Source of the DNA: Faecalicoccus pleomorphus DSM 20574
GTDB taxonomy: Bacteria > Bacillota_I > Bacilli_A > Erysipelotrichales > Erysipelotrichaceae
NCBI RefSeq assembly: GCF_000420345.1
Contig: NZ_ATUT01000002.1
Location: 62,001-126,000, forward strand
Direction of reading: 5' to 3'
Length of the DNA: 64,000 nt
Shown piece by piece: positions 1-64,000 of the stretch. The stretch's first letter is position 1, and each line of letters begins with the position of its first letter. The translations under genes and the position numbers were made by a program. Below the pieces are notes generated by a model. That model was given only the letters and a program-made list of their open reading frames with translations, ran no database searches and had not been told where the DNA came from.

Positions 1-98
1 TGAATCTGGATTGGTATGACGAAGAAATGTTTCCCTATATCGATCAAGGAGAAGAGCATAGTGGATGGACTTCCTTTTGGAATCAATTTTGTCAATAA
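1..98 (+). CDS. 3' end of an unidentified gene
   Basis: The first 98 bases hold the last 31 codons of a reading frame entering from the left, ending in FWNQFCQ and TAA. The tail is acidic and aromatic, and too short to assign to a family. The frame is open from the window edge, and the next gene begins 14 bases after the stop. Confidence 0.5.
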   Translation, partial: NLDWYDEEMFPYIDQGEEHSGWTSFWNQFCQ

Positions 99-111
99 AT
101 GAGTAAATGAT

Positions 112-327
112 ATGAACATGCTGCCAAATTATATCTTGGCATTTATCCTTTTTGTCTTTTTGATCTATAGTGGTATCCACATACAAAAGGCTAAGATACA
201 AAACACATTTCTTTATGGACTAGCCATTCTGATTACTCTGTTGTTATTGGGCATGTCACTGTATGGGATTTTCCATTCTATGTCTTTGGGACAGGTCCAA
301 TCGATTCTGGAGAATCATTTTTCATAA
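112..327 (+). CDS. Small hydrophobic protein, probably two membrane segments
   Basis: A 71-residue product with two hydrophobic stretches (about residues 5-20 and 34-54) separated by a short basic loop (HIQKAKIQ), as in a small two-pass membrane protein. No family is recognised. It begins 13 bases after the preceding stop, so it may be the last gene of the upstream operon. There is no clear Shine-Dalgarno sequence, and a second Met lies two codons downstream. Coding status is likely but not certain. Confidence 0.45.
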   Translation: MNMLPNYILAFILFVFLIYSGIHIQKAKIQNTFLYGLAILITLLLLGMSLYGIFHSMSLGQVQSILENHFS

Positions 328-493
328 AAAGAAACTTTAAAATCAGTCAATCAAAACGGAAGAAACCCCAATGTTTAGCTGTCAAACCAAGGTATTTACT
401 TTCACAATAGGTTGACTGTTTTCTATTATTGAAGATTAATGATCCAATGGTTGCCATGTGATCACGGTAATTCGGACATCTTATTCACGACAT

Positions 494-519
494 AAAAAAA
501 GGTCCTTTCTACAAAGGAC
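494..519 (-). terminator. Intrinsic terminator of the tRNA-Lys transcript
   Basis: On the minus strand a 7-bp stem (GTCCTTT/AAAGGAC, loop of 4) lies just downstream of the tRNA and is followed by a run of seven T. Confidence 0.8.
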
Positions 520-530
520 TTTCAGACAAA

Positions 531-606
531 TGGTGGACCCCTGGGGATTCGAACCCCAGACCCACTGATTAAGAGTCAGTTGCTCTGCCAGCTGAGCTAG
601 GGGTCC
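531..606 (-). tRNA. tRNA-Lys (anticodon CTT), CCA encoded
   Basis: The minus strand folds into a full cloverleaf. The acceptor stem is GGACCCC/GGGGTCC, the D-arm begins TAGCTCAG, and the anticodon stem ACTGA/TCAGT encloses the loop CTCTTAA. The T-arm carries the invariant GGTTCGAATCC, with discriminator A and an encoded CCA (531-533). The anticodon is CTT, reading lysine AAG. The gene is monocistronic, with its own promoter upstream and a terminator downstream. Confidence 0.97.
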
Positions 607-622
607 CTGTTAAAGCTTATTT

Positions 623-651
623 ATGATAGCACACTTGATGTAGATATGCAA
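623..651 (-). promoter_or_regulatory. Promoter of tRNA-Lys
   Basis: On the minus strand TTGCAT (646-651) and TATCAT (623-628) are 17 bases apart, about 17 bases before the mature tRNA 5' end. This matches the sigma-A consensus well. Confidence 0.7.
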
Positions 652-749
652 GGAAAAAATGTGCGTTCGAGGGGTGCTTTATTCTTTTACAAACCAGAAA
701 GTATGATAGAATCAAATGGAAAACCATTCAAAAAAAGAGGTGATTTTTC

Positions 750-2513
750 ATGGACGTATCCGCTAAAGAACTTTTCAAGGCAGTGGGACATAACCTTCTA
801 CAAAATAAATGGCTGTTTCTGTCACAAGGGGCGCTTTTGCAACTGGTGCTGTTGCTGTTGGGGACGGCACTGGTGCAGTTTGGTTTTCGCTTGATTCTCG
901 TTATCAGCGGACAGCCAAATCTATCACTCGATACATTCAAAGCGATTCTGTTAGATCCTTTGGGTCTGGCAGGTGTTTTGATTTTTGTGACTATCGTTGC
1001 CTTTCTGCTTTTTTTTGAATATGCGATTTTAACATTTTTAGTGGCTGGCAGTTATCAAAATCAGAAGCTCACCTGGAAAAATATATGCATTCTTACCGCA
1101 AAGAGAATCCGGAAATTAAATTGGAAACAAATTCCCTTTTTCCTACTTTATTTTCTTTCGATGGTACCGGCTGCCAATCTAGATATGGGCTCTTTTTTAA
1201 CGGATCGTCTCTATATCCCTCATTTTATCACCGGTGAATTGATGAAAACGACAACGGGTCTTTGGGGCATGATGATTCTTTGGCTGGTATTGATCTATGT
1301 CAATTTTCGCCTTTTATTCACACTGCCTTTAACGATGGTGAATGAGCAGTCTATCGTGGCGAATATACGAAAAAGTTGGGCAATGACCAAAAAAGGCAAA
1401 CATACGTTCGTGTTTTCCTGGCTGGCTTTGGAATCTATACTCGCCATTCTTACAATCTGTATGCTTTTATTTTTCTTATTCTTAGGAGGGGTGCTGGATA
1501 CTTCTGGACAAAGTATCGTGGTAGAAACAGTTTTATTTACAATTTTTAAAACATTGATGTTTTATCAAACTTTTTTGACAAAATTGATCATCCTTTCCAG
1601 CATTTTGTATGTATTAAAAAAAGAGAATGAAGTACAAGTGGTTTGCCAAATGCCGGAAGGACATAGAAAGAATACTTTGGGTATCGTACTGATTTTGACC
1701 ATGTTTACCTTGTTTCTGGGCGTGTATAATAGTGTTCGCCTATATACCGCCAGCTTAAATCCCCATCAGCTTGTTATTGCTCATCGGGGATTCAATGCCG
1801 TGGAAAACTCAATACAAGGCTTACAAAATGCGGCAAAAGTTCATGCGGACTATGTTGAATTGGATGTACAGATGACAAAAGATGGAAAATTCGTTGTTGT
1901 ACATGATTATGATTTAAAACGGTTGGCTAACATTCAGCAACGAGTCAAAGAACGAGATTTTCAAGAGGTCAAAGGGCTGCCGATCAGTCAGGGAAATCAA
2001 AAAGCGGTCATTCCATCCTTAAACGAGTTTGTACAAAAAGCGCAGGAGCTGGATATGGCACTTTTAATTGAATTAAAACCGGATGGTCAAGACCCGCAAT
2101 TCTTTGTGCAAAAGTTTCTTGAAGAATGGGACAGTTGGTCCAATACGGCTGCCTATAAAGTGATGTCTTTAGATAAAGATGTTATGCAGTGTTTAAAACA
2201 AGAGCGTCCTTCCATTTGCTCCGGCTATGTTATTCCAATTCAGTTTGGACATTTTGAGGGATTTCATATGGACTTTTATGTCATCGAAGATTTCTCTTAC
2301 AATGAGGCTTTGGTACAGGAAGCACATGAAGATCAGGCAGAATTATTTGTATGGACGATCAATGAAGAGAGCCAAATGGAGCGGTATGCGCAAAGTGATG
2401 CGGATGGCATCATCACAGATTACCCGGATCAAATGCAAAATGTGAAGAAAAATATCCAAAAATACGATACGTACCTAGATCGAGTGCTTCGATTGATCAC
2501 GGATACAAAATAG
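750..2513 (+). CDS. Membrane-anchored glycerophosphodiester phosphodiesterase
   Basis: A 587-residue two-part protein. Residues 1 to about 330 contain several hydrophobic segments matching the GDPD membrane-associated domain. Residues about 340-570 form a GDPD TIM barrel with HRGF (about 345), a metal-binding ELDVQM (about 370) and HDY (about 385), followed by ELKPDG and a C-terminal WTINEE. The family hydrolyses glycerophosphodiesters, or lipoteichoic-acid or lipid headgroups, to glycerol-3-phosphate plus an alcohol. The membrane part probably holds the catalytic domain at the membrane surface. An AGAGGTGA ribosome site precedes the ATG. The next two small genes follow within 10 bases, suggesting one operon. 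The exact substrate cannot be read from sequence. Confidence 0.9.
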   Translation: MDVSAKELFKAVGHNLLQNKWLFLSQGALLQLVLLLLGTALVQFGFRLILVISGQPNLSLDTFKAILLDPLGLAGVLIFVTIVAFLLFFEYAILTFLVAGSYQNQKLTWKNICILTAKRIRKLNWKQIPFFLLYFLSMVPAANLDMGSFLTDRLYIPHFITGELMKTTTGLWGMMILWLVLIYVNFRLLFTLPLTMVNEQSIVANIRKSWAMTKKGKHTFVFSWLALESILAILTICMLLFFLFLGGVLDTSGQSIVVETVLFTIFKTLMFYQTFLTKLIILSSILYVLKKENEVQVVCQMPEGHRKNTLGIVLILTMFTLFLGVYNSVRLYTASLNPHQLVIAHRGFNAVENSIQGLQNAAKVHADYVELDVQMTKDGKFVVVHDYDLKRLANIQQRVKERDFQEVKGLPISQGNQKAVIPSLNEFVQKAQELDMALLIELKPDGQDPQFFVQKFLEEWDSWSNTAAYKVMSLDKDVMQCLKQERPSICSGYVIPIQFGHFEGFHMDFYVIEDFSYNEALVQEAHEDQAELFVWTINEESQMERYAQSDADGIITDYPDQMQNVKKNIQKYDTYLDRVLRLITDTK

Positions 2514-2522
2514 GAGGAAGAT

Positions 2523-2873
2523 ATGGAAAAAGAAAAAGTATTTCAAATGTCATTTCGAAAGATCTATGATTGTCTTGTCGTAAAAGCAGAAAGAAAGAAT
2601 CGAACACAATCGGAAGTGAATCAAATCCTTCAATGGGTGACCGGCTATGATGAACGAACGCTGCAAGAACACTTGTCTTCTCAGACGACGTATCGTCAGT
2701 TTTTGGAACAAGCGCCTCATATGAATCCGAATCGAAATAAAGTCAAAGGAGTCATTTGTAAAGTTCGAATTGAAGAAATCGACGATCCGATGATGAAAGA
2801 CATCCGTATCATCGATAAGATGGTGGATGAATTGGCAAAAGGGAAATCTCTGGAAGTGATTTTAAGAAAGTAG
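2523..2873 (+). CDS. DUF2200 family protein
   Basis: A 116-residue soluble protein with the DUF2200 features: a KAERKNRTQSEV block, WVTGYDE, the central PHMNPNR block, and the VRIEEIDDP and DKMVDELAKGK segments. Length is normal for the family. The biochemical role is unknown. It lies 9 bases after the phosphodiesterase, with GGAGGA at the junction, and 9 bases before a DUF1801 gene, so the three are probably cotranscribed. There is no membrane segment or signal peptide. Confidence 0.85.
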   Translation: MEKEKVFQMSFRKIYDCLVVKAERKNRTQSEVNQILQWVTGYDERTLQEHLSSQTTYRQFLEQAPHMNPNRNKVKGVICKVRIEEIDDPMMKDIRIIDKMVDELAKGKSLEVILRK

Positions 2874-2882
2874 TGTGAAAAT

Positions 2883-3242
2883 ATGACCATAGAAAAGCCC
2901 AAAACATTTCAAGAATATATAGAAAGGCAAGATGAAACGAAAAAAGAGTATTTATACCAAATGGAGGCTCTTTTAAAAGAAGTACTGCCGGATGCCAAGG
3001 AAAAGATTTCCTGGGGTATGCCTACATTTTATATGGAGAAAAATATCATTCATTTTGCAGCTTTTAAAACACATATAGGAATATATCCGGGTGCCAAAGC
3101 CATTGAGGTTTTCAAAGAGGAGCTTCAAGAATATTCTACATCCAAAGGAGCAATTCGTATTCCTTATCAAGATCCATTACCAAAAAAATTGATTCAAATG
3201 ATTGCACTTTGGTGTTATACAAATAGGAAAAAAGAGAAGTAA
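2883..3242 (+). CDS. DUF1801 (YdhG-like) domain protein
   Basis: A 119-residue protein matching the DUF1801/YdhG family. It has an N-terminal helix (FQEYIERQDETKKEYL), then WGMPTFYMEKNIIHFAAFKTHIG, a GAKAIEVF segment and a C-terminal helix ending in basic residues. Members have a frataxin-like fold and are sometimes called iron chaperones, but the function here is not established. It is the last gene of the phosphodiesterase operon. A weak stem (AATCG/CGATT) follows the stop. The ribosome site is poor (GTGTGAAAAT), so translation may be coupled to the upstream gene. Confidence 0.82.
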   Translation: MTIEKPKTFQEYIERQDETKKEYLYQMEALLKEVLPDAKEKISWGMPTFYMEKNIIHFAAFKTHIGIYPGAKAIEVFKEELQEYSTSKGAIRIPYQDPLPKKLIQMIALWCYTNRKKEK

Positions 3243-3266
3243 TCGTCTTAAAAATGCGATTTTCTC

Positions 3267-3295
3267 TTTACAAATACGCTAGTACTTGTTATTAT
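3267..3295 (+). promoter_or_regulatory. Promoter of the infC operon
   Basis: TTTACA (3267-3272) and TATTAT (3290-3295) with a 17-base spacer. Predicted transcription start is near 3302, giving a leader of about 145 nt before infC. Confidence 0.75.
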
Positions 3296-3301
3296 GTGTA
3301 A

Positions 3302-3430
3302 GCGAAAATGGAAAGCTAGAAGTACCTCTTCTCACCTGATGTATGAAATACATAGGTTCACAGCCAGTTCATAAAATGGATTTGTTGTTGTGTATAGAAT
3401 GGGTACGTTTATGTGCCCATTTTTTTATGA
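3302..3430 (+). promoter_or_regulatory. infC leader with attenuator (L20-leader type)
   Basis: The leader holds a hairpin ACCT(G)ATGTAT-GAA-ATACATAGGT (3334-3357). It then has an intrinsic terminator, 8-bp stem ATGGGTAC/GTGCCCAT (3399-3420) with T7, immediately before the infC ribosome site. In Firmicutes the infC-rpmI-rplT operon is autoregulated by ribosomal protein L20 binding such a leader and promoting termination. Position and architecture match that mechanism. I cannot confirm the L20 contact motif by eye. Confidence 0.7.
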
Positions 3431-3447
3431 AAAGGTAGGTGTCGAAT

Positions 3448-3987
3448 ATCAATAACAGAAAAGTTGCCCCCAATAACGTAAACGATGATTTGTTTAACGA
3501 AAAGATCCCATTCAGAGAAGTTCTGGTCATCAATGCCAATGGAGATCAGTTGGGCGTCATGTCAAAAAGAGAAGCATTGGACATCGCATACAGTCAGAAT
3601 CTTGATTTATTGTGTGTAGCCCCAAAGGCAAGACCAGCCGTATGTAAAATTTTAGATTATGGACGTTATCATTTTGAACAACAGAAAAAGGCAAAAGAAG
3701 CTAAACGTAAACAGCACGTTGTGGAAATCAAGGCTTTGCGTCTGTCGCCAATTATTGATACCCATGATTTTGAAACGAAATTAAAACATGCGCAAAAATG
3801 GATCGGGGCGGGAATGAAAGTCAAGATTGATATGCGATTCCGCGGTCGACTGATTACTCGTCAGGAAGTGGGAAAGGAAATTATGAATGATTTCCTCGAT
3901 AAGATGAGTGATATAGCTGTCGTAGAAAAGAAACCTTCTTTGGAAGGAAATACGATGTCAACGGTGCTTGCACCTAAGAAAAAATAA
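3448..3987 (+). CDS. infC: Translation initiation factor IF-3, probable ATC start
   Basis: The product (about 179 residues) has both IF-3 domains: an N-terminal half with [22 protein letters not shown], a lysine-rich linker, and a C-terminal half with [11 protein letters not shown]-3 binds the 30S subunit and enforces start-codon fidelity. A GTG at 3439 is in frame, but it sits inside the purine-rich ribosome site AAAGGTAGGTG. The ATC at 3448 is in frame at proper spacing. infC in E. coli and Bacillus also uses a non-canonical AUU-type start that IF-3 itself discriminates against, so I place the start at ATC. First gene of infC-rpmI-rplT. Confidence 0.93.
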
Positions 3988-4000
3988 GGAGGAATTGAGA

Positions 4001-4195
4001 ATGCCTAAAATGAAGAGCCACAGAGGTTTGGCAAAACGAGTTAAGAAAACAGGTTCAGGGAAATTGAAGAGAAGCCATGCATATACTTCTCACCGTTTCC
4101 ATGGAAAAACTAAGAAGCAGCGTCGTCACTTGGCAAAATCAGGTGTTGTACATGCTACAGACTACAAACGTATCAAGGAAATGTTAGTGAAATAG
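4001..4195 (+). CDS. rpmI: 50S ribosomal protein L35
   Basis: A 64-residue highly basic protein beginning [13 protein letters not shown], with the L35 blocks [10 protein letters not shown] and [14 protein letters not shown]. It is a structural component of the large ribosomal subunit. An AAGGAGG lies 7 bases before the ATG at 4001; an in-frame Met further upstream (3968) would overlap infC and is not used. It sits 13 bases from infC and 13 from rplT, the standard order in Firmicutes. Confidence 0.97.
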
Positions 4196-4208
4196 GGAGG
4201 AATAAAGT

Positions 4209-4565
4209 ATGGCAAGAGTTAAAGGCGGAACTGTATCACGCGCTAGAAGAAAAAGAGTCTTAAAACTGGCTAAGGGATATTTTGGTTCAAAACACACATT
4301 ATACAAAACAGCAAATGAGCAGGTAATGCACTCATTTAAATACGCATACAATGACCGTCGTAAATTAAAAGGCAATATGCGTAAATTGTGGATCACTCGT
4401 ATCAATGCAGCTGCACGTATGAATGATCTTTCATATTCACGTTTAATGCACGGATTGAAACTGGCTAATATCCAGATCAACCGTAAAATGTTATCTGAAA
4501 TGGCTATCCATGACGCACAGGGGTTTGCTAAACTGTGCGATGAAGCCAAAGCAGCTTTACAGTAA
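4209..4565 (+). CDS. rplT: 50S ribosomal protein L20
   Basis: A 118-residue basic protein starting [26 protein letters not shown], the L20 signature, with [11 protein letters not shown] and [10 protein letters not shown] further on. It is needed for early 50S assembly and in Firmicutes represses its own operon through the infC leader. GGGAGGA lies upstream of the ATG. An intrinsic terminator follows, so the operon ends here. Confidence 0.97.
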
Positions 4566-4576
4566 AAAGAACGTTT

Positions 4577-4610
4577 AAGGAATGTACGATTGTCATACAT
4601 TCCTTTTTTT
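4577..4610 (+). terminator. Terminator of infC-rpmI-rplT
   Basis: A 10-bp perfect stem AAGGAATGTA/TACATTCCTT with a 9-nt loop and eight T, beginning 11 bases after the rplT stop. Confidence 0.9.
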
Positions 4611-4800
4611 ATTGTTTGAAATCTGTGATAGGATATGGCACAATTAAATTGAACAAATATCAAATTTGGTCATTTTACTTTTTATTTGACTAATTTTAGT
4701 ATATAGTCAGATATAGAAGAGGTCTAAGCTACAATAAGACCCTTCCATTATTTTGAAAGTATGCGTGTTGATGTTTAAACAGAAAAAGAAAGAGGGTAGT

Positions 4801-6675
4801 ATGAAAAAAAGAAAAATCAGTAAATTTTTATTGGCAACAAGCTTAAGTGTTGGTAGCTTTTCCAGCCTTCCTTTTACGGCTCCTACGGTTTATGCAAAAG
4901 AAGAATCCTCTTCCTCCTCCTATGGAGTATTTTTAGTAGACTTTAATAGTGAAACAGTAGGCATGGAGCTTCCGGATGAGGATGATTTTTGGGCTATTTA
5001 CGATGCCTTAGCAGGTCAATTTCCAGCGGGAACTGTTCACGCCGGTGATGAATTTGATGGAGAAGTGGATGTTTCTCATTTGGATAATCCTGTTCCCCTG
5101 CCAACACCTATTCGTACCACATATGTACCAAAGGATGGATTAGGGGTTTGGACATTTACAGGATGGGACATTGATTCTCTTGCCCCGGATGACGATAGTG
5201 GCGCTGCAGTTGGTTTGTGGGCATACCGTCCTTATAGTGAAATGCAAAAAGTGAATGTGACCTATGAGTTCGAGGCGGCAGATGGTACGAGTTTACCATC
5301 GGAAGTATTAGCTTATCTACCTGCTGCAGAAAGCCATGATGTTAATACGGAAGTTACAGCTACACAACCAGCATCCGTTTCCGTTGACGTCAATGGGAAA
5401 AAATGGGTGTTTAAAGGTTATAAAGAAGGAAATACCCAAGTAGCAGCTCAGGATATTGTATTCCACGGTGTTTGGGAACAAGAATCTACAACCTATAAAG
5501 CAAGTTATCGTTTTGAATCCGGAACCGACTCCATGGAACTGCCGGAAGAAGTCAAAGCCCTGCTTCCAAGCGATGACAACGCCTATGAAAACGAAGCCAA
5601 AGTAACGTCCAAGGCGCCAAGCCAGACTTCCGTAGAAGTACAGGATGGAACCTGGAACTTTGTATCGTATGATGAAGCCGAGAAAACAGTGAACCGCGAC
5701 AATGTGGAATTTGTGGGCACCTGGACCTATACGCCAAAAGAATATCATGTGGTTTATCATTTTGGTTCGGGTAGTGATGACTATGATCTTCCACAAGAAG
5801 TTATGGATTTATTACCGGTAGATGCACAGGGATATTCTAATCACGAGGTAGTATCGACTATTTTACCAGTTCAACAAAAGGTTACTGTTGAAAATGGAGA
5901 ATGGGTCTTCAAGGGTTACGATGCTGATACAAAGACCGTTCAAAATGCTAATGTATCTTTCATTGGTACATGGGTGTTTGAAGCGAATAGATATCCGGTT
6001 TCCTATCGATTTGTGTCTTTGACTTCAGGATTAGATTTACCGGAAGAAGTGAATATTCTTCTGCCTTTCGATGAGAAAAACTATGAAGATCAGACGACTG
6101 TGCATGTAAAAGACTTACTGCAAAGACAGGTAAAAGTTGCGAATGGCACCTGGCTATTTGAAGGGTTTGATGCGCAGGAAAAGGTAGTGAATCATGCTGG
6201 TGTGGAATTTGTTGGAACATGGAAATTTGTTGCAGACAACGAAGAGAATCCGGTGTATTACCACGGTCACTATCAGTTTGTTTCAACGGATAGCCAGTAT
6301 AACTTGCCGGATGTGATCTTATCTATGTTACCAAATGACCGCTCTGATTATCGAGATGGAGAAACTGTTCACGCTATCTTGCCGATTGGGCAGAAAGTTG
6401 TACTTGCCAACGGAACTTGGACTTTCTTGGGTTATGATGCTGGCGAAAAAGTCGTTCATGAACAGGATGTAACATTTGTAGGACGCTGGGAATATACACC
6501 GGCATCGACCGAGAAAACTCCTGGTAAAGATCAAGGGCAGCCAACCAAAAAAACATCTGCATCAACAAAAACAAAGCGTGTTAACACAGCTGTAGGAAGT
6601 ATGATGTCATTATGGACTGCATTTGGCAGCCTCTCTGCCATGCTGGCTGTACTTTTGAAGCGTAAGAAGAAATAA
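4801..6675 (+). CDS. Secreted SHIRT-repeat surface protein
   Basis: A 624-residue product. Residues 1-33 form a signal peptide (basic start, hydrophobic core, VYA cleavage site). After a divergent N-terminal unit come five tandem repeats of about 80 residues (about 140-585), each with a YRF-type start, LPEEV, a central LLP, then NGTW-F-GYDA and V-FVGTW. This matches SHIRT-type repeats of Gram-positive adhesins and stalk proteins. A Pro/Thr/Ser/Lys-rich linker leads to VNTAVGS, a hydrophobic segment and KRKKK, shaped like a sortase signal but without LPXTG. Likely a cell-surface adhesin or spacer. The start is the ATG after AGAGGG; a Met 16 codons upstream (4753) lacks a ribosome site. Confidence 0.85.
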   Translation: MKKRKISKFLLATSLSVGSFSSLPFTAPTVYAKEESSSSSYGVFLVDFNSETVGMELPDEDDFWAIYDALAGQFPAGTVHAGDEFDGEVDVSHLDNPVPLPTPIRTTYVPKDGLGVWTFTGWDIDSLAPDDDSGAAVGLWAYRPYSEMQKVNVTYEFEAADGTSLPSEVLAYLPAAESHDVNTEVTATQPASVSVDVNGKKWVFKGYKEGNTQVAAQDIVFHGVWEQESTTYKASYRFESGTDSMELPEEVKALLPSDDNAYENEAKVTSKAPSQTSVEVQDGTWNFVSYDEAEKTVNRDNVEFVGTWTYTPKEYHVVYHFGSGSDDYDLPQEVMDLLPVDAQGYSNHEVVSTILPVQQKVTVENGEWVFKGYDADTKTVQNANVSFIGTWVFEANRYPVSYRFVSLTSGLDLPEEVNILLPFDEKNYEDQTTVHVKDLLQRQVKVANGTWLFEGFDAQEKVVNHAGVEFVGTWKFVADNEENPVYYHGHYQFVSTDSQYNLPDVILSMLPNDRSDYRDGETVHAILPIGQKVVLANGTWTFLGYDAGEKVVHEQDVTFVGRWEYTPASTEKTPGKDQGQPTKKTSASTKTKRVNTAVGSMMSLWTAFGSLSAMLAVLLKRKKK

Positions 6676-6692
6676 AAACATCGTGTTTAATT

Positions 6693-6741
6693 ATATACCC
6701 TTCCAACTGATTCTTTTAGTTAGGGAGGGTATATTGTTTTT
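6693..6741 (+). terminator. Terminator after the SHIRT protein gene
   Basis: A long stem ATATACCCTTCCAACT paired with AGTTAGGGAGGGTATAT (one wobble, one bulge) followed by TGTTTTT. Confidence 0.8.
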
Positions 6742-6814
6742 GGGGGCATTCTCTTTTGAGAAGCTGCGTTTTACTGTACGGTGCTATTGTGAAATATAGA
6801 AAAGATAAAAAGTC

Positions 6815-6868
6815 TTGACATCTGCTTTATGTTAGTCTAAACTAACTATATAGTTAGTAATATCTAAC
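6815..6868 (+). promoter_or_regulatory. Metal-regulated promoter A with four phased half-sites
   Basis: TTGACA (6815-6820), a 17-base spacer and TAAACT (6838-6843). Overlapping and following the -10 are GTTAG (6831), CTAAC (6842), GTTAG (6853) and CTAAC (6864), each exactly 11 bases apart. The middle pair forms the 16-bp perfect palindrome CTAACTATATAGTTAG. Half-sites of this TTAG/CTAA kind are typical of DtxR-family repressors, and such a regulator is encoded at 8243. Confidence 0.75.
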
Positions 6869-6883
6869 AGGAGGTACGTTTTT

Positions 6884-7237
6884 ATGAAATATGTATATGC
6901 TTCCCGGACAGGGAATGTACAAAGCATTGTATCAGATTTGGGTTTAGATGCTTTATGTATTCAATCGGGTGATGAAGTGATGGAAGAGCCATTTATCTTA
7001 TTTACGTATACCGATGGGTATGGCGATATTCCTATGGAAGTTGAGTCTTTTTTGATGGCCAACGGGCAAAATCTGAAAGGTGTTATTGTTTCTGGTGACA
7101 CGAGTTATGGAGAGGCATATTGTCAAGCAGGCGATAAAATTGCGGATGAGTATGGCGTGGAATGTCTGTACAAAGTAGAAAATGCCGGTGAAGCAGCGGA
7201 TATCGAAGCCATACAAGCGATTTTATCCAATGTGTAA
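6884..7237 (+). CDS. NrdI-like flavodoxin
   Basis: A 117-residue flavodoxin-fold protein. YASRTGNVQ near the N-terminus is the FMN phosphate loop, FTYTDGYGDIP is the NrdI-type 50s loop, and SGDTSYGEAYCQAGDKIA matches the 80s loop region. NrdI activates Mn-dependent class Ib ribonucleotide reductase. No nrdE or nrdF lies nearby, so it could also serve as an iron-sparing electron carrier. An AGGAGGT site precedes the ATG. Promoter A carries DtxR-type half-sites, so expression probably rises when iron or manganese is scarce. The gene overlaps the DUF3793 gene by 8 bases. Confidence 0.78.
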   Translation: MKYVYASRTGNVQSIVSDLGLDALCIQSGDEVMEEPFILFTYTDGYGDIPMEVESFLMANGQNLKGVIVSGDTSYGEAYCQAGDKIADEYGVECLYKVENAGEAADIEAIQAILSNV

Positions 7238-7802
7238 AACAGAACAGTATCAATTTGAAGAATTGTTAGCCTATCATTGTGCACCTACGCTCAAGGGGTA
7301 CAAAATAGCGAATATGTTTCATGTATCTAGAACATTGTTTCCTTGTGCCGAGGAAATAATTCTAGAATATAACGAAAAGTTTAAGGCAAAAGGCCTGGCT
7401 TTTCGAATCCTGCAGGCAGAACGACCGCGCATCACATTTTATTTATACTCGATCGACAGTTTTATAAAAATCCTGAAACAAGAAAAAATCCGAGTGTTTT
7501 TAGAACGCCTGGGGTATCCTACACACTCACCCACTGCCTGCCTGGATTTTTTGGAAAAAAGAATGGAAGAAGCGACGTATCCGCATGAAATCGGTATCTT
7601 TTTGGGATATCCGTTAGAAGACGTGCTAGGTTTTATTCAGAATAAACCATGTTGTTGTATGGGAGCCTGGAAGGTCTATGATCAAAATAGTGTTACCCGT
7701 TGCAAGGAATTATTTTCACTCTTTGAATATGTACGAAATCAATTTATTCGAGGTGTAGAAAATGGATGTCGCATTGAACAATTGATGGAAACACAGGCTT
7801 AG
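7230..7802 (+). CDS. DUF3793 family protein
   Basis: A 190-residue soluble protein of the DUF3793 family. Visible family blocks are HCAPTLKGYKIANMF at the N-terminus, the Tyr-rich RITFYLYSI, CLDFLEKRM, and the signature YPHEIGIFLGYPLEDVLGFI, then CCCMGAWKVY near the C-terminus. The function is unknown, although relatives often sit beside flavodoxin and ferrous-iron genes in Clostridia. The ATG at 7230 overlaps the end of the flavodoxin gene by 8 bases and has no ribosome site of its own, so translational coupling is expected. It shares metal-regulated promoter A. The three adjacent Cys suggest, but do not prove, metal or cluster binding. Confidence 0.82.
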   Translation: MCKTEQYQFEELLAYHCAPTLKGYKIANMFHVSRTLFPCAEEIILEYNEKFKAKGLAFRILQAERPRITFYLYSIDSFIKILKQEKIRVFLERLGYPTHSPTACLDFLEKRMEEATYPHEIGIFLGYPLEDVLGFIQNKPCCCMGAWKVYDQNSVTRCKELFSLFEYVRNQFIRGVENGCRIEQLMETQA

Positions 7803-7826
7803 AATGCTTTGATTCAATCGTTTGGC

Positions 7827-7881
7827 TTGACTTTCACAGGAAGTTAGAGTAAGCTAACGTCATCAGTTAGAGGATTATAAC
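7827..7881 (+). promoter_or_regulatory. Metal-regulated promoter B, in front of a non-coding region
   Basis: TTGACT (7827-7832), a 17-base spacer, TAAGCT (7850-7855). GTTAG (7843) and CTAAC (7854) sit at the same place relative to the -10 as in promoters A and C. Further half-sites GTTAG (7866) and ATAAC (7877) follow, shifted by one base. A third copy of this architecture within 2 kb suggests control by the same repressor. Confidence 0.65.
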
Positions 7882-8222
7882 TGATAACTGCCGCGTTTCG
7901 AGATGACTCTCGAAAAGACTATAAAAAGACTGCTATTCATTTTGATTCTAGATATAAAAATCATTTGACTCTTTTATAGGATAAGCAGTCTATGGTCAAA
8001 TGGTGTTTTTCAGGATATTTCCCAGATATCTTGAAAGGATACAACGGGAAACAGTCGTTGTAAAGAAGTCTGAAATTAAGAATTTATCAGCACTCTTGAT
8101 CGTATCTTTCTATGCAGCGCGCATAGGAGCTCTGATTTAAAAATTTCCTCAATATACCTATACCTTACCTTATTTAATTTCTAAGAACGATCAAGGATAG
8201 AAAAGCCCTCAGGGGCTTTTTG
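7862..8222 (+). ncRNA. Candidate structured non-coding RNA or long leader upstream of the DtxR-family gene
   Basis: About 360 bases without any convincing reading frame lie between promoter B and a terminator. Many near-perfect helices occur: TTTCGAGA/TCTCGAAA (7896-7915); GACTAT+AGACTGCT with AGCAGTCT+ATGGTC (7917-7934/7984-7997); an 11-bp stem 8008-8018/8026-8036; TACAACG/CGTTGTA (8040-8062); CTGAAATT/AATTTatCAG (8070-8090); and CTTGATCGT/ACGATCAAG (8095-8103/8187-8195) enclosing CTATGC/GCATAG (8110-8126). It ends in a terminator (8202-8222) just before the regulator ribosome site. It does not resemble tmRNA, RNase P RNA, 6S RNA, T-box or any metal riboswitch I know. It could be a free RNA or an attenuating leader. 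Confidence 0.55.
8202..8222 (+). terminator. Terminator immediately before the DtxR-family gene
   Basis: Stem AAAGCCC/GGGCTTT, loop TCAG, followed by T. The ribosome site of the next gene (AAAGGAG, 8227-8233) begins only five bases later. Either the upstream RNA ends here, or the regulator is expressed by read-through. Confidence 0.8.
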
Positions 8223-8242
8223 TGCGAAAGGAGAATAAAGAA

Positions 8243-8614
8243 ATGCAGGAATTGGGACAATCGTTAGAAGACTACTTGGAAGCTATTTTGATTTTAGAAA
8301 AGCAGTTGGATACTGTGCATAATATTGATATTGCGAGTTATCTGGGTTTCTCAAAATCCAGCGTTTCTCACGCATTAAAGATCTTACAGGCAGACAAGCT
8401 GATTCAGATTCACCGGGATAAATCAGTTAAGCTGACAGGGGAAGGACAAAAAACGGCCCAACATACGTACCAGCGACATGAATTCTTTACCAAAATGCTT
8501 CAACAGATCGGAGTGAATAAGTTTACGGCTGAAGAAGATGCCTGTCGCTTGGAGCATGTCATCAGCGATGAGACGTTTCAGGCAATCAAGAAGTATTATG
8601 AGTTTCATGAATAA
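8243..8614 (+). CDS. DtxR/MntR-family metal-dependent repressor
   Basis: A 123-residue regulator. Residues 1-65 form the winged helix of the DtxR family (SLEDYLEAILIL, then HNIDIASYLGFSKSSVSHALKIL as the helix-turn-helix, then the wing VKLTGEGQKTA). Residues 66-123 form the dimer domain with metal-ligand-type residues in RHEFF and DACRLEHVISDE. It lacks the SH3-like third domain, so it resembles MntR in size (slightly shorter). It likely represses its targets with Fe2+ or Mn2+ bound. The GTG at 8222 lies in the terminator; the ATG at 8243 is 9 bases from AAAGGAG. The phased GTTAG/CTAAC sites nearby are its probable operators. Confidence 0.88.
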   Translation: MQELGQSLEDYLEAILILEKQLDTVHNIDIASYLGFSKSSVSHALKILQADKLIQIHRDKSVKLTGEGQKTAQHTYQRHEFFTKMLQQIGVNKFTAEEDACRLEHVISDETFQAIKKYYEFHE

Positions 8615-8620
8615 TTGAAG

Positions 8621-8655
8621 AAAGGATATGTGTTTTGACATGTATTCTTTTTTTA
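8621..8655 (+). terminator. Terminator after the DtxR-family gene
   Basis: AAAGGATATGTG pairs with CATGTATTCTTT (three G-T wobbles) around a 6-nt loop, followed by seven T. Confidence 0.65.
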
Positions 8656-8700
8656 TGCACAATTCGCATAATTTTTCAAGTTATATGCTTCTAATTAGAC

Positions 8701-8754
8701 TTGACTTATTTCTATGGTAAGTGTAAACTAACTTTGTGGTTAGATGTAGCTAAT
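8701..8754 (+). promoter_or_regulatory. Metal-regulated promoter C of the feo operon
   Basis: TTGACT (8701-8706), a 17-base spacer, TAAACT (8724-8729), the same -10 as promoter A. Half-sites GTAAG (8717), CTAAC (8728), GTTAG (8739) and CTAAT (8750) repeat every 11 bases, in register with promoter A. Probable operator of the DtxR-family protein. Confidence 0.75.
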
Positions 8755-8782
8755 TAGAAATAGTTAACTTAGGAGGGATGCT

Positions 8783-8992
8783 ATGCCATTAACATTTGCA
8801 CAAATGAGCAAAGAATATGTCATTGTGAAAATTACAGGGCAGGATAAAATTCGAACCCATTTGCGAAACCTGGGAATCATGGAGAATGAAACAGTCTCTG
8901 TCGTTCAAAGCATTCGTGGTAACTTAATCGTGGAGATCAAAGGCGTTCGAATCGCATTGGATAAGTCCCTGGCCAATCGAATCATGGTATAG
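8783..8992 (+). CDS. feoA: FeoA domain protein (first copy)
   Basis: A 69-residue SH3-like FeoA protein, with LRNLGIMENETVSVVQS and the RIALDKSLANRIMV end. FeoA works with FeoB in ferrous iron uptake, probably binding the FeoB cytosolic domain. AGGAGGG precedes the ATG, and the gene is first in the operon behind promoter C. A second FeoA of different sequence follows 21 bases later; tandem FeoA genes before feoB are common in Firmicutes. Confidence 0.88.
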   Translation: MPLTFAQMSKEYVIVKITGQDKIRTHLRNLGIMENETVSVVQSIRGNLIVEIKGVRIALDKSLANRIMV

Positions 8993-9013
8993 AATTCAGG
9001 AAAGGATGAGAGA

Positions 9014-9235
9014 ATGAAGACACTCAAAGATTGCAAACCTTCAGAAACGGTTTTTGTTAAAAAGATCACAGGTACAGGTGCCGTGAAACGTCGCATCATG
9101 GATATGGGAATTACCAAAGGGGTAGAGATCCATATACGCAAGGTAGCACCATTAGGCGATCCGATCGAATTGAATATTCGGGGCTATGAATTATCGGTAC
9201 GTAAACAAGATGCACAGATGATCGAGGTAGAATAG
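9014..9235 (+). CDS. feoA: FeoA domain protein (second copy)
   Basis: A 73-residue FeoA domain with the typical KKITGTGAVKRRIMDMGITKG stretch and the closing PLGDPIELNIRGYELSVRKQDA segment. It fits the FeoA consensus better than the first copy. It is cytosolic and a probable partner of FeoB, which starts 12 bases downstream. A GGAAAGGATGAGAG ribosome site precedes the ATG. Part of the iron-regulated feo operon. Confidence 0.92.
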   Translation: MKTLKDCKPSETVFVKKITGTGAVKRRIMDMGITKGVEIHIRKVAPLGDPIELNIRGYELSVRKQDAQMIEVE

Positions 9236-9247
9236 GAAGGGCTTTGT

Positions 9248-11434
9248 ATGGAAATAAAAATTGCTTTAGCAGGAAATCCGAACAGCGGAAAAACAACGTT
9301 ATTTAATAATTTGACGGGTTCCAGACAACGGGTAGGAAACTGGCCTGGTGTTACGGTAGAAAAAAAAGAAGGAACATTAAAAGGACATAACGAGGTTACG
9401 ATCCAGGATTTACCGGGTATCTATTCTCTTTCACCGTATTCATTAGAAGAGGTTGTATCAAGAAATTATCTGGTGAAGGAAAAACCAGATGCCATTTTGA
9501 ATATCGTTGATGGAACGAATATCGAGCGTAACTTATATTTGACGACACAATTGTTGGAATTGGGTATTCCGATGGTTGTGGCCGTTAATATGATGGATCT
9601 GGTAGAACGAAACGGGGATAAGATCGATATTTCCAAGCTTTCACAGGAGCTGGATTGTCCGGTTATTGAAATCAGTGCATTAAAAGGAAAAGGAACCAAA
9701 GAGGCGGCCTTAAAGGCTGTAGAGGTTGCCAAAAGTCATCATGCCGCAAAGATTTCGCAAACTTATACGAAAGATATTGAAACGACCTTAAAGAAAATTG
9801 AGACTGTCATTGAAAATCAGGTGAATCATACCATGCTTCGCTGGTATGCGGTCAAGGTCTTTGAGCGCGATGAAAGAATTGATGAGTTTATTAAGCTTGA
9901 TACTGCACAAAAAAGTCAGATTGAACCATGGATCCAATCTGTAGAAGAAAAGATCGATGATGATTCTGAAAGTATCATTACTTCACAGCGCTATGACTTT
10001 ATTACGAAAATTGTTTCCCATGCGGTAAAAAAGAAAGGCTCTAAACATGAATTATCGATTTCAGATAAGATCGATAGAATCGTGACAAACCGTATTTTGG
10101 CCTTACCGATTTTTGTTCTCATTATGTATTGTGTCTATACGATCGCGATGGGAGGTACTGCTATTTCGATTGGTACCATGGGTACAGATTGGGCCAATGA
10201 TGTGCTGTTTGGCGAAATCGTTCCGAATTTCTTTGAGGGCATTTTGACAAGCCTGCATGTCAATGATGTGCTGTCTGGCTTGATTATGGATGGAATTGTA
10301 GGAGGTGTGGGTGCCGTATTAGGTTTTGTACCACAGATCCTTGTCTTGTTCTTATTGTTGTCAATCATGGAAGATGTAGGCTATATGTCTCGTGTTGCGT
10401 TTATTATGGATCGTATCTTCCGTCGTTTTGGATTATCCGGGAAAAGCTTTATTCCGATGCTTGTCGCAACCGGATGTGGGGTTCCGGGTATCATGGCCAG
10501 TCGTACGATCGAACAAGATCGAGATCGTAAGATGACGATCATGACAACGGGCTTTATCCCCTGTGGCGCTAAAATGCCGATTATCGGTTTATTTGCCGGT
10601 GCCGTCTTTGGCGGAAGCTCTCTTGTCGCAACCAGTGCTTTTGTGATTGGAATCGCAGCAGTTGTCATCAGTGGAATCATGCTTAAAAAGTTTAAGGCTT
10701 TTGCCGGTGAACCTGCTCCGTTTGTCATGGAGCTGCCGGCATATCATTTGCCAAGTGCTGGCAATGTGCTTCGTGCTACCTGGGAAAGAGGATGGAGCTT
10801 TATCAAACGTGCCGGAACGATCATCTTGTTGAGTTCTATCGTTCTTTGGTTCCTGCAGGGATTTGGTTTTACTGATGGTCAGTTTGGAATGGTTGAAGAT
10901 AATAACACCAGCCTTCTGGCTAGTCTGGGAAGTGCGATTGCCTGGATCTTTGCCCCTCTTGGCTGGGTTGGCGATATGGCCTGGAAAGCAACGGTGGCAA
11001 CATTTACCGGCTTGATTGCCAAAGAAGAAGTGGTCAACACATTTGGTGTACTGTATAACTTCTCTGAAGTTTCTGAGGAAGGAAACGAGATTTGGACATT
11101 GATTGCCCATGATTTTACACCGATTGCCGCTTACAGCTTTATGATCTTTAACTTACTTTGTGCCCCTTGTTTTGCAGCTATGGGAGCCATTCGTCGAGAA
11201 ATGAACAATAAGACATGGACTGTGGCCTCCATTGCTTATATGTGCGTGTTTGCTTATGTTTCTTCTTTAATTGTATATCAGCTGGGCGGATTGCTGCTTG
11301 GAGAAGTCAGCTTTGGTTTCTGGACGATCATTGCCCTTGCATTATTGATCTTAATCTTATATCTTTTATTTAGACCAGGTTATAAGCCTAAATCAGAAGC
11401 TTTGAAAATGAACCAAATTCAAGCTGTAAAATAG
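9248..11434 (+). CDS. feoB: Ferrous iron transport protein B
   Basis: A 728-residue FeoB. The N-terminal G domain has GNPNSGKTT (residues 9-17), the switch region, DLPGIYSLSPYS (G3) and NMMD (G4). A helical GDI-like domain follows (about 175-265), then a polytopic membrane region from about residue 280 with the paired gate motifs (FIPMLVATGCGVPGIM and FIPCGAKMPIIG). It imports Fe2+ across the membrane using nucleotide hydrolysis. It follows two feoA genes and precedes the FeoB-associated peptide. Expression is probably repressed by the DtxR-family protein through promoter C. Length is normal and complete. Confidence 0.97.
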   Translation: MEIKIALAGNPNSGKTTLFNNLTGSRQRVGNWPGVTVEKKEGTLKGHNEVTIQDLPGIYSLSPYSLEEVVSRNYLVKEKPDAILNIVDGTNIERNLYLTTQLLELGIPMVVAVNMMDLVERNGDKIDISKLSQELDCPVIEISALKGKGTKEAALKAVEVAKSHHAAKISQTYTKDIETTLKKIETVIENQVNHTMLRWYAVKVFERDERIDEFIKLDTAQKSQIEPWIQSVEEKIDDDSESIITSQRYDFITKIVSHAVKKKGSKHELSISDKIDRIVTNRILALPIFVLIMYCVYTIAMGGTAISIGTMGTDWANDVLFGEIVPNFFEGILTSLHVNDVLSGLIMDGIVGGVGAVLGFVPQILVLFLLLSIMEDVGYMSRVAFIMDRIFRRFGLSGKSFIPMLVATGCGVPGIMASRTIEQDRDRKMTIMTTGFIPCGAKMPIIGLFAGAVFGGSSLVATSAFVIGIAAVVISGIMLKKFKAFAGEPAPFVMELPAYHLPSAGNVLRATWERGWSFIKRAGTIILLSSIVLWFLQGFGFTDGQFGMVEDNNTSLLASLGSAIAWIFAPLGWVGDMAWKATVATFTGLIAKEEVVNTFGVLYNFSEVSEEGNEIWTLIAHDFTPIAAYSFMIFNLLCAPCFAAMGAIRREMNNKTWTVASIAYMCVFAYVSSLIVYQLGGLLLGEVSFGFWTIIALALLILILYLLFRPGYKPKSEALKMNQIQAVK

Positions 11435-11453
11435 ATTGGAAGGAGGAAACGAT

Positions 11454-11639
11454 ATGGGAAATCTGATTGTCATCGGCATACTTTCTATTATCGTTTTTCT
11501 GGTCGTACGCTCGATGTGGGAGCAACGAAAGAACCCTAAACAGTGTACTGGGGACTGCTCATCATGTGGCTCGACAGGCTGCCATCATGACTGGGAAGCC
11601 ATTCGTAAAGAAATTAAACTAAAGGAGCAGATGAAGTGA
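11454..11639 (+). CDS. FeoB-associated Cys-rich membrane peptide
   Basis: A 61-residue peptide with one N-terminal membrane segment (about residues 4-22) and a short Cys-rich tail (CTGDCSSCGSTGC, then HH). This is the small FeoB-associated Cys-rich family found directly after feoB in many Firmicutes, possibly a metal-binding accessory (FeoC-like in position, not in sequence). GGAAGGAGG supports the ATG at 11454. The stop codon lies in the loop of the operon terminator. Confidence 0.82.
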   Translation: MGNLIVIGILSIIVFLVVRSMWEQRKNPKQCTGDCSSCGSTGCHHDWEAIRKEIKLKEQMK

Positions 11640-11655
11640 TCTGCTCTTATTTTTT
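11625..11655 (+). terminator. Terminator of the feo operon, overlapping the last codons
   Basis: Perfect 8-bp stem GAGCAGAT/ATCTGCTC, 6-nt loop containing the stop codon, then TTATTTTTT. Confidence 0.85.
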
Positions 11656-11667
11656 AAGGAGATTCAC

Positions 11668-11895
11668 ATGGTAAAAACAATTTTAAAGATAGAAGGTATG
11701 ATGTGTGGTATGTGCGAAAGCCATATCAACGCGGCCATCCGTAAGCATTTTGATGTAAAAAAGGTAAAGTCTTCGCATAAAAAAGGACAAACTGTGATCG
11801 TATCGTATGAAAAGATCGATACGAGAGCTTTGAAAAAAGTAATCGATGAAACGGGATATACCTTAAAAAGTGTGGAACAAAGCGAAGATGAATGA
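11668..11895 (+). CDS. Heavy-metal-associated (HMA) domain protein
   Basis: A 75-residue ferredoxin-like HMA domain of the CopZ type. The GMMCGMCESHI motif puts the metal-binding Cys at residues 13 and 16, followed by VSYEKIDTRALKKVIDETGY. It likely binds Cu+ or another soft metal and hands it to a partner. No copper ATPase lies next to it. An AAGGAGA ribosome site lies between the feo terminator and the ATG, so it may be transcribed by read-through of that terminator. Confidence 0.88.
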   Translation: MVKTILKIEGMMCGMCESHINAAIRKHFDVKKVKSSHKKGQTVIVSYEKIDTRALKKVIDETGYTLKSVEQSEDE

Positions 11896-11980
11896 TCTGC
11901 TGTGGATTCCGGAATCTGATTTGACGAAACTTACTAAAAAAGTGTAATATAGATATGATTTATGATTCGGAGTGATGAAC

Positions 11981-13336
11981 ATGGCAGATCAAAACAAGAA
12001 AGAAAAAAGTGCATTGGAACAGCTGAAAGCACTGCAGGAAAACGAGACGATTTCTTCTTTGCAGATCAAGGAACCGGATTTAAAGGGATTTGATGCCTCC
12101 AGTGTGTTTGAAATTGATACAACACAAAAGGAAGAGCCGAAGCACAAGATCTTTGGGAAACGTTCACAAAGACATGCCCAGGTGAAAGTAAAAGCTTCTG
12201 TGTTTGATAATGAAGATGTGGAAGTCCAAGATATTTTTGTGGCAGAAGGCTTGAAGTCACAGCCATTAAAGCGTTCACAGAAAAAACAGGAGCCACAGGA
12301 AGTCAAACCGGAAGAGCCAAAACCAATCGTAGAAGAAGTAAAGGTGGAACCGATTCCTGTTGAAGACGAAGTGTTGGAACAGGAAGAAGAGTTGGTTAGC
12401 GAAGAAGCACAGGTTGATGAAGAACAGCCGGAAGAAGTGGCTGAAGTCGTAGAAGAAGAGGTCGAGGAACCAAAAGAAGTGGAAATGGAAGAGGAATCCG
12501 AAGAAGCTGACTCGGAAATTGAACCATCGTTAGAAGATGAAAACCAATACGATGAAGATGATCTGTATGTAGAGAAAAAGAGATTTCTTCTCTCTCACTA
12601 TGATAAAGAGGAAGCATATCTGGAAGAACAGTCAAAAGAAGGCTTCCACTATGTACGTAATGTAGGAAAGAAATATTTCTTTGTCAAAGAAGAGCCTAGA
12701 GACTATTACTATTCTATCTGTTATTTTGTAGTAGAACCTTCGGCTCATGAATGGCGTAAATGGGAAGCGGATGGATGGAAGCTGGTTTCTCGTGTGCCGG
12801 CTAAAAAGAAAAAAGATGCCGGATGGTTTGTTTTTAGAAATGAACTTCAGGGCGATGATCTGAAAAAAGAAATTCCCAATGAAGCTGAAAAGTTCAAATT
12901 CTTTAAAAAACATGCCAATTCTTGTCGTTCTACCATGTTTTTATTCTTCATCTGTATGGCGATTTGTGCCTGTGCGGCCTATCTGCAGTATTTGTTTAAT
13001 GGATTTATTGCGGTTATTGCGGCCTGTGCCGTCTTATTCTTGATTTCTTTTATCTTCTTTTGTATGTATGGAAGAATGCTTGCTTCTTCTAAGAAAAAGG
13101 TTCGTTTGTTGAAGGCAAGACTTCGTGTTCGCGAAAGAGAGGAAACATTCAAAAATGAAGGACTGATTCCAGATGATCAGACCGAAGATGATCTGGATTC
13201 ACAATGGGAAGATTTAGATGAGGAAGGCGATGAAGTAGAAGAAGAGGAAGATTCTTTTGAACTTGAAGACGAAGAGGAAGAAAAATTAGAAGAAAAGCCG
13301 AAAAAAAGACGCTTTGGCAGAAGAAAGCGCAAATAA
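11981..13336 (+). CDS. DUF2812-type membrane protein with long acidic tails
   Basis: A 451-residue protein in four parts. Residues 1 to about 190 are low-complexity, increasingly Glu-rich and probably disordered. Residues about 195-300 resemble DUF2812 (YLEEQSKEGFHYVRN, KYFFVKEEPRDYYYSICYF, WEADGWKLVSRV). Two adjacent membrane segments follow (about 320-365), then a basic stretch and an acidic tail ending in KKRRFGRRKRK. DUF2812 proteins are often linked to PadR regulators, but none lies here. Function unknown. The start is chosen at 11981 because CGGAG is properly spaced there; GTG/ATG at 11972-11975 are too close. Confidence 0.75.
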   Translation: MADQNKKEKSALEQLKALQENETISSLQIKEPDLKGFDASSVFEIDTTQKEEPKHKIFGKRSQRHAQVKVKASVFDNEDVEVQDIFVAEGLKSQPLKRSQKKQEPQEVKPEEPKPIVEEVKVEPIPVEDEVLEQEEELVSEEAQVDEEQPEEVAEVVEEEVEEPKEVEMEEESEEADSEIEPSLEDENQYDEDDLYVEKKRFLLSHYDKEEAYLEEQSKEGFHYVRNVGKKYFFVKEEPRDYYYSICYFVVEPSAHEWRKWEADGWKLVSRVPAKKKKDAGWFVFRNELQGDDLKKEIPNEAEKFKFFKKHANSCRSTMFLFFICMAICACAAYLQYLFNGFIAVIAACAVLFLISFIFFCMYGRMLASSKKKVRLLKARLRVREREETFKNEGLIPDDQTEDDLDSQWEDLDEEGDEVEEEEDSFELEDEEEEKLEEKPKKRRFGRRKRK

Positions 13337-13613
13337 AAAGCGCTCCAGATCATGTGGAGTTCAACAAAACATAAGAAAAGAGATATGGGGTGGGGTTCCA
13401 CCCCATATCTGTTTCATTTGGATAGAAGCCACAGTGTATCCAAACAAGATAGGAAAGTAAGAAATCGTGCTGATTCTGTATTCAGGCTTTCCATATGGAA
13501 GACAAATCATTTGAAATAAAAAGATTTTGATTTATGATGGAAGTGAATCCATCGAACAGGATCGATTCTGAATCCAAGTATTTTGTACATATCGATTGTA
13601 ATGGAGGAATGTA
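13337..13613. other. Structured intergenic region with several perfect hairpins
   Basis: No reading frame stands out in these 277 bases. They hold a 13-bp perfect hairpin AGATATGGGGTGG/CCACCCCATATCT (13381-13410), an 8-bp stem TTTGGATA/TATCCAAA (13417-13444), GGAAAG/CTTTCC (13452-13491) and CTCCA/TGGAG near 13344-13356. The first hairpin could end transcripts of the DUF2812 gene, although the following tract (GTTTCATTT) is weak. On the minus strand it is followed by a pyrimidine-rich run. Confidence 0.4.
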
Positions 13614-14168
13614 ATGAGTCAAGTGACCAAACGTGCTTTAGAGAATTCACTAAAGCATTTGTTGTTAAAGAAGCCGCTGAATAAGATTACCATTGGCGAT
13701 ATCACGGAAGATTGCGGGATCAATCGCATGACATTTTATTATCATTTTAAAGATATCTATGATTTGGTTGAATGGGTTTGTCTAGAGGACGCGAAAAAGG
13801 CGTTGGATCAAAAAAAGACACACGATACCTGGCAACAGGGCTTGTTGCAGATTTTCTATGCGGTCCGTGAGAATAAGCCATTTATCTTAAATGTATACCA
13901 TTGCATTGATCGAGGGCAGGCAGAGCGCTATTTAAAGCCTTTAACGGATCAACTTTTAATGGGTGTTGTGGAAGAAGAAGCACAGGGGCACCATGTGCGT
14001 CAGGCGGATAAAGAATTTATTGCCCGAATCTATTCGTATTGTTTTGTGGGGTTGATGTTGGATTGGGTCAAAGACGGAATGCACGAAGATCCTAAAGATC
14101 TGGTGGATAAACTAGCGTTAGTGATACAGGACGATTTTTCTATGGCCTTATCACGATTTGAGTTTTAA
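13614..14168 (+). CDS. TetR-family transcriptional regulator
   Basis: A 184-residue regulator. The N-terminal HTH (residues about 7-52) reads KRALENSLKHLLLKKPLNKITIGDI, then CGINRMTFYYHFKDIYDLVEW, the classic TetR recognition helix. The C-terminal ligand domain is of the short TetR_C/DhaS-like type. GGAGGAATGTA precedes the ATG. It sits directly before the oleate hydratase gene and is separated from it by a terminator. It is a plausible fatty-acid-responsive regulator of that gene, by neighbourhood only. Confidence 0.85.
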   Translation: MSQVTKRALENSLKHLLLKKPLNKITIGDITEDCGINRMTFYYHFKDIYDLVEWVCLEDAKKALDQKKTHDTWQQGLLQIFYAVRENKPFILNVYHCIDRGQAERYLKPLTDQLLMGVVEEEAQGHHVRQADKEFIARIYSYCFVGLMLDWVKDGMHEDPKDLVDKLALVIQDDFSMALSRFEF

Positions 14169-14185
14169 TTTTTTTATCAAATGCT

Positions 14186-14221
14186 GCATTTTGATGTTTT
14201 TTTCATCAGAATGCTTTTTTT
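14186..14221 (+). terminator. Terminator between the TetR gene and oleate hydratase
   Basis: An 11-bp stem GCATTTTGATG/CATCAGAATGC (one wobble) with a seven-T loop and seven T downstream. The overlapping perfect palindrome AAATGCTGCATTT (14179-14191) could in addition be a repressor site. Confidence 0.85.
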
Positions 14222-14282
14222 GTTTATGGCGATAGAGGAGGGCTTCGTTTATCTTTTGTGTATCAGTAAGGAGGAACATAAT

Positions 14283-16076
14283 ATGTACTATGCATCAGGA
14301 ACGTATGAAGCCTTTGCACATCCTAAAAAACCAAAAGATGTGGATGAAAAATCAGCGTATATCATTGGGACTGGGTTGGCTGGATTATCTGCCGCGTTTT
14401 ATCTGGTTCGAGATGGACAGATGAAAGGAGAACATATTCATTTATTGGAAAAACTGGATCTGGCAGGTGGAAGCTGTGATGGCCGAAAAGATTTGAATAA
14501 GGGATTTTATATGCGTGGCGGTCGTGAAATGGATAATCATTTTGAGATCATGTGGGATATGTTTCGCGATGTACCTTCCATCGAAACACCAGGGATATCG
14601 GTGTTAGATGAATACTATTGGTTAAATAAGGAAGATCCAAACTACTCTTTATGTCGTGCGACCGTGAATCGTGGGCAAGATGCATATACGGATAAACAGT
14701 TTAAGCTCGACAAGGAGAGTGCTTTGGCTTTATCGCATCTGTTTATGACACCAGAAAAAGATCTGGAAGATAAAAAAATCAGCGATGTACTTCCAGAATC
14801 GTTCTGGAATACAAATTTCTGGCTGTATTGGCAGACGATGTTTGCGTTTCAAAAATGGTCCAGTGCCTTAGAGATGAAACGATATCTTTGTCGCTATGTG
14901 CATCATATTGATGGCTTGCCGGATTTTAGTGCCTTGCGTTTTACAAAATACAATCAGTATGAAAGCATGATCCTGCCGCTTGTCAAATATTTGGAAGCAC
15001 ATCATGTACAGATTGAATATGGCATGGATGTCAAAAATGTCATCTTGGAAACAAGAGGGAATAAAAAAATCGCTCGTCAAATAATTTATGTGAAAGAGGG
15101 AAAGGAATGTTCGATTGATTTGATTGAAAAAGATCTAGTCTTTATCACCAATGGATGTTGTACCGATACTTCGTGCTATGGTGATCAAAACCACGCTCCA
15201 AATCTCAATCATGTAAAGAACGGCTGCGGAGAATCTTGGGACTTGTGGAAGAATATTGCCTCACAAGCAGAACATGGTGAATATGGTCGACCGGAAGTTT
15301 TCTGTTCGGATATAGAAGCTACGAATTGGATGAGTGCTACAGTGGCCACTTCGAATGAAGAAATCATTGAAAAGATCATGAACATTTGTAAGCGTGATCC
15401 CCGTATAGGCAAGGTTACCACCGGCGGAATTGTAACGATTAAGGACAGTGTCGATCATTGGTATATGTCTTGGACAATCAATCGCCAGCCACAGTTTAAA
15501 GCACAGGATAAAAATACGGTTTTAATCTGGCTGTATGGTTTGCACACCGATGTCAAAGGAAACTATGTACAAAGAGAAATGCGAAATTGCACGGGTCAGG
15601 AAATTTGTCAGGAATGGTTATACCATATCGGTATCGAAGAAAGTCACATTCAAGATTTGGCACAAAATGCCTGTCATACAACCACATGTTTTATGCCATA
15701 CATCAATGCTTTCTTCCAGCCAAGAAAGAACAGCGATCGTCCTAAGATCGTAGTCGATGGTGCCGTTAACTTTGCCTTTATCGGACAATTTGCGGAAACA
15801 CCGCGAGATACGATCTTTACAACAGAGTATTCGATTCGTACGGGTATGGAATCGGTTTATACGCTGTTGGATATCGATCGTGGGGTTCCAGAAGTATGGG
15901 GCAGTCAATACGATGTTCGTGAATTGTTAAAGGCAAGTTATTATGCCATTGATAAAAAAATGCTATCCCAAGTAAAGTTGAGTCTTAAAGAAAGAGAAAT
16001 GCTTAAAGTCTTGTTGAAACGAGTCAAGGGAACTGATATCGAACTGTTATTAAAAGAAAGTGGTTTGATCGAATAG
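14283..16076 (+). CDS. ohyA: Oleate hydratase (fatty acid double-bond hydratase)
   Basis: A 597-residue FAD enzyme of the MCRA/OhyA family. It begins MYYASGTYEAFAHPKKP, has the dinucleotide-binding IIGTGLAGLSAAFYL (about 22-36), LEKLDLAGGSCDG and MRGGREMDNHFEIMWD, then NGCCTDTSCYGD and a C-terminal FIGQFAETPRDTIFTTEYS. It adds water to the cis-9 double bond of oleate or linoleate to give 10-hydroxy fatty acids, detoxifying host unsaturated fatty acids. It acts in the cytosol at the membrane face. AAGGAGG lies 7 bases before the ATG at 14283; the frame is open further upstream but runs through the terminator. The TetR gene next door may control it. Confidence 0.95.
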   Translation: MYYASGTYEAFAHPKKPKDVDEKSAYIIGTGLAGLSAAFYLVRDGQMKGEHIHLLEKLDLAGGSCDGRKDLNKGFYMRGGREMDNHFEIMWDMFRDVPSIETPGISVLDEYYWLNKEDPNYSLCRATVNRGQDAYTDKQFKLDKESALALSHLFMTPEKDLEDKKISDVLPESFWNTNFWLYWQTMFAFQKWSSALEMKRYLCRYVHHIDGLPDFSALRFTKYNQYESMILPLVKYLEAHHVQIEYGMDVKNVILETRGNKKIARQIIYVKEGKECSIDLIEKDLVFITNGCCTDTSCYGDQNHAPNLNHVKNGCGESWDLWKNIASQAEHGEYGRPEVFCSDIEATNWMSATVATSNEEIIEKIMNICKRDPRIGKVTTGGIVTIKDSVDHWYMSWTINRQPQFKAQDKNTVLIWLYGLHTDVKGNYVQREMRNCTGQEICQEWLYHIGIEESHIQDLAQNACHTTTCFMPYINAFFQPRKNSDRPKIVVDGAVNFAFIGQFAETPRDTIFTTEYSIRTGMESVYTLLDIDRGVPEVWGSQYDVRELLKASYYAIDKKMLSQVKLSLKEREMLKVLLKRVKGTDIELLLKESGLIE

Positions 16077-16080
16077 AATA

Positions 16081-16114
16081 AAAAGAAACGAAGTTTATTA
16101 GCTTCGTTTCTTTT
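16081..16114. terminator. Bidirectional terminator between convergent genes
   Basis: A 13-bp stem AAAAGAAACGAAG/CTTCGTTTCTTTT with an 8-nt loop, usable from both sides. The stop codon of the minus-strand protease (16098-16100) lies in its loop. Confidence 0.85.
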
Positions 16115-17372
16115 CTTCCTTTAAAATTGTAGAGATTCGCCTGTACATGCCTGGATGGTCATATTCTAAGAATTCGATGATCGGATGGGGATTGACATCG
16201 ATCAATTCATCCGTAGAAATGGTTTTAAAGGTTTGAATCAATGCATTTCCATAACCATGTTGAACGGCATTGTTGTCCGCTTCATTTTCTTCTTTACAGG
16301 AAACATAGTTTCGATAGAGGTTTAAGATGAAAAGGATGGGCTTGAATAGGGTTAAAAAACAGCTGAGGCTTAAATAATAGTTTGTATATTCTAAATGAAA
16401 GTCGTGTAATATCCATTCGTTGAGTGAAAGGATTACATGGGCATTGGGAATGAGCCATACTAAAAAACAAAAGAAGCATACGATCCATACATATTGGAGC
16501 CAGTTCCAGATGTTTTTCTTATGTTTTAAATGCCCGATTTCATGAAGCAATACGGCATAAAGTTCATCGGTTTTATTTTGAAGAATGAAGTTATCCGCAA
16601 TGCCAAATTCGCGATAGCCTAAAAAAGAGAGTAAAAATGCATTTCGACTGTTGGATTTCTTAGATTCATCATAGATTTTGATATGACGTACTTTCTTTTT
16701 GGATTCTTTACAAAATTCCCATATTTGTTGACGCAGCTTTCCTTCTTCCAATTCATGAAAATGATATTGAAGGCGCATGGAACCAAGCGCAATCAGTTGA
16801 AGGATGCAAAATAAAAGAAAGAAGACAAAAGCTAGACCTAGACAAAATAGAAACGATTCCGTATACGATATCGCAAAGTGGTGTGTCCAGCTTTCTATGT
16901 GGGTACAAATATAGACAAAAAGGTATCCTAACAATAGGGTTGCGATACCATTGGTTATATTAGAAATCAGCAGATCTTTAAAAAACTCCTTTTTGGTTCG
17001 ATGATTGAGTTCATAGCGGTTTTCTATGGTAAAGGTTGTATAGTAATCAAAAGGAAGATCGATCAGTTGATCGATTAACAGGATAACCAACATCGTTAAG
17101 ATCCATCCGATATACGGATTGGGATGGTCTAACAAGCTGTAAAATGGACTGATCAAAACGATCAAAGAGGCACAAGTCGATAGGATGGAACGGGTAAAGA
17201 AGATGGGTTTTAAGTCTTTTTTATAGGCCAAAAAAGTTTGATACCGGTCGGCTGGATAGATATCTGCCACTTCTTTAGGAAGCGGCTTTTTTCTTTGATG
17301 TTGTATAAGAGTATAGGTTATGATCTCATATAAAAAAGAAAGAATCGTAAATACAATGAGTAGAATTCGCAT
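16098..17372 (-). CDS. M48-family membrane metalloprotease (Ste24/CAAX protease-like)
   Basis: A 424-residue polytopic protein. The N-terminal half has four to five membrane segments and the FTIENRYELNHRTKKEFFKD block of the CAAX peptidase N-terminal domain. The catalytic zinc motif HEIGH is at about residues 277-281, and the downstream glutamate is in the EENEADNNAV block. The family cleaves membrane or misfolded membrane proteins; CAAX substrates do not exist in bacteria, so quality control is more likely. It is monocistronic on the minus strand and ends inside the terminator shared with ohyA. Confidence 0.9.
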   Translation of the reverse strand: MRILLIVFTILSFLYEIITYTLIQHQRKKPLPKEVADIYPADRYQTFLAYKKDLKPIFFTRSILSTCASLIVLISPFYSLLDHPNPYIGWILTMLVILLIDQLIDLPFDYYTTFTIENRYELNHRTKKEFFKDLLISNITNGIATLLLGYLFVYICTHIESWTHHFAISYTESFLFCLGLAFVFFLLFCILQLIALGSMRLQYHFHELEEGKLRQQIWEFCKESKKKVRHIKIYDESKKSNSRNAFLLSFLGYREFGIADNFILQNKTDELYAVLLHEIGHLKHKKNIWNWLQYVWIVCFFCFLVWLIPNAHVILSLNEWILHDFHLEYTNYYLSLSCFLTLFKPILFILNLYRNYVSCKEENEADNNAVQHGYGNALIQTFKTISTDELIDVNPHPIIEFLEYDHPGMYRRISTILKEEKKRS

Positions 17373-17408
17373 GGTGAGAATCTCCTTTCACAAAAAGAAA
17401 AGAGCGAC

Positions 17409-17825
17409 TTACGCCTGCTCGATTCCTGCGTCTTTCATGGTTTGTTCTAATGCTTCTCCTGCCAAAAGACAAGTTTTCAAACAACGCGATTCTTTGTCAT
17501 GGTGGATTGGCTTAATGTCTTTACAGTCCATTCCACCCAGCTTTTCTTTGAAGTTTCGAACACATTTTTGGATCTGTGGACGAAATGTGTCGATTTCTTC
17601 ATGTGCTTTTGATTGAATCACTTTTTTGGATACGGCTGCTACACTGCCGATGAGTGCCCCACAGGTAGAGCCGACAAACATACCACCGCCAAAACCGGAT
17701 AAGACTTTCATGGAATCCTCGTCCAGCTTTAGATCGTAATACTCATTGGCGGCATGGATCAAGGTTTCTGAACAGTTGTAGTTTCCTTGTACGTAATACT
17801 TTTGAATTGTTTCTTGTAATGTCAT
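17409..17825 (-). CDS. C_GCAxxG_C_C family protein
   Basis: A 138-residue protein of the C_GCAxxG_C_C family, named for its conserved cysteine pattern: NCSETLIHAANEYY, then GFGGGMFVGSTCGALIGSVAAV, QKCVRNF, MDCKDI and SRCLKTC. The spaced Cys suggest a metal centre or cluster, possibly redox; the biochemical function is unknown. The start is taken at the ATG at 17825, with GGTGATT (the 3' part of an extended Shine-Dalgarno) just upstream. A GTG three codons earlier lies in that element. Divergent from the GNAT gene. Confidence 0.85.
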   Translation of the reverse strand: MTLQETIQKYYVQGNYNCSETLIHAANEYYDLKLDEDSMKVLSGFGGGMFVGSTCGALIGSVAAVSKKVIQSKAHEEIDTFRPQIQKCVRNFKEKLGGMDCKDIKPIHHDKESRCLKTCLLAGEALEQTMKDAGIEQA

Positions 17826-17907
17826 TTTAATCACCGAATTTATTTTGACACAATTCCTTCAAAATCGCAATTATGCTAAAATAAAGACAATATAAGTGAG
17901 GTTAACT

Positions 17908-18501
17908 ATGACAGTATTGGATAAAAGTGTACCCTTTATTCGGGTGTTAATGGTCATGCCTAGAAAAACGGTACGAAAAGAAATTCCTTTAAACACAAAG
18001 TATCAGTATGTCGAGTTTGATGACACGCTAAAAGAAGCCTGGTGTAAGCTGCAGCTGGAAGTGGGCTTATTTGATTCTTTAGCACAGGCAAAGGAAAAAT
18101 GGGAATCGATGTTAAAGGAAGATCGTGCTTTTTTTGTACAGAACTTTTTATTTGTGGCAGATCAACAGGGAGAGCTGGTGGCTTCTGCCGGATTATGGCC
18201 AGGTCATGACTTTGAAGAAAAACGTTTACGAGTTCATTTTGTTGCCGTAAAGGAAACAGCGCAGCATCAAAAGATTGCGCAAAGCATGTTGTCTAAACTG
18301 TGCATGCGCTATGATGAAAACCCGGGTAAGTATCCGCTGTATCTGGTCACACAATCACAAAGCTATGGGGCGATCGCATTATATGCCCGTTTGGGATTTA
18401 CCCCTTATTTAGGCAACACCAAAGATATCAGCAGTGAACAGGCTGAAAAAGATTGGGGACAGGTAACGCAAATTTTAAAAGAGAAAGCGGTTCGTCATTG
18501 A
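17908..18501 (+). CDS. GNAT-family N-acetyltransferase
   Basis: A 197-residue protein with an N-terminal segment (about 35 residues) before a GNAT core. The acetyl-CoA-binding region reads LRVHFVAVKETAQHQKIAQSMLSKL (variant of the Q/R-x-x-G-x-G/A loop), and the C-terminal SYGAIALYARLGFTPYLG is the GNAT motif B end. The substrate is not predictable. AGTGAGG lies upstream of the ATG. Its last codons form the left arm of a terminator. Ten bases after that terminator a methyltransferase gene has its own ribosome site, so the two may be partly cotranscribed. Confidence 0.85.
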   Translation: MTVLDKSVPFIRVLMVMPRKTVRKEIPLNTKYQYVEFDDTLKEAWCKLQLEVGLFDSLAQAKEKWESMLKEDRAFFVQNFLFVADQQGELVASAGLWPGHDFEEKRLRVHFVAVKETAQHQKIAQSMLSKLCMRYDENPGKYPLYLVTQSQSYGAIALYARLGFTPYLGNTKDISSEQAEKDWGQVTQILKEKAVRH

Positions 18502-18512
18502 ATCGCTTTTTT
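18484..18512 (+). terminator. Terminator overlapping the GNAT gene end
   Basis: AAAGCGGTTC pairs with GAATCGCTTT (one wobble) around a 6-nt loop holding the stop codon, followed by TTT. Likely partial, since the methyltransferase start is close. Confidence 0.65.
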
Positions 18513-18527
18513 AAGGAGTAAAAGAGT

Positions 18528-19268
18528 ATGAATTCTATATATGATGATGAACAGTTTTTTCAGGAATACGCAAAAATGGATCGCAGTCAAAAGGGGTTAC
18601 AAGCTGCCGGAGAGTGGCATCTGCTGCAGCTCTTGTTTCCTGGTTTAGAAGGAAAAGATGTGTTGGATCTAGGCTGTGGATATGGCTGGCATTGTGAATA
18701 TGCAGCCAAACAAAAGGCCAGAAAAATCTTAGGGATCGATCAAAGCTATAAGATGATCTCAGAAGCCCGGAAGAAACATACGGCTAATAACATCGACTAT
18801 CGCGTCTGTGATCTATGCAGCTATGAGTATCCCAAGGATACATGGGATCTGGTCGTATCCAATCTGGTGCTGCATTATGTCAAAGATCTGGAATGGGTGT
18901 TTGAACATGTACATCAGACATTAAAGCCAAATGGTATCTTTCTTTTGAATATAGAACATCCGGTCTTTACATCCGGTATTCATCAAGACTGGATTTATGA
19001 CAAGCAGGGAAAGATTCAATACTGGGCAATCGATGATTATTTCAAGCCCGGAGAAAGAAGTACGCATTTTTTGGGATGTGAAGTCAAGAAGCAGCATCAC
19101 ACATTGACTCAAATCTTAATGGGATTGATTCATACGGGTTTTGAATTGTTGGTGGTAGAAGAAGCCATGCCATCTATGGAGATGATGGAACTGCCAGGTA
19201 TGAAAGATGAACTGCGGCGTCCGATGATGCTTCTGGTCAAGGCTAAAGCGATAAAATCAACGTTTTAG
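18528..19268 (+). CDS. Class I SAM-dependent methyltransferase
   Basis: A 246-residue methyltransferase of the UbiE/Methyltransf_11 type. The SAM-binding motif I is VLDLGCGYGWHCEYA (about residues 44-58), followed by GIDQSYKMI (motif II region) and DLVVSNLVLHYVKDLEW (motif IV/post-II). The C-terminal part (IEHPVFTSG, YFKPGERSTHF) is typical of small-molecule methyltransferases. The substrate cannot be told from sequence. AAGGAGT precedes the ATG. The stop codon lies inside the first CIRCE-like element of htpG. Confidence 0.88.
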   Translation: MNSIYDDEQFFQEYAKMDRSQKGLQAAGEWHLLQLLFPGLEGKDVLDLGCGYGWHCEYAAKQKARKILGIDQSYKMISEARKKHTANNIDYRVCDLCSYEYPKDTWDLVVSNLVLHYVKDLEWVFEHVHQTLKPNGIFLLNIEHPVFTSGIHQDWIYDKQGKIQYWAIDDYFKPGERSTHFLGCEVKKQHHTLTQILMGLIHTGFELLVVEEAMPSMEMMELPGMKDELRRPMMLLVKAKAIKSTF

Positions 19269-19291
19269 CAGATCGTTCTTGACAGTGCTAA
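19265..19291 (+). promoter_or_regulatory. First CIRCE-like HrcA operator
   Basis: TTAGCAgat, 9 bases, CAGTGCTAA. This matches the TTAGCACTC-N9-GAGTGCTAA consensus at 6 of 9 and 8 of 9 positions with exact spacing. It overlaps the -35 region of the htpG promoter. Confidence 0.65.
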
Positions 19292-19307
19292 ACACATATT
19301 GTACACT
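19279..19307 (+). promoter_or_regulatory. htpG promoter
   Basis: TTGACA (19279-19284), a 17-base spacer, TACACT (19302-19307), flanked by two CIRCE-like elements. Confidence 0.75.
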
Positions 19308-19310
19308 ATA

Positions 19311-19337
19311 TTAGCAGGTTAAATGGAAGAGTGCTAA
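19311..19337 (+). promoter_or_regulatory. Second CIRCE-like HrcA operator
   Basis: TTAGCAggt, 9 bases, GAGTGCTAA. The right arm is perfect and the left arm matches at 6 of 9. It lies just downstream of the -10, between the start site and the htpG ribosome site, the usual CIRCE position. Confidence 0.75.
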
Positions 19338-19350
19338 AAGGAGTGGTAAT

Positions 19351-21258
19351 ATGACCAGAAAAAAACAATTTAAAGCCGAATCGAAACGATTGTTGGATCT
19401 GATGATCAATTCGATTTATACGCACAAGGAAATCTTTTTACGTGAATTGATTTCCAATGCCAGTGATGCGATTGATAAATATTATTATGAACATGCAGGA
19501 CATGTCAGTCCGGATCAGTTTGAGATTCGCTTGGAACCCAATAAAGAAGCACGTACGTTAACGATCATCGATAATGGGATCGGTATGAACAAAGAAGAAC
19601 TGGAAGAAAATCTGGGTACGATCGCAAAGAGTGGTTCTTTAGCGTTCAAAGAACAGATGGATGATGAGTCAAAGAATGATGTTGATATCATTGGACAGTT
19701 TGGTGTCGGATTCTATTCTGCTTTTATGGTGGCAAAGGATCTGGTTGTCATTTCGAAAAAGGAAGAGGAACCAGCCTGGCGCTGGGAAAGTGATGGCGAA
19801 AGTGGTTATACCATGGAAGAAGCTCAAAGAGATGGTCATGGTACAACTATTATCCTTTCCTTAAAAGAAGATACGGAGGAAGAAAAATACTCCCAATATC
19901 TGGAAACATATGAATTAAAAGAACTGGTACGTAAATATTCGGACTATATTCGTTATCCGATCCATATGAATGTGGAAACGTCAAAAGTTAAAGAAGAAAC
20001 CAAAGATTCCGATAAACCGGAATATGAAACTGTCATCGAGGATCAGACGTTGAATTCCATGGTACCTTTATGGAAACGTCAAAAGTCAAAGATTACCGAA
20101 GAAGAATACAATCAGTTCTATAAGGATCATTTCTTTGATTTTCAGGATCCACAGCGTGTAATTCATTTCAGCGTGGAAGGAAATGTGAGCTTTACCGCTT
20201 TATTATACATTCCAAGCCATGTACCGCAGGGATTCTATCAACAGGACTATAAAAAAGGCTTGCAGTTGTATTGTAGAGGCGTATTCATCATGGACCATGC
20301 CGAAGAACTGCTGCCGGACAGCCTTCGCTTTGTTAAGGGGTTAGTTGATTCACAAGATTTGTCCTTAAATATCTCTCGTGAAATGCTGCAGCACGATCAT
20401 CAATTAAAGGCAATCGCTTCTCGTATTGAGAAAAAAGTCTTAAGTGAACTGACTACGATGCTGACAAAAGAAAGAGAAGAATACGAAAAATTCTGGAAAG
20501 AATTTGGCATCAATCTAAAATTTGGTGTCTATAATAACTATGGTATGGATAAAGAGAAGTTCCAGGATTTATTATTATTCTATTCTTCTAAGGAACAAAA
20601 GCTGGTTACGTTAAACGAATATGTAAATCGTATGAAGGAAGACCAGAAGGATATCTACTATGTATCTGGTAAGGATGTGGCCTTGATCGATAAGTTACCA
20701 ATCGTTCAAACCTTGAAGAAGAAAGAGTTTGAGGTTTTATATCTGACCGATGAAGTTGATGAATTTGTCATGAATACATTGATGAACTATCGTGAAAAGA
20801 CATTTAAGAATGCGACACAAGGGGATTTGGATCTAAATACCGAAGAAGAGAAAAAGGAACTGGAGAAGACAAAAGAAGATAATAAAGATCTTCTGGAGTT
20901 CATGAAAGAAAGCTTGAAGGATAAGGTCAGTGAAGTAAAACTTTCCAATCGTTTAAGCGAGGATCCGGTTTGTTTAACAGCTGGAGAAGGACTCTCTTTT
21001 GAGATGGAAAAAGTATTTGCGAATATGCCGGGTGACAATCCAATGGGGCCGATGAAGGCAACGCGTATTTTGGAAATCAATCCATCGCATCCGATCTTCT
21101 CTACATTAAAAGAGCTGTATGCCAAGGATAAAGAAAAGGTCAAAGAAGTAGCGGATGTATTGTATGACCAAGCCTTGCTGATTGAGGGCTTTACCATCGA
21201 AGATCCAATTGCTTATTCACGTAAAATCTGTGAATTATTAGTAGATAGTCATAAGTAG
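19351..21258 (+). CDS. htpG: Hsp90-family molecular chaperone HtpG
   Basis: A 635-residue chaperone. The N-terminal GHKL ATPase has ELISNASDAIDK (about residues 30-41), DNGIGM and GQFGVGFYSAFMV. The middle domain carries the RGVFIMDHAEELLPD and NISREMLQ segments, and the C-terminal dimer domain ends near residue 630. It refolds or holds client proteins in the cytosol under stress. AAAGGAG precedes the ATG. The promoter carries two CIRCE-like elements, pointing to HrcA control. In B. subtilis htpG is not under HrcA. Confidence 0.97.
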   Translation: MTRKKQFKAESKRLLDLMINSIYTHKEIFLRELISNASDAIDKYYYEHAGHVSPDQFEIRLEPNKEARTLTIIDNGIGMNKEELEENLGTIAKSGSLAFKEQMDDESKNDVDIIGQFGVGFYSAFMVAKDLVVISKKEEEPAWRWESDGESGYTMEEAQRDGHGTTIILSLKEDTEEEKYSQYLETYELKELVRKYSDYIRYPIHMNVETSKVKEETKDSDKPEYETVIEDQTLNSMVPLWKRQKSKITEEEYNQFYKDHFFDFQDPQRVIHFSVEGNVSFTALLYIPSHVPQGFYQQDYKKGLQLYCRGVFIMDHAEELLPDSLRFVKGLVDSQDLSLNISREMLQHDHQLKAIASRIEKKVLSELTTMLTKEREEYEKFWKEFGINLKFGVYNNYGMDKEKFQDLLLFYSSKEQKLVTLNEYVNRMKEDQKDIYYVSGKDVALIDKLPIVQTLKKKEFEVLYLTDEVDEFVMNTLMNYREKTFKNATQGDLDLNTEEEKKELEKTKEDNKDLLEFMKESLKDKVSEVKLSNRLSEDPVCLTAGEGLSFEMEKVFANMPGDNPMGPMKATRILEINPSHPIFSTLKELYAKDKEKVKEVADVLYDQALLIEGFTIEDPIAYSRKICELLVDSHK

Positions 21259-21280
21259 GATGCAAAATCCTACTTTTATT
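21253..21280 (+). terminator. htpG terminator, overlapping the stop codon
   Basis: Perfect 9-bp stem AAGTAGGAT/ATCCTACTT with a 5-nt loop, then TTTATT. The left arm includes the htpG stop codon. Confidence 0.8.
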
Positions 21281-21339
21281 ATCGGAAATATTCTTGGCGT
21301 AGGAAGGATTTATGCTTATAATGGTCAAGGGGTCTTACT

Positions 21340-22671
21340 ATGGCAGTTCTACAAAAGACAATGACAAAAGGTGTAATTTGGAAGCAGATGGTTCTTTTTG
21401 CGCTGCCGATCTTCTTTAGTAATTTATTTCAACAATTATACAATGCAGCGGATTCTTTGATCGTAGGAAACTATTTAGGCAGTGAAGCGCTGGCTGCGGT
21501 CAGTTCTTCTGGTAATTTGATTTTTATGATGATTGGCTTGTTTAACGGTATTGCGTTAGGAGCCGGTGTTGTGATTGCCCGCTATTTTGGAGCACAGAAT
21601 TATGAAAGATTGAAGATTGCCATTCATACCGATATTGCCTTTGGATTTATCATGTCAGCCGTATTGATGGCTGCCGGTATTCTTTTAGCACCCTGGATCT
21701 TAGAATTGATGGGTACGCCTGATACGGTGATGCCAGAATCACTGAAGTATTTTTGTGTATATTTTGCCGGAGGGCTGGGTCTTGTTATGTACAATATTTT
21801 TGTCGGCATCCTGCAGGCTCTGGGAGATAGTAAACATCCTTTATATTATTTGATCATCTCCAGTCTGATCAATATCGTTCTAGATTATATTTTGATCGCC
21901 TGGTTTGGTATGGGTGTCGAAGCGGCCGCCTTCGCAACAATCCTTTCGCAGTTTGTCAGCGCTTTTTTATGTATGTGTCTTTTCCATAACAGTAAGGAAA
22001 GTTATCGACTGGTTTTTCGCGATATTCGAATTGAAAAAGAGATGTTAATGGAAATCTTACGCAATGGAATTCCCAGTGGGATTCAAAATTCTATTACCGG
22101 AGTTGCCAATGTGGTGGTGCAATCCAATATCAATATATTTGGTGCCATGGCGATGGCCGGCTGTGGGGCTTATTCAAAGATCGAAGGCTTTGCCTTTTTA
22201 CCGATCATCAGCTTCAATAATACGATTACGACCTTTGTCGGACAAAATCTAGGTGCCCGTCAAAAGGAAAGAGCCAAAAAAGGAGCTGTTTTCGGAATCG
22301 TATGCAGTGTCCTGTTAGCGGAATTGATCGGTATTGGAACCGTGATCTTTGCCAAGCCATTGGTTATGTTGTTTGATCAAAATCCGGAAGTGATTGCCTT
22401 TGGTGTAGATCGCTCGCAGATTGCCGGTTTCTTTTTCTGCCTGTTGGCGTTTACCCATGCATTCTCGGCCTTGCAGCGCGGCGCCGGAAAGCCTATGATA
22501 CCGATGATGGTTATGATTTTATGCTGGTGCGTTGCACGAGTTGTCTTTTTAAGTGTGACCGGTTCTCTTTTTTATGATATTCAATTTGTCTATTGGGTCT
22601 ATCCTTTAACATGGGGCTTGTCTTCTTTGTACTATCTCTATTACATGATTCGGCATAGAAGTCTCTTTTGA
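21340..22671 (+). CDS. MATE-family efflux transporter
   Basis: A 443-residue protein with about 12 membrane segments in two repeated halves. It starts with the MATE signature QMVLFALPIFFSNLFQQLYNAADSLIVGNYLGSEALAAV. It exports drugs or cationic metabolites in exchange for Na+ or H+, resembling MepA/NorM-type transporters. The ribosome site (AAGGGGT) is moderate. It is monocistronic as far as can be seen, downstream of the htpG terminator. Confidence 0.93.
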   Translation: MAVLQKTMTKGVIWKQMVLFALPIFFSNLFQQLYNAADSLIVGNYLGSEALAAVSSSGNLIFMMIGLFNGIALGAGVVIARYFGAQNYERLKIAIHTDIAFGFIMSAVLMAAGILLAPWILELMGTPDTVMPESLKYFCVYFAGGLGLVMYNIFVGILQALGDSKHPLYYLIISSLINIVLDYILIAWFGMGVEAAAFATILSQFVSAFLCMCLFHNSKESYRLVFRDIRIEKEMLMEILRNGIPSGIQNSITGVANVVVQSNINIFGAMAMAGCGAYSKIEGFAFLPIISFNNTITTFVGQNLGARQKERAKKGAVFGIVCSVLLAELIGIGTVIFAKPLVMLFDQNPEVIAFGVDRSQIAGFFFCLLAFTHAFSALQRGAGKPMIPMMVMILCWCVARVVFLSVTGSLFYDIQFVYWVYPLTWGLSSLYYLYYMIRHRSLF

Positions 22672-22708
22672 TTCGGTATATCGAAACATATTCTTTTTTA
22701 TGACTTTT

Positions 22709-22717
22709 TGATATACT
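22709..22717 (+). promoter_or_regulatory. Extended -10 promoter abutting the HAD gene start
   Basis: TG-A-TATACT (22709-22717) is a strong extended -10 with no good -35. The predicted transcription start falls at about 22724-22725, on the ATG itself, and no Shine-Dalgarno is present. Confidence 0.5.
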
Positions 22718-22724
22718 TATGACT

Positions 22725-23330
22725 ATGATAAAAAATATTGTATTTGATGTAGGAAATGTTCTGGCAACGTTTCAGCCAAAAGAATTTTTAAATGATTTTT
22801 ATAAAGATCCGAAAATAGCACAGGATCTCTATACACTCTTTTTTGAAGAGAGACTGTGGCATGCATATGATCAAGGGCTATATTCCGGCGCTACATTAAA
22901 AAAAGTGGCCATTAAACGTATGCCTTGTTACAAAGAAGAGATTGAAAGGCTGATACCGACATGGGCACGTTATGTGAAACCTTTTGATCGCAGCATACAA
23001 TTGATGAAACAGTTAAAAGAAGAGGGGTATAAGATCTATATTCTCTCCAATATACCGGAAGATTCGTATCAATATTTTATTGAGAATAACAATATATTTG
23101 CGGATGTGGATGGTGGTATTTACTCGTATCAGGATCGATTGATCAAACCGGATCCGGCCATTTTTCAGCTTTTATTGTCGCGGTATGATTTAAAGGCTCA
23201 GGAGTGTCTTTTTATTGATGATAAAGAAGAAAATACACAGGCAGCCAGGCAGCTGGGGTTTCATGTCATAACCTTACGAAACCCCGAAGAAATCGAACAG
23301 AAAGTTAGGGAAAAGATTCATGAAGTGTAA
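22725..23330 (+). CDS. HAD-superfamily hydrolase (subfamily IA)
   Basis: About 201 residues. It begins MIKNIVFDVGNVL (motif I with the nucleophile Asp at FDVGN), with YILSNIPE as motif II, KPD as motif III and LFIDDKEEN as motif IV. This is the YihX/epoxide-hydrolase-like branch of phosphatases, where the second motif I Asp is replaced (DVGN). Substrate unknown. A second Met two codons upstream is possible. No ribosome site is visible, and an extended -10 ends seven bases before this ATG, suggesting a leaderless message. The 3' end overlaps rlmD by 11 bases. Confidence 0.85.
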   Translation: MIKNIVFDVGNVLATFQPKEFLNDFYKDPKIAQDLYTLFFEERLWHAYDQGLYSGATLKKVAIKRMPCYKEEIERLIPTWARYVKPFDRSIQLMKQLKEEGYKIYILSNIPEDSYQYFIENNNIFADVDGGIYSYQDRLIKPDPAIFQLLLSRYDLKAQECLFIDDKEENTQAARQLGFHVITLRNPEEIEQKVREKIHEV

Positions 23331-24462
23331 AGTTAGTAAAATTTGTGGGGGATGCAACTTACTGCATCTGGATTATGAAAAACAAATACAGGAAAAAAAG
23401 AACAACGTGGAAGCCTTGTTAACGAGAAATCGGTTAAAGCTTCAAATTGGGAATGTATATAAAGCCAATCGCATCAAAGGCTATCGTAATAAGATAATCG
23501 TTGGTTTTGCCAAATACAAAAGGAAAGTGGTATCTGGATTATATGCACCACATTCCCATGCCGTAGTGGCTACAAAGAATTGTTTAATGCATCCAAGAAA
23601 TGTGGATGCGATCATCGGACGTATCACCGAACTGGTAGATTCCATGAAGATCGAGTTGTATAACGAAAAAACCGGAACCGGGCTGCTGCGCCATGTTCTG
23701 ATTCGTTATGCCAGCCAAACCAATCAGGTTATGATCGTCTTTGTGACAGCCAAAAGAGCTTTTCCTTCCCGGCGAAATCTGGTGAATGCCTTAGTGAGTG
23801 AATTTAAAGAAATCAAAACGATTCTTCAAAGCGTGAATCCGCGAAACACATCCGTGGTCTTAGAAAATGAAGCTTTTGTCTTATATGGTGATGGTACGAT
23901 CACGGACAAGCTTTGCGGCTTAGATTTTACGATGGGCGCTAATACCTTTTATCAGGTTCATCATGACCAGTGCGAGTTATTGTATAAGGTGGCCAAAGAA
24001 AAGTTGCAGCTGCAGGGACAGGAAACGGTATTAGATACTTATTGTGGTATTGGTACGATCGGTTTAAGCCTGGCAGATTCTTGTAAAATGGTGACAGGGG
24101 TGGAAATCAATGCGGACTCGATTGGGTTTGCCAAAGAAAATGCTAAACAAAATCGCATAAAGAACGCGCGTTTTGTTTCTATGGATTCCACGCGTTTTAT
24201 GGAAGAAGCCAAAAAACATCATACTCATTTTGATGTGATCGTATTAGATCCGCCCAGAGCCGGAACTACACCGACATTTATTGAAAATGCCTGTGCCTTG
24301 CGCCCTAAAAAGATCTTATATATCTCCTGTGATCCACGAAGTCTGGTTCGTGACTTACATCTGTTCTTTCGCCAGGGCTATAAGGCAAAATCCATGGATC
24401 TGGTGGACATGTTTCCGAATACGACCAATGTAGAAAGTGTCGTATTGTTGACAAGAAGATAA
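23320..24462 (+). CDS. rlmD: TrmA/RlmD-family 23S rRNA (uracil-5) methyltransferase
   Basis: A 380-residue RNA m5U methyltransferase. The N-terminus has a Cys cluster (KCKVSKICGGC) of the [4Fe-4S] type without a TRAM domain, which makes it shorter than the usual 450 residues. SAM motif I is VLDTYCGIGTIGLSL (about residue 240), the DPPRAG motif follows, and the catalytic Cys is in YISCDP. It probably methylates a uridine of 23S rRNA. It overlaps the HAD gene by 11 bases and is followed after 4 bases by a LysR gene. Confidence 0.88.
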   Translation: MKCKVSKICGGCNLLHLDYEKQIQEKKNNVEALLTRNRLKLQIGNVYKANRIKGYRNKIIVGFAKYKRKVVSGLYAPHSHAVVATKNCLMHPRNVDAIIGRITELVDSMKIELYNEKTGTGLLRHVLIRYASQTNQVMIVFVTAKRAFPSRRNLVNALVSEFKEIKTILQSVNPRNTSVVLENEAFVLYGDGTITDKLCGLDFTMGANTFYQVHHDQCELLYKVAKEKLQLQGQETVLDTYCGIGTIGLSLADSCKMVTGVEINADSIGFAKENAKQNRIKNARFVSMDSTRFMEEAKKHHTHFDVIVLDPPRAGTTPTFIENACALRPKKILYISCDPRSLVRDLHLFFRQGYKAKSMDLVDMFPNTTNVESVVLLTRR

Positions 24463-24466
24463 GTAC

Positions 24467-25366
24467 ATGACGTTAACGCAGTTGAAATATATCGTAGAAG
24501 TGGCTCGCTCCCAAACCATCAGCAAGGCCGCAGAAAAGCTGTATATCTCACAGCCTTCTTTGACCTCGGCCATTCGAGAACTGGAAAATGAGTTTCAGAT
24601 CACGATCTTTCAGAGAACTAATAAAGGCGTGATCCTAACGAAAGAAGGCGAGGAGTTTTTAGGCTATGCCAGACAAGTTTTGATGCAGACGCATCTGATG
24701 GAAGAGCGCTATGCCGGAGCCATGCCGGTTCGTCATTCTTTTTGTGTTTCCACACAGCACTATTCCTTTGCGGTCGAAGCCTTTGTCGAGCTTTTGAAAA
24801 CAGTAGGCGATACGTATGATTTCAGTATTCGAGAAACACAGACGTATGAGATCATAGAGGATGTAGCACGCTTAAAGAGTGAAGTTGGTATTTTGTATCT
24901 GAATGCCTATAATGAAGCGGTTTTGAAAAAAGCCTTTAAAGAACATCATTTACAGTTTGAGCGTCTTTTTATCGCCAGACCACATGTATTTGTTGGTATT
25001 CATAGTCCTTTAGCGCAAAAGAAGCTTGTCACACTGCAGGATCTGGAAGCTTATCCTCGATTATCGTATGAACAGGGAGAGCACAATGCGTTTTACTTTT
25101 CAGAAGAAATTTTAAGTACGCTGGAAAGTAAAAAGGATATTCGTGTCTGTGATAGAGCGACTCTCTTTAATCTTTTGATCGGCTTAAACGGTTATACAAT
25201 CTGCAGCGGTGTAATCAATGAGCAGTTAAATGGAAAAGACATCATTGCGATTCCATTAGATGTTGAAGATTATATGGAAATTGGATTTATTCATCACAGT
25301 CAGGTTGTATATAGTCGCTTTGCGAAACAATATATCGAAATTCTAAAGCAGTTTGCCATAGATTGA
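24467..25366 (+). CDS. LysR-family transcriptional regulator
   Basis: A 299-residue regulator. The HTH (residues 1-60) reads TLTQLKYIVEVARSQTISKAAEKLYISQPSLTSAIRELE, classic LysR, and a periplasmic-binding-like effector domain follows. It starts 4 bases after rlmD without a clear ribosome site. The gene downstream, across a terminator, is a MetE-like protein; LysR regulators of the CysL/CbbR or MetR type often control such genes, so sulfur metabolism is a possible theme, by neighbourhood only. Confidence 0.9.
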   Translation: MTLTQLKYIVEVARSQTISKAAEKLYISQPSLTSAIRELENEFQITIFQRTNKGVILTKEGEEFLGYARQVLMQTHLMEERYAGAMPVRHSFCVSTQHYSFAVEAFVELLKTVGDTYDFSIRETQTYEIIEDVARLKSEVGILYLNAYNEAVLKKAFKEHHLQFERLFIARPHVFVGIHSPLAQKKLVTLQDLEAYPRLSYEQGEHNAFYFSEEILSTLESKKDIRVCDRATLFNLLIGLNGYTICSGVINEQLNGKDIIAIPLDVEDYMEIGFIHHSQVVYSRFAKQYIEILKQFAID

Positions 25367-25392
25367 TCCTATGGTAAACTGTTTCTTTTTTA
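25349..25392 (+). terminator. Terminator overlapping the LysR gene end
   Basis: A 13-bp stem CAGTTTGCCATAG/CTATGGTAAACTG (one wobble), with the stop codon in the 7-nt loop, followed by TTTCTTTTTT. Confidence 0.85.
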
Positions 25393-25452
25393 TATTGTAC
25401 GAATCCATTTGAATCGATTAAGATTAGAGTCATAAATAAGGAGGATGTCACG

Positions 25453-26568
25453 ATGCGTCAATTATATAGTCCATTTCGATATGATTTTGTGGGAAGCTTT
25501 TTGCGACCGGAACGTTTAAAACAAGCCAGAGCCGATTTCAAGGCAAAAAAGATTGATGTCCAGGCGTTAAAGCAGGTGGAAGATGAAGAAATCACTAAGC
25601 TGATCCAAAAACAGAAAGATGCCGGTTATCATGCGATCACCGATGGGGAATTCAGAAGAAGCTATTGGCATTTGGATTTTATGTGGGGATTGAATGGAAT
25701 CGAAGAGATTGAACTGAATCACGGGTATTTCTTTCATGGTGAGGAAACAACACCGGGTTCTATCAAGCTGGTTGGGAAAATTTCCGGTGAAAATCATCCG
25801 TTTGTCGAACATTATCGCTTCGTAAAACAATTTGAGGATGAAAATACGGTGGCACGTCAGACCTTCCCGGCACCGGCACAGCTGTTGGCGGAACTGTTTA
25901 GAGAAGATAATGGGAAGCAGACACTGGCCATCTATCCAGATATTGAAGAACTGATCCAGGATATTGCCAGGGCCTATCAAACGGTGATTCAGGAGTTGTA
26001 TCAGGCCGGCTGTCGTAATATTCAGATGGATGACTGCACATGGGGCATGTTTTGTGATACCAAATATTGGAGTGCCCGTCAAAATGGAGAAGTTTCCTTG
26101 GAAGATGTAGCTTCACAATATTTACGCTTAAACAACTTAGCGTTAGAAAATCGACCGGATGATCTAGTCGTAACAACACATGTTTGCCGAGGAAATTATC
26201 ATTCCACCTGGGCCAGCAGCGGAGGGTATGATCCGATTGCTTCTTTCTTATTTGCGAAAGAAAATGTAGATGCCTTCTATCTTGAATTTGACGACGAACG
26301 CTCCGGTGGCTTTGAACCACTACGTTTTGTACCGAAGGATAAAAAAGTGGTATTGGGACTGGTGACTACCAAAGCGGCTGCCTTAGAAAAGAAAGAGACG
26401 ATCATTGATCGTATCAAAGAAGCATCGCAGTATGTCGATCTGGAACGCTTGTATTTAAGTCCACAGTGTGGTTTTGCATCCTGTGAAATCGGAAATAAAC
26501 TGGTAGATCAGGATCAATGGGATAAACTGACACTGGTGAAAGAGATTGCCGAAGAGGTATGGGGATAA
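25453..26568 (+). CDS. MetE C-terminal-like methyltransferase (YxjG/YxjH type)
   Basis: A 371-residue TIM-barrel protein resembling the C-terminal catalytic half of cobalamin-independent methionine synthase. The zinc ligands are visible as HVC (THVCRGNYH), a Glu in FYLEFDDERSGG, and Cys in LSPQCGFASCE. VGSFLRPERLKQAR near the N-terminus is typical of YxjG/YxjH-like stand-alone forms. It probably transfers a methyl group from a folate or other donor to homocysteine or another thiol. AAGGAGG precedes the ATG. The LysR gene upstream may regulate it. Confidence 0.88.
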   Translation: MRQLYSPFRYDFVGSFLRPERLKQARADFKAKKIDVQALKQVEDEEITKLIQKQKDAGYHAITDGEFRRSYWHLDFMWGLNGIEEIELNHGYFFHGEETTPGSIKLVGKISGENHPFVEHYRFVKQFEDENTVARQTFPAPAQLLAELFREDNGKQTLAIYPDIEELIQDIARAYQTVIQELYQAGCRNIQMDDCTWGMFCDTKYWSARQNGEVSLEDVASQYLRLNNLALENRPDDLVVTTHVCRGNYHSTWASSGGYDPIASFLFAKENVDAFYLEFDDERSGGFEPLRFVPKDKKVVLGLVTTKAAALEKKETIIDRIKEASQYVDLERLYLSPQCGFASCEIGNKLVDQDQWDKLTLVKEIAEEVWG

Positions 26569-26592
26569 ATGGCTCGATAGAGTCATTTTTTT
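26569..26592 (+). terminator. Terminator after the MetE-like gene
   Basis: ATGGCTC/GAGTCAT (one wobble), 4-nt loop, then seven T, starting at the base after the stop codon. Confidence 0.8.
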
Positions 26593-26607
26593 ACATGAAC
26601 AAATGAA

Positions 26608-26636
26608 ATGACAAGTTTTTTGAACTATCGTAGAAT
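26608..26636 (+). promoter_or_regulatory. Promoter for a probable leaderless message
   Basis: ATGACA (26608-26613), a 17-base spacer, TAGAAT (26631-26636). The predicted start is at 26643, the A of the next ATG. No ribosome site is present. Confidence 0.5.
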
Positions 26637-26642
26637 GAAAGT

Positions 26643-27674
26643 ATGAATTATTTGGAAAATGTATGGCATGCAGGTATTCCGGCTCTTTTCTTCTGGCTGG
26701 TTTTTATCTATTCGATGCATAATAATCGAAGTCGTTATCGCAATACATTCTTGTTGATGATGGCTGGCTGTTTCAGCATCCCTTTTGTCTGTTCTTTAAC
26801 CGGTGAGTATGCGACAACGACTTTTGTCGTGCTGTTACTTTTGATTATTTTACTGATTTTGTTTGTCCCAATCGGATTGATTTGGAATGGTATCTTGATG
26901 TGGAGAAGAGAAGGACGTTCTTTAGGCAACCTTTTATCACTGGCTTTTGGGCTGATTATAGGGATTGGGGAAATCGCAACTTTTATCTTCGTTTTACTGA
27001 CGGGATCACAAGTCGTGGATCGATGGAGTGATTTTCTTTCGCATATATCACAGGGCCTGTTTTTTATTTCGATATCCGTCATCTATGTATCACTGGTTTT
27101 TGTCTCCTTTATGTTTTATTGCCTGTTTCTACAAATCATTCCTCATAAAAGAGATTTTGATTATGTCATCATTCATGGCAGCGGGCTGCATAAAGATGGA
27201 ACAGTGACTCAGTTGTTAAAAGATCGCTGCGACAAGGCTATCGAAGTGTATCGTAAGGATCTATCACCGCCTATTTTGGTTCCTTCCGGAGGTCAAGGCG
27301 CTGATGAAGTCTGTTCAGAAGCAATGGCGATGAAGAACTATCTTCTATCACAGGGAATCCCCGAGAATAGGATAGAAATGGAGGATCAGTCTACAACGAC
27401 CTGGGAAAATTTAAAGTTTTCAAAAACATTGATCGAATCGTTTCCAGGAAGGCATTATGTTGCCCTTGTTACAAGCAACTATCATGTTTATAGAGCTTTG
27501 CGTTATTGTTCAAAATTGAATTTTTCTTGTACGGGAATTGGGGCCCGTGTGGCTTCATATTATTGGCCCAGTGCTTTGATTCGTGAATTTGTAGCCGTTC
27601 ATCGCGAACCAAAACATCTGATTTTGTTTCTTATTGGTTATGTGCTTGTCATTGCACCCATATTGATAAGATGA
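26643..27674 (+). CDS. YdcF/ElyC-family membrane protein (DUF218)
   Basis: A 343-residue protein. Five to six membrane segments fill residues 1-175. A DUF218 domain follows with VIIHGSGLHKDG, VPSGGQGADEV, SEAMAMKNYLLSQGIPENRIEMEDQS and the TTTWENLKFSK and VTSNYHVYRA motifs. A last hydrophobic segment closes the protein. The family includes ElyC and SanA, implicated in envelope polysaccharide metabolism; the enzymatic activity is not settled. The predicted promoter puts the transcript start on the ATG. A DUF1905 gene follows after 13 bases. Confidence 0.85.
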   Translation: MNYLENVWHAGIPALFFWLVFIYSMHNNRSRYRNTFLLMMAGCFSIPFVCSLTGEYATTTFVVLLLLIILLILFVPIGLIWNGILMWRREGRSLGNLLSLAFGLIIGIGEIATFIFVLLTGSQVVDRWSDFLSHISQGLFFISISVIYVSLVFVSFMFYCLFLQIIPHKRDFDYVIIHGSGLHKDGTVTQLLKDRCDKAIEVYRKDLSPPILVPSGGQGADEVCSEAMAMKNYLLSQGIPENRIEMEDQSTTTWENLKFSKTLIESFPGRHYVALVTSNYHVYRALRYCSKLNFSCTGIGARVASYYWPSALIREFVAVHREPKHLILFLIGYVLVIAPILIR

Positions 27675-27687
27675 TAAGGAGGATAGA

Positions 27688-27990
27688 ATGAAGAATGTTT
27701 ATGAATTTGATGCGATACTCTATGAAGTTCCGAAGAAAGGTTGTGCTTATATCATTTTTCCCTGGAATATCAAAGAAGAATTTGGAAAAGGTCGTCTAAA
27801 AGTTATGGCATGGTTTGACGGAATTGAATATGAGGGCAGTATTGTAAATATGGGGATCAAGGATGAAACTGGAAACATTTGTTACATCCTAGGTGTAAAA
27901 AAGAGCATTCGCCAAACACTTCGTAAAAGAAATGGGGATATCCTTCATGTCATTGTGAAACCACAATTAAATCCATGGGTTTTACATTGA
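27688..27990 (+). CDS. DUF1905 domain protein
   Basis: A 100-residue beta-rich protein of the DUF1905 family, with YEFDAILYEVPKKGCAYIIFPWNIKEEFGKGR, KVMAWFDGIEYEGSI, CYILGVKKSIRQTL and a closing GDILHVIV. DUF1905 domains are often fused to or paired with YdeI/OmpD-associated domains; the function is unknown. AAGGAGG precedes the ATG, 13 bases after the YdcF-like gene. No convincing terminator follows on the plus strand until the shared hairpin at 28133. Confidence 0.8.
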   Translation: MKNVYEFDAILYEVPKKGCAYIIFPWNIKEEFGKGRLKVMAWFDGIEYEGSIVNMGIKDETGNICYILGVKKSIRQTLRKRNGDILHVIVKPQLNPWVLH

Positions 27991-28127
27991 ACTTGACAGG
28001 TTGGCTGCAATATCGGTTTCATTTTAAAAATTTCGAACGTCACAAGCTTGTAAGCCCGTATTCGACAAAATAACATGAATTTGAAAAAGTAAACGGTAGC
28101 GCTTGTGCATCTTAACCAAAACAGCAC

Positions 28128-28164
28128 TAAAAAAAACCATTGAGCGCTTTATCTCAATGGTTTT
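28128..28164 (-). terminator. Terminator of the hydrogenase gene (possibly bidirectional)
   Basis: Perfect 12-bp stem AAAACCATTGAG/CTCAATGGTTTT with an 8-nt loop, followed on the minus strand by a run of T. The plus strand also has TTTT, so it may serve the DUF1905 gene too. Confidence 0.85.
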
Positions 28165-28170
28165 CTCATT

Positions 28171-29688
28171 TTATCCTTTTGTCAATTCTTCCAATCGATC
28201 GCCGTATGGACTTTCATCACAGTTGACCAATGTGTTTTCATTGGCATACTTCTTAACGGCAGCACTGGACTTGGCGATTGGTTGTAAAGTACCGGCTCCG
28301 GCAACACATCCTCCCGGACAAGCCATACCTTCTAACAGGTATCCATCCAATCGTCCGGCTTTTGCCATCATCAACATCGTCTTACAGTTTTTCAAACCTT
28401 CAGCCGCCTGTACTTTAACTTCCACTTCCGGATGTTTCTTGTTGATCAAAGATTTAACGGCTTTGGCAACACCACCGCTCACAGCAAATTCACGGCCACG
28501 GTTCGTTCCCTTTAACAGTGGATCATTACCTTCGATTTCTTCCAGTTTAACCCCTTTGGCAACAAACATTCCCATGACTTCTTCAAATGTCAGTACAAAA
28601 TCTACATCACTTCGTACTGATTTACGGCTGGCTTCCAGTTTTTTAGCTGCACATGGACCGATAAATACGACTTTGCAGTCTGGATCGTCTTTTTTGATCA
28701 TACGTGCTGTTAATACCATTGGCGTTAAGGCCATGGAAATATGAGAAGCATATTGTGGGAAAAGCTTTTTAGCCATAACAGACCAGGCAGGGCAGCAGGA
28801 AGTAGCCATCCAAGGTTGTTTTTCCGGCACTTTATCCATGAAGTCTTCTGCTTCTTCGATAGTACAAAGGTCAGCTCCGATGGCAACTTCGACAACATCA
28901 CTGAAACCTAATTCTTTTAAGGCTGCTGTCAATTTTTCCGGTGTTACACTTGGTCCAAACTGTCCGACAAAAGCAGGGGCAACGGCCGCAACGACACGGT
29001 GTCCTTCCTTCATCGCATAAATCGTTTGGAAGATCTGTCCTTTATCGACAATGGCACCAAATGGACAGTTCACTAAACACATACCGCAGCTGACACACTT
29101 ATCATAGTCAATAACAGCTTTTCCATCTTCATCACTGTGAATCGCATCCATACCACAGCTGGCCGCACATGGACGTTCAATCTTTGTAATAGCTTTGTAA
29201 GGACAAGCTTCCATACAACGTCCACACTTGATACATTTATCCTGATCGATCAAAGAACGACCGTTTACAATGTGGATCGCATCTTTTGGACAAACCTCTG
29301 TACACTGATGAGAAAGACATCCCTGACAGGCATTTGTGACAAATACTTTCTTTTCCGGACAGGCATTACATGCGAATTTAATGATGTTTACCAACGGATC
29401 ATCATAATATTTTTTCGCAATAGCACTTTCTTCAATACCATCCGATAACGCTTTAAATTCTTTTGCATCTCTTGTAGGAAGACCCATACCTAAACGTAAA
29501 CGTTCACCGATAATGGCTCTTTCCAGGAAAATACTGTTACGATAGGTTGCTTTGTCGCCTGGTAACAGTTCATATGGAATCTGTTCGATTCGTTTGGCAA
29601 GATCATCACAGTCCTCATAGGCCATGCTGGCGATGGCCGCAAAGACCTTACGACGCAAATCTGTAACTGAGTTGTATATACCGCGCAT
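28171..29688 (-). CDS. [FeFe] hydrogenase, group B, monomeric
   Basis: A 505-residue iron-only hydrogenase. The N-terminal third carries Cys motifs for several [4Fe-4S] clusters (CNACPEKK, CQGCLSHQCTEVCP, CIKCGRCMEACP, CVSCGMCLVNCP). The H-cluster domain has L1 TSCCPAW (about 296), L2 GPCAAKKLEA (about 343) and L3 EGMACPGGCVAG (about 456). These features fit the group B family. It reduces protons or oxidises H2, probably with ferredoxin, in fermentative redox balance. AAGGAGG precedes the ATG, and a TATAAT lies about 33 bases upstream. The maturation genes hydEFG are not in the window. Confidence 0.94.
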   Translation of the reverse strand: MRGIYNSVTDLRRKVFAAIASMAYEDCDDLAKRIEQIPYELLPGDKATYRNSIFLERAIIGERLRLGMGLPTRDAKEFKALSDGIEESAIAKKYYDDPLVNIIKFACNACPEKKVFVTNACQGCLSHQCTEVCPKDAIHIVNGRSLIDQDKCIKCGRCMEACPYKAITKIERPCAASCGMDAIHSDEDGKAVIDYDKCVSCGMCLVNCPFGAIVDKGQIFQTIYAMKEGHRVVAAVAPAFVGQFGPSVTPEKLTAALKELGFSDVVEVAIGADLCTIEEAEDFMDKVPEKQPWMATSCCPAWSVMAKKLFPQYASHISMALTPMVLTARMIKKDDPDCKVVFIGPCAAKKLEASRKSVRSDVDFVLTFEEVMGMFVAKGVKLEEIEGNDPLLKGTNRGREFAVSGGVAKAVKSLINKKHPEVEVKVQAAEGLKNCKTMLMMAKAGRLDGYLLEGMACPGGCVAGAGTLQPIAKSSAAVKKYANENTLVNCDESPYGDRLEELTKG

Positions 29689-29721
29689 AGTTCCTCCTTA
29701 ATATACTTTTTTACCCATTTC

Positions 29722-29727
29722 ATTATA
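29722..29727 (-). promoter_or_regulatory. -10 element of the hydrogenase promoter
   Basis: Consensus TATAAT on the minus strand, about 33 bases before the hydrogenase ATG. I see no strong -35. Confidence 0.45.
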
Positions 29728-29797
29728 TCGGACAATGCCATTAAAAAAAAGGAGAAATTGCTAACAAATTCACAATACTGTTCAGTTTTCGTAAGCA

Positions 29798-29806
29798 TGC
29801 TATAAT
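29798..29806 (+). promoter_or_regulatory. Extended -10 promoter of the HAD-rluA pair
   Basis: TG-C-TATAAT (29798-29806), the consensus extended -10. The predicted start is near 29813, leaving a leader of about 10 nt that still contains GGTGATC, the 3' part of a Shine-Dalgarno. Confidence 0.6.
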
Positions 29807-29822
29807 CATTACGGTGATCAAA

Positions 29823-30464
29823 ATGAAAAAAATTGTATGGGACTGGAACGGAACTTTGTTTGATGATATCGATTTGTGTTTGGAATGCATCAATAACTTA
29901 TTAGTTCATCACGGATTGTCCTGTTTACCGGATAAAGAAGCCTATCGAAAAGTATTTGGTTTTCCGATTGAAAACTATTATCGAGCAATTGGCTTTGACT
30001 TCACAAAAACTTCTTTTGAAGAACTGGCTCACGAATATATGGAATACTATCAGGAAAAGAGCTATGACTGCTCATTAGTACAGGATGCTTATCATGTATT
30101 AAAACAGGCCAGATCTTTACAAATTGAACAAACAATTCTTTCGGCCAGCAAAAAAGATTATTTGTTGGCGCAGATTCAAAAAAACGATGTACAGGAAAGA
30201 GTGGATCACATTTATGGAATTGAAGATATTTATGCGCATAGTAAACTGGAACTGGCAAAAGCATATATGAAGACATGTCAGAAAGAAGATGAAGTCTGGT
30301 TTGTGGGCGATAGCTTGCATGATTATGAAGTAGCCAGTCAGGCTGGCGGCAAATGCTTGTTGGTGACGACCGGACACCAATCAAAAGGTCGTTTACAGCA
30401 GGCAGGTGTGCCTGTGCTGGATTCATTAAAAGAGTGTTTAGAGGTCATTTATGCAGGAAATTAA
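29823..30464 (+). CDS. HAD-superfamily phosphatase (PGP/PpaX-like)
   Basis: A 213-residue HAD hydrolase: motif I WDWNGTLFDD with both Asp, motif II ILSASKK, motif III lysine near SKLELAK, motif IV WFVGDSLHDYEVA. A helical cap (residues 15-85) marks subfamily IA, as in phosphoglycolate phosphatase and PpaX. The start is taken at ATG 29823 behind GGTGATC; a GTG at 29814 belongs to that element. The 3' end overlaps the next gene by 14 bases, so the two are translationally coupled. The substrate is uncertain. Confidence 0.86.
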   Translation: MKKIVWDWNGTLFDDIDLCLECINNLLVHHGLSCLPDKEAYRKVFGFPIENYYRAIGFDFTKTSFEELAHEYMEYYQEKSYDCSLVQDAYHVLKQARSLQIEQTILSASKKDYLLAQIQKNDVQERVDHIYGIEDIYAHSKLELAKAYMKTCQKEDEVWFVGDSLHDYEVASQAGGKCLLVTTGHQSKGRLQQAGVPVLDSLKECLEVIYAGN

Positions 30465-31341
30465 GATCGGGGTAAATGATGCCGGACAACGACTGGATCG
30501 CTTTCTTCAAAAACATTATGCGACATTGACAAAATCGATGATGTATAAAGCCATTCGCAATAAGAAGATCAAAGTCAATCGTAAGCGTTGCACATATGAT
30601 CAAAAGCTGCAGGAAGGTGATTCGATCCTTTTATTTCTTCCTTATGAATTTTTAGAAACCAGACAGAAGGCTTGTCCTGTGAATACCGGAAGTATTGATG
30701 TTGTCTATGAAGATGATGATATTGTTCTGGTCAATAAGCCGGTAGGCTTGCTTTCGCAAAGCGATGAAAAAGGCTTGCAGGATACATTGGTCAGTCGCAT
30801 ACAGTATTATTTATATCAGAAAAAGGAATATGATCCGCAAAGAGAGAACAGCTTTGCCCCGGCAATCTGTCATCGTTTGGATAAAAATACATCCGGTTTG
30901 ATCCTGGCGGCAAAAAATGCCAGAGCACTACGTTTAATGAATGATGCGATCGCTTGTCATAAAGTTCGTAAGGTGTATTGTGCCAAGATTGAAGGAACGC
31001 CTTTATGGGATACCAAGGAAGTTGTCTGTTACATTAAAAAACAGGAAACTCGTGCGCTTGTCCAATCCAATGAAGCTCCCGGATACAAAGAGGCCAGGAT
31101 GTTTGTTAAGGTGATGGAAAGACAAAAAGAGCAGACAATGGTTCAGATTCATTTGGAAACAGGAAGATTTCATCAGATTCGTGCCAGTATGGCATATCTT
31201 GGCTATCCTCTTTGTGGAGATGTCAAATATGGCTATAAGGGAAGTGAAAAAAAATATTCTTTATGCGCTTATCATTTAGAAATAGGGGATGTGAGTTTAC
31301 CAATCGCAAACAAGGATTTTACGATACCTAGACCATTCTAA
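30451..31341 (+). CDS. RluA-family pseudouridine synthase with S4 domain
   Basis: A 296-residue enzyme. Residues 1-65 resemble an S4 RNA-binding domain (RLDRFLQKHYATLTKSMMYKAIRNKKIKVN). The catalytic domain has VNKPVGLLSQSD and the RluA active-site motif HRLDKNTSGL with its Asp (about residue 144), then ETGRFHQIRASMAYLGYPLCGD near the C-terminus. It isomerises uridine in 23S rRNA (RluC/RluD-like; the exact site is not assignable). It overlaps the HAD gene by 14 bases. Confidence 0.92.
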   Translation: MQEIKIGVNDAGQRLDRFLQKHYATLTKSMMYKAIRNKKIKVNRKRCTYDQKLQEGDSILLFLPYEFLETRQKACPVNTGSIDVVYEDDDIVLVNKPVGLLSQSDEKGLQDTLVSRIQYYLYQKKEYDPQRENSFAPAICHRLDKNTSGLILAAKNARALRLMNDAIACHKVRKVYCAKIEGTPLWDTKEVVCYIKKQETRALVQSNEAPGYKEARMFVKVMERQKEQTMVQIHLETGRFHQIRASMAYLGYPLCGDVKYGYKGSEKKYSLCAYHLEIGDVSLPIANKDFTIPRPF

Positions 31342-31342
31342 C

Positions 31343-31372
31343 TTGATGAAAACCCTTACAGAGGAGTATAAT
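31343..31372 (+). promoter_or_regulatory. Promoter of the antiporter gene
   Basis: TTGATG (31343-31348), an 18-base spacer, TATAAT (31367-31372). The predicted start near 31379 excludes an upstream in-frame Met at 31343 and supports the ATG at 31397. Confidence 0.65.
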
Positions 31373-31396
31373 TCTCATTATGTGAGGAGTTTTTTT

Positions 31397-32596
31397 ATGG
31401 CAAGTTATCATTATTTATTAGATATTGCATTGATTCTGTTAGGAACCAAGGCATTTGGTTTATTTACTAGAAAGCTTAGAATGCCAGCTGTTGTGGGTGC
31501 TTTGATTGCCGGTATCCTATTGGGACCAGCTATCTTAAACTGGGTGCAGCCTAGTGATCTGATTTCTTCGCTTTCTGAAATCGGTGTGATCGTGTTGATG
31601 TTTGGGGCCGGTTTGGAAACCAGTATTACCGATTTGAGAAAAGCCGGGTTAAAGGCTTTGGTGATTGCGGTTTTAGGTGTGTTAGTACCTTTAGGATTAG
31701 GCTATCTTGTCGCAAGCTTCTATAATGTAGGGGCGCAGGCCTGGATCGGCAACTTATTTTTAGGGGTGATTTTGACGGCTACTTCTGTAGGAATCACGGT
31801 TGAAACACTCAAGGAAATGGGTGCGATGAAAACGACCAGCGGCAATGCGATCCTGGCGGCAGCGGTGATCGATGATGTATTGGGTATCGTAGCATTAACG
31901 ATCGTATCCGGACTTGCTGACAGCTCAGTCGATGTCGGTATGGTCTTACTGAAAATAGTATTGTTCTTTGTGTTTGCCGTCATTATCGGTATTGTTCTTC
32001 ACAAGGTCTTTGCCTGGTGGTTTGATCACGATTCTCGCGGGGGCCTGCAAAGATATTCCATTATCAGCTTTGCCTTTGCGTTGATCATGGCCTATGTTTC
32101 TGAAGAGTTTTTTGGTGTTGCCGATATTACCGGTTCCTTTGTGGCCGGTTTGATCATATCCGGAACCAGTCAATGCGCTTATGTGACCAAAAGGATTGGA
32201 ACTCTATCTTATTTGTTGATTTCACCGGTGTTCTTTGCCAGTATCGGCCTCAAGCTTGAGCCATTGAATTTTTCCGGTGAAGTCTTGATCTTGATCTTGT
32301 TATTGTGTATCGTTGCCTTAGTCAGTAAAATTGTAGGCTGTGGATTGGGCGCATTGCTTTGCCACTATTCAAAATCACAGTCTATGCGGATTGGCTGTGG
32401 AATGGTTTCACGTGGAGAAGTGGCCTTAATCGTTGCCAATCGTGGTATGGCCTTAGGAATCTTTCCATCCTTCTTTGTGACACCTGTATTATTATGTGTC
32501 GTTTTTACCACAGTCATTACTCCGATATTATTGAAGGTAGTTTATAAAAAGATTCCCAACGACCCAGATTATTTGTTGGATGTAGAAAGAGGATAG
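31397..32596 (+). CDS. Cation/proton antiporter, CPA2 (KefB/NapA-like)
   Basis: A 399-residue membrane protein with about 12 segments and the CPA2 fold. It has FTRKLRMPAVVGALIAGILLGP near the N-terminus, an FGAGLETSITDL segment, and the paired ion-binding Asp in AAAVIDDVLGIVAL. No C-terminal TrkA-N domain is attached, so it is more like NapA/KefB membrane parts than full Kef systems. It probably exchanges Na+ or K+ for H+ in pH and salt homeostasis. GAGGAG precedes the ATG at 31397. The cyclophilin gene follows after 3 bases. Confidence 0.9.
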   Translation: MASYHYLLDIALILLGTKAFGLFTRKLRMPAVVGALIAGILLGPAILNWVQPSDLISSLSEIGVIVLMFGAGLETSITDLRKAGLKALVIAVLGVLVPLGLGYLVASFYNVGAQAWIGNLFLGVILTATSVGITVETLKEMGAMKTTSGNAILAAAVIDDVLGIVALTIVSGLADSSVDVGMVLLKIVLFFVFAVIIGIVLHKVFAWWFDHDSRGGLQRYSIISFAFALIMAYVSEEFFGVADITGSFVAGLIISGTSQCAYVTKRIGTLSYLLISPVFFASIGLKLEPLNFSGEVLILILLLCIVALVSKIVGCGLGALLCHYSKSQSMRIGCGMVSRGEVALIVANRGMALGIFPSFFVTPVLLCVVFTTVITPILLKVVYKKIPNDPDYLLDVERG

Positions 32597-32599
32597 GTT

Positions 32600-33469
32600 A
32601 TGAAATCATTCAAACGGTTTGTATGCTTTTTGATCAGCGGCTTTTTGCTTGTGGGCTGTCAAAGTGCGAAACCAGAAGAAAACCCGGCTGTGCATGTTTT
32701 AGACAATAAAGATACATTGGTCGAGCTAAAGAATATGCCCGATCCTAATGATGAAAGTCTGAGTTTAGGACAACAGTTGGACGCCCCAGAAGAGGGAGAA
32801 GAAATTGCTGTCATCCATACCAGTATGGGTGATATTTATGTGCGCTTCTTTCCGGAGGCTGCACCTAAGGCAGTTTATAATTTTAAAAAACTGGCTTTAG
32901 AAGGATACTATGATGGATTGACCTTTCATCGTGTGATTTCCGATTTTATGATTCAGGGTGGTGATCCTAATGGAGATGGCAGTGGTGGTCAAAGCGTCTG
33001 GAAAGAAGAATTTGAAGATGAATTCAGCACCAAGCTTGTCAATATTACCGGTTCTCTGGCCATGGCGAATGCCGGCAGCAACACCAACGGAAGTCAGTTC
33101 TTCATCAATCAGGCTCCGGTCGTTGATCCATCTTACTGGCAAAGTATGCAAGCCAACTATGATCAGCTCAAGGATATGAGCGAAAAAGAGAAACAATCTG
33201 TATTGAATTATTATGGATACAGTTTTTTAAATATGGATAAGGTGGATGAAACGTATAAAGAACTATACCAGACACAAGGTGGTAATCCTTCTTTGGATGG
33301 GGCTTATAATGCATTTGATCCACAACGAGGACATACCGTTTTCGGTCAGGTCTTTAAGGGCATGGATGTGGTCCAGGCTATTTCTCAAGTACAGACAAAC
33401 AGTCAAGATCATCCATTAGAAAATATTGAAATCGAAAAAGTGGAAATTGTTGAATATAAAGGTGAATAA
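32600..33469 (+). CDS. Lipoprotein cyclophilin-type peptidyl-prolyl isomerase
   Basis: A 289-residue protein with a lipoprotein signal (lipobox LVGC, Cys at about residue 20) and a cyclophilin domain from about residue 70: FPEAAPKAVYNF, GLTFHRVISDFMIQGGDP, ANAGSNTNGSQFFI. An insertion of about 50 residues (about 175-225) splits the domain before HTVFGQVFKGMDVV. It is anchored outside the cell, where it would assist folding of exported proteins. Only 3 bases separate it from the antiporter gene, so they are cotranscribed. A terminator follows. Confidence 0.92.
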   Translation: MKSFKRFVCFLISGFLLVGCQSAKPEENPAVHVLDNKDTLVELKNMPDPNDESLSLGQQLDAPEEGEEIAVIHTSMGDIYVRFFPEAAPKAVYNFKKLALEGYYDGLTFHRVISDFMIQGGDPNGDGSGGQSVWKEEFEDEFSTKLVNITGSLAMANAGSNTNGSQFFINQAPVVDPSYWQSMQANYDQLKDMSEKEKQSVLNYYGYSFLNMDKVDETYKELYQTQGGNPSLDGAYNAFDPQRGHTVFGQVFKGMDVVQAISQVQTNSQDHPLENIEIEKVEIVEYKGE

Positions 33470-33489
33470 GTAAGAAATTGGTAAGAAGG

Positions 33490-33523
33490 AGCTTCTATAC
33501 TAAACGGTATGGAAGCTTTTTTT
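33490..33523 (+). terminator. Terminator after the cyclophilin gene, containing the next start codon
   Basis: An 11-bp stem AGCTTCTATAC/GTATGGAAGCT (one wobble) with a 6-nt loop and seven T. The ATG of the next gene (33509) lies in the right arm. Confidence 0.8.
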
Positions 33524-34081
33524 ATTCTTGTATGTACATATGCTGCATCCATTTTTGAAAGACGAGTGTTGCAAAGAACAGAAAAAACCGAGTGGATTAT
33601 TTTCGGACTGTGTTCTTTTTTTGTCCAGCCTTTTCTATCCCAGGCTATATTCTGGTTTTCACAGCTTTTTTTTACCTTTTTATTTTGTCTTTTTGAACAA
33701 GATCGACATACGTATTATATTAGCTGGCATTGGTCGATCGTATGTGTATGCATTGCCATTGGTTTTATTGGAACCTTTCAAAGTCTTCCTTGGCAAGGAG
33801 CACTTTTATACAGTGTGCCTGCTTTGTTTTTACATCGAAGAAAACCAGAGTGGATCGGTACAGCCGATGTATATTTTTTAGGCTTTTTCGGTTGTATTTT
33901 AGGGATGCATCGTATGATGGTTGCGGTATTAATTTCTGTTCTTTTTGGTCTTTTATGGTCCGTTATCAAACAAAAGAAGATGATCGCCTACGTGTCCTGT
34001 TTATGTGTCGGTGTCTGGATTGCTTATGTAAAGGGGTATTATCTGTGGGATATTTTATTCAGTCTTTTAAGTACATTCTAG
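33509..34081 (+). CDS. Small A24 prepilin-peptidase-like membrane protein, divergent
   Basis: A 190-residue polytopic membrane protein (six or more hydrophobic segments). WIGTADVYFLGFFGCILG (about residues 114-131) resembles the GxGDxK-G-LG motif of type IV prepilin peptidases, with GTAD in place of GxGD; DRHTYYISW (about residue 70) could be the first active-site region. The N-terminal methylase domain is absent. Enzymatic activity is doubtful and no pilin genes are near. The start codon lies inside a terminator stem and the only AAGGAG is 18 bases away. Its 3' end overlaps the convergent pseudouridine synthase by 23 bases. Confidence 0.6.
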   Translation: MEAFFILVCTYAASIFERRVLQRTEKTEWIIFGLCSFFVQPFLSQAIFWFSQLFFTFLFCLFEQDRHTYYISWHWSIVCVCIAIGFIGTFQSLPWQGALLYSVPALFLHRRKPEWIGTADVYFLGFFGCILGMHRMMVAVLISVLFGLLWSVIKQKKMIAYVSCLCVGVWIAYVKGYYLWDILFSLLSTF

Positions 34082-34919
34082 GCTCATCCGGACATTCTAT
34101 CTGAAGGCTTTGTTTCTGAAAAGGAAGATGGAAAGAAAGCTTATGGCTTTGCAGCAACAATCCTTTTCGATCTTTACGCACTCCATATAAAGGATCGTTA
34201 TAAATGGGGTATCCCAAAGAAGCCAGATGTACACGAATCTGATGTTTGCGCCCGGTCGTAATTTCAATAGTCAGTTTGGATGCGTTTTTATTAGATTCAA
34301 CCGCAGTGATTTTTGTCTTGCTTGGTTTTCCGTTTTTTGAAATACGCATATTTTTCGCCTGATGTCTGTCTTTTCCGATCGGCTTACAAATTTCATGGAT
34401 AGAAGAAGGAAATTTTCCTTCGACGATGCACTGATACTCTTTTTTGATCTGATGCTGCTGCATCTGAAAATCAAAGTAAGGCTGAAAAAAAGGATGCTTA
34501 CTAAACAACAGAAGACCACTTGCCTCATAGTCGATACGATGGATTGCCTGACAGGGATACATGGCTCCCTGCATCATTAAATGAGCATCGATTCTTGCTT
34601 GTAATGTATCTTGCGTGTGTCCATCATCATGAACAAGTAAAAAAGGGGGCTTAAAAGCTAGAATCACAAAACAGTCTTCATACAGGATCGTAACATCATC
34701 AAAGGATACTGGATGTATAAACTCTTTTGGCTTAAAAGAAATTGTATAACATTGTCCTTTGTATAGAATCGGTTCATTAAAGTCTGTGCATTGATTCCAG
34801 TGCTTCCTGGAAGCATGAAAAAGAGACTGCAGTTCGAAAAGAGTAAGCTCTTTTTTGGCAATAAACTGCAGTCGATTTTCATCACAGTGTAAAAGTTTAA
34901 GTGAAGAAAGCATATTCAT
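34059..34919 (-). CDS. RluA-family pseudouridine synthase (second copy)
   Basis: A 286-residue enzyme with VILAFKPPFLLVHDDG, the active-site motif HRIDYEASGLLLF (catalytic Asp), KKEYQCIVEGKFP, and TGRKHQIRVHLASLGYPIYNDPLYG near the C-terminus. It modifies uridine in rRNA or tRNA; the target is unknown. The N-terminal region does not show a clear S4 domain. The -10 element ends only five bases before the ATG and no ribosome site is visible, so the transcript is probably leaderless. The 3' end overlaps the A24-like gene. Confidence 0.9.
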   Translation of the reverse strand: MNMLSSLKLLHCDENRLQFIAKKELTLFELQSLFHASRKHWNQCTDFNEPILYKGQCYTISFKPKEFIHPVSFDDVTILYEDCFVILAFKPPFLLVHDDGHTQDTLQARIDAHLMMQGAMYPCQAIHRIDYEASGLLLFSKHPFFQPYFDFQMQQHQIKKEYQCIVEGKFPSSIHEICKPIGKDRHQAKNMRISKNGKPSKTKITAVESNKNASKLTIEITTGRKHQIRVHLASLGYPIYNDPLYGVRKDRKGLLLQSHKLSFHLPFQKQSLQIECPDEPRMYLKD

Positions 34920-34924
34920 AGATT

Positions 34925-34952
34925 ATTTTAGAGTTTAAAGATATAATGTCAA
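34925..34952 (-). promoter_or_regulatory. Promoter of the minus-strand pseudouridine synthase
   Basis: TTGACA (34947-34952), a 16-base spacer and TAAAAT (34925-34930) on the minus strand. The start is predicted at or next to the ATG at 34919. Confidence 0.65.
34942..34947 (+). promoter_or_regulatory. -10 element of the desulfoferrodoxin promoter
   Basis: TATAAT 24 bases before the desulfoferrodoxin ATG. It overlaps the divergent minus-strand promoter, so the two may compete. The -35 is weak. Confidence 0.5.
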
Positions 34953-34971
34953 TATAAAGGAGGTTTTCGAA

Positions 34972-35355
34972 ATGAAAATTTATAAATGTGATGACTGCGG
35001 TGCTGTATTTGAATTGGTTGTAGAACCTACAAAAGGTGCTATTGAAGGATTACGTGAAGTCAAAGCCGGTGAAGTTGACGGGGCTTTGGAAAAACACGTA
35101 CCTGTTGTAGAACAAGATGGACATAAGTTGATCGTTAAAGTAGGAAGTGTGGCTCACCCTATGACACCAGAACACTATATCAATGCGATCTGGGTAGAAT
35201 TTGAAGACGGAACCTATGTGAAAAAAGCACTGACACCGGATATGGCTCCAGAAGCACATTTCTGCATGAAGAATAAATCCGGAAAAGTAACTGTGTATGA
35301 ATATTGTAATCTGCACGGACTTTGGAAAACAGAGTTTACTTTAAAAGCTGAATAA
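34972..35355 (+). CDS. dfx: Desulfoferrodoxin / superoxide reductase
   Basis: A 127-residue protein. The SOR active site is complete: His in EKHVPV, His in GSVAHPM, His in EHYI, then Cys and His in CNLHGLWK. It reduces superoxide to peroxide without making oxygen, as expected for an anaerobe. The N-terminal desulforedoxin-like part has the first CxxC (CDDC, residues 6-9) but lacks the usual second Cys pair, so the Fe(Cys)4 centre is probably absent. AAGGAGG precedes the ATG. Confidence 0.92.
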   Translation: MKIYKCDDCGAVFELVVEPTKGAIEGLREVKAGEVDGALEKHVPVVEQDGHKLIVKVGSVAHPMTPEHYINAIWVEFEDGTYVKKALTPDMAPEAHFCMKNKSGKVTVYEYCNLHGLWKTEFTLKAE

Positions 35356-35378
35356 TTGAATAGCTCTATCGTAAAAAG

Positions 35379-35414
35379 AACTGGAATTTCTTATGTAAAG
35401 ATTCCGGTTTTTTT
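35379..35414 (+). terminator. Terminator after desulfoferrodoxin
   Basis: AACTGGAAT/ATTCCGGTT (one wobble), 13-nt loop, then a run of T. Confidence 0.8.
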
Positions 35415-35455
35415 GTTTTTACAGGCTTTTCCTACAAGAATCATACAAGCTGTGG

Positions 35456-35484
35456 TTGTAAGATGGGAAAGACTCTACTACAAT
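35456..35484 (+). promoter_or_regulatory. Promoter of the ClC gene
   Basis: TTGTAA (35456-35461), a 17-base spacer, TACAAT (35479-35484). Confidence 0.6.
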
Positions 35485-35517
35485 GGTAGGTGTATTTTTT
35501 AAGAAAAGAGGGAAATC

Positions 35518-37077
35518 ATGAAATTGGAAAATAATTATCATTCTCTTACCAATTCGGTATTCGATAATGTGATCCTTATTCTAAAAAGTATGCTTGTGGG
35601 CGTTTGTGCCGGAGGAATTGCGGTATTGTATCGACTTGTATTGGGAAAGGGCGAATCTTTTGCCTTTTCGTTGTATGATTTTGTGTCAGGAAATCTTCTC
35701 TGGATCTTGTTGTTGATTCCCATCTTTGGAATTGTGGCGTATTTGATTGGAAAAATGGTGGATTACAATCCTATGATTTCCGGTAGTGGAATACCGCAGA
35801 TCGAAGGTATTTTAAAAGGATATTTTTTAAAGCGGAAAAGTTGGTTTTCTACTCTGGTTTGTAAATTTGTTGGTGGTGCGATGGGGATTGCCGGAGGTCT
35901 TTCATTAGGAAGAGAGGGCCCATCGATTCAATTGGGTGCCAATGTTGGAGAAGCTATCGGTAATCGGTTGGGAAACGGACGACTGGAAAAAAAGATTCTT
36001 ATCGCCGGAGGAGCCAGCGCCGGATTGGCCGCAGCTTTTAACGCCCCTTTGGCTGGTGTCATGTTTGCCTTGGAAGAAATCTTTAAATACTTTACACCGG
36101 TGATTTTGTTGTCGATGATGTCGGCAGCCGTAGCTTCCGATTTTATTTCCAAGCAGATTTTTGGCATGCAGCCTATTTTTGAATTGCCGGTGATTCAATC
36201 CATTCCCTTATCCGGTTATGGTTATCTGATCCTGTTAGGCATTTTACTTGGCGTTTTCGGCGCAATTTATAACTATGTATTGCTTCGAACAAAGGATCTG
36301 TACAAAAGCTTGTCTTTACCTACCTGGGTAAAAATCTGGATTCCTTTTTTGTTGGCGATTGTTTTTGGAATTACCATGCCGCAGGTGTTGGGTGGCGGTC
36401 ATGCCTTGTTTGAAGAAATGAACAGTGATTTGGTTTTGACGACCATGATCGTTTTCCTTCTTGTAAAGTTTTTGTTTTCCGTCATCAGTTTTGGTTCCGG
36501 GATTCCGGGAGGTATTTTCTTTCCTTTGATTGTTTTGGGTGCCGGTATCGGTTCTGTATATGCTAAAGCAATTATTTCATTTTTAGGAGTTGATCCTATT
36601 TTATTTCATAATTTTATTATTTTGGCAATGGCTGGCTATTTTACAGCTATTGTCAGAGCTCCTTTGACCGGTATCATCTTAGTTACAGAAATGACCAATT
36701 CTCTGGCACATCTGTTATCGCTGACGGTGGTTTCTTTAGTAGCCTATGCCGTTGCGGACTTGTTAAAAAGTCCACCGGTTTATGAAGCTTTATTGGATGG
36801 CATGTTGGATAAAGAGCAGGGAGAGCCTAAAGAAAGCGGAAAAAGAATCGTATTTGAAATACTCGTACAACATGAATCCATGTTAGCCAACAAAATGGTA
36901 AAAGATATCTCGTTGCCCGAAGGTACACTGTTGGTGGAAATACGCCGAGGTGAATACAGGATATTGCCAAAGGGAAATACTAAAATAAAAGAAGGTGATA
37001 CGATTTCTGTATTGACCGATGTAAATTTAGAATGCAGTGTGAAAGAAGCTTTGGAAGTACAGAATCAAAGTACCTAG
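35518..37077 (+). CDS. ClC-family chloride channel/transporter with C-terminal RCK_C domain
   Basis: A 519-residue protein. The ClC membrane core carries the three pore motifs GSGIPQIEG, GREGPSIQLG (with the gating Glu) and GSGIPGGIFFP. The last about 85 residues form a TrkA-C/RCK_C-like regulatory domain (LVEIRRGEYRILPKGNTKIKEGDTISVLTD). It likely exchanges Cl- or F- for H+; the gating Glu suggests a transporter rather than a pure channel. AAGAGGGA precedes the ATG. Own promoter and terminator. Confidence 0.93.
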   Translation: MKLENNYHSLTNSVFDNVILILKSMLVGVCAGGIAVLYRLVLGKGESFAFSLYDFVSGNLLWILLLIPIFGIVAYLIGKMVDYNPMISGSGIPQIEGILKGYFLKRKSWFSTLVCKFVGGAMGIAGGLSLGREGPSIQLGANVGEAIGNRLGNGRLEKKILIAGGASAGLAAAFNAPLAGVMFALEEIFKYFTPVILLSMMSAAVASDFISKQIFGMQPIFELPVIQSIPLSGYGYLILLGILLGVFGAIYNYVLLRTKDLYKSLSLPTWVKIWIPFLLAIVFGITMPQVLGGGHALFEEMNSDLVLTTMIVFLLVKFLFSVISFGSGIPGGIFFPLIVLGAGIGSVYAKAIISFLGVDPILFHNFIILAMAGYFTAIVRAPLTGIILVTEMTNSLAHLLSLTVVSLVAYAVADLLKSPPVYEALLDGMLDKEQGEPKESGKRIVFEILVQHESMLANKMVKDISLPEGTLLVEIRRGEYRILPKGNTKIKEGDTISVLTDVNLECSVKEALEVQNQST

Positions 37078-37107
37078 GCTTCATATGAGAAGAAGTTGAG
37101 AATTAAA

Positions 37108-37141
37108 GGTCTGATATCTAAAAGGATATTGGACTTTTTTT
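37108..37141 (+). terminator. Probable terminator after the ClC gene
   Basis: An imperfect stem (AAGGTCTGATATC with GGATATTGGACTT, inner five pairs perfect) followed by seven T. Confidence 0.6.
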
Positions 37142-37189
37142 GTTCTATATCGAGTAAAGGTTTGTTAGGAATAAAGAAGGGTTCACATA

Positions 37190-37218
37190 TTGTTAAGTAA
37201 CTTAATGAATGATATAAT
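37190..37218 (+). promoter_or_regulatory. Promoter of the ABC/FtsX gene with a palindrome in the spacer
   Basis: TTGTTA (37190-37195), a 17-base spacer, TATAAT (37213-37218). The perfect palindrome TTAAGT-A-ACTTAA (37193-37205) sits between the two elements, where a repressor would block the polymerase. Confidence 0.65.
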
Positions 37219-37244
37219 ATTCCATATTTCAAGGAGGCTTTCAT

Positions 37245-39833
37245 ATGCTTGAAGTTAGACATCTTGTCAAAGATTATGATACAGGAAGTAATACCGTACA
37301 TGCCTTAAAAGATATTTCTCTGACATTTCGCGACAGTGAATTTGTTTCGATTTTAGGACAAAGTGGATGCGGGAAAACAACATTTTTAAATATTATCGGA
37401 GGTTTGGATCAATATACCAGCGGGGATCTGATCATTAACGGACGTTCTACCAAAAACTATACGGATAAAGATTGGGATACCTATCGTAACCATCGTGTTG
37501 GTTTTGTGTTCCAAAGCTACAATTTGATCATGCATCAAACGGTGCTCAGTAATGTAGAGTTGGCATTGACATTAAGCGGTGTCGATAAGCAAGAACGAAG
37601 ACAAAGAGCCACCGAGGTTTTAAAACAAGTCGGCCTGGAAGATCAGTTGGATAAAAAACCGACACAGATGTCCGGTGGACAGATGCAGCGTGTAGCTATT
37701 GCCAGAGCCTTGGTCAACAACCCGGAAATCTTGTTGGCGGATGAGCCAACCGGTGCCCTGGATTCCAAGACCAGTGTGCAGATCATGGATTTGTTAAAGG
37801 AGATTGCCAAAGATCGACTGGTAATCATGGTGACTCATAATCCAGAGCTTGCCAAGAGCTATTCAACACGTATCATTTCTTTATTTGATGGTGTAGTGCA
37901 AAACGATACCAACCCTATTGCACCGGAAGAAATTACTCCAATGACGGATTCTTTAAAAAAGCCAAGTATGTCTTTTAAAACAGCTTTATCACTGAGCTTA
38001 AATAACTTGATGACAAAAAAAGGTCGTACTTTGTTGACAAGCTTTGCCGGAAGTATTGGTATCATTGGTATCGCTTTGATCCTTTCTTTATCCAATGGGG
38101 TGCAGACTTATATCAATCAGGTTGAAAATGATACGATGGCCAGCTATCCAATTGAGATTCAAGATAACACCATGGATATGTCAACGATGATGGAAACCAT
38201 GATGAATATGTCATCGGACGATAAAGAAAAGAAGGCAAACAAGGATGAGGTCACATCCATGCCCTACATCAATGATATTTTGAATTCGATCTCAAAGTCT
38301 TCCAAGAACAATCTTTCTGCCTTTAAATCGTATTTGGAAAGTAAAGAGGGAGATCAAATCATGGATCATACCAAAGCTGTGGAATACGATTATGGTTTAA
38401 GTATGCATGTTTATAATGATTTAGGTAATCAAGGTCTGGTACAAGTCAGTCCGAATGGATTGTTGGATCGCCTTGGTTACTCGGATTTGATGAATCTGCA
38501 AAGTCAGTTCATGTCTTCTTCTACATCGATGATGTCTAATGAAGTATGGTTGTCTTTGCCAGATACCAAGGAGCTTCGTGATGATGAATTTGAACTGGTT
38601 GAAGGAAAATGGCCGGATGCCTATAATGAGGTCGTGATCGAAGTCAATGATCAAAACGAGATTTCCGATTATGTACTCTATTCTCTGGGGTTGATGGATC
38701 AAGATGAGCTGGTCGAGAATTATAATCAGCTTTTAGCCGGTAATGTGGATCAAATTCAAACGAGTGAAGATGCCACTTACACATACGATGAATTATTAAA
38801 TACAACGTTTAAGCTGGTCAATAACAGTGATTTGTATCATAAAGTCAATGGCGTATGGATCGATGGATCTCAGGATGAAGCCTATGTCGATCAGATTGTG
38901 GATCAAGCAACAGATGTTAAAATTGTTGGGATCATCAAACCAGCCGATTCTACCGTATCAAAGACAACGATGGGCGGTGTGTATTATTCCTCACAAATGC
39001 GTGATTATATGATTGAACAGTGTTCAAATTCACAGATCGTACAGGAACAAATCAATCATCCGGATACCAATGTATTTACCGGAACGGCATTTTCGGATGG
39101 GGAAGAAATGTCTATTTCGAAATTAACGCCGGAGCAGCAAATGGCCATGGCTTCTATGTCACAGGAAGAACTGATGTCTTATATGAGCACATACAATGAA
39201 AATCTCAATGCGACCTATGACAGCAATCTACAAAAGCTGGGATATATCGATCTGGATAATCCGACAAAGATCAATATCTATGCTTCCAGCTTTGAAGATA
39301 AAGAAGAAATCAGCAATTTGATCAACGAGTATAACGAAAAGGAAAAAGCAGCTGATCGTTTAGCCAATGTGATCACGTATAATGATTTTATTGGGATGAT
39401 GTTGTCCAGCGTGACCAGTGTAATCAATATGATCTCCTATGTATTGATTGGCTTTGTATCGGTATCTTTGATCGTATCCAGTATCATGATCGGTATCATT
39501 ACGTATATTTCTGTATTAGAGAGAACCAAAGAAATTGGAATCTTACGAGCTATCGGTGCTTCCAAAAAGGATGTATCGCATGTCTTTAATGCTGAAACGT
39601 TTATCATTGGTCTGGCCAGTGGATGCATGGGGATCTTGATTACAATCTTGTTGAATATTCCCATCAGCATGATCGTAGAGAATTTAACAGGAGTTTCTCA
39701 TATTGCCAGCCTTCCATGGCAGGGTGGACTGATCTTGATCTTAATCAGTTTATTGTTGACAGTTATAGCCGGTCTAATTCCAAGTCGCTTTGCCTCGAAA
39801 AAAGATCCGGTGGAAGCCTTGCGAAGTGAATAG
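37245..39833 (+). CDS. Fused ABC transporter: ATPase plus FtsX/MacB-type permease
   Basis: An 862-residue fusion. Residues 1 to about 225 form an ABC ATPase with Walker A GQSGCGKTT, Q-loop, signature MSGGQMQRVAIARAL and Walker B ILLADEPTGALDS. A membrane segment follows at about 270-290, then a large extracytoplasmic domain (about 290-720), then three segments in the FtsX fold (VLERTKEIGILRAIGASKKDV). This MacB-like design couples ATP use to movement of an external domain, as in lipoprotein, peptide or antimicrobial export. AAGGAGG precedes the ATG. The gene stands alone, with a palindrome in its promoter suggesting repression by an unlinked regulator. Confidence 0.92.
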   Translation: MLEVRHLVKDYDTGSNTVHALKDISLTFRDSEFVSILGQSGCGKTTFLNIIGGLDQYTSGDLIINGRSTKNYTDKDWDTYRNHRVGFVFQSYNLIMHQTVLSNVELALTLSGVDKQERRQRATEVLKQVGLEDQLDKKPTQMSGGQMQRVAIARALVNNPEILLADEPTGALDSKTSVQIMDLLKEIAKDRLVIMVTHNPELAKSYSTRIISLFDGVVQNDTNPIAPEEITPMTDSLKKPSMSFKTALSLSLNNLMTKKGRTLLTSFAGSIGIIGIALILSLSNGVQTYINQVENDTMASYPIEIQDNTMDMSTMMETMMNMSSDDKEKKANKDEVTSMPYINDILNSISKSSKNNLSAFKSYLESKEGDQIMDHTKAVEYDYGLSMHVYNDLGNQGLVQVSPNGLLDRLGYSDLMNLQSQFMSSSTSMMSNEVWLSLPDTKELRDDEFELVEGKWPDAYNEVVIEVNDQNEISDYVLYSLGLMDQDELVENYNQLLAGNVDQIQTSEDATYTYDELLNTTFKLVNNSDLYHKVNGVWIDGSQDEAYVDQIVDQATDVKIVGIIKPADSTVSKTTMGGVYYSSQMRDYMIEQCSNSQIVQEQINHPDTNVFTGTAFSDGEEMSISKLTPEQQMAMASMSQEELMSYMSTYNENLNATYDSNLQKLGYIDLDNPTKINIYASSFEDKEEISNLINEYNEKEKAADRLANVITYNDFIGMMLSSVTSVINMISYVLIGFVSVSLIVSSIMIGIITYISVLERTKEIGILRAIGASKKDVSHVFNAETFIIGLASGCMGILITILLNIPISMIVENLTGVSHIASLPWQGGLILILISLLLTVIAGLIPSRFASKKDPVEALRSE

Positions 39834-39839
39834 TCTATA

Positions 39840-39870
39840 AGAGTTAAGTAACCTGCTTAGCTCTTTTTTT
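39840..39870 (+). terminator. Terminator after the ABC/FtsX gene
   Basis: AGAGTTAAG/CTTAGCTCT (one wobble), 7-nt loop, followed by a run of T. Confidence 0.85.
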
Positions 39871-39959
39871 AAAGAATGACTAGCTATTCTCGAACTGTAA
39901 ATAAAATGACGTTTTACAGATTTTGATGAGTAATGATCGAACACTTGTATACTAAAACA

Positions 39960-40052
39960 CTACAAGAATGGATTTCTTTGCAGTCTTGTTGTATTCGTTA
40001 TATAAATGAATAGTAAATTGTAAGAACCTGGTAAAAAATCAGGTTCTTTTTG
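39960..40052 (+). ncRNA. Candidate small RNA between the ABC gene and glgC
   Basis: About 90 bases with no frame: ACAAGA/TCTTGT (39962-39989), TATTC/GAATA (39992-40012) and a strong terminator AAGAACCTG/CAGGTTCTT plus TTTTTG (40022-40050). The terminator has no gene to serve, because the ABC gene already ends at 39870. A possible -10 (TATACT, 39948-39953) precedes it, but the -35 spacing is poor. Confidence 0.35.
40022..40052 (+). terminator. Orphan terminator upstream of glgC
   Basis: A perfect 9-bp stem AAGAACCTG/CAGGTTCTT, 9-nt loop, then a T-rich run. Confidence 0.8.
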
Positions 40053-40118
40053 TTACATAGTCTTTACATTGAAAACGCATACATTTCAATGAAAAAGCAT
40101 TTAAATTTTACGAAAAAG

Positions 40119-40127
40119 TGATATACT
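40119..40127 (+). promoter_or_regulatory. Extended -10 promoter of the glg operon
   Basis: TG-A-TATACT (40119-40127) with a weak -35. The start is predicted near 40134, about 35 bases before glgC. Confidence 0.55.
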
Positions 40128-40168
40128 TTTAATTAAGTAAGACGCTTATGTTATATAGGAGGATGAGT

Positions 40169-41308
40169 ATGGAACAAAATAATATGCTCGCAATGATCTT
40201 AGCGGGTGGGCGTGGTACGCGTTTATTGGATCTGACAAAGAAAAACGCAAAGCCGGCCGTTTATTTCGGTGGTAAGTATCGAATCATCGATTTTCCTTTG
40301 AGCAACTGTGCGAATTCAGGAATCAAAGTCGTAGGTGTTTTGACACAGTATGAATCCGTCATGCTGAATGCCTATGCCGGAGCCGGACAACGCTGGGGTC
40401 TGGATACAAGAGGAAGTGGTGTTTATGTACTTCCACCACGTGAAAAAGATGGAACAAAATTTGATGTGTATCAGGGAACTGCAGATGCCATTACACAAAA
40501 TATCGACTTTATCGATACATTTGATCCGGAACATGTTTTGATTCTTTCTGGTGACCATATTTATAAAATGGATTATGCGGATATGCTTTCTTTGCATAAG
40601 GAAAGTGGTGCTGCCTGTACGATTGCCGTACTTCCGGTTCCAATGAAAGAAGCAAGCCGTTTCGGTATCATGAATACGGATGAAGAAGGTCGTATCGTTG
40701 AATTTGAAGAAAAACCGGAACATCCAAAATCAAACCTGGCCAGTATGGGTATCTACATCTTTAACTGGAAGGATCTGCGTAAAGAATTGATTGCCGATAT
40801 GAATGTAGAAGGAAGTCATCATGACTTTGGTAAAGACATTATTCCTTCTTTCTTAAATCAGGGTAAAAAGCTGCAGGCTTATAAATTTGAAGGTTACTGG
40901 AAGGATGTAGGAACGATTGATTCTCTGTGGGAAGCCAATATGGATCTGCTTACAAAATCTAATGAATTGAATTTGGATGATCCAGAATGGAAGATTTATA
41001 CAGAAGATGTTCCGACACTTCCACATTATGTATCTCCAACAGGTTCTGTTAAGAACTGCTATATCAATCAGGGAGCCATCATCAAAGGAAATGTAGAAGG
41101 TTCTGTCTTGTTCCACAATGTAACCGTGGATAAAGATGCTGTCGTTGAACAGGCTGTTTTGATGCCGGGCGTAAGTGTTGGTGAAGGTGCCAAAGTCTAT
41201 CGTGCTATTGTAGCGGATGGTGTTAAGATCGACCCGGGTGCTGTTGTGGGATCACCAGACAGTGAAGAGATCGCGTTGATTTCAAAACGCGTAAAGAAAG
41301 GGGAGTAA
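40169..41308 (+). CDS. glgC: Glucose-1-phosphate adenylyltransferase, catalytic subunit
   Basis: A 379-residue nucleotidyltransferase. It has the N-terminal [13 protein letters not shown] loop, [32 protein letters not shown] (metal-binding Asp), [10 protein letters not shown] and a left-handed beta-helix C-terminus. It makes ADP-glucose from ATP and glucose-1-phosphate, the first committed step of glycogen synthesis. AGGAGG is 6 bases before the ATG at 40169; upstream Met codons are too close to or before it. First gene of glgC-glgD-glgA. Confidence 0.96.
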
Positions 41309-41314
41309 CCGACG

Positions 41315-42430
41315 ATGTGTAACGCTTTAGGTATCGTGACTTACAATGACCCGAATGTGTATGTAAGAGGTCTTCAAAAATATCGCCCAATTGCGGCATT
41401 TAACTTTATTGGACGTTATCGTCTGGTGGATTTTCCATTATCAAACATGGCCAATTCTGGTATCCATGATATCAAGGTTTTTGTCAATGGAAATCCTCGT
41501 TCCTTGATTGATCATATTGGCAGTGGACGTCAGTATAATATCAACTCCAAACATGGAAAGATCGAGCTGATTCCATTATATCGGGAAGATGGTTCTGTGA
41601 AATATGTATCAGATGTACAAAGCTATTATGATCAGTTGTATTCCATCGAACAAAACAACAATGATTATGTGATCATTGCACCAGTCAATATGATTTACAT
41701 GGCCAACTATGCGGATTTATTGGATCAGCATATGGAAAGTGGTGCGGAAATCACCATGTTATATCAGAATGTAGATAATGCCAAAGATCATTACATCAAC
41801 TGTGATGTGATTCAGATGAATCGTCAAAAAGGTGTATTGAGCATTGAAAGCAACTTAGGAAATTATAAGAATCGTCAGCTTTCTCTACAGACGTATATTA
41901 TGTCCAAAGAAATCTTTGTTTCGCTTGTAAAAGAGGCAACAAAGGTCAGCAGTATGTACTGGTTTAAGGATATTGTCAATGATCATTGTAAAGATATGGA
42001 TATCCGTGGGGTAAACTTCCGTGGTGGTGTTTACTGCATCAATGATCTGAAATCTTATTTTGACAGTAATATGGCAATCTTGGATGAAGCTAATATGCGT
42101 GAATTCTCTAATCCAAAATGGCCAGCTTATACAAGAACCAATGACAGTGCACCAGCCATCTATTTGAACGGGGGAAGCGCAGTAGGCTCTTTTGTATCCA
42201 ACAGTTGTGAGGTACATGGTCAGATTGTCAATTCGATCGTAGGTCGTGCCTGCAAGATCGGTAAAAATGCCGTTGTGGAAAATTGCTTGATCATGCCGGG
42301 TGTAACAATCGGAGATAATGCGGTATTAAAGAATGTGATCGTGGATAAATACGCCAAGATCGTGAAGAAAAAAGATTTAGCAGGTACAGAAGAAGAACCT
42401 TTGTACATCGGAAGAAGGGAGAATATCTAA
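41315..42430 (+). CDS. glgD: Glucose-1-phosphate adenylyltransferase-like subunit GlgD
   Basis: A 371-residue GlgC paralogue that lacks the N-terminal GGRGTRL loop (the protein begins MCNALGIVTYNDPNVYVRGL). It keeps the FIGRYRLVDFPLSN block and the C-terminal beta-helix. GlgD pairs with GlgC in Firmicutes and changes its activity and regulation. It starts 6 bases after glgC and overlaps glgA by one base (TAATG), so the three proteins are probably made in balance. Confidence 0.93.
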   Translation: MCNALGIVTYNDPNVYVRGLQKYRPIAAFNFIGRYRLVDFPLSNMANSGIHDIKVFVNGNPRSLIDHIGSGRQYNINSKHGKIELIPLYREDGSVKYVSDVQSYYDQLYSIEQNNNDYVIIAPVNMIYMANYADLLDQHMESGAEITMLYQNVDNAKDHYINCDVIQMNRQKGVLSIESNLGNYKNRQLSLQTYIMSKEIFVSLVKEATKVSSMYWFKDIVNDHCKDMDIRGVNFRGGVYCINDLKSYFDSNMAILDEANMREFSNPKWPAYTRTNDSAPAIYLNGGSAVGSFVSNSCEVHGQIVNSIVGRACKIGKNAVVENCLIMPGVTIGDNAVLKNVIVDKYAKIVKKKDLAGTEEEPLYIGRRENI

Positions 42431-43875
42431 TGGCATCAATTTTAATGGTTGCAGGTGAAGGGCTTCCTTTTATTAAAACCGGTGGACTTGCGGATGTAAT
42501 CGGTTCTTTACCGGCTGCTTTGACACAACAGGGGCATGAAGTTAAAGTCGTTATGCCTTTATATCGTAAAATTGCGGAAAAATACATGGATGAACTGTAT
42601 TTTGATTGTGAGTTTTCTGTTTCCATTGCGTATCATGAAGTACCGGTACGTGTCTATTCCAAGATGGAAGGGGATGTATGCTTCTTCTTTATTCAACATC
42701 AGGGATATTTTGAAAGAGATACGTTGTATGGCTATGATGATGATGGAGAACGTTTTGCGTATTTCCAAAAAGCTGTGATTGAAATGTTGAATCAGCTAAA
42801 TTACTGGCCAAATATCATTCATTGTCATGACTGGCATACCGGAATGATTCCTTGTATGGTCAAAGAAACACATGATAACGATGCACGCTATCGCAGTATT
42901 CGATTCGTTTATACGATTCACAATTTGGCTTATCAGGGAAACTTTGGCCCGGAAATGCTGGATAGTTGTTTAGGACTTCCTTATTATTTGCTGGATAATG
43001 GAAATGTTCGCTTTGATGGTGGTATTTCCTTTATGAAATCCGGTATCCTATATGCGGATAAGGTGACAACGGTTTCGCCAACGTATGCACAGGAGATCTT
43101 AACACCGCAATATGGTGAGCATTTAGAAGCAATTCTGAATATGCGTAAATATGATTTGTGGGGCATCGTAAACGGAATCGATATCAATTTATGGAATCCA
43201 AAAACGGATCCGGAGATTCCGTATCATTTTGATAAAGTCAATATTGAAAAACAGAAAAAACAAAACAAATTGGCTTTACAAAAAGAGTTGGGATTAAAAG
43301 AAGATGAGAATGTCATGTTGGTAGGATGTGTCAGTCGATTGACATGGCAAAAAGGCTTCTATTTGATGATGGAACAATTGGATGCCTTATGTGCTGCACC
43401 GATTCAATTAGTGATCTTAGGTAGTGGTGAAAGTCAGATTGAAAACAAATTCAGGGATTTGGAAAACGGAAACAAAGGAAAGATTTGTTTCTATTATGGA
43501 TACAACGAAAGCTTAGCGCATCGTATCTATGCTGCCAGTGATCTGTTCTTAATGCCATCGTTATTTGAACCATGTGGTATTTCACAGCTTTGTTCTATGC
43601 GCTATGGAACACTGCCGCTGGTACGTGAAACCGGTGGTTTAAAAGATACGGTCAATCCGTATAACGAATATGATAAGAGCGGAAACGGATTCAGTTTTGA
43701 GCATTATGATTCCAATGAATTGATGAACACGCTGTATTATGCGATCGATGTTTATTACAACCGTAAAGAAGATTGGAAGATTTTACAGACTAATGCGCTG
43801 AATACGGATGTAAGCTGGGCCAACAGTGCCAAAACATATTCGTTGTTATATGATGAATTGATGGCTAATTCATGA
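42430..43875 (+). CDS. glgA: Glycogen synthase
   Basis: A 481-residue GT5 glycosyltransferase. It has KTGGLADVIGSLP (about residues 15-27, ADP-glucose binding), HCHDWHTGMIP, a GIVNGID segment, and the C-terminal nucleotide-binding half with SLFEPCGISQL (the E-X7-E region). It extends alpha-1,4-glucan from ADP-glucose. It overlaps glgD by one base and the DUF523 gene by four. Branching enzyme and phosphorylase genes are not in the window. Confidence 0.96.
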   Translation: MASILMVAGEGLPFIKTGGLADVIGSLPAALTQQGHEVKVVMPLYRKIAEKYMDELYFDCEFSVSIAYHEVPVRVYSKMEGDVCFFFIQHQGYFERDTLYGYDDDGERFAYFQKAVIEMLNQLNYWPNIIHCHDWHTGMIPCMVKETHDNDARYRSIRFVYTIHNLAYQGNFGPEMLDSCLGLPYYLLDNGNVRFDGGISFMKSGILYADKVTTVSPTYAQEILTPQYGEHLEAILNMRKYDLWGIVNGIDINLWNPKTDPEIPYHFDKVNIEKQKKQNKLALQKELGLKEDENVMLVGCVSRLTWQKGFYLMMEQLDALCAAPIQLVILGSGESQIENKFRDLENGNKGKICFYYGYNESLAHRIYAASDLFLMPSLFEPCGISQLCSMRYGTLPLVRETGGLKDTVNPYNEYDKSGNGFSFEHYDSNELMNTLYYAIDVYYNRKEDWKILQTNALNTDVSWANSAKTYSLLYDELMANS

Positions 43876-44282
43876 GAGTTTCCGTCAGTGCATGTCTGGT
43901 CGGTCAAAAGTGTCGCTATGACGGAAACCACTGCAAAAGGGATATACTCGATACATTCTTAAAAGAACATGAAATTATACCGGTATGTCCGGAATGCTTA
44001 GCCGGCTTTTCCATTCCACGAGAACCAATTGAAATTTTGGATGGCAAAGTGATTACTAGATCTGGGAAAGATGTAACGTCATCTTTAGAAAAGGGCGTAG
44101 AAAAAGCGTTATCCATCTTAAAAGAAAACAAAATAGAGATTGTGATCTTAAAAAGTCGCTCGCCTAGTTGTGGTGTCGGCTTTACATACGATGGAACCTT
44201 TAGTGGTTGTCTGATCCAACAGGATGGAATGTTTGCCAGGGCACTAAAAAAGAATGGTTTCTTCATTCTTCAAGTTGACTGA
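43872..44282 (+). CDS. DUF523 family protein
   Basis: A 136-residue DUF523 protein with SACLVGQKCRYDG at the N-terminus, PVCPECLAGFSIPREP, and LKSRSPSCGVG near residue 100; several Cys are conserved. The function is not known, although the Cys pattern suggests metal or sulfur chemistry. It overlaps glgA by ATGA, so it is translated from the glycogen operon message, an unexpected partner. There is no membrane segment. The operon ends here, and the next promoter follows within 10 bases. Confidence 0.85.
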   Translation: MRVSVSACLVGQKCRYDGNHCKRDILDTFLKEHEIIPVCPECLAGFSIPREPIEILDGKVITRSGKDVTSSLEKGVEKALSILKENKIEIVILKSRSPSCGVGFTYDGTFSGCLIQQDGMFARALKKNGFFILQVD

Positions 44283-44289
44283 AATTGTA

Positions 44290-44318
44290 TTGATTTATTG
44301 AGGGAAATGGACTAAAAT
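44290..44318 (+). promoter_or_regulatory. ptsH promoter
   Basis: TTGATT (44290-44295), a 17-base spacer, TAAAAT (44313-44318). Confidence 0.6.
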
Positions 44319-44350
44319 ATTTTTAGATTTACTTTAGGAGGATATTTATA

Positions 44351-44617
44351 ATGAAACAAGTTACTGTAACTGTAGTTGATCCAGTAGGATTACATGCTCG
44401 TCCTGCCACTGTGGCTGTAAACGCTGCCAGCAAATTCAAAAGTGAAATCAACGTGGCTTTCAAAGGACGTGAAGTAAACATGAAATCAATCATGGGTGTT
44501 ATGTCTTTAGGAATCCCAACACAGTCTGAAATCACAATCAGCTGCTCTGGTGAAGACGAAGAAGAAGCAATTGCTGCTATTGAAGAAGTACTTCGCGCAC
44601 AGAAAATTATTGCTTAA
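44351..44617 (+). CDS. ptsH: HPr phosphocarrier protein
   Basis: An 88-residue HPr. GLHARPA carries the phosphorylated His15, and MKSIMGVMSLG carries Ser46, the site for HPr kinase. It transfers phosphate from Enzyme I to sugar-specific PTS components and, when Ser-phosphorylated, serves CcpA-type catabolite control. TTAGGAGGAT precedes the ATG. Unlike the common ptsHI operon, no ptsI follows; the gene is monocistronic, with its own promoter and terminator. Confidence 0.96.
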   Translation: MKQVTVTVVDPVGLHARPATVAVNAASKFKSEINVAFKGREVNMKSIMGVMSLGIPTQSEITISCSGEDEEEAIAAIEEVLRAQKIIA

Positions 44618-44622
44618 TGTAT

Positions 44623-44648
44623 AAAAAAGCCGAAAGGCTTTTTTTTTG
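44623..44648 (+). terminator. ptsH terminator
   Basis: AAAAAAGCC-GAAA-GGCTTTTTT, a stable GAAA tetraloop and a long T run. Confidence 0.9.
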
Positions 44649-44748
44649 GCCCTTTCTTAGAAGTTTTTATCAAATTGATAATCTTTATATTTATACAAAA
44701 TTTAATATATGTATATAACTTGAAACATAATGAAAATTGTATTATGAA

Positions 44749-44776
44749 TTGAAAATATTTTTCATAGGGGTATAAT
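44749..44776 (+). promoter_or_regulatory. Promoter of the DUF969-DUF979-pcp operon
   Basis: TTGAAA (44749-44754), a 16-base spacer, TATAAT (44771-44776). The preceding 90 bases are extremely A+T-rich, like an UP element. The palindrome TTATCAA-A-TTGATAA lies at 44667-44681. Confidence 0.6.
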
Positions 44777-44832
44777 AAAACTATATTTTGTGGAAATCTT
44801 CGCAGAGTGAATAATAAGGAGGGAGAAACTTT

Positions 44833-45513
44833 ATGGAGATTTTGAAATTGCTCGGAATCTTGATCGTAGTTGTTGGGTTTATCTTAAAGTTAGACTCCAT
44901 ACTGATCATCATGGTTGCGGCCATCGTGACAGCACTTGTTTCCGGCATTGATGTTGTTACATTTTTACAGACATTAGGATCCAGTTTTGTATCCAATCGA
45001 AGCATGTGTACATTTATCATCGTCCTTGTCTTGACAGGAACTTTGGAACGAAATGGTCTGAAACAGGCAGCGGCCGATTTAATGGCGAAATTTAAAAATG
45101 CATCAGCTGGTCTGATCATCGGTATATATGGTATCATTCGTCTGATTTTTGGTGCATTTAATATCAGTGTTGGTGGTGCTGCCAGTTTTATTCGCCCAAT
45201 CGTAATGCCAATGGCTCAAGCTATCGTAGAAAAAGATGGACATCCGATTGCAGAAGAATATTTGGAACAATTAAAAGGAATGTCTTCTGCCATGGATAAT
45301 GTGGCATGGTTCTTTGGACAGGTTTTGTTTGTTGGTACAAGTGGTATGTTGTTAGTGCAATCTACATTGGCAGATTTAGGCTATCAGGTAGAATTGATCG
45401 ATTTGGCCAGTGTACAAATTCCTGTTGCCTTGATCGCAACAGCATGTGCCATTGTTTACTACTTCTTAAAAGATAAGAAACTGGCTAAGAAATATGCAGG
45501 AGGTGCGAAGTAA
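44833..45513 (+). CDS. DUF969 family membrane protein
   Basis: A 226-residue polytopic protein (about five or six segments) of the DUF969 family, with FVSNRSMCTFIIVLVLTGTLERNGL and FNISVGGAASFIRPIVMPMAQ. It is always paired with a DUF979 protein, which starts on the last base of this gene. The pair resembles a two-part secondary transporter, and the linked pcp gene suggests pyroglutamate or pyroglutamyl peptides as substrate. That is an inference from context. AAGGAGGGAG precedes the ATG. Confidence 0.86.
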   Translation: MEILKLLGILIVVVGFILKLDSILIIMVAAIVTALVSGIDVVTFLQTLGSSFVSNRSMCTFIIVLVLTGTLERNGLKQAAADLMAKFKNASAGLIIGIYGIIRLIFGAFNISVGGAASFIRPIVMPMAQAIVEKDGHPIAEEYLEQLKGMSSAMDNVAWFFGQVLFVGTSGMLLVQSTLADLGYQVELIDLASVQIPVALIATACAIVYYFLKDKKLAKKYAGGAK

Positions 45514-46469
45514 TGACAAATCCTATTGAATATTTCATGAGCGCTGAAATAACCATGTCGGATAAACTGTTGGAAATCATGTATTTTGTGATCGGTTTGA
45601 TTGCGATTTATGTTGCAATTCGAAATTTGAATGACAAAAGCAATGACAAACGGTATGGAACATTCGCATTCTGGTTTTTATTAGGTTTGATGTTTGTGAT
45701 TGGAAAATGGATTCCGCCGATGTATACAGGAATCTTGATGGTTTTAATGGTATTAAGTCCTATCTTAAAACAAGTAAAAGCAGGTTCTGAACCAAGTCCT
45801 TCGGTAGAAGAGATGACAAAGAACTACAAGAAAATTGGCTTTAAAGTCTTCATTCCTGCGGTATCGATTGGTGCATTTGCCTTAATTGCGGCTTTGTTTA
45901 CTACGATTTCTCCATTGTTTGGTATGGGGGTCGGCGTTGTAGTGGGTATCATCTTGTTGATGATCTTCTCAAAAGACAACAAGCCTTCTGTTTTCTTAAA
46001 TGATGGACGAAGAATGTTGGATATCGTTGGGCCATTAAGCATGCTGCCTACACTATTGGCTGCCTTAGGGGCTGTCTTTACGACTGCCGGTGTTGGGGAT
46101 GTGATTTCCGGTATCGTATCCAATATAATTCCTGAAGGAAATGTCGCAATCGGTATCATTGTGTATGCCGTAGGTATGGCATTGTTTACTATGGTCATGG
46201 GAAATGCGTTTGCGGCCATCACCGTTATGACAGTGGGAATCGGGGCACCGTTTGTATTAGCACATGGAGCGGATCCGGTAATTATTGGATCGTTGGCATT
46301 GACTTGCGGATATTGCGGTACATTATGTACACCGATGGCGGCCAACTTTAATATCGTTCCAGTCGCGGTACTGGAGATGAAGGATGACTACGGGGTTATT
46401 AAAAATCAGGTTGTTATTGCCGGAATCATGCTGGTTGTTCAGATTATTATGATGATTGTATTATCATAA
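45513..46469 (+). CDS. DUF979 family membrane protein
   Basis: A 318-residue polytopic protein (about nine segments) of the DUF979 family, with FWFLLGLMFVIGKWIPPMYTGILM, MGNAFAAITVMTVGIGAPF and TCGYCGTLCTPMAANFNIVP near the C-terminus. It is the partner of the DUF969 protein and overlaps it by one base (TAATG). Probably the second half of one permease. The pcp gene begins 12 bases downstream. Confidence 0.86.
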   Translation: MTNPIEYFMSAEITMSDKLLEIMYFVIGLIAIYVAIRNLNDKSNDKRYGTFAFWFLLGLMFVIGKWIPPMYTGILMVLMVLSPILKQVKAGSEPSPSVEEMTKNYKKIGFKVFIPAVSIGAFALIAALFTTISPLFGMGVGVVVGIILLMIFSKDNKPSVFLNDGRRMLDIVGPLSMLPTLLAALGAVFTTAGVGDVISGIVSNIIPEGNVAIGIIVYAVGMALFTMVMGNAFAAITVMTVGIGAPFVLAHGADPVIIGSLALTCGYCGTLCTPMAANFNIVPVAVLEMKDDYGVIKNQVVIAGIMLVVQIIMMIVLS

Positions 46470-46481
46470 GGAGTAAAAGTG

Positions 46482-47129
46482 ATGAAAAAGATTTTGATTA
46501 CAGGTTTTGATCCATTTGGCGGAGAATCCATTAATCCGGCTTTTGAAGCGGTTAAACTGTTGCCGGATACAATTGCAGGGGCACAGGTGATTAAATTGGA
46601 AGTGCCGACTGTATTTGGAAAGGGACCACAAAAAACGATCGATGCGATCGAAGAATATAAACCGGATTATGTCCTTTGTATTGGACAGGCTGGCGGTCGT
46701 TCCCAATTAACACCGGAATTTGTCGGTATCAACTATGTGCAGGCGCGTATTCCGGATAATGAAGGAAATCAGCCGATGAACCAACCTTTGGTTGAAGGTG
46801 CTCCCCAGGCTTACTTTGCGACAATACCGGTTCATGCGATGGTAGAAAAGATCAAGGCCAATGGCATTCCGGCTTCTGTTTCTTATACAGCCGGTACGTA
46901 TGTATGTAACGCAATGTTGTATTGTGTCATGCATGCCCTTTATACAAAATATCCGAATGTAAAGGGTGGATTCATGCATGTGCCATTTGCGACAGAGCAA
47001 ACAGTCAATCAGCCGGCCGGTACACCGGGCATGAATTTAAAAGATATTGCCAAAGGAATTCAGGCAGCTGTAGAAGCTATTCTGGAAAATGAAGAAGATA
47101 TCCAAATCGTAGGAGGAGAAACTCATTGA
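46482..47129 (+). CDS. pcp: Pyrrolidone-carboxylate peptidase (pyroglutamyl peptidase I)
   Basis: A 215-residue cysteine peptidase of family C15: LITGFDPFGGESINPA at the N-terminus, GQAGGRSQLTPEFVGIN (catalytic Glu region), SYTAGTYVCNAMLY with the catalytic Cys (about residue 142) and GGFMHVPF with the catalytic His (about 166). It removes N-terminal pyroglutamate from peptides, releasing 5-oxoproline. AAGGAG supports the ATG at 46482 rather than the GTG one codon earlier. It sits in an operon with the DUF969/979 transporter and a GGCT-like enzyme. Confidence 0.95.
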   Translation: MKKILITGFDPFGGESINPAFEAVKLLPDTIAGAQVIKLEVPTVFGKGPQKTIDAIEEYKPDYVLCIGQAGGRSQLTPEFVGINYVQARIPDNEGNQPMNQPLVEGAPQAYFATIPVHAMVEKIKANGIPASVSYTAGTYVCNAMLYCVMHALYTKYPNVKGGFMHVPFATEQTVNQPAGTPGMNLKDIAKGIQAAVEAILENEEDIQIVGGETH

Positions 47130-47602
47130 TCTTTGAGCCGGTAACATTGGAAAAAGACTGCTGGATCAGTGGTATAGAAAAGAAGACAAGTCCAGATACA
47201 TTATATGAAGACTTACCCGTACTTTCCAAAGAATTTGCGAAAATCAAGCCATCGATAAAAAATCCGATCCGACCTCTGACAACTTGTGTTGCGACCGGAA
47301 AGACGAAAATCTTTATGGGTGATTTTGTGGAACGAAAGGATTCTAACTTTGCATCGTTGTCGATAAAAAAAGGACAGCTTTTGGTCAAGGTCAAAGTTCC
47401 TTTTCGCTTCCAGGCATTTCTGCCGGCCAAAGTAGCCGGTATTCGTAAGGAATTCTATCAGCACTGGTTGCCGGATAGTGGCTATGTTTCGTTGCAATGG
47501 CAGGATTTGGAGGTCTATCATTATCGACGTCGTTATTTTCGAAAGTCTCGTAAAATGGTCATGGAACTTTGGTTTTTATTAGAAAATAAGAAGGAAGATT
47601 GA
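47126..47602 (+). CDS. Unrecognised 158-residue protein in the pcp operon
   Basis: A soluble 158-residue protein I cannot place firmly. It has alternating beta strands, a strongly basic and aromatic C-terminal part (YHYRRRYFRKSRK) and KVKVPFRFQAFLPAKVAGIRKEF in the middle; it could belong to the GyrI-like/effector-binding fold, but this is only an impression. The start is a TTG overlapping the pcp stop by four bases, 7 bases after AGGAGGAG. It lies between pcp and a GGCT-like gene, so a link to 5-oxoproline metabolism or sensing is possible. Confidence 0.65.
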   Translation: MIFEPVTLEKDCWISGIEKKTSPDTLYEDLPVLSKEFAKIKPSIKNPIRPLTTCVATGKTKIFMGDFVERKDSNFASLSIKKGQLLVKVKVPFRFQAFLPAKVAGIRKEFYQHWLPDSGYVSLQWQDLEVYHYRRRYFRKSRKMVMELWFLLENKKED

Positions 47603-47603
47603 A

Positions 47604-48059
47604 TTGAAAGAACAAGAATTTTTAAAGCTTGCTTATGCAGCCTACGGAAGCAACCTGCATCTAAAACAGATGGAAGTGCGTTGTCCTACTGCAGAATGCA
47701 TAGGAAAGGGATATCTTGAAGATTATCAGCTGGTCTTTGGAAAACGCGGTTTTCTGGATGTAGTACCTTGTCCGGGACAGAAAGTTCAGGTCGGTTTATT
47801 CAAGGTGACAGATACCGATCTTCAGGCCTTAGATGAATATGAAGAATATCCGGAGTTATATGATCGTATTACCGTTTCTATCCAAACCGAATCAAAGGAG
47901 AAGATACAGGCTTTTGTCTATAAGATGAATCCTTATGATACGATGGAAAAACCGACAGATGCTTACTGGACTACGATCAATGAAGGGTATGATAATTTCT
48001 CTTTTGATAAAAAGGATCTGGAAGATGCTTTATCGAAAATCGATGAAGAGGTCAAATGA
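47604..48059 (+). CDS. Gamma-glutamylcyclotransferase-like (AIG2/GGCT) protein
   Basis: A 151-residue GGCT-fold protein: YAAYGSNLHLKQM is the substrate-binding YGSN motif, LVFGKRGFLDVVP follows, and LDEYEEYPELYDR holds the catalytic Glu region. Family members turn gamma-glutamyl amino acids or amines into 5-oxoproline plus the free amine. It starts at TTG one base after the previous stop, behind AAGGAAG. Together with pcp, two different routes to 5-oxoproline sit in one operon. The stop codon lies in the terminator stem-loop. Confidence 0.84.
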   Translation: MKEQEFLKLAYAAYGSNLHLKQMEVRCPTAECIGKGYLEDYQLVFGKRGFLDVVPCPGQKVQVGLFKVTDTDLQALDEYEEYPELYDRITVSIQTESKEKIQAFVYKMNPYDTMEKPTDAYWTTINEGYDNFSFDKKDLEDALSKIDEEVK

Positions 48060-48068
48060 CCTCTTTTT
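48046..48068 (+). terminator. Terminator of the pcp operon, overlapping the stop codon
   Basis: Perfect stem AAGAGGTC/GACCTCTT, loop of 4, then T. Confidence 0.85.
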
Positions 48069-48109
48069 CATTATATAGGTATGAAAACGATTTCATTTTA
48101 TAGAAAAAA

Positions 48110-48118
48110 TGATATAAT
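48110..48118 (+). promoter_or_regulatory. Extended -10 promoter of the phosphoglucomutase gene
   Basis: TG-A-TATAAT (48110-48118), the consensus extended -10; the -35 is weak. Confidence 0.6.
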
Positions 48119-48147
48119 AAATCTAGATTTTAGGAGGATTATTGTTT

Positions 48148-49848
48148 ATGTCTATTGTTGAAGAAAGATATGAAAAATGGGTCAGCCACCCTAATTTGGA
48201 TCCACGTTATAAAGACGAGTTGAATAATATGGATGCCCAGGAAAAAAATGATGCCTTTTATACGCTGATTGAATTTGGGACAGCCGGCATGCGTGGTTTA
48301 TTAGGACCTGGAACGAATCGTATCAACATTCACACGATCCGCAAAGCAACACAGGGATATGCCAATTACATCAAAAAAGCCGGTGAAGCTGCCTGTAAAG
48401 CCGGTATAGCCATCGGGTATGATAACCGTCACATGTCAAAAGAATTTGCCTTTGACTGTGCTGATTTACTGGCCAAGAATAATATCGCATCCTACGTGTT
48501 TGAATCTCTTCGTCCGACACCGGAATTAAGTTTTGCGGTGCGCCATCTTCATTGTTTTGGCGGTATCATGATTACGGCCAGCCACAATCCAAAGGAATAT
48601 AACGGATATAAGCTCTATGACGATAAAGGATGTCAGTTAGTTCCGGCTTTGGCAGGTCAGGTCATTGATGAGGTTAATGCGATTGAAGATGAATTAGCCA
48701 TCGATGCCAATTGTACAGAGGAACAAAAGAAGCTGGTTACCGTTATTGGTAAAGAAGTGGATGAAGAATACTATAAAAATGTATTAAGCATTCAATTGAA
48801 TCCGGATGTGAAAAAAGATATCAAAATCGTGTTCTCTCCAGAGCATGGTACAGCGAATATTCCTGTACAGGAAGTATATAAACGTGCGGGTTATACATGC
48901 ATTCCGGTTGTGGAACAATGTACCCCGGATCCGGATTTCTCAAATACGCCAACACCAAATCCGGAACAGCCGGGTGCGTATGAACTGGCTTTAAAATATG
49001 CCAGAGAAAACGATGCTGATGTGATTCTGGTTTGTGATCCGGATGCCGATCGTATGGGTGTTGGGGTAAAACACAATGGAGACTATGTTGTCTTAACCGG
49101 AAACCAGTCTGGTTCGGTTGAAATCGAATATATTTGTTCGCAGTTAAAAGAAAAGGGTCTGATGCCGGAAAATCCGGTGATGTTCAATACCGTTGTCACA
49201 AGTGATCTTGGAGAAAAGGTTGCGGCGGATTATGGTGTAGAAACCGAAAAGACATTGACTGGATTTAAGTTCATTGGTGAAAAAGTGGCCAAGTATGAAG
49301 TGACACATGAAAAGAATTATGTCTTTGGATATGAAGAATCGTATGGTTCTTTGATTAAACCATTTGTTCGTGATAAAGATGCACCGCAGGCTTGTTTGAT
49401 GTTGGCGGAAGCAGCCAGCTTCTATAAGCAGCAGGGTAAAGATCTGGTAGATGTACTTGACAGCTTGTATGAACGTCACGGAACGTATGAAGAAAGTCAG
49501 GTTGCCTTGACATTGTCAGGGGAAGCCGGTGCCAATCGTATCAAAGAAATTCTTGCGGATTTAAGAAAAGATGCGCCAACTGAAATCAATGGTTCAAAGG
49601 TTGTTCGCAGTGAGGATTATAAAGAATGTACGATCAAGGAAGGCGATACGGTAACAGAATTGACCGGATTTACAAAATCGGATGTTTTGAAATATTATCT
49701 GGAGGATGGAAGCTGGATTGCCGTTCGTCCAAGTGGTACAGAACCTAAGTGTAAATTCTATTATTGTATCAAAGGAAATTCCAAAGAGGATGCACATGAA
49801 AAAACAGTGGCCTACCAGCAGGCTATGAAAGAACTGACAAACAGCTAA
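48148..49848 (+). CDS. pgcA: Phospho-sugar mutase (phosphoglucomutase/phosphomannomutase)
   Basis: A 566-residue alpha-D-phosphohexomutase. It has FGTAGMRGLLGPGTNRIN near the N-terminus, the active-site serine in ITASHNPKEYNGYK, metal-binding DPDADRMGVGV, sugar-binding GYEESYGS and the phosphate-binding RPSGTEPKCKFY. It interconverts glucose-1-phosphate and glucose-6-phosphate, feeding glgC and UDP-sugar synthesis. AGGAGGAT is 8 bases before the ATG at 48148; a TTG two codons earlier is too close. The symbol is by analogy with the Bacillus enzyme. Confidence 0.94.
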   Translation: MSIVEERYEKWVSHPNLDPRYKDELNNMDAQEKNDAFYTLIEFGTAGMRGLLGPGTNRINIHTIRKATQGYANYIKKAGEAACKAGIAIGYDNRHMSKEFAFDCADLLAKNNIASYVFESLRPTPELSFAVRHLHCFGGIMITASHNPKEYNGYKLYDDKGCQLVPALAGQVIDEVNAIEDELAIDANCTEEQKKLVTVIGKEVDEEYYKNVLSIQLNPDVKKDIKIVFSPEHGTANIPVQEVYKRAGYTCIPVVEQCTPDPDFSNTPTPNPEQPGAYELALKYARENDADVILVCDPDADRMGVGVKHNGDYVVLTGNQSGSVEIEYICSQLKEKGLMPENPVMFNTVVTSDLGEKVAADYGVETEKTLTGFKFIGEKVAKYEVTHEKNYVFGYEESYGSLIKPFVRDKDAPQACLMLAEAASFYKQQGKDLVDVLDSLYERHGTYEESQVALTLSGEAGANRIKEILADLRKDAPTEINGSKVVRSEDYKECTIKEGDTVTELTGFTKSDVLKYYLEDGSWIAVRPSGTEPKCKFYYCIKGNSKEDAHEKTVAYQQAMKELTNS

Positions 49849-49850
49849 TG

Positions 49851-49878
49851 AAAAAGGATCGCAGATGCGGTCCTTTTA
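49851..49878. terminator. Bidirectional terminator between convergent genes
   Basis: AAAAGGATCGC/GCGGTCCTTTT (one wobble), 4-nt loop; it lies between phosphoglucomutase (+) and the aminotransferase (-) and touches the stop codon of the latter. Confidence 0.8.
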
Positions 49879-51039
49879 CTTTGTCAGATTGCTTAAGAAA
49901 CGTTCGATTCGATCACAGGCTTCTTTGATATGATCGATACTATAGGCATAAGAGATACGAATAAAGCCTTCACCATGTTCGCCAAATGCATTTCCAGGTA
50001 CACAGGCGACTTTTTCTTCATCAAGCAGCTTTTCGCAGAATTCATCGCTGGTCAACCCGGTTTTTTGAATGTTCGGGAAAACGTAGAATGTGCCATGAGG
50101 CATATTGGTTTTTAATCCCATACGATTTAAGCGGTTGACCAAAAGATTTCTTCGATTCATATAGTCTTTTTTCATCGTTAAGACATCTTCCAAGCCATGT
50201 CGTAAAGCTTCGATGGCAGCATATTGTGCCTGTGTCGGTGCGGACATGATCACATATTGATGAATCTTGGTCATTGCACTGCTGATTTCGGCGTTGGATA
50301 GAACATAACCCAGTCGCCATCCTGTCATTGCGAATGCTTTTGAAAAACCGTTGATGACAAGAATCTGATCTTTTACTTCATCAAATTGAGCCAATGAAGC
50401 AAAATCCTGATCGAAGCTGAGTTCGGCATAAATTTCATCGCTGATAACATAGATGCCGCTTTCTTTTATAATCGGAACGATCTTTTCATAATCTTCTTTG
50501 GTCATGACACCGCCGGTTGGATTGCTGGGATAGTTGATGATCATGGCTTTTGTCTTATCCGTGATAGCGTGTTGTAAAACATCCGGCATCAATTTAAACT
50601 CATGTTCTTCCTTTAATTCAATGGGAACAGGAATTCCGCCGGCCAGTTCAATTGTAGGTGCATACGCTACATAATTCGGATCTAAAACGATGACTTCATC
50701 TCCGGGAGTGACCAAAGCACGCATGGCCAGATCGATGGCTTCGCTGCCACCAACGGTCACAAGTGTTTCCTTTTCAGGATCATAGTTTTGATGATAACGA
50801 ACTTTATGGAATTCACAGATCGCCTGGCGCAGCTCAAGAAGTCCGCGGTTGGCAGTATAATGTGTTTTTCCGGTGGACATGGAGTGTATGGCATTTTCAC
50901 AGATATGCCATGGCGTATCAAAATCCGGTTCGCCAACACCCAGGGAAATGACACCCTGCATGGTGTTAGCTAAATCAAAGAATTTACGGATTCCGCTGGG
51001 TTTTAATTTTTCGACAACGGGATTGATTGGCTTTCTCAT
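49876..51039 (-). CDS. Class I/II aminotransferase (PatA/AspC-like)
   Basis: A 387-residue PLP enzyme, fold type I. It has ISLGVGEPDFDTP, YTANRGLLELRQAI, VTVGGSEAIDLAMRAL, NYPSNPTGG, SDEIYAELSF, the PLP-lysine motif INGFSKAFAMTGWRLGY and the C-terminal substrate Arg in EGFIRISYA. It transfers amino groups between amino acids and 2-oxo acids, possibly aspartate or aromatic substrates. The start overlaps the upstream Lrp-type regulator gene by four bases, so the two form an operon and the regulator may respond to the amino acid handled. Confidence 0.92.
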   Translation of the reverse strand: MRKPINPVVEKLKPSGIRKFFDLANTMQGVISLGVGEPDFDTPWHICENAIHSMSTGKTHYTANRGLLELRQAICEFHKVRYHQNYDPEKETLVTVGGSEAIDLAMRALVTPGDEVIVLDPNYVAYAPTIELAGGIPVPIELKEEHEFKLMPDVLQHAITDKTKAMIINYPSNPTGGVMTKEDYEKIVPIIKESGIYVISDEIYAELSFDQDFASLAQFDEVKDQILVINGFSKAFAMTGWRLGYVLSNAEISSAMTKIHQYVIMSAPTQAQYAAIEALRHGLEDVLTMKKDYMNRRNLLVNRLNRMGLKTNMPHGTFYVFPNIQKTGLTSDEFCEKLLDEEKVACVPGNAFGEHGEGFIRISYAYSIDHIKEACDRIERFLSNLTK

Positions 51040-51530
51040 GGGGTAACCACCAGCCTAGGTTCGGATGTCTCCGGTTCATCCTGCATTAACAGACCGCTTT
51101 GTTTATATTGTTTTAGGACAAATAGTGTTTTGGTCGAAAGTACATTTTCCACACAGGCAATCTTATCAGAAACGAATCGGGCGACCTCAAACATGGTCTT
51201 TCCGCAGACTAAGCATAGAAAATCACAGTCACCACTTAATAAATACATGGTCTCGACTTCCGGGTATTTGGCAATCAACAACGCTGTTTTATCATAACCC
51301 TGATTGCGTTGTGGTGTACAGTTCACTTCGATGTAAGCCATGACCTTTTGATCACGCAATGCTTTATTATAGTTGATGACGGTATGATATCCGCAGATGA
51401 TCTTTTCGTTTTCCAGTTTTTGAATTTCCGCTTCCACAGTCTCCTTGTCTTCGTTTAAAATATCAGCAAGATCTTGACTGGTCAGTCGGGCATTGTTCTC
51501 TAACAAATCTAAAATAGCTGGCTGATTCAT
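51036..51530 (-). CDS. Lrp/AsnC-family transcriptional regulator
   Basis: A 164-residue regulator: an N-terminal HTH (LLENNARLTSQDLADILNEDKETVEAEIQKLENEKII, residues about 9-45) and an RAM/AsnC ligand domain (VMAYIEVNCTPQ, YLLSGDCDFLCLVCG). It probably senses an amino acid and controls itself and the downstream aminotransferase. The ATG at 51530 is 7 bases from AAGGAGG; a Met two codons earlier is too close. First gene of the minus-strand pair, divergent from gapA. Confidence 0.92.
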   Translation of the reverse strand: MNQPAILDLLENNARLTSQDLADILNEDKETVEAEIQKLENEKIICGYHTVINYNKALRDQKVMAYIEVNCTPQRNQGYDKTALLIAKYPEVETMYLLSGDCDFLCLVCGKTMFEVARFVSDKIACVENVLSTKTLFVLKQYKQSGLLMQDEPETSEPRLVVTP

Positions 51531-51667
51531 AAGCATTCCTCCTTAGTTATAAACCTTATTTTAACACAGAATGATAAGGTTGTCTTTCATGAATTGAAAG
51601 GGGTTGAAACAAAAAGAAAACGATATGAAAAATGTGGTAAAATGATGGGAATTGACAGGTGCATACA

Positions 51668-51696
51668 TTGACAAAAAGGGGTTTTGTTTCTATAAT
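51668..51696 (+). promoter_or_regulatory. gapA promoter
   Basis: Near-ideal TTGACA (51668-51673), 17 bases, TATAAT (51691-51696), fitting a very highly expressed gene. Confidence 0.9.
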
Positions 51697-51728
51697 GATG
51701 TTGTTAATTTAAAGGAGGATTTACTGAT

Positions 51729-52742
51729 ATGACAGTAAAAGTTGCAATCAACGGTTTTGGACGTATCGGACGTTTAGCATTCCGTCAGATGTTCGGTGCC
51801 GAAGGGTACGATGTTGTTGCTATCAACGACTTAACTAGCCCTAAAATGTTAGCTCATCTATTGAAATATGACTCTACTCAGGGTACGTATGAAAAAGCTG
51901 ACACTGTAAGTGCTGGTGAAAACTCTATCACTGTTGATGGAAAAGAAATCACAATTTATGCAGAAGCAGATGCTTCTAAATTGCCTTGGGGTGACCTGGG
52001 TGTAGATGTTGTTTTGGAATGTACAGGATTCTATACTTCTAAAGCAAAAGCAGAAGCTCATATCAAAGCAGGAGCTCGTAAAGTTGTTATCTCTGCTCCA
52101 GCTGGAAATGACCTTCCAACAATCGTTTACAACGTAAACCATGAAACTTTGAAACCAGAAGACACAGTTATTTCTGCTGCAAGCTGTACAACAAACTGCT
52201 TGGCACCAATGGCTGCTGCTTTGAACAACTTGGCACCAATCGAATCAGGAATCATGACTACAGTTCATGCTTACACTGGTGACCAGATGACTTTGGATGG
52301 TCCTCAGCGTAAAGGTGACTTACGTCGTAGCCGTGCTGCTGCCGTAAACATCGTTCCTAACTCTACAGGTGCTGCCAAAGCTATCGGTTTGGTAATCCCT
52401 GAATTGAACGGAAAACTAATCGGTTCTGCTCAGCGTGTTCCTACTCCTACAGGATCTACTACAATCTTAGTAGCTGTTGTTAAAGGAAAAGTTACAGTTG
52501 ACGAAATCAATGCTGCTATGAAAGCCGCTTCTACTGAATCTTTCGGATATACTGAAGAACAATTAGTATCTAGCGACATCATCGGTATGCGTTACGGATC
52601 ATTGTTTGATGCTACTCAGACTATGGCTCATGAAATGGAAAACGGAGATACTCAGGTACAGGTTGTGTCTTGGTATGACAACGAAAACTCTTACACAAGC
52701 CAGATGGTTCGTACAATCAAATACTTCTCTGAATTAGGATAA
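51729..52742 (+). CDS. gapA: Glyceraldehyde-3-phosphate dehydrogenase, type I
   Basis: A 337-residue GAPDH: NAD-binding [13 protein letters not shown] at the N-terminus, catalytic Cys in [13 protein letters not shown] (about 155), catalytic His region [10 protein letters not shown] and substrate Arg in PTPTGS onwards. It oxidises glyceraldehyde-3-phosphate to 1,3-bisphosphoglycerate in glycolysis. AAAGGAGG precedes the ATG. The codons are visibly restricted (many GCT, GTT, ACT, AAA) compared with neighbours, as in highly expressed genes. Monocistronic. Confidence 0.97.
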
Positions 52743-52758
52743 GATTTGAATTTGTCGT

Positions 52759-52787
52759 AAAGAGATTCCTTCGGGAATCTCTTTTTT
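52759..52787 (+). terminator. gapA terminator
   Basis: AAAGAGATTCC-TTCG-GGAATCTCTTT with an extra-stable TTCG tetraloop and a T run. Confidence 0.92.
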
Positions 52788-52798
52788 TATGAAACAAT

Positions 52799-52845
52799 AA
52801 AAAGCAGGGTAATGACATAAGTTAAATATGTATTTCCTGCTTTTT
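52799..52845 (-). terminator. Probable terminator for the minus-strand Rpn pseudogene
   Basis: AAAAAGCAGG/CCTGCTTTTT (10 bp) with a long loop of 27 bases. The T tract reads TTTTTATTG on the minus strand. Confidence 0.5.
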
Positions 52846-52893
52846 GATCATCTTCCAGATTGTTTGTAAGAGTTCCTGGATTTCCTTTACGGG

Positions 52894-53456
52894 TTATTGT
52901 TTTTCTTCGTCTTCAAAGTATTTCAGAAAGAAACTCCACTTTTCAAGTAAGCTCATGTCCCTGGCATCCATCACAGGAACTTTGGGGAGTTGAACAAAGA
53001 TCAGCTGCATTAACTGTCCGGCATATTTTAAAGCCTGTCCTTTCCAGTTTCTTTGTTCAAACTGTTCCACCAGATCTTCATATTCTATAGAAATGATAAA
53101 ATCCGTGATCACGATTTGATAAACTGGATGAAAATTCGAATAGGGTTCTCCTTCCTTGAGTACTTGCCTGGATGCTAAGCGAATCTCATAATAGAACATG
53201 CGATAAAAGAATTCTTTTGGAGCGTAAACCGCCTGCATTTCGATATTGGCCAGACGGCCGTCATCAAAAGATACGAGAAGATCCATGCGAGGATGCTTCT
53301 GGTTGGCCATTTCTGAAGTCAGTTCACTGTTCATGACTCTGACAGAAGTTACCGGCTGTTTAAGAATCGAACTGAGCAGGGAACAAAGTGCGATCTAACA
53401 TAGCCAAAGACGGACTTAAAAGCCATGTCGTGTTTTAGGTTCAATTTCGATGGCAT
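52894..53456 (-). pseudogene. Frameshifted Rpn-family (PD-(D/E)XK) nuclease/transposase-like gene
   Basis: Behind AAAAAGGAGG, an ATG at 53456 opens MPSKLNLKHDMAFKSVFGY, the typical Rpn start, but the frame stops after about 35 codons. The continuation (ALCSLLSSILKQPVTSV, then MDLLVSFDDGRLANIEMQ with the nuclease-like IEMQ) is in another frame joined near 53390-53400. It ends after about 190 residues in total, short of the usual 250-300. The family is a recombination-promoting nuclease related to transposases. It looks inactive. The 52894-53334 part is still open and starts with ATG, so a fragment could be made. Confidence 0.75.
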
Positions 53457-53695
53457 AAAAACCTCCTTTCTATCGGCTATCAAAACAAAGCAGTAAAAGA
53501 AGGCAGGTATATAAAGATTTCACATACTAGTCATAATAGCCTCACTATTAGATACGAAAAAAATCAGGAAAACTATTAAAAAGATTTCAATTTTTTATAA
53601 AAATTTTTAATGATGAGTTTATCTAGATATCTTTTAAGCTTTTTTAAGTTTTCCATCATTTTATAAAGTCAGGTTGAAGTTTTATAGTGCCTTTC
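53457..53695. other. A+T-rich intergenic region
   Basis: About 240 very A+T-rich bases between the Rpn pseudogene and the small acidic-protein gene. Apart from the Rpn ribosome site at its left edge I see no gene, repeat or strong hairpin. Confidence 0.4.
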
Positions 53696-53724
53696 TTGAA
53701 ATATCATGGGAAGTAAGGTATCCT
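53696..53724 (+). promoter_or_regulatory. Promoter of the 52-residue protein gene
   Basis: TTGAAA (53696-53701), a 17-base spacer, TATCCT (53719-53724). Confidence 0.6.
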
Positions 53725-53749
53725 AGATATACATTAGAAGGTGAAAGTT

Positions 53750-53908
53750 ATGCCATTAAAAGAACGGTTGACAAATGATGATCGAGATGAATTAAGCGAA
53801 GGTGTAGATGATCTGGATGCAGCATATATCCAGATGTTGAAAGATCAGGGAATTGATGCAGATCTGGTCAAACAGTTTCGTGATTTGAGTCTTGAGACTA
53901 AAGATTAA
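53750..53908 (+). CDS. Small acidic protein, 52 residues
   Basis: A short gene: MPLKERLTNDDRDELSEG, then VDDLDAAYIQMLKDQG and DADLVKQFRDLSLETKD. It is rich in Asp and Glu, predicted helical and soluble. AGAAGGTGA precedes the ATG, a good promoter lies upstream and a perfect terminator begins 3 bases after the stop, so it appears to be a real independent unit. I do not recognise a family. It is next to cysS but separated from it by the terminator. Confidence 0.7.
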   Translation: MPLKERLTNDDRDELSEGVDDLDAAYIQMLKDQGIDADLVKQFRDLSLETKD

Positions 53909-53911
53909 CAC

Positions 53912-53937
53912 AACATAGACCCTGTCTATGTTTTTTT
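53912..53937 (+). terminator. Terminator after the 52-residue protein gene
   Basis: Perfect 9-bp stem AACATAGAC/GTCTATGTT with a 3-nt loop and seven T. Confidence 0.88.
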
Positions 53938-53954
53938 AGAAAGGAATGATGGAA

Positions 53955-55286
53955 ATGAATTTATATAACAGCTATACCCAGAAAATTGAAGAGTTAAAGC
54001 CAATCGAGCCTGGAAAGGTTTCCATGTATGTCTGTGGACCGACTGTATATAATGAGCCACATGTGGGGAATGCCCGGCCTATTGTCGTATTTGATACGTT
54101 GAAAAAAGCACTGGAATTACAGGGCTTGGATGTTATGTATGTGAGCAACTATACAGATGTTGATGACAAGATCATCAAAACTGCTTTAGAACAAAATGTG
54201 AGTGAAAAAGAAATTACAGATAAATATATTGAAGCGTATAATCGTGTACGTAAAAATCTGCATGCGGACTTGCCGGATGTAGCACCGCGTGTTACGGAAA
54301 CGATGGATCAAATCATTGCGTTCATTCAAAAGCTGATTGAGAATGGTGCGGCTTATCAAGTTGATGGCGATGTGTATTTCCGTGTATGTAGTGATAAAAC
54401 CTATGGGGAATTATCGCATCAAAAAATGGAAGATCTGATGGTCGGTGCTCGTATCGATGAGAATGAGAAAAAAGAAAATCCTTTGGATTTTACATTATGG
54501 AAAGAAACAGAGCAGGGAATTCGATGGGATTCTCCATGGTCAAAGGGACGTCCGGGATGGCATACAGAGTGTGTCGTCATGATTCATAACGTATTTAAAA
54601 AAGCGTTGATCGATATCCATGGCGGTGGTCTGGATCTTAAATTCCCGCATCACGAAAATGAAATGGCACAATGCCAGATGTGCTCTCATACGCATTTAGC
54701 AAATATGTGGGTACATAATGGTATGATAAATATTCAAAATGAGAAGATGTCAAAATCACTGGGGAATGTCTGGTGGGCTAAAGACCTGATTGAAGCGCAT
54801 GGGGGCAATACCATTCGCTGGATGATGATCTCGGTTCACTATCGTTCACCATTAAATCTAAATGAAGAAGCGATCTCTTCTTCTCAAAAAGAATTGAATA
54901 AGATTTATACAGCATATAAACAAGCTTGTGTGCAGTTGCAGCTGCAGAATGTAGAAACCGATGCGGTGGATGAAGAAAGTTTAAAGGTTTTTGTAGATGC
55001 TTTAAATGATGATTTAAATACGCCGAATGCGATTTCTGTCGTTCATGAAGTGATCAAAAAGATCAACCAGGCATTGCGTGCCCGTCCTTTTGATGGACAA
55101 AAAGTCGCAGCCTTAAAAAATGCACTGGAAAAGATGTTGTGGGTATTAGGAATTGAATTAGATTCTATCGTACTGGATGACCAGGATAAAGAAATGTATG
55201 CCGCATGGCGAAATGCGGTTAAAGCAAAAGACTTTGAAACCGCCGATGTATATCGTGCTAAATTACAGGAAAAAGGAATCTTGTAA
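53955..55286 (+). CDS. cysS: Cysteinyl-tRNA synthetase
   Basis: A class I synthetase of about 443 residues: CGPTVYNEPHVGNAR (the HIGH-type motif with a zinc Cys), GWHTECVVM with another zinc Cys, HGGGLDLKFPHHENE and EKMSKSLGN (KMSKS). It charges tRNA-Cys. The start is placed at 53955 because AAGGA (53941-53945) is then 9 bases away; ATGs at 53946 and 53949 are closer than usual. It is followed by mrnC and rlmB with overlapping codons, the Bacillus-type order. Confidence 0.96.
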   Translation: MNLYNSYTQKIEELKPIEPGKVSMYVCGPTVYNEPHVGNARPIVVFDTLKKALELQGLDVMYVSNYTDVDDKIIKTALEQNVSEKEITDKYIEAYNRVRKNLHADLPDVAPRVTETMDQIIAFIQKLIENGAAYQVDGDVYFRVCSDKTYGELSHQKMEDLMVGARIDENEKKENPLDFTLWKETEQGIRWDSPWSKGRPGWHTECVVMIHNVFKKALIDIHGGGLDLKFPHHENEMAQCQMCSHTHLANMWVHNGMINIQNEKMSKSLGNVWWAKDLIEAHGGNTIRWMMISVHYRSPLNLNEEAISSSQKELNKIYTAYKQACVQLQLQNVETDAVDEESLKVFVDALNDDLNTPNAISVVHEVIKKINQALRARPFDGQKVAALKNALEKMLWVLGIELDSIVLDDQDKEMYAAWRNAVKAKDFETADVYRAKLQEKGIL

Positions 55287-55672
55287 TGGAGATCGTAACG
55301 CATAATGCGACTAGCCTTGCCTGGATGGGAGATGCTTTGATGACATTAAGAGTTCGTAAGCATCTTTTGGATAAAGGCTATCAAAAGGCGGACGTTTTAC
55401 AAAAAAAGAGTGCTCGTCTGTGTAGCGCTAAAGGACAGGCTGTTATTTTGGATAGGCTGATGCAGGAGGATTTCTTTACCGAAGAGGAAAAACAGATCCT
55501 TCATCGAGGAAGAAATGCGACCATTCATTCAAAGGCTAAGAATGCGGATGGACAGACATATCTAAAAGCAACGGCACTAGAAGCTTTATTGGGCTATCTA
55601 TATTTATATGATCATCATCAGCGCTTGGCGCAGTGCTTGGATCAAATTGTTGAAAAAGGAGATTCTCTATGA
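55286..55672 (+). CDS. mrnC: Mini-ribonuclease III
   Basis: A 128-residue RNase III-like nuclease domain without a dsRNA-binding domain: LAWMGDALMTLRVRKHLL with the catalytic Asp (about residue 16), RGRNATIHSKAK and ATALEALLGYLYL with the catalytic Glu. In Bacillus it trims the ends of 23S rRNA. It overlaps cysS by one base (TAATG) and rlmB by four (ATGA). Confidence 0.93.
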   Translation: MEIVTHNATSLAWMGDALMTLRVRKHLLDKGYQKADVLQKKSARLCSAKGQAVILDRLMQEDFFTEEEKQILHRGRNATIHSKAKNADGQTYLKATALEALLGYLYLYDHHQRLAQCLDQIVEKGDSL

Positions 55673-56382
55673 TCGTTTATGGAAAAAATGTGTTTACACA
55701 GCTGGAAGAAAATCCGGATTCAATCTTAAAAATATATGTGCAAAGAGGGCTTCGTGACAAACGTTTTTTACAGCGTGTAGAACAGTTAAATAAAAAAATA
55801 ACAGTCGTATCTCGTGATCAGCTGAATGCCTTGACGAAAGGTGCCAATCATAATGGAATCGTAGTGGAAGTTAAGGAAATACCGACATACGATCTTAAAC
55901 AAATCTTAAATAAGGCGAAACAACCTGGTTTGATCGTGGCCTTGGATGGAATACAGGATCCCCACAATTTAGGAGCTATTTTACGCAGTTGTGATTGTAC
56001 CGGTGTTGATGGGGTGATTCTTTGTAAGCACAACAGTGTGGGCTTAACACCATCGGCTATTAAAGCCAGTACAGGAGCAGCTTATACGATTCCGGTCTGC
56101 ACGGTGACCAATTTAAAAAATGCTCTGCAGGAATGTAAAGAAAACGGATATTGGGTCGTAGGCAGTGATATGGATCAAGCTCGTGATTATCGACAGGGTA
56201 TCTATGATGTACCTCTGGTTCTGGTCATTGGTTCGGAAGGCAAAGGTATTTCCAATCTGGTTAAGAAACAATGTGACTATATGGTTAAATTACCCATGGA
56301 AGGAAAAATCTCTTCTTTAAATGCCAGTGTGGCTTGTGCTGTACTCTTGTACCAAATTCATAGTGCCAGACATCCTCTGTAA
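55669..56382 (+). CDS. rlmB: 23S rRNA (guanosine-2'-O)-methyltransferase RlmB / TrmH family
   Basis: A 237-residue SPOUT methyltransferase. An N-terminal substrate-binding domain (YGKNVFTQLEENPD) is followed by the three knot motifs NLGAILRSCDCTG, LVIGSEGKGIS and LPMEGKISSLNASVA. It methylates a 23S rRNA guanosine ribose. It overlaps mrnC by four bases. The order cysS-mrnC-rlmB matches Bacillus, where yacP and sigH come next. Confidence 0.94.
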   Translation: MIVYGKNVFTQLEENPDSILKIYVQRGLRDKRFLQRVEQLNKKITVVSRDQLNALTKGANHNGIVVEVKEIPTYDLKQILNKAKQPGLIVALDGIQDPHNLGAILRSCDCTGVDGVILCKHNSVGLTPSAIKASTGAAYTIPVCTVTNLKNALQECKENGYWVVGSDMDQARDYRQGIYDVPLVLVIGSEGKGISNLVKKQCDYMVKLPMEGKISSLNASVACAVLLYQIHSARHPL

Positions 56383-56408
56383 TTTCTTTTTGCTCTGGAA
56401 AGGGCAAA

Positions 56409-57008
56409 ATGAGAAGAAAAAATGTCAATTTCTGGATTTATTTGTTTTTCATAAAAGATGAAGAAGCATTTAGTTATCTTCGTAAACATTATCGAGCAAT
56501 GGTCAACACGATCATTTGTCATGCGAATGTCAGTCGCGATGGGCATCAGCTCAATCGATGGGATATGTTAGCTATTGCCGATACCATCCTATTAAAATGT
56601 CTATACTGGTTTCAAATACGAAGACAGCGTAGTTTTACATCATTTTACAAGCAAGTCTTGTTGAATGAGTTTAAAGATACTTATCGCATAAACTCTCGAA
56701 ACAGGATGCCGGAATATTATCAACACGTTTATTTGGATTCCAAGGTCAATGAAGAAACAAGGGATTATTATGTGGAACAGACCTATGTTTCTCAAAATCC
56801 TACGCATGAAGTGGTCATAGGATCCATTATGGCAAAAAATTATCTGGATCAAGTTTTAGCGCAATTGAATCCTATGCAAAAAAAGATCCTTTCCTTACGA
56901 ATTAAAGGGTATCGAAGAATTGATATTTGTCGTCAATTAAAAATTTCACCACAACGACATGATTATGCGGTACGTAAGATAAAAAAATGTTTACAGGAAA
57001 TACTCTAA
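56409..57008 (+). CDS. Sigma-70-like factor, probably sigma-H-type
   Basis: A 199-residue protein. The first 110 residues fit sigma region 2 loosely (FSYLRKHYRAMVNTIICHAN). The C-terminal part (PMQKKILSLRIKGYRRIDICRQLKISPQRHDYAVRKIKKCL) is a region-4-type helix-turn-helix. It starts 26 bases after rlmB, the place where sigH lies in Bacillota (yacP is absent here). Sigma-H controls stationary-phase, competence or early sporulation genes. Identity is supported mainly by position and fold; the sequence is divergent and short. AAAGGG precedes the ATG. Confidence 0.65.
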   Translation: MRRKNVNFWIYLFFIKDEEAFSYLRKHYRAMVNTIICHANVSRDGHQLNRWDMLAIADTILLKCLYWFQIRRQRSFTSFYKQVLLNEFKDTYRINSRNRMPEYYQHVYLDSKVNEETRDYYVEQTYVSQNPTHEVVIGSIMAKNYLDQVLAQLNPMQKKILSLRIKGYRRIDICRQLKISPQRHDYAVRKIKKCLQEIL

Positions 57009-57037
57009 GAATTCCATGACAGGAATTCTTTTTTTAT
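57008..57037 (+). terminator. Terminator of the cysS-sigma operon
   Basis: Perfect 9-bp stem AAGAATTCC/GGAATTCTT, 6-nt loop, then a run of T, right at the stop codon. Confidence 0.88.
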
Positions 57038-57146
57038 TTGAAAATGTTTTCTGAAAAATTTTTACAATTTTGACTAGATAATAAAATGAATATGAACTAT
57101 AATTTAACTATGAATTGAAAATAAGTTTATTTTTTTTACACATTAT

Positions 57147-57317
57147 TTGACTTGTTTTTAATTTAAGTCTTTTATGGATCTGAGAGCTGAAACAGAACAG
57201 TGATAAAGTGCAACCTCATTTCTTTTGGATCGGCTTGCGGAACCATACAAATGGATACAGCATGGATTTGTACCATGAATCTGGTTTTTGACATGCTCAT
57301 CATTCAAGGAGGAAGTT
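57147..57317 (+). promoter_or_regulatory. Promoter and structured leader of the opp operon
   Basis: TTGACT (57147-57152), a 17-base spacer, and TTTTAT (57170-57175, weak). A symmetric GACTT...AAGTC pair spans the spacer. The leader of about 135 nt has a 7-bp stem TACAAAT/ATTTGTA around 57246-57272 and no terminator. It does not match T-box, SAM or TPP consensus blocks. Confidence 0.45.
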
Positions 57318-59021
57318 ATGAAAAAAAGAAGAATGATCGCTGGTTTAGCATCTTGTGCTATGGCAACGACATTGGTTGCCTGCTCTTCCGGTTCTTCGGA
57401 TAAGAACAATACGTTAACGGTAGGTGTGAATCAGGAATTAAACGGTGTCTTCAGTCCGGCCTACTATAGTAGCAGTTATGATAATTATGCTATTGATTTG
57501 GTATATGAAGGATTATTAGGCTACAATGCAGAGAACGAACTTGTCCCTGAATTGGCACAAGAGATGCCGGAAATTAGTGAGGATGGATTGACATTCACAT
57601 TTAAAATTCGCGAAGGTGCTAAATTCTCCGATGGTACACCGGTGACCAGTAAAGATGTTAAGTATAGCTTTACTCTCTTAGCGGATCCTAGTTATACGGG
57701 CCGTTTTGCCATCAATGCCGAAAACATCGTCGGGTATGAAGAATACAACAAGGGAGATGCCACAGAATTGACGGGTATTGAAACGCCGGATGATGAAACC
57801 GTTATTATTCATGCCAAAGAACCTCGCATTGATAATTTAGTGACATTTGGAGATAGCGTACGAATCATGAGTGCTGCCCAGTTTGATTATAAAAAAGGGG
57901 ATACCAGCGAGATTGAATCCAATACGAGTGATATGTTAGGCAGTGGACCTTATAAATTAAATTCCTATGATAAAGCCTCTGGTGCTTCTTTTGTACGTAA
58001 TGAGAACTATGAAGCGAAAGACGGTGAATATACGGTTGAAAAGATCATTATCAAGACAACCGATGTTCAGACAGAAGTGGATGAATTAAAATCTGGAAAT
58101 GTCGATTTATTACCACAAACTATTGAACAACAAAAAATCGGTACAGTTTCCAAAGATGATAAATTGACTTATAACACGTATTTCCGCGCCGGTGAAGGTT
58201 ATATCGGTTTCAATGCCGGTGAAGGGCATACAACAGCCGATAACGCGGTTCGTCAGGCTTTATCCTATGCCACAGATCGTCAGGCTTTTGTGGACAGCTA
58301 CTTTAAATTTGAAGATGCTTCGGATGAAGTCACAGAAAATACAGAATTGGGTTATGTCCCAGATGTGTATTGGAATCCAGTATCTGAAAACTTGGGTGAA
58401 TATGTACGTGGTGAAAAAACGATTGATGGCTTGACGGTTTATAATTTTGATCTGGAAAAGGCAAAATCGGTTCTAGAAGAAGCAGGTTGGAAAGTCGGAG
58501 ATGACGGATATCGTTATAAAGATGGAACAAAATTAGAAGTGAAATGGATGTTATCCAAAGATAATTCGGTTTTAGATACATTGATTCCAATGGTTCAGAA
58601 GTCCTGGAAAGAAATTGGTGTGGATCTGAAACAGACCACGGTTGATTTCAATACGTTGTTGGATACCGTCAGCAATCCAGAGAAATCTTCGGAATGGGAT
58701 ATCTTCTTCTTGGCAACCGGATATACAGGACTTGCAGATAGTGATGCCAATAACTACTATGGAAACACCCCTGATAACTATTCACATATTCAAGATGCAC
58801 AGTTAGAGGACTACTTGAAAAAAGGTTTATATACCAATGATGTGGAAGTTTCTAAAGAAAACTATTTAGCAGCTATGCAGCGTGCTTCACAATTGGATGC
58901 ATACTTGCCGATCTATGGAAATCAATATTTTGATCTCTATAATAAACGTGTTAAGAATCTGAATACGTCTTCGGTACATAGCTGGGCACAGGCAATGGAT
59001 CAAGTGACTCTTGAAAACTAA
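57318..59021 (+). CDS. oppA: Oligopeptide ABC transporter, substrate-binding lipoprotein
   Basis: A 567-residue family 5 solute-binding protein. The lipoprotein signal ends at LVAC (Cys at about residue 22) followed by SSGSSDK. The mature part has YEGLLGYNAENELVPELAQ, FKIREGAKFSDGTPVTSKDVKYSF and DLEKAKSVLEEAGWK, typical of OppA/DppA. It captures peptides outside the cell for the OppBC channel. AAGGAGG precedes the ATG at 57318. A strong hairpin separates it from oppB, which would give more OppA than permease. Confidence 0.93.
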   Translation: MKKRRMIAGLASCAMATTLVACSSGSSDKNNTLTVGVNQELNGVFSPAYYSSSYDNYAIDLVYEGLLGYNAENELVPELAQEMPEISEDGLTFTFKIREGAKFSDGTPVTSKDVKYSFTLLADPSYTGRFAINAENIVGYEEYNKGDATELTGIETPDDETVIIHAKEPRIDNLVTFGDSVRIMSAAQFDYKKGDTSEIESNTSDMLGSGPYKLNSYDKASGASFVRNENYEAKDGEYTVEKIIIKTTDVQTEVDELKSGNVDLLPQTIEQQKIGTVSKDDKLTYNTYFRAGEGYIGFNAGEGHTTADNAVRQALSYATDRQAFVDSYFKFEDASDEVTENTELGYVPDVYWNPVSENLGEYVRGEKTIDGLTVYNFDLEKAKSVLEEAGWKVGDDGYRYKDGTKLEVKWMLSKDNSVLDTLIPMVQKSWKEIGVDLKQTTVDFNTLLDTVSNPEKSSEWDIFFLATGYTGLADSDANNYYGNTPDNYSHIQDAQLEDYLKKGLYTNDVEVSKENYLAAMQRASQLDAYLPIYGNQYFDLYNKRVKNLNTSSVHSWAQAMDQVTLEN

Positions 59022-59029
59022 ACCAAAAG

Positions 59030-59057
59030 GAAGAGCAAGCCTTTCGACTTGCTCTTC
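59030..59057 (+). terminator. Intercistronic hairpin between oppA and oppB (partial terminator or stabiliser)
   Basis: Perfect 10-bp stem GAAGAGCAAG/CTTGCTCTTC with an 8-nt loop and only a short T tract (TATTTAT). Such structures after binding-protein genes raise the level of that protein relative to the permeases. Confidence 0.65.
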
Positions 59058-59082
59058 TATTTATACGTAAGGAGGCAATCTA

Positions 59083-60066
59083 ATGATTAAATATATACTT
59101 AAGCGACTCTTGGTCTTGTTACCGGTATTGTTGGTGATATCCATCGTGATTTTTGGCACCGTTAAGGCTATGCCGGGAGATGAAGTCACCGCCTATTTTG
59201 GAGCCGGTTCCAGGGCAACCGAAGAACAGCGGGATCAGGTTCGTGAAAAATTAGGGTTAGATAAAAGTCTTCCCGAACAATATGTTCGGTGGTTAGGACG
59301 TGTTGTAACCGGTGATTTAGGAAATTCGGTTTCGTTAAAAAAGCCGGTTGCGGATGTAATTGGACCTTATGTATGGAATACGTTTTATCTCAATGCACTT
59401 TCTTTAATCATTGCGCTATTATTCGCTATCCCTATAGGCATACGACAAGCCGTTAAAAAGGGGTCTTTTTTTGATAATTTCTGGTCCGTATTTTCACTGT
59501 TAGGAATTTCTGTACCGACTTTCTTTTTCGCAATGCTTCTAATTTTCTTTGTCGGTAATAATATTCCAGGCATGCCGATCAATGGTATGTATGATCCGAT
59601 GTTGAAATCCTTTGGATATGCATCTGTTTTTCAAATGATTGGTGATGTGGCTGTTCACTCAATTTTACCGGTGACGGTTTTGGCCTTTAGCAATTTTGCC
59701 ACGTTTTCGCGGTATGTGCGTAACTCCATGGTGGAAGTCATTAACATGGATTACATTCGCACAGCGCGTTCGAAAGGGTTGAAAGAAAAAGTTGTCATTT
59801 ATCGGCATGCGTTTAAAAATGCGCGCATTCCTCTTGTAACATTGTTGGGATTATATATTCCTTCTCTGTTTTCAGGTGCCGTTATTTTGGAAACAGTCTT
59901 TGTTTGGCCGGGCATTGGAAAGATTTTGATTGATTCAATCAATAATCGTGATACTTCCTTGGCGATGGCCTGTTTGATTTTTAGTGCTGTCTTAATGGTC
60001 TTGGGAAATTTATTAGCCGATATTGCGTATTCCTTTGTCGATCCAAGAATCAAAGTAGAGGATTAG
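59083..60066 (+). CDS. oppB: Oligopeptide ABC transporter permease OppB
   Basis: A 327-residue permease with six membrane segments. It begins MIKYILKRLLVLLPVLLVIS, typical of OppB/DppB, and has GSRATEEQRDQVREKLGLDKSLPEQYVRWL and the EAA-type cytosolic loop with RTARSKGLKEKVVIYRHAFKNA. It forms the membrane channel with OppC. AAGGAGG precedes the ATG. oppC follows after 10 bases. Confidence 0.94.
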   Translation: MIKYILKRLLVLLPVLLVISIVIFGTVKAMPGDEVTAYFGAGSRATEEQRDQVREKLGLDKSLPEQYVRWLGRVVTGDLGNSVSLKKPVADVIGPYVWNTFYLNALSLIIALLFAIPIGIRQAVKKGSFFDNFWSVFSLLGISVPTFFFAMLLIFFVGNNIPGMPINGMYDPMLKSFGYASVFQMIGDVAVHSILPVTVLAFSNFATFSRYVRNSMVEVINMDYIRTARSKGLKEKVVIYRHAFKNARIPLVTLLGLYIPSLFSGAVILETVFVWPGIGKILIDSINNRDTSLAMACLIFSAVLMVLGNLLADIAYSFVDPRIKVED

Positions 60067-60076
60067 AGGTGTTGGT

Positions 60077-60988
60077 ATGAAGAAAAAACAAAATATCATT
60101 TTAGAAAATGGAGAACATATCGATGTCGTAGGTCCCTGGACTCTGGCATGGCGTCGCTTTAAGGCCAATCGAATCGCAATGGCAGGTTTGATTATCTTTT
60201 TAGTCATTCTGGTATCTGTAATTCTTGTACCGATCATTCTGGGAATCGATGTCAATGACTATGACTTGTCCAGTACGAATTTAGCACCAAGTGCACAACA
60301 TCTTCTGGGAACTGATAAACAAGGACGTGATGTATTCTTTCGTTTGTTTCTGGGGGGAAGAATTTCCATCTTTGTTGGGGTATTGGCAGCTGCTTTTACA
60401 GTAATTTTAGGTTCTATTGTCGGTGGTGTGGCTGGTTTCTACGGAGGGCGTATTGATAATTTATTGATGCGTTTTACCGAAGTCGTTTATTCTTTACCTT
60501 TTATTCCCATGATTTTAGCAGTTTCTTTTATTATGTTGTGGGTGCCGCAGGAACAAAAACTACTAGTCGTCGCTTTGATCATTGGAGCGCTTTCCTGGCC
60601 GGGTCTGGCAAGGCTGGTACGAGGACAGATCTTAACTTTGCGGGAACAAGAATTTATGCAGGCTTGTGAGGCCTTAGGCTTTTCAGATTTTTCTAAGATC
60701 TTTAAGCATTTGATGCCGAATGTATTCTCATTGATCATTGTCAATGCGACTCTGGGAATGGCCAGTGCCATCTTGACTGAAGCCGGTCTCTCCTTTTTAG
60801 GGATGGGGGTACAGGCGCCGACACCAAGCTGGGGAAACTTGATGAATCTGGCAAGGGAATCACAGATCTTTTTGAACTATCCGTGGCAATGGGCACCGGC
60901 AGGAATTATGTGTCTTTTGACGGTTGTTTCAATTAATTTGATCGGTGAAGGAATACGAGATGCCTTCGATCCTAAGGCGTTACGATAG
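60077..60988 (+). CDS. oppC: Oligopeptide ABC transporter permease OppC
   Basis: A 303-residue permease. It has an N-terminal cytosolic helix and first segment (WRRFKANRIAMAGLIIFLVI), HLLGTDKQGRDVFFRLFLGGRISIFVG, and the EAA loop with QACEALGFSDFSKIFKHLMPN. This is the normal OppC/DppC layout. It pairs with OppB. The ribosome site GAGGTGTTG is moderate, 10 bases after oppB. Confidence 0.94.
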   Translation: MKKKQNIILENGEHIDVVGPWTLAWRRFKANRIAMAGLIIFLVILVSVILVPIILGIDVNDYDLSSTNLAPSAQHLLGTDKQGRDVFFRLFLGGRISIFVGVLAAAFTVILGSIVGGVAGFYGGRIDNLLMRFTEVVYSLPFIPMILAVSFIMLWVPQEQKLLVVALIIGALSWPGLARLVRGQILTLREQEFMQACEALGFSDFSKIFKHLMPNVFSLIIVNATLGMASAILTEAGLSFLGMGVQAPTPSWGNLMNLARESQIFLNYPWQWAPAGIMCLLTVVSINLIGEGIRDAFDPKALR

Positions 60989-60997
60989 GAGGTTTGT

Positions 60998-62017
60998 ATG
61001 TCCATAAATAAAAAAGTTTTAAAAGTAGAAGATCTTCGTATCTACTTTCATACAAAAAGCGGGGATGCCAAAGCGGTCGATGGCAATCACTTTACCATGT
61101 ATGAGAATGAAACGCTGGCCATTGTCGGAGAATCCGGTTGTGGTAAATCGGTGACGGCCATGTCCATTTTAGGTTTGGTCGATAAGCCAGGTGAGATCAT
61201 GCCGGGCTCTAAGATCATGTATACCGGCAATGTACCGGAGAATGCAGAGGGGCTCAATTTAGCACAGGCCAGCGATGAACAGATTCGTGAGATTCGCGGT
61301 AATGAGATTTCTATGATCTTTCAGGAGCCTATGTCCTCTTTAAACCCTGTGATCACGGTGGGCGATCAGATTACTGAAAATATTATGACCCATGAGGATG
61401 TAGATGCCAAAGCGGCACGAGAACGTGCCATCGAGCTATTAAGTGAGGTAGGAATCAGCCGTCCGGAAAAAGTAGTCGACAACTATCCATTCCAGCTCTC
61501 CGGTGGTATGTGCCAGCGTGTCATGATTGCGATGGCACTCTCGTGCAAGCCAAAACTGTTGATTGCCGATGAACCAACTACGGCGCTGGATGTAACCATT
61601 CAGGCACAGATTTTATCTTTGATGAATCGTTTAAAGGAAAAGACAGGAACTTCCATCATGTTGATTACCCATGATCTGGGGGTTGTGGCACAAGTAGCGG
61701 ATCATGTCAATGTAATGTATGCCGGTAAGGTGGTTGAAAGTGCACCGGTCAATGAGTTGTTTGAAAACCCGAAACATCCTTATACGATCGGCTTGATGAA
61801 ATCCATGCCAAGTCTGGCGGATAAAGAAGAACGACTCTCAACGATTGAAGGTTCGGTTCCAAATTCTTTGTATTTGCCAAAGGGCTGTTATTTTGCGGAT
61901 CGTTGTCCTTTTGCGATGGAAAAATGTAAAGCAGAACAACCGAGTGATACAAAGATAAAGAGTCGCCATCATGTATGGTGCTTCTTACATGAGGAGGAAG
62001 ATCATGCCGGAAAGTAA
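60998..62017 (+). CDS. oppD: Oligopeptide ABC transporter ATPase OppD
   Basis: A 339-residue ABC ATPase: Walker [14 protein letters not shown]-loop [12 protein letters not shown], signature [15 protein letters not shown] and Walker [14 protein letters not shown]. The C-terminal oligopeptide-transporter extension carries Cys ([15 protein letters not shown]) of the [4Fe-4S]-like type. It powers peptide uptake with OppF. It starts 9 bases after oppC with AGGAGG and overlaps oppF by 14 bases. Confidence 0.95.
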
Positions 62018-62990
62018 AAAAATCTTAGAAGTTAAAAATTTGAAGAAATATTTTCCCATTAAAAAAGGAAAGTATAAAGAAGGACAACCAGCCGTCAAAG
62101 CGGTGGATGATATTACCTTTGATCTTTATGAAGGCGAAACCTTAGGATTGGTTGGGGAATCCGGCTGTGGAAAATCCACACTGGGTCGTACGATTTTACG
62201 CTTATATGAGCCGACCGGCGGTCGGGTTTTATTCCGTGAAGAGGATATTTCCAAGAAGAATAAAAAAGAGATGCGTAAGTTGCGAGAAGATATGCAGATC
62301 ATCTTTCAGGACCCGTATTCTTCCTTAAATCCGCGTATGAATGTGTTTAATATTTTGGCAGAACCTTTGTTGGCACATGGCATCTTTAAGCGAGGGCCCG
62401 AGCTGGAAGCCTATGTCAAAGATCTGATGGATCGATGTGGGCTGCCAAGCTATTACTGTTATCGATATCCCCATCAATTTTCAGGAGGGCAAAGACAACG
62501 TATCGGTATTGCGCGTTCTTTGGCGTTAAATCCAAGTTTTGTGGTTTGTGATGAACCTGTCAGTGCCTTGGATGTATCCATACAGTCACAGATCATCAAC
62601 CTGATGAAAGATATGCAGGAAGAAAAGAAGATTTCGTATATCTTTATCAGTCATGACCTTTCCGTTGTGAAACATATTTCCGATCGTGTTGGAGTGATGT
62701 ATTTAGGCTCTATGGTGGAATTAGCAGATAAAGAGGTGTTGTATCAAAACCCGCAGCATCCATATACAAAGGCCTTGATTGCGGCCATACCGATTCCGGA
62801 TCCTAAAAAGCGTAAAGAACTCAGTGTCATTCAGGGGGAAATCCCCAGCAACGTCAATATTCCAAGCGGCTGTAAATTCCATCCGCGCTGTCCTTTTGCC
62901 AAGGATATCTGCAAACAGAAGGAGCCGGCGTATCGCGAGATTCAAAAGAATCATTTTGTCCGTTGTCATTTTGCGGGAGAATTTGAATGA
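62004..62990 (+). CDS. oppF: Oligopeptide ABC transporter ATPase OppF
   Basis: A 328-residue ABC ATPase: Walker [15 protein letters not shown]-loop IIFQDPYSSLNPRM, signature FSGGQRQRIGIARSL and Walker B VVCDEPVSALDVS, with the C-terminal CKFHPRCPFAKDIC block. Second nucleotide-binding subunit of the Opp transporter. GAGGAGG supports the ATG at 62004, inside the oppD end. It overlaps the next small gene by four bases. Confidence 0.95.
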   Translation: MPESKKILEVKNLKKYFPIKKGKYKEGQPAVKAVDDITFDLYEGETLGLVGESGCGKSTLGRTILRLYEPTGGRVLFREEDISKKNKKEMRKLREDMQIIFQDPYSSLNPRMNVFNILAEPLLAHGIFKRGPELEAYVKDLMDRCGLPSYYCYRYPHQFSGGQRQRIGIARSLALNPSFVVCDEPVSALDVSIQSQIINLMKDMQEEKKISYIFISHDLSVVKHISDRVGVMYLGSMVELADKEVLYQNPQHPYTKALIAAIPIPDPKKRKELSVIQGEIPSNVNIPSGCKFHPRCPFAKDICKQKEPAYREIQKNHFVRCHFAGEFE

Positions 62991-63175
62991 ATGGGCGTGA
63001 GCGATTCCGTTCGATTTTTAAAAAGAAAGAGATAAAACCGGACGCCTATACCAACCTTGAAAAAGGCGATAGGATGGCCCTAATGATTGCGGCGCTGAGT
63101 GTGTTTGGACCGATTCTTTTGTTGGGAATTGGAATTCTGGCTTTATTTATTTGGGGCTGGAATGCATTTTTTTGA
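62987..63175 (+). CDS. Small single-pass membrane protein after oppF
   Basis: A 62-residue protein with a basic N-terminal half (RERFRSIFKKKEIK) and one C-terminal membrane segment (about residues 34-58, ending WGWNAFF). No family recognised. The ATGA overlap with oppF and the 11-base gap to the peptidase gene place it in the opp operon. It could be a small accessory of the transporter, but there is no direct evidence. Confidence 0.6.
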   Translation: MNGRERFRSIFKKKEIKPDAYTNLEKGDRMALMIAALSVFGPILLLGIGILALFIWGWNAFF

Positions 63176-63186
63176 AAGGAGAAGTT

Positions 63187-64000
63187 ATGCAGTTTCAAGA
63201 ATATGCGTATCAACATATGGATGCGCTCTCATTACAGAAACAATTATCAGAGCTTGCCGAACAGATACAGCAGGCCAAAACTATAGAGCAAGTACAAGAT
63301 TGTATCAAAAAAGTTGATACGATTCGTCGTTTTGTGGCAACACAGGTATCACTGGTTGAAATTCGTCATACCGTTGATACCAAAGATGCTTACTATACGA
63401 AAGAACAAGAATATTTGGATACGGTATTGCCGGAATTGGAAAAAGATTATGAAAAAATTAATCGTGCGCTTTTAGAAAGTACTTTTTTAGACGATCTGAA
63501 ACAAAGACTGCCGGAGACATTCTTTCTTCAAAAGGAAATGGATCTAAAAGCTTTTGATCCGATCATTATAGAAGATATGCAGGAAGAGAATCGTCTGATG
63601 ACAAAATATCAGGCTTTAATTGCCAGTGCCGAAATTCCCTTTGATGGTGAAATCTATAATCTATCCAGTTTGGAAGTTAAGACCAATTCTTCCGATCGAC
63701 AAGTTCGTAAACGCGCTTTACAGGCCTATTGGAACTGGTTTGAACAACACGAAGAAGAAGTTGCACAAATTTTTGATCAGATGATCAAGGTCCGTACACG
63801 TATGGCACAAAAGCTGAGATATGATAATTTTATTGCATTAGGTTATGCTCGTATGCATCGCTATGACTATGACCAAGAAGATGTAGCCAAGTATCGCCGT
63901 CAGGTTTTAGAGGATGTCGTGCCTTTATGCAGTGCTTTGTACAAGCGCCAACAAAAACGTTTAGGCTATGATACCTTACATGCCTGGGATGAAAAGGTAG
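63187..64000 (+). CDS. pepF: M3-family oligoendopeptidase F-like peptidase, 5' part
   Basis: The first 271 codons of a gene that runs off the right edge. After AAAGGAGAAG the ATG opens MQFQEYAYQHMDALSLQ. The region includes the helical M3 N-terminal domain: AEIPFDGEIYNLSSLEV, RQVRKRALQAYWNWFEQHEEEVAQIFDQMIKVRTRMAQKL and FIALGYARMHRYDYDQEDV. These match PepF-type oligoendopeptidases. The HEXXH zinc motif would lie beyond the window. Placed after the opp genes, it would break down imported oligopeptides in the cytosol. Confidence 0.88.
   Translation, partial: MQFQEYAYQHMDALSLQKQLSELAEQIQQAKTIEQVQDCIKKVDTIRRFVATQVSLVEIRHTVDTKDAYYTKEQEYLDTVLPELEKDYEKINRALLESTFLDDLKQRLPETFFLQKEMDLKAFDPIIIEDMQEENRLMTKYQALIASAEIPFDGEIYNLSSLEVKTNSSDRQVRKRALQAYWNWFEQHEEEVAQIFDQMIKVRTRMAQKLRYDNFIALGYARMHRYDYDQEDVAKYRRQVLEDVVPLCSALYKRQQKRLGYDTLHAWDEKV

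Follow-up and report, generated by a model that had tools for sequence, protein, structure and literature searches.

A candidate iron-sparing small RNA apparently derived from the 3′ untranslated region of a flavodoxin operon

The locus at 7862–8222 on the forward strand of the window (the whole 64-kb stretch of DNA analyzed here) probably encodes a trans-acting, iron-sparing small RNA that apparently derives from the 3′ end of an mRNA and is here a separate gene. The gene for this predicted RNA of about 360 nt sits between a flavodoxin operon and a metal-sensor gene (dtxR) in this gut-type Firmicute. The RNA probably shuts off two iron-rich proteins in low iron, pyruvate:ferredoxin oxidoreductase (PFOR) and rubrerythrin, because its exposed 3′ loop shows complementarity to the ribosome-binding region of each of the two mRNAs. 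The promoter suggests that a metal-loaded DtxR-family repressor, bound at an operator over the −10 element, would keep the RNA off. In low iron, the RNA would be made together with flavodoxin and Feo, and it would end mostly at an intrinsic terminator with some read-through into the regulator gene. A 9-bp helix in the computed structure presents an unpaired pyrimidine-rich loop that is predicted to pair with the 5′ end and Shine–Dalgarno region of the PFOR mRNA and with the Shine–Dalgarno region of the rubrerythrin mRNA. Pairing would block ribosome entry and repress translation of both mRNAs, so that scarce iron would not be spent on them. The logic fits, since one signal would increase flavodoxin and the uptake of ferrous iron while decreasing two proteins rich in iron.

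The 5′ end of the RNA was placed from its promoter, and the gene call is based on the fold, the promoter, and the terminator. The minimum free energy of 7862–8222 is −94 kcal/mol (z = −4.75), and none of 100 dinucleotide shuffles folded as low. Among pieces of the same length from the window, corrected for G+C content, the fold is in the top 4–5% (11 of 266 pieces were lower), so the fold by itself is no proof that the RNA is functional. The long helices named in the original prediction exist. They are 7917–7934/7984–7997, formed from 7917–7922/7992–7997 and 7927–7934/7984–7991 with a 4-nt bulge between the two parts, 8006–8020/8024–8038, and 8095–8103/8187–8195, which has nine perfect pairs. 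Additional 8-bp hairpins are found at 7862–7885, 7896–7915, and 8040–8062. The structured 5′ body (7886–8062) contains the hairpins 7896–7915, 7917–7997, 8006–8038, and 8040–8062, and the 9-bp helix (8095–8195; mean unpaired probabilities of 0.02 and 0.04 for the two arms) closes a large loop bearing the antisense stretch. An intrinsic terminator with a 9-bp stem (8200–8221; stem 8200–8208/8213–8221) lies ahead of the dtxR ribosome site as originally described, and terminators occupy the same place in two genomes of the same genus (G002 and G003). The expectation of no plausible reading frame was borne out: none of at least 50 aa exists in any of the six frames of 7862–8222, and the frames are broken throughout. 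An Rfam search of the RNA returned nothing at the gathering threshold and nothing near it at a relaxed threshold, consistent with the view that it matches no known RNA class. It is very likely that the RNA gene is real. A 23-codon ATG frame inside the RNA (MVKWCFSGYFPDILKGYNGKQSL, 7991–8062), with AGGA about 10 nt upstream, may encode a small protein or make this a dual-function RNA.

The promoter places the RNA in a small set of genes. The −35 element TTGACT (7827–7832), a 17-bp spacer, and the −10 element TAAGCT (7850–7855) have the same architecture as the promoters at 6815 and 8701. A DtxR/MntR-type operator, GTTAGAGTAAGCTAAC (7843–7858), overlaps the −10 element and is an exact GTTAGNNTANNCTAAC, a motif in window-wide excess over shuffles. 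The second, degenerate operator box, GTTAGAGGATTATAAC (7866–7881), also forms the first RNA hairpin and reproduces the paired-box layout at 6831/6853. The pattern TTGACN{17,19}TAANCTAAC has three matches in the whole 1.99-Mb genome, which are the flavodoxin promoter (6815), the promoter of this RNA (7827), and the feoA promoter (8701), and the reversed-pattern control has none. The original claim that the promoter resembles the two iron-regulated promoters nearby is thereby strengthened. The same operator box is found at the flavodoxin and feoA promoters both in the window genome and in its relatives, where the full pattern marks feoA or the flavodoxin operon; G109 has one further match that precedes neither. 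The RNA is assigned to the local metal regulon because the promoter/operator pattern is common only to the flavodoxin operon, the RNA, and feoA, and repression by an iron-type repressor is the predicted consequence. The presence of feoAAB and flavodoxin in the regulon suggests that the metal is iron rather than manganese.

The 3′ end of the RNA is the part conserved outside the window species. The genomes compared are the window genome (G000), two of the same genus (G002 and G003), and two of another genus (G068 and G109); these five genomes carry the module, and some of them are closely related. The module (8137–8222) consists of the pyrimidine-rich loop and the terminator; its homologue in G002, G003, G068, and G109 is the flavodoxin/DUF3793 operon's 3′ UTR, a conserved mRNA 3′ end. 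These four 3′ UTRs share a pyrimidine-rich stretch with CTATACC and an intrinsic terminator, and three of them contain the GATCAAAGAA element. A profile built without the window sequence finds 8149–8223 in the 64-kb window (E = 6e-5), and a covariance model of the module gave strong scores only at its four source loci among 146 family genomes. The window species has the module behind its own promoter rather than at the 3′ end of the operon mRNA, and the promoter and body ahead of the module were seen only in this species. A further genome, G001 (79% complete), has the PFOR motif described below, and no DUF3793 was found in it. As judged from these sequences, the 3′ end of the RNA is old and shared, and the functional loop appears to be older than the gene. 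The arrangement in the window can be read as an old UTR that about 345 bp of unrelated-looking DNA now separates from its operon.

The gene that follows the module bears on whether the RNA is simply the 5′ UTR of the regulator mRNA, in which read-through of the terminator would set the regulator level and there would be no trans target. In G002 and G003, DUF3793 is followed by only 65–97 nt and then dtxR, and a terminator precedes dtxR there as well. In the window, the terminator lies directly against the ribosome site of dtxR, which has no other conspicuous promoter. G068 and G109 have the same module and terminator, but the next gene is an unrelated one and not dtxR. The body is absent in front of the relatives' dtxR, so the structured leader is not attached to dtxR across species, and no anti-terminator was found. 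A cis-acting leader would also leave the covarying PFOR complementarity unexplained, and we consider it unlikely as the sole account. Of the two alternatives in the original prediction, there is good support for a metal-regulated small RNA with a function like that of RyhB or FsrA; the attenuating leader fails to explain the conserved part because the module and terminator in G068 and G109 are not followed by dtxR. The two roles can coexist, and control of dtxR by read-through is a possible second role of the small RNA.

The 5′ body is an orphan. A blastn search against relatives, plasmids, and phages found no homologue, and neither did a covariance model of 7886–8060 in the 146 family genomes. 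The weight that had been put on secondary structure was misplaced, since this body is without a homologue, and conservation and covariation are found instead in the unpaired loop (8142–8171). The 5′ hairpins are probably a scaffold or protection against a 5′ exonuclease. A decayed tandem copy of the flavodoxin/DUF3793 operon that kept its promoter and 3′ UTR would account for the body as sequence with no function of its own. The stretch 8040–8130 weakly resembles the 3′ coding end of the relatives' DUF3793 and is collinear with it, ahead of the shared 3′ UTR; between 1 and 80 of 1000 shuffles did as well, depending on gap costs. The RNA promoter resembles the flavodoxin promoter. However, profile and translated searches of the body for DUF3793 and flavodoxin found nothing, and the body folds far better than shuffles, which makes a functionless remnant very unlikely. 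Even if this were true of the origin, the antisense loop would stay functional. On balance, we lean toward a new family of iron-sparing small RNAs whose evolution is visible in two steps. In the relatives the family would be represented by an antisense 3′ UTR on the flavodoxin operon mRNA, and in the window species by an independent gene that has an iron-type promoter and an orphan structured 5′ body; its targets, PFOR and rubrerythrin, would covary with it.

The loop was compared to the genome for complementary sites. The antisense block AATTTCCTC (8142–8150) is complementary to GAGGAAATT of the PFOR Shine–Dalgarno region. The seed CCTATACCTTACCTT (8157–8171) is a 15-nt perfect complement of the rubrerythrin ribosome-binding site, and its first 11 nt are a perfect complement of the PFOR leader. 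The seed is computed to be unpaired with a mean probability of 0.88 within the 9-bp helix, giving an accessible stretch complementary to the ribosome-binding regions of two iron-protein mRNAs. A whole-genome search with the seed complement GGTAAGGTATAGG found one exact site besides the RNA itself, the rubrerythrin ribosome-binding site, and two sites with one mismatch, one of which is the PFOR leader. A one-mismatch site ahead of RNase J sits upstream of that gene's likely −10 element and was taken as chance. The energy background consisted of 426 start regions from a 400-kb sample of the window genome plus the window, and some unrelated start regions of this genome reach equally low pairing energies. 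With folding costs included, rubrerythrin ranks first and PFOR fifth of the 426. An antisense pattern search with the relatives' own seeds pointed to no clear set of targets beyond the UTR itself, and targets were therefore examined one gene at a time.

In fermenting gut bacteria, PFOR is a central enzyme rich in iron. The loop is antisense to its leader at GGTATAG, at the 5′ end of the mRNA, and at the Shine–Dalgarno region. GGTATAG directly follows the PFOR −10 element TATAAT in every one of the six genomes from the two genera (G000, G001, G002, G003, G068, and G109). It is absent from six PFOR orthologues of 87–92% identity in module-less genera (G024, G097, G017, G004, G158, and G117), and more distant PFOR genes are also without it at that position. 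The window's genus has CCTATACC in the RNA and GGTATAGG in the PFOR leader; the other genus (G068 and G109) has AACTATACC and GGTATAGTT, respectively. The RNA:PFOR pairing therefore contains two compensatory pairs between the genera (CC:GG to AA:TT). In the second block, CTCCTTATTT pairs with AAATAAGGAG in G003, and AACTTT pairs with AAAGTT beside the Shine–Dalgarno region in G068 and G109. Nearly the whole UTR of G003 pairs with PFOR, in 21 base pairs interrupted by a 4-nt bulge on the mRNA side. Because only five genomes carry the module, the covariation consists of these two base pairs between two genera and the second block.

Pairing energies with the cognate PFOR were −25.9 (G000), −25.1 (G002), −29.3 (G003), −26.4 (G068), and −25.5 kcal/mol (G109), and 12, 2, 0, 1, and 3 of 1000 shuffled RNAs, respectively, were as low. 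These energies were equalled or bettered by 8, 6, 1, 1, and 2 of the 426 start regions in the same order; the PFOR region of the window genome is itself counted wherever it qualifies. The PFOR leaders of module-less genomes gave −12.6 to −19.2 kcal/mol when paired with RNAs from the window's genus; with the G068 and G109 RNAs the range was −16.4 to −22.7 kcal/mol. The expected PFOR start (TATAAT-N4-AAGGTATAGG) lies no more than a few bases from the site of seed-block pairing, and pairing at the extreme 5′ end of an mRNA could instead protect it against a 5′-to-3′ exonuclease and so activate PFOR. This opposite sign is highly improbable. The second block covers the PFOR Shine–Dalgarno region in all five module genomes and the rubrerythrin pairing is on the ribosome-binding site itself, both of which predict repression, and switching on an iron-sulfur enzyme in low iron makes little sense.

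Repression of rubrerythrin is predicted from a 15-nt match between the loop and its ribosome-binding site, located 3 nt from the ATG in the window genome. The protein is identified by NF045767 above the cut-off. Rubrerythrin came out at 2 of the 426 start regions by pairing energy for G000, and none of the 426 was as good as its own rubrerythrin leader for G002. The pairing is absent in G003, G068, and G109. In the window genome, rubrerythrin (L179, G000:C13 near 6600) follows a gene for a PerR/Fur-type regulator, whose stop codon is inside the ribosome-binding region matched by the RNA.

Several metal-sparing small RNAs invite comparison. RyhB is a functional parallel as an iron-sparing small RNA. 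MrsI of mycobacteria is an IdeR-controlled iron small RNA that shares DtxR-family control and an iron-sparing role; it differs in phylum and targets and is set apart on this description, and we know of no sequence relation. IsrR of Staphylococcus is a Fur-controlled iron-sparing small RNA (PMC9410917). Like IsrR, the window RNA has a Firmicute iron-type promoter, an intrinsic terminator, and a single-stranded region, C-rich in IsrR, that is predicted to pair with the Shine–Dalgarno regions of iron-sulfur enzyme mRNAs. Unlike IsrR, it is under DtxR/MntR-type rather than Fur control, carries a single pyrimidine-rich loop, is predicted to target PFOR and rubrerythrin, has no match in Rfam, and apparently originated from the 3′ end of an mRNA. 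FsrA of Bacillus subtilis is also iron-sparing and binds Shine–Dalgarno sequences through a C-rich motif (PMC9410917). The window RNA resembles it in the predicted iron-sparing role and the Shine–Dalgarno-binding motif, whereas FsrA is Fur-controlled with other targets and the window RNA matches no Rfam family. RsaC of Staphylococcus aureus is the manganese-related 3′ UTR of mntABC, released by RNase III, with sodA as its target (PMC9438474). The module in G002, G003, G068, and G109 is likewise a candidate metal-sparing RNA at the 3′ end of a DtxR/MntR-type-regulated operon, whereas in the window species it belongs to a separate gene under a promoter of its own. The RNA is therefore filed as an unrelated, new member of the functional class of metal-sparing small RNAs, outside the IsrR, FsrA, RyhB, RsaC, and MrsI families. 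Searches of an open-access library returned no title or abstract on a small RNA controlling PFOR or on an iron-sparing small RNA in Erysipelotrichaceae. If the proposal is true, the shift of anaerobes from ferredoxin-type to flavodoxin-type metabolism in iron shortage becomes directly testable. So does the way an mRNA 3′ UTR becomes an independent small RNA gene, because both states exist within one genus.

The genes around the RNA add further observations. The regulator gene (8243–8614) belongs to the DtxR/MntR family (PF01325 and PF02742); its best NCBIfam models are MntR, below cut-off, and it could sense manganese. The genome has a second DtxR/MntR paralogue, 57% identical (L069, G000:C7 32437–32793), with its own promoter and no such structured RNA ahead of it; the two regulators may therefore divide the metal roles between them. 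The searched contigs of named relatives contained one distant dtxR only, in Allobaculum sp. Allo2. The NrdI-like flavodoxin gene (6884–7237; PF07972 and TIGR00333) opens the iron-type operon, which in the relatives has the module in its 3′ UTR. The DUF3793 gene (7230–7802; PF12672) overlaps the flavodoxin stop codon, and a terminator scan found no terminator of its own in the window species. The occurrence of both genes in this iron-type operon in two genera points to a role for DUF3793, a domain of unknown function, in low-iron flavodoxin metabolism. Directly upstream of the iron locus, 4753–6675 encodes a large cell-surface-like protein with a C-terminal membrane anchor and several similar repeats of about 70 residues each.
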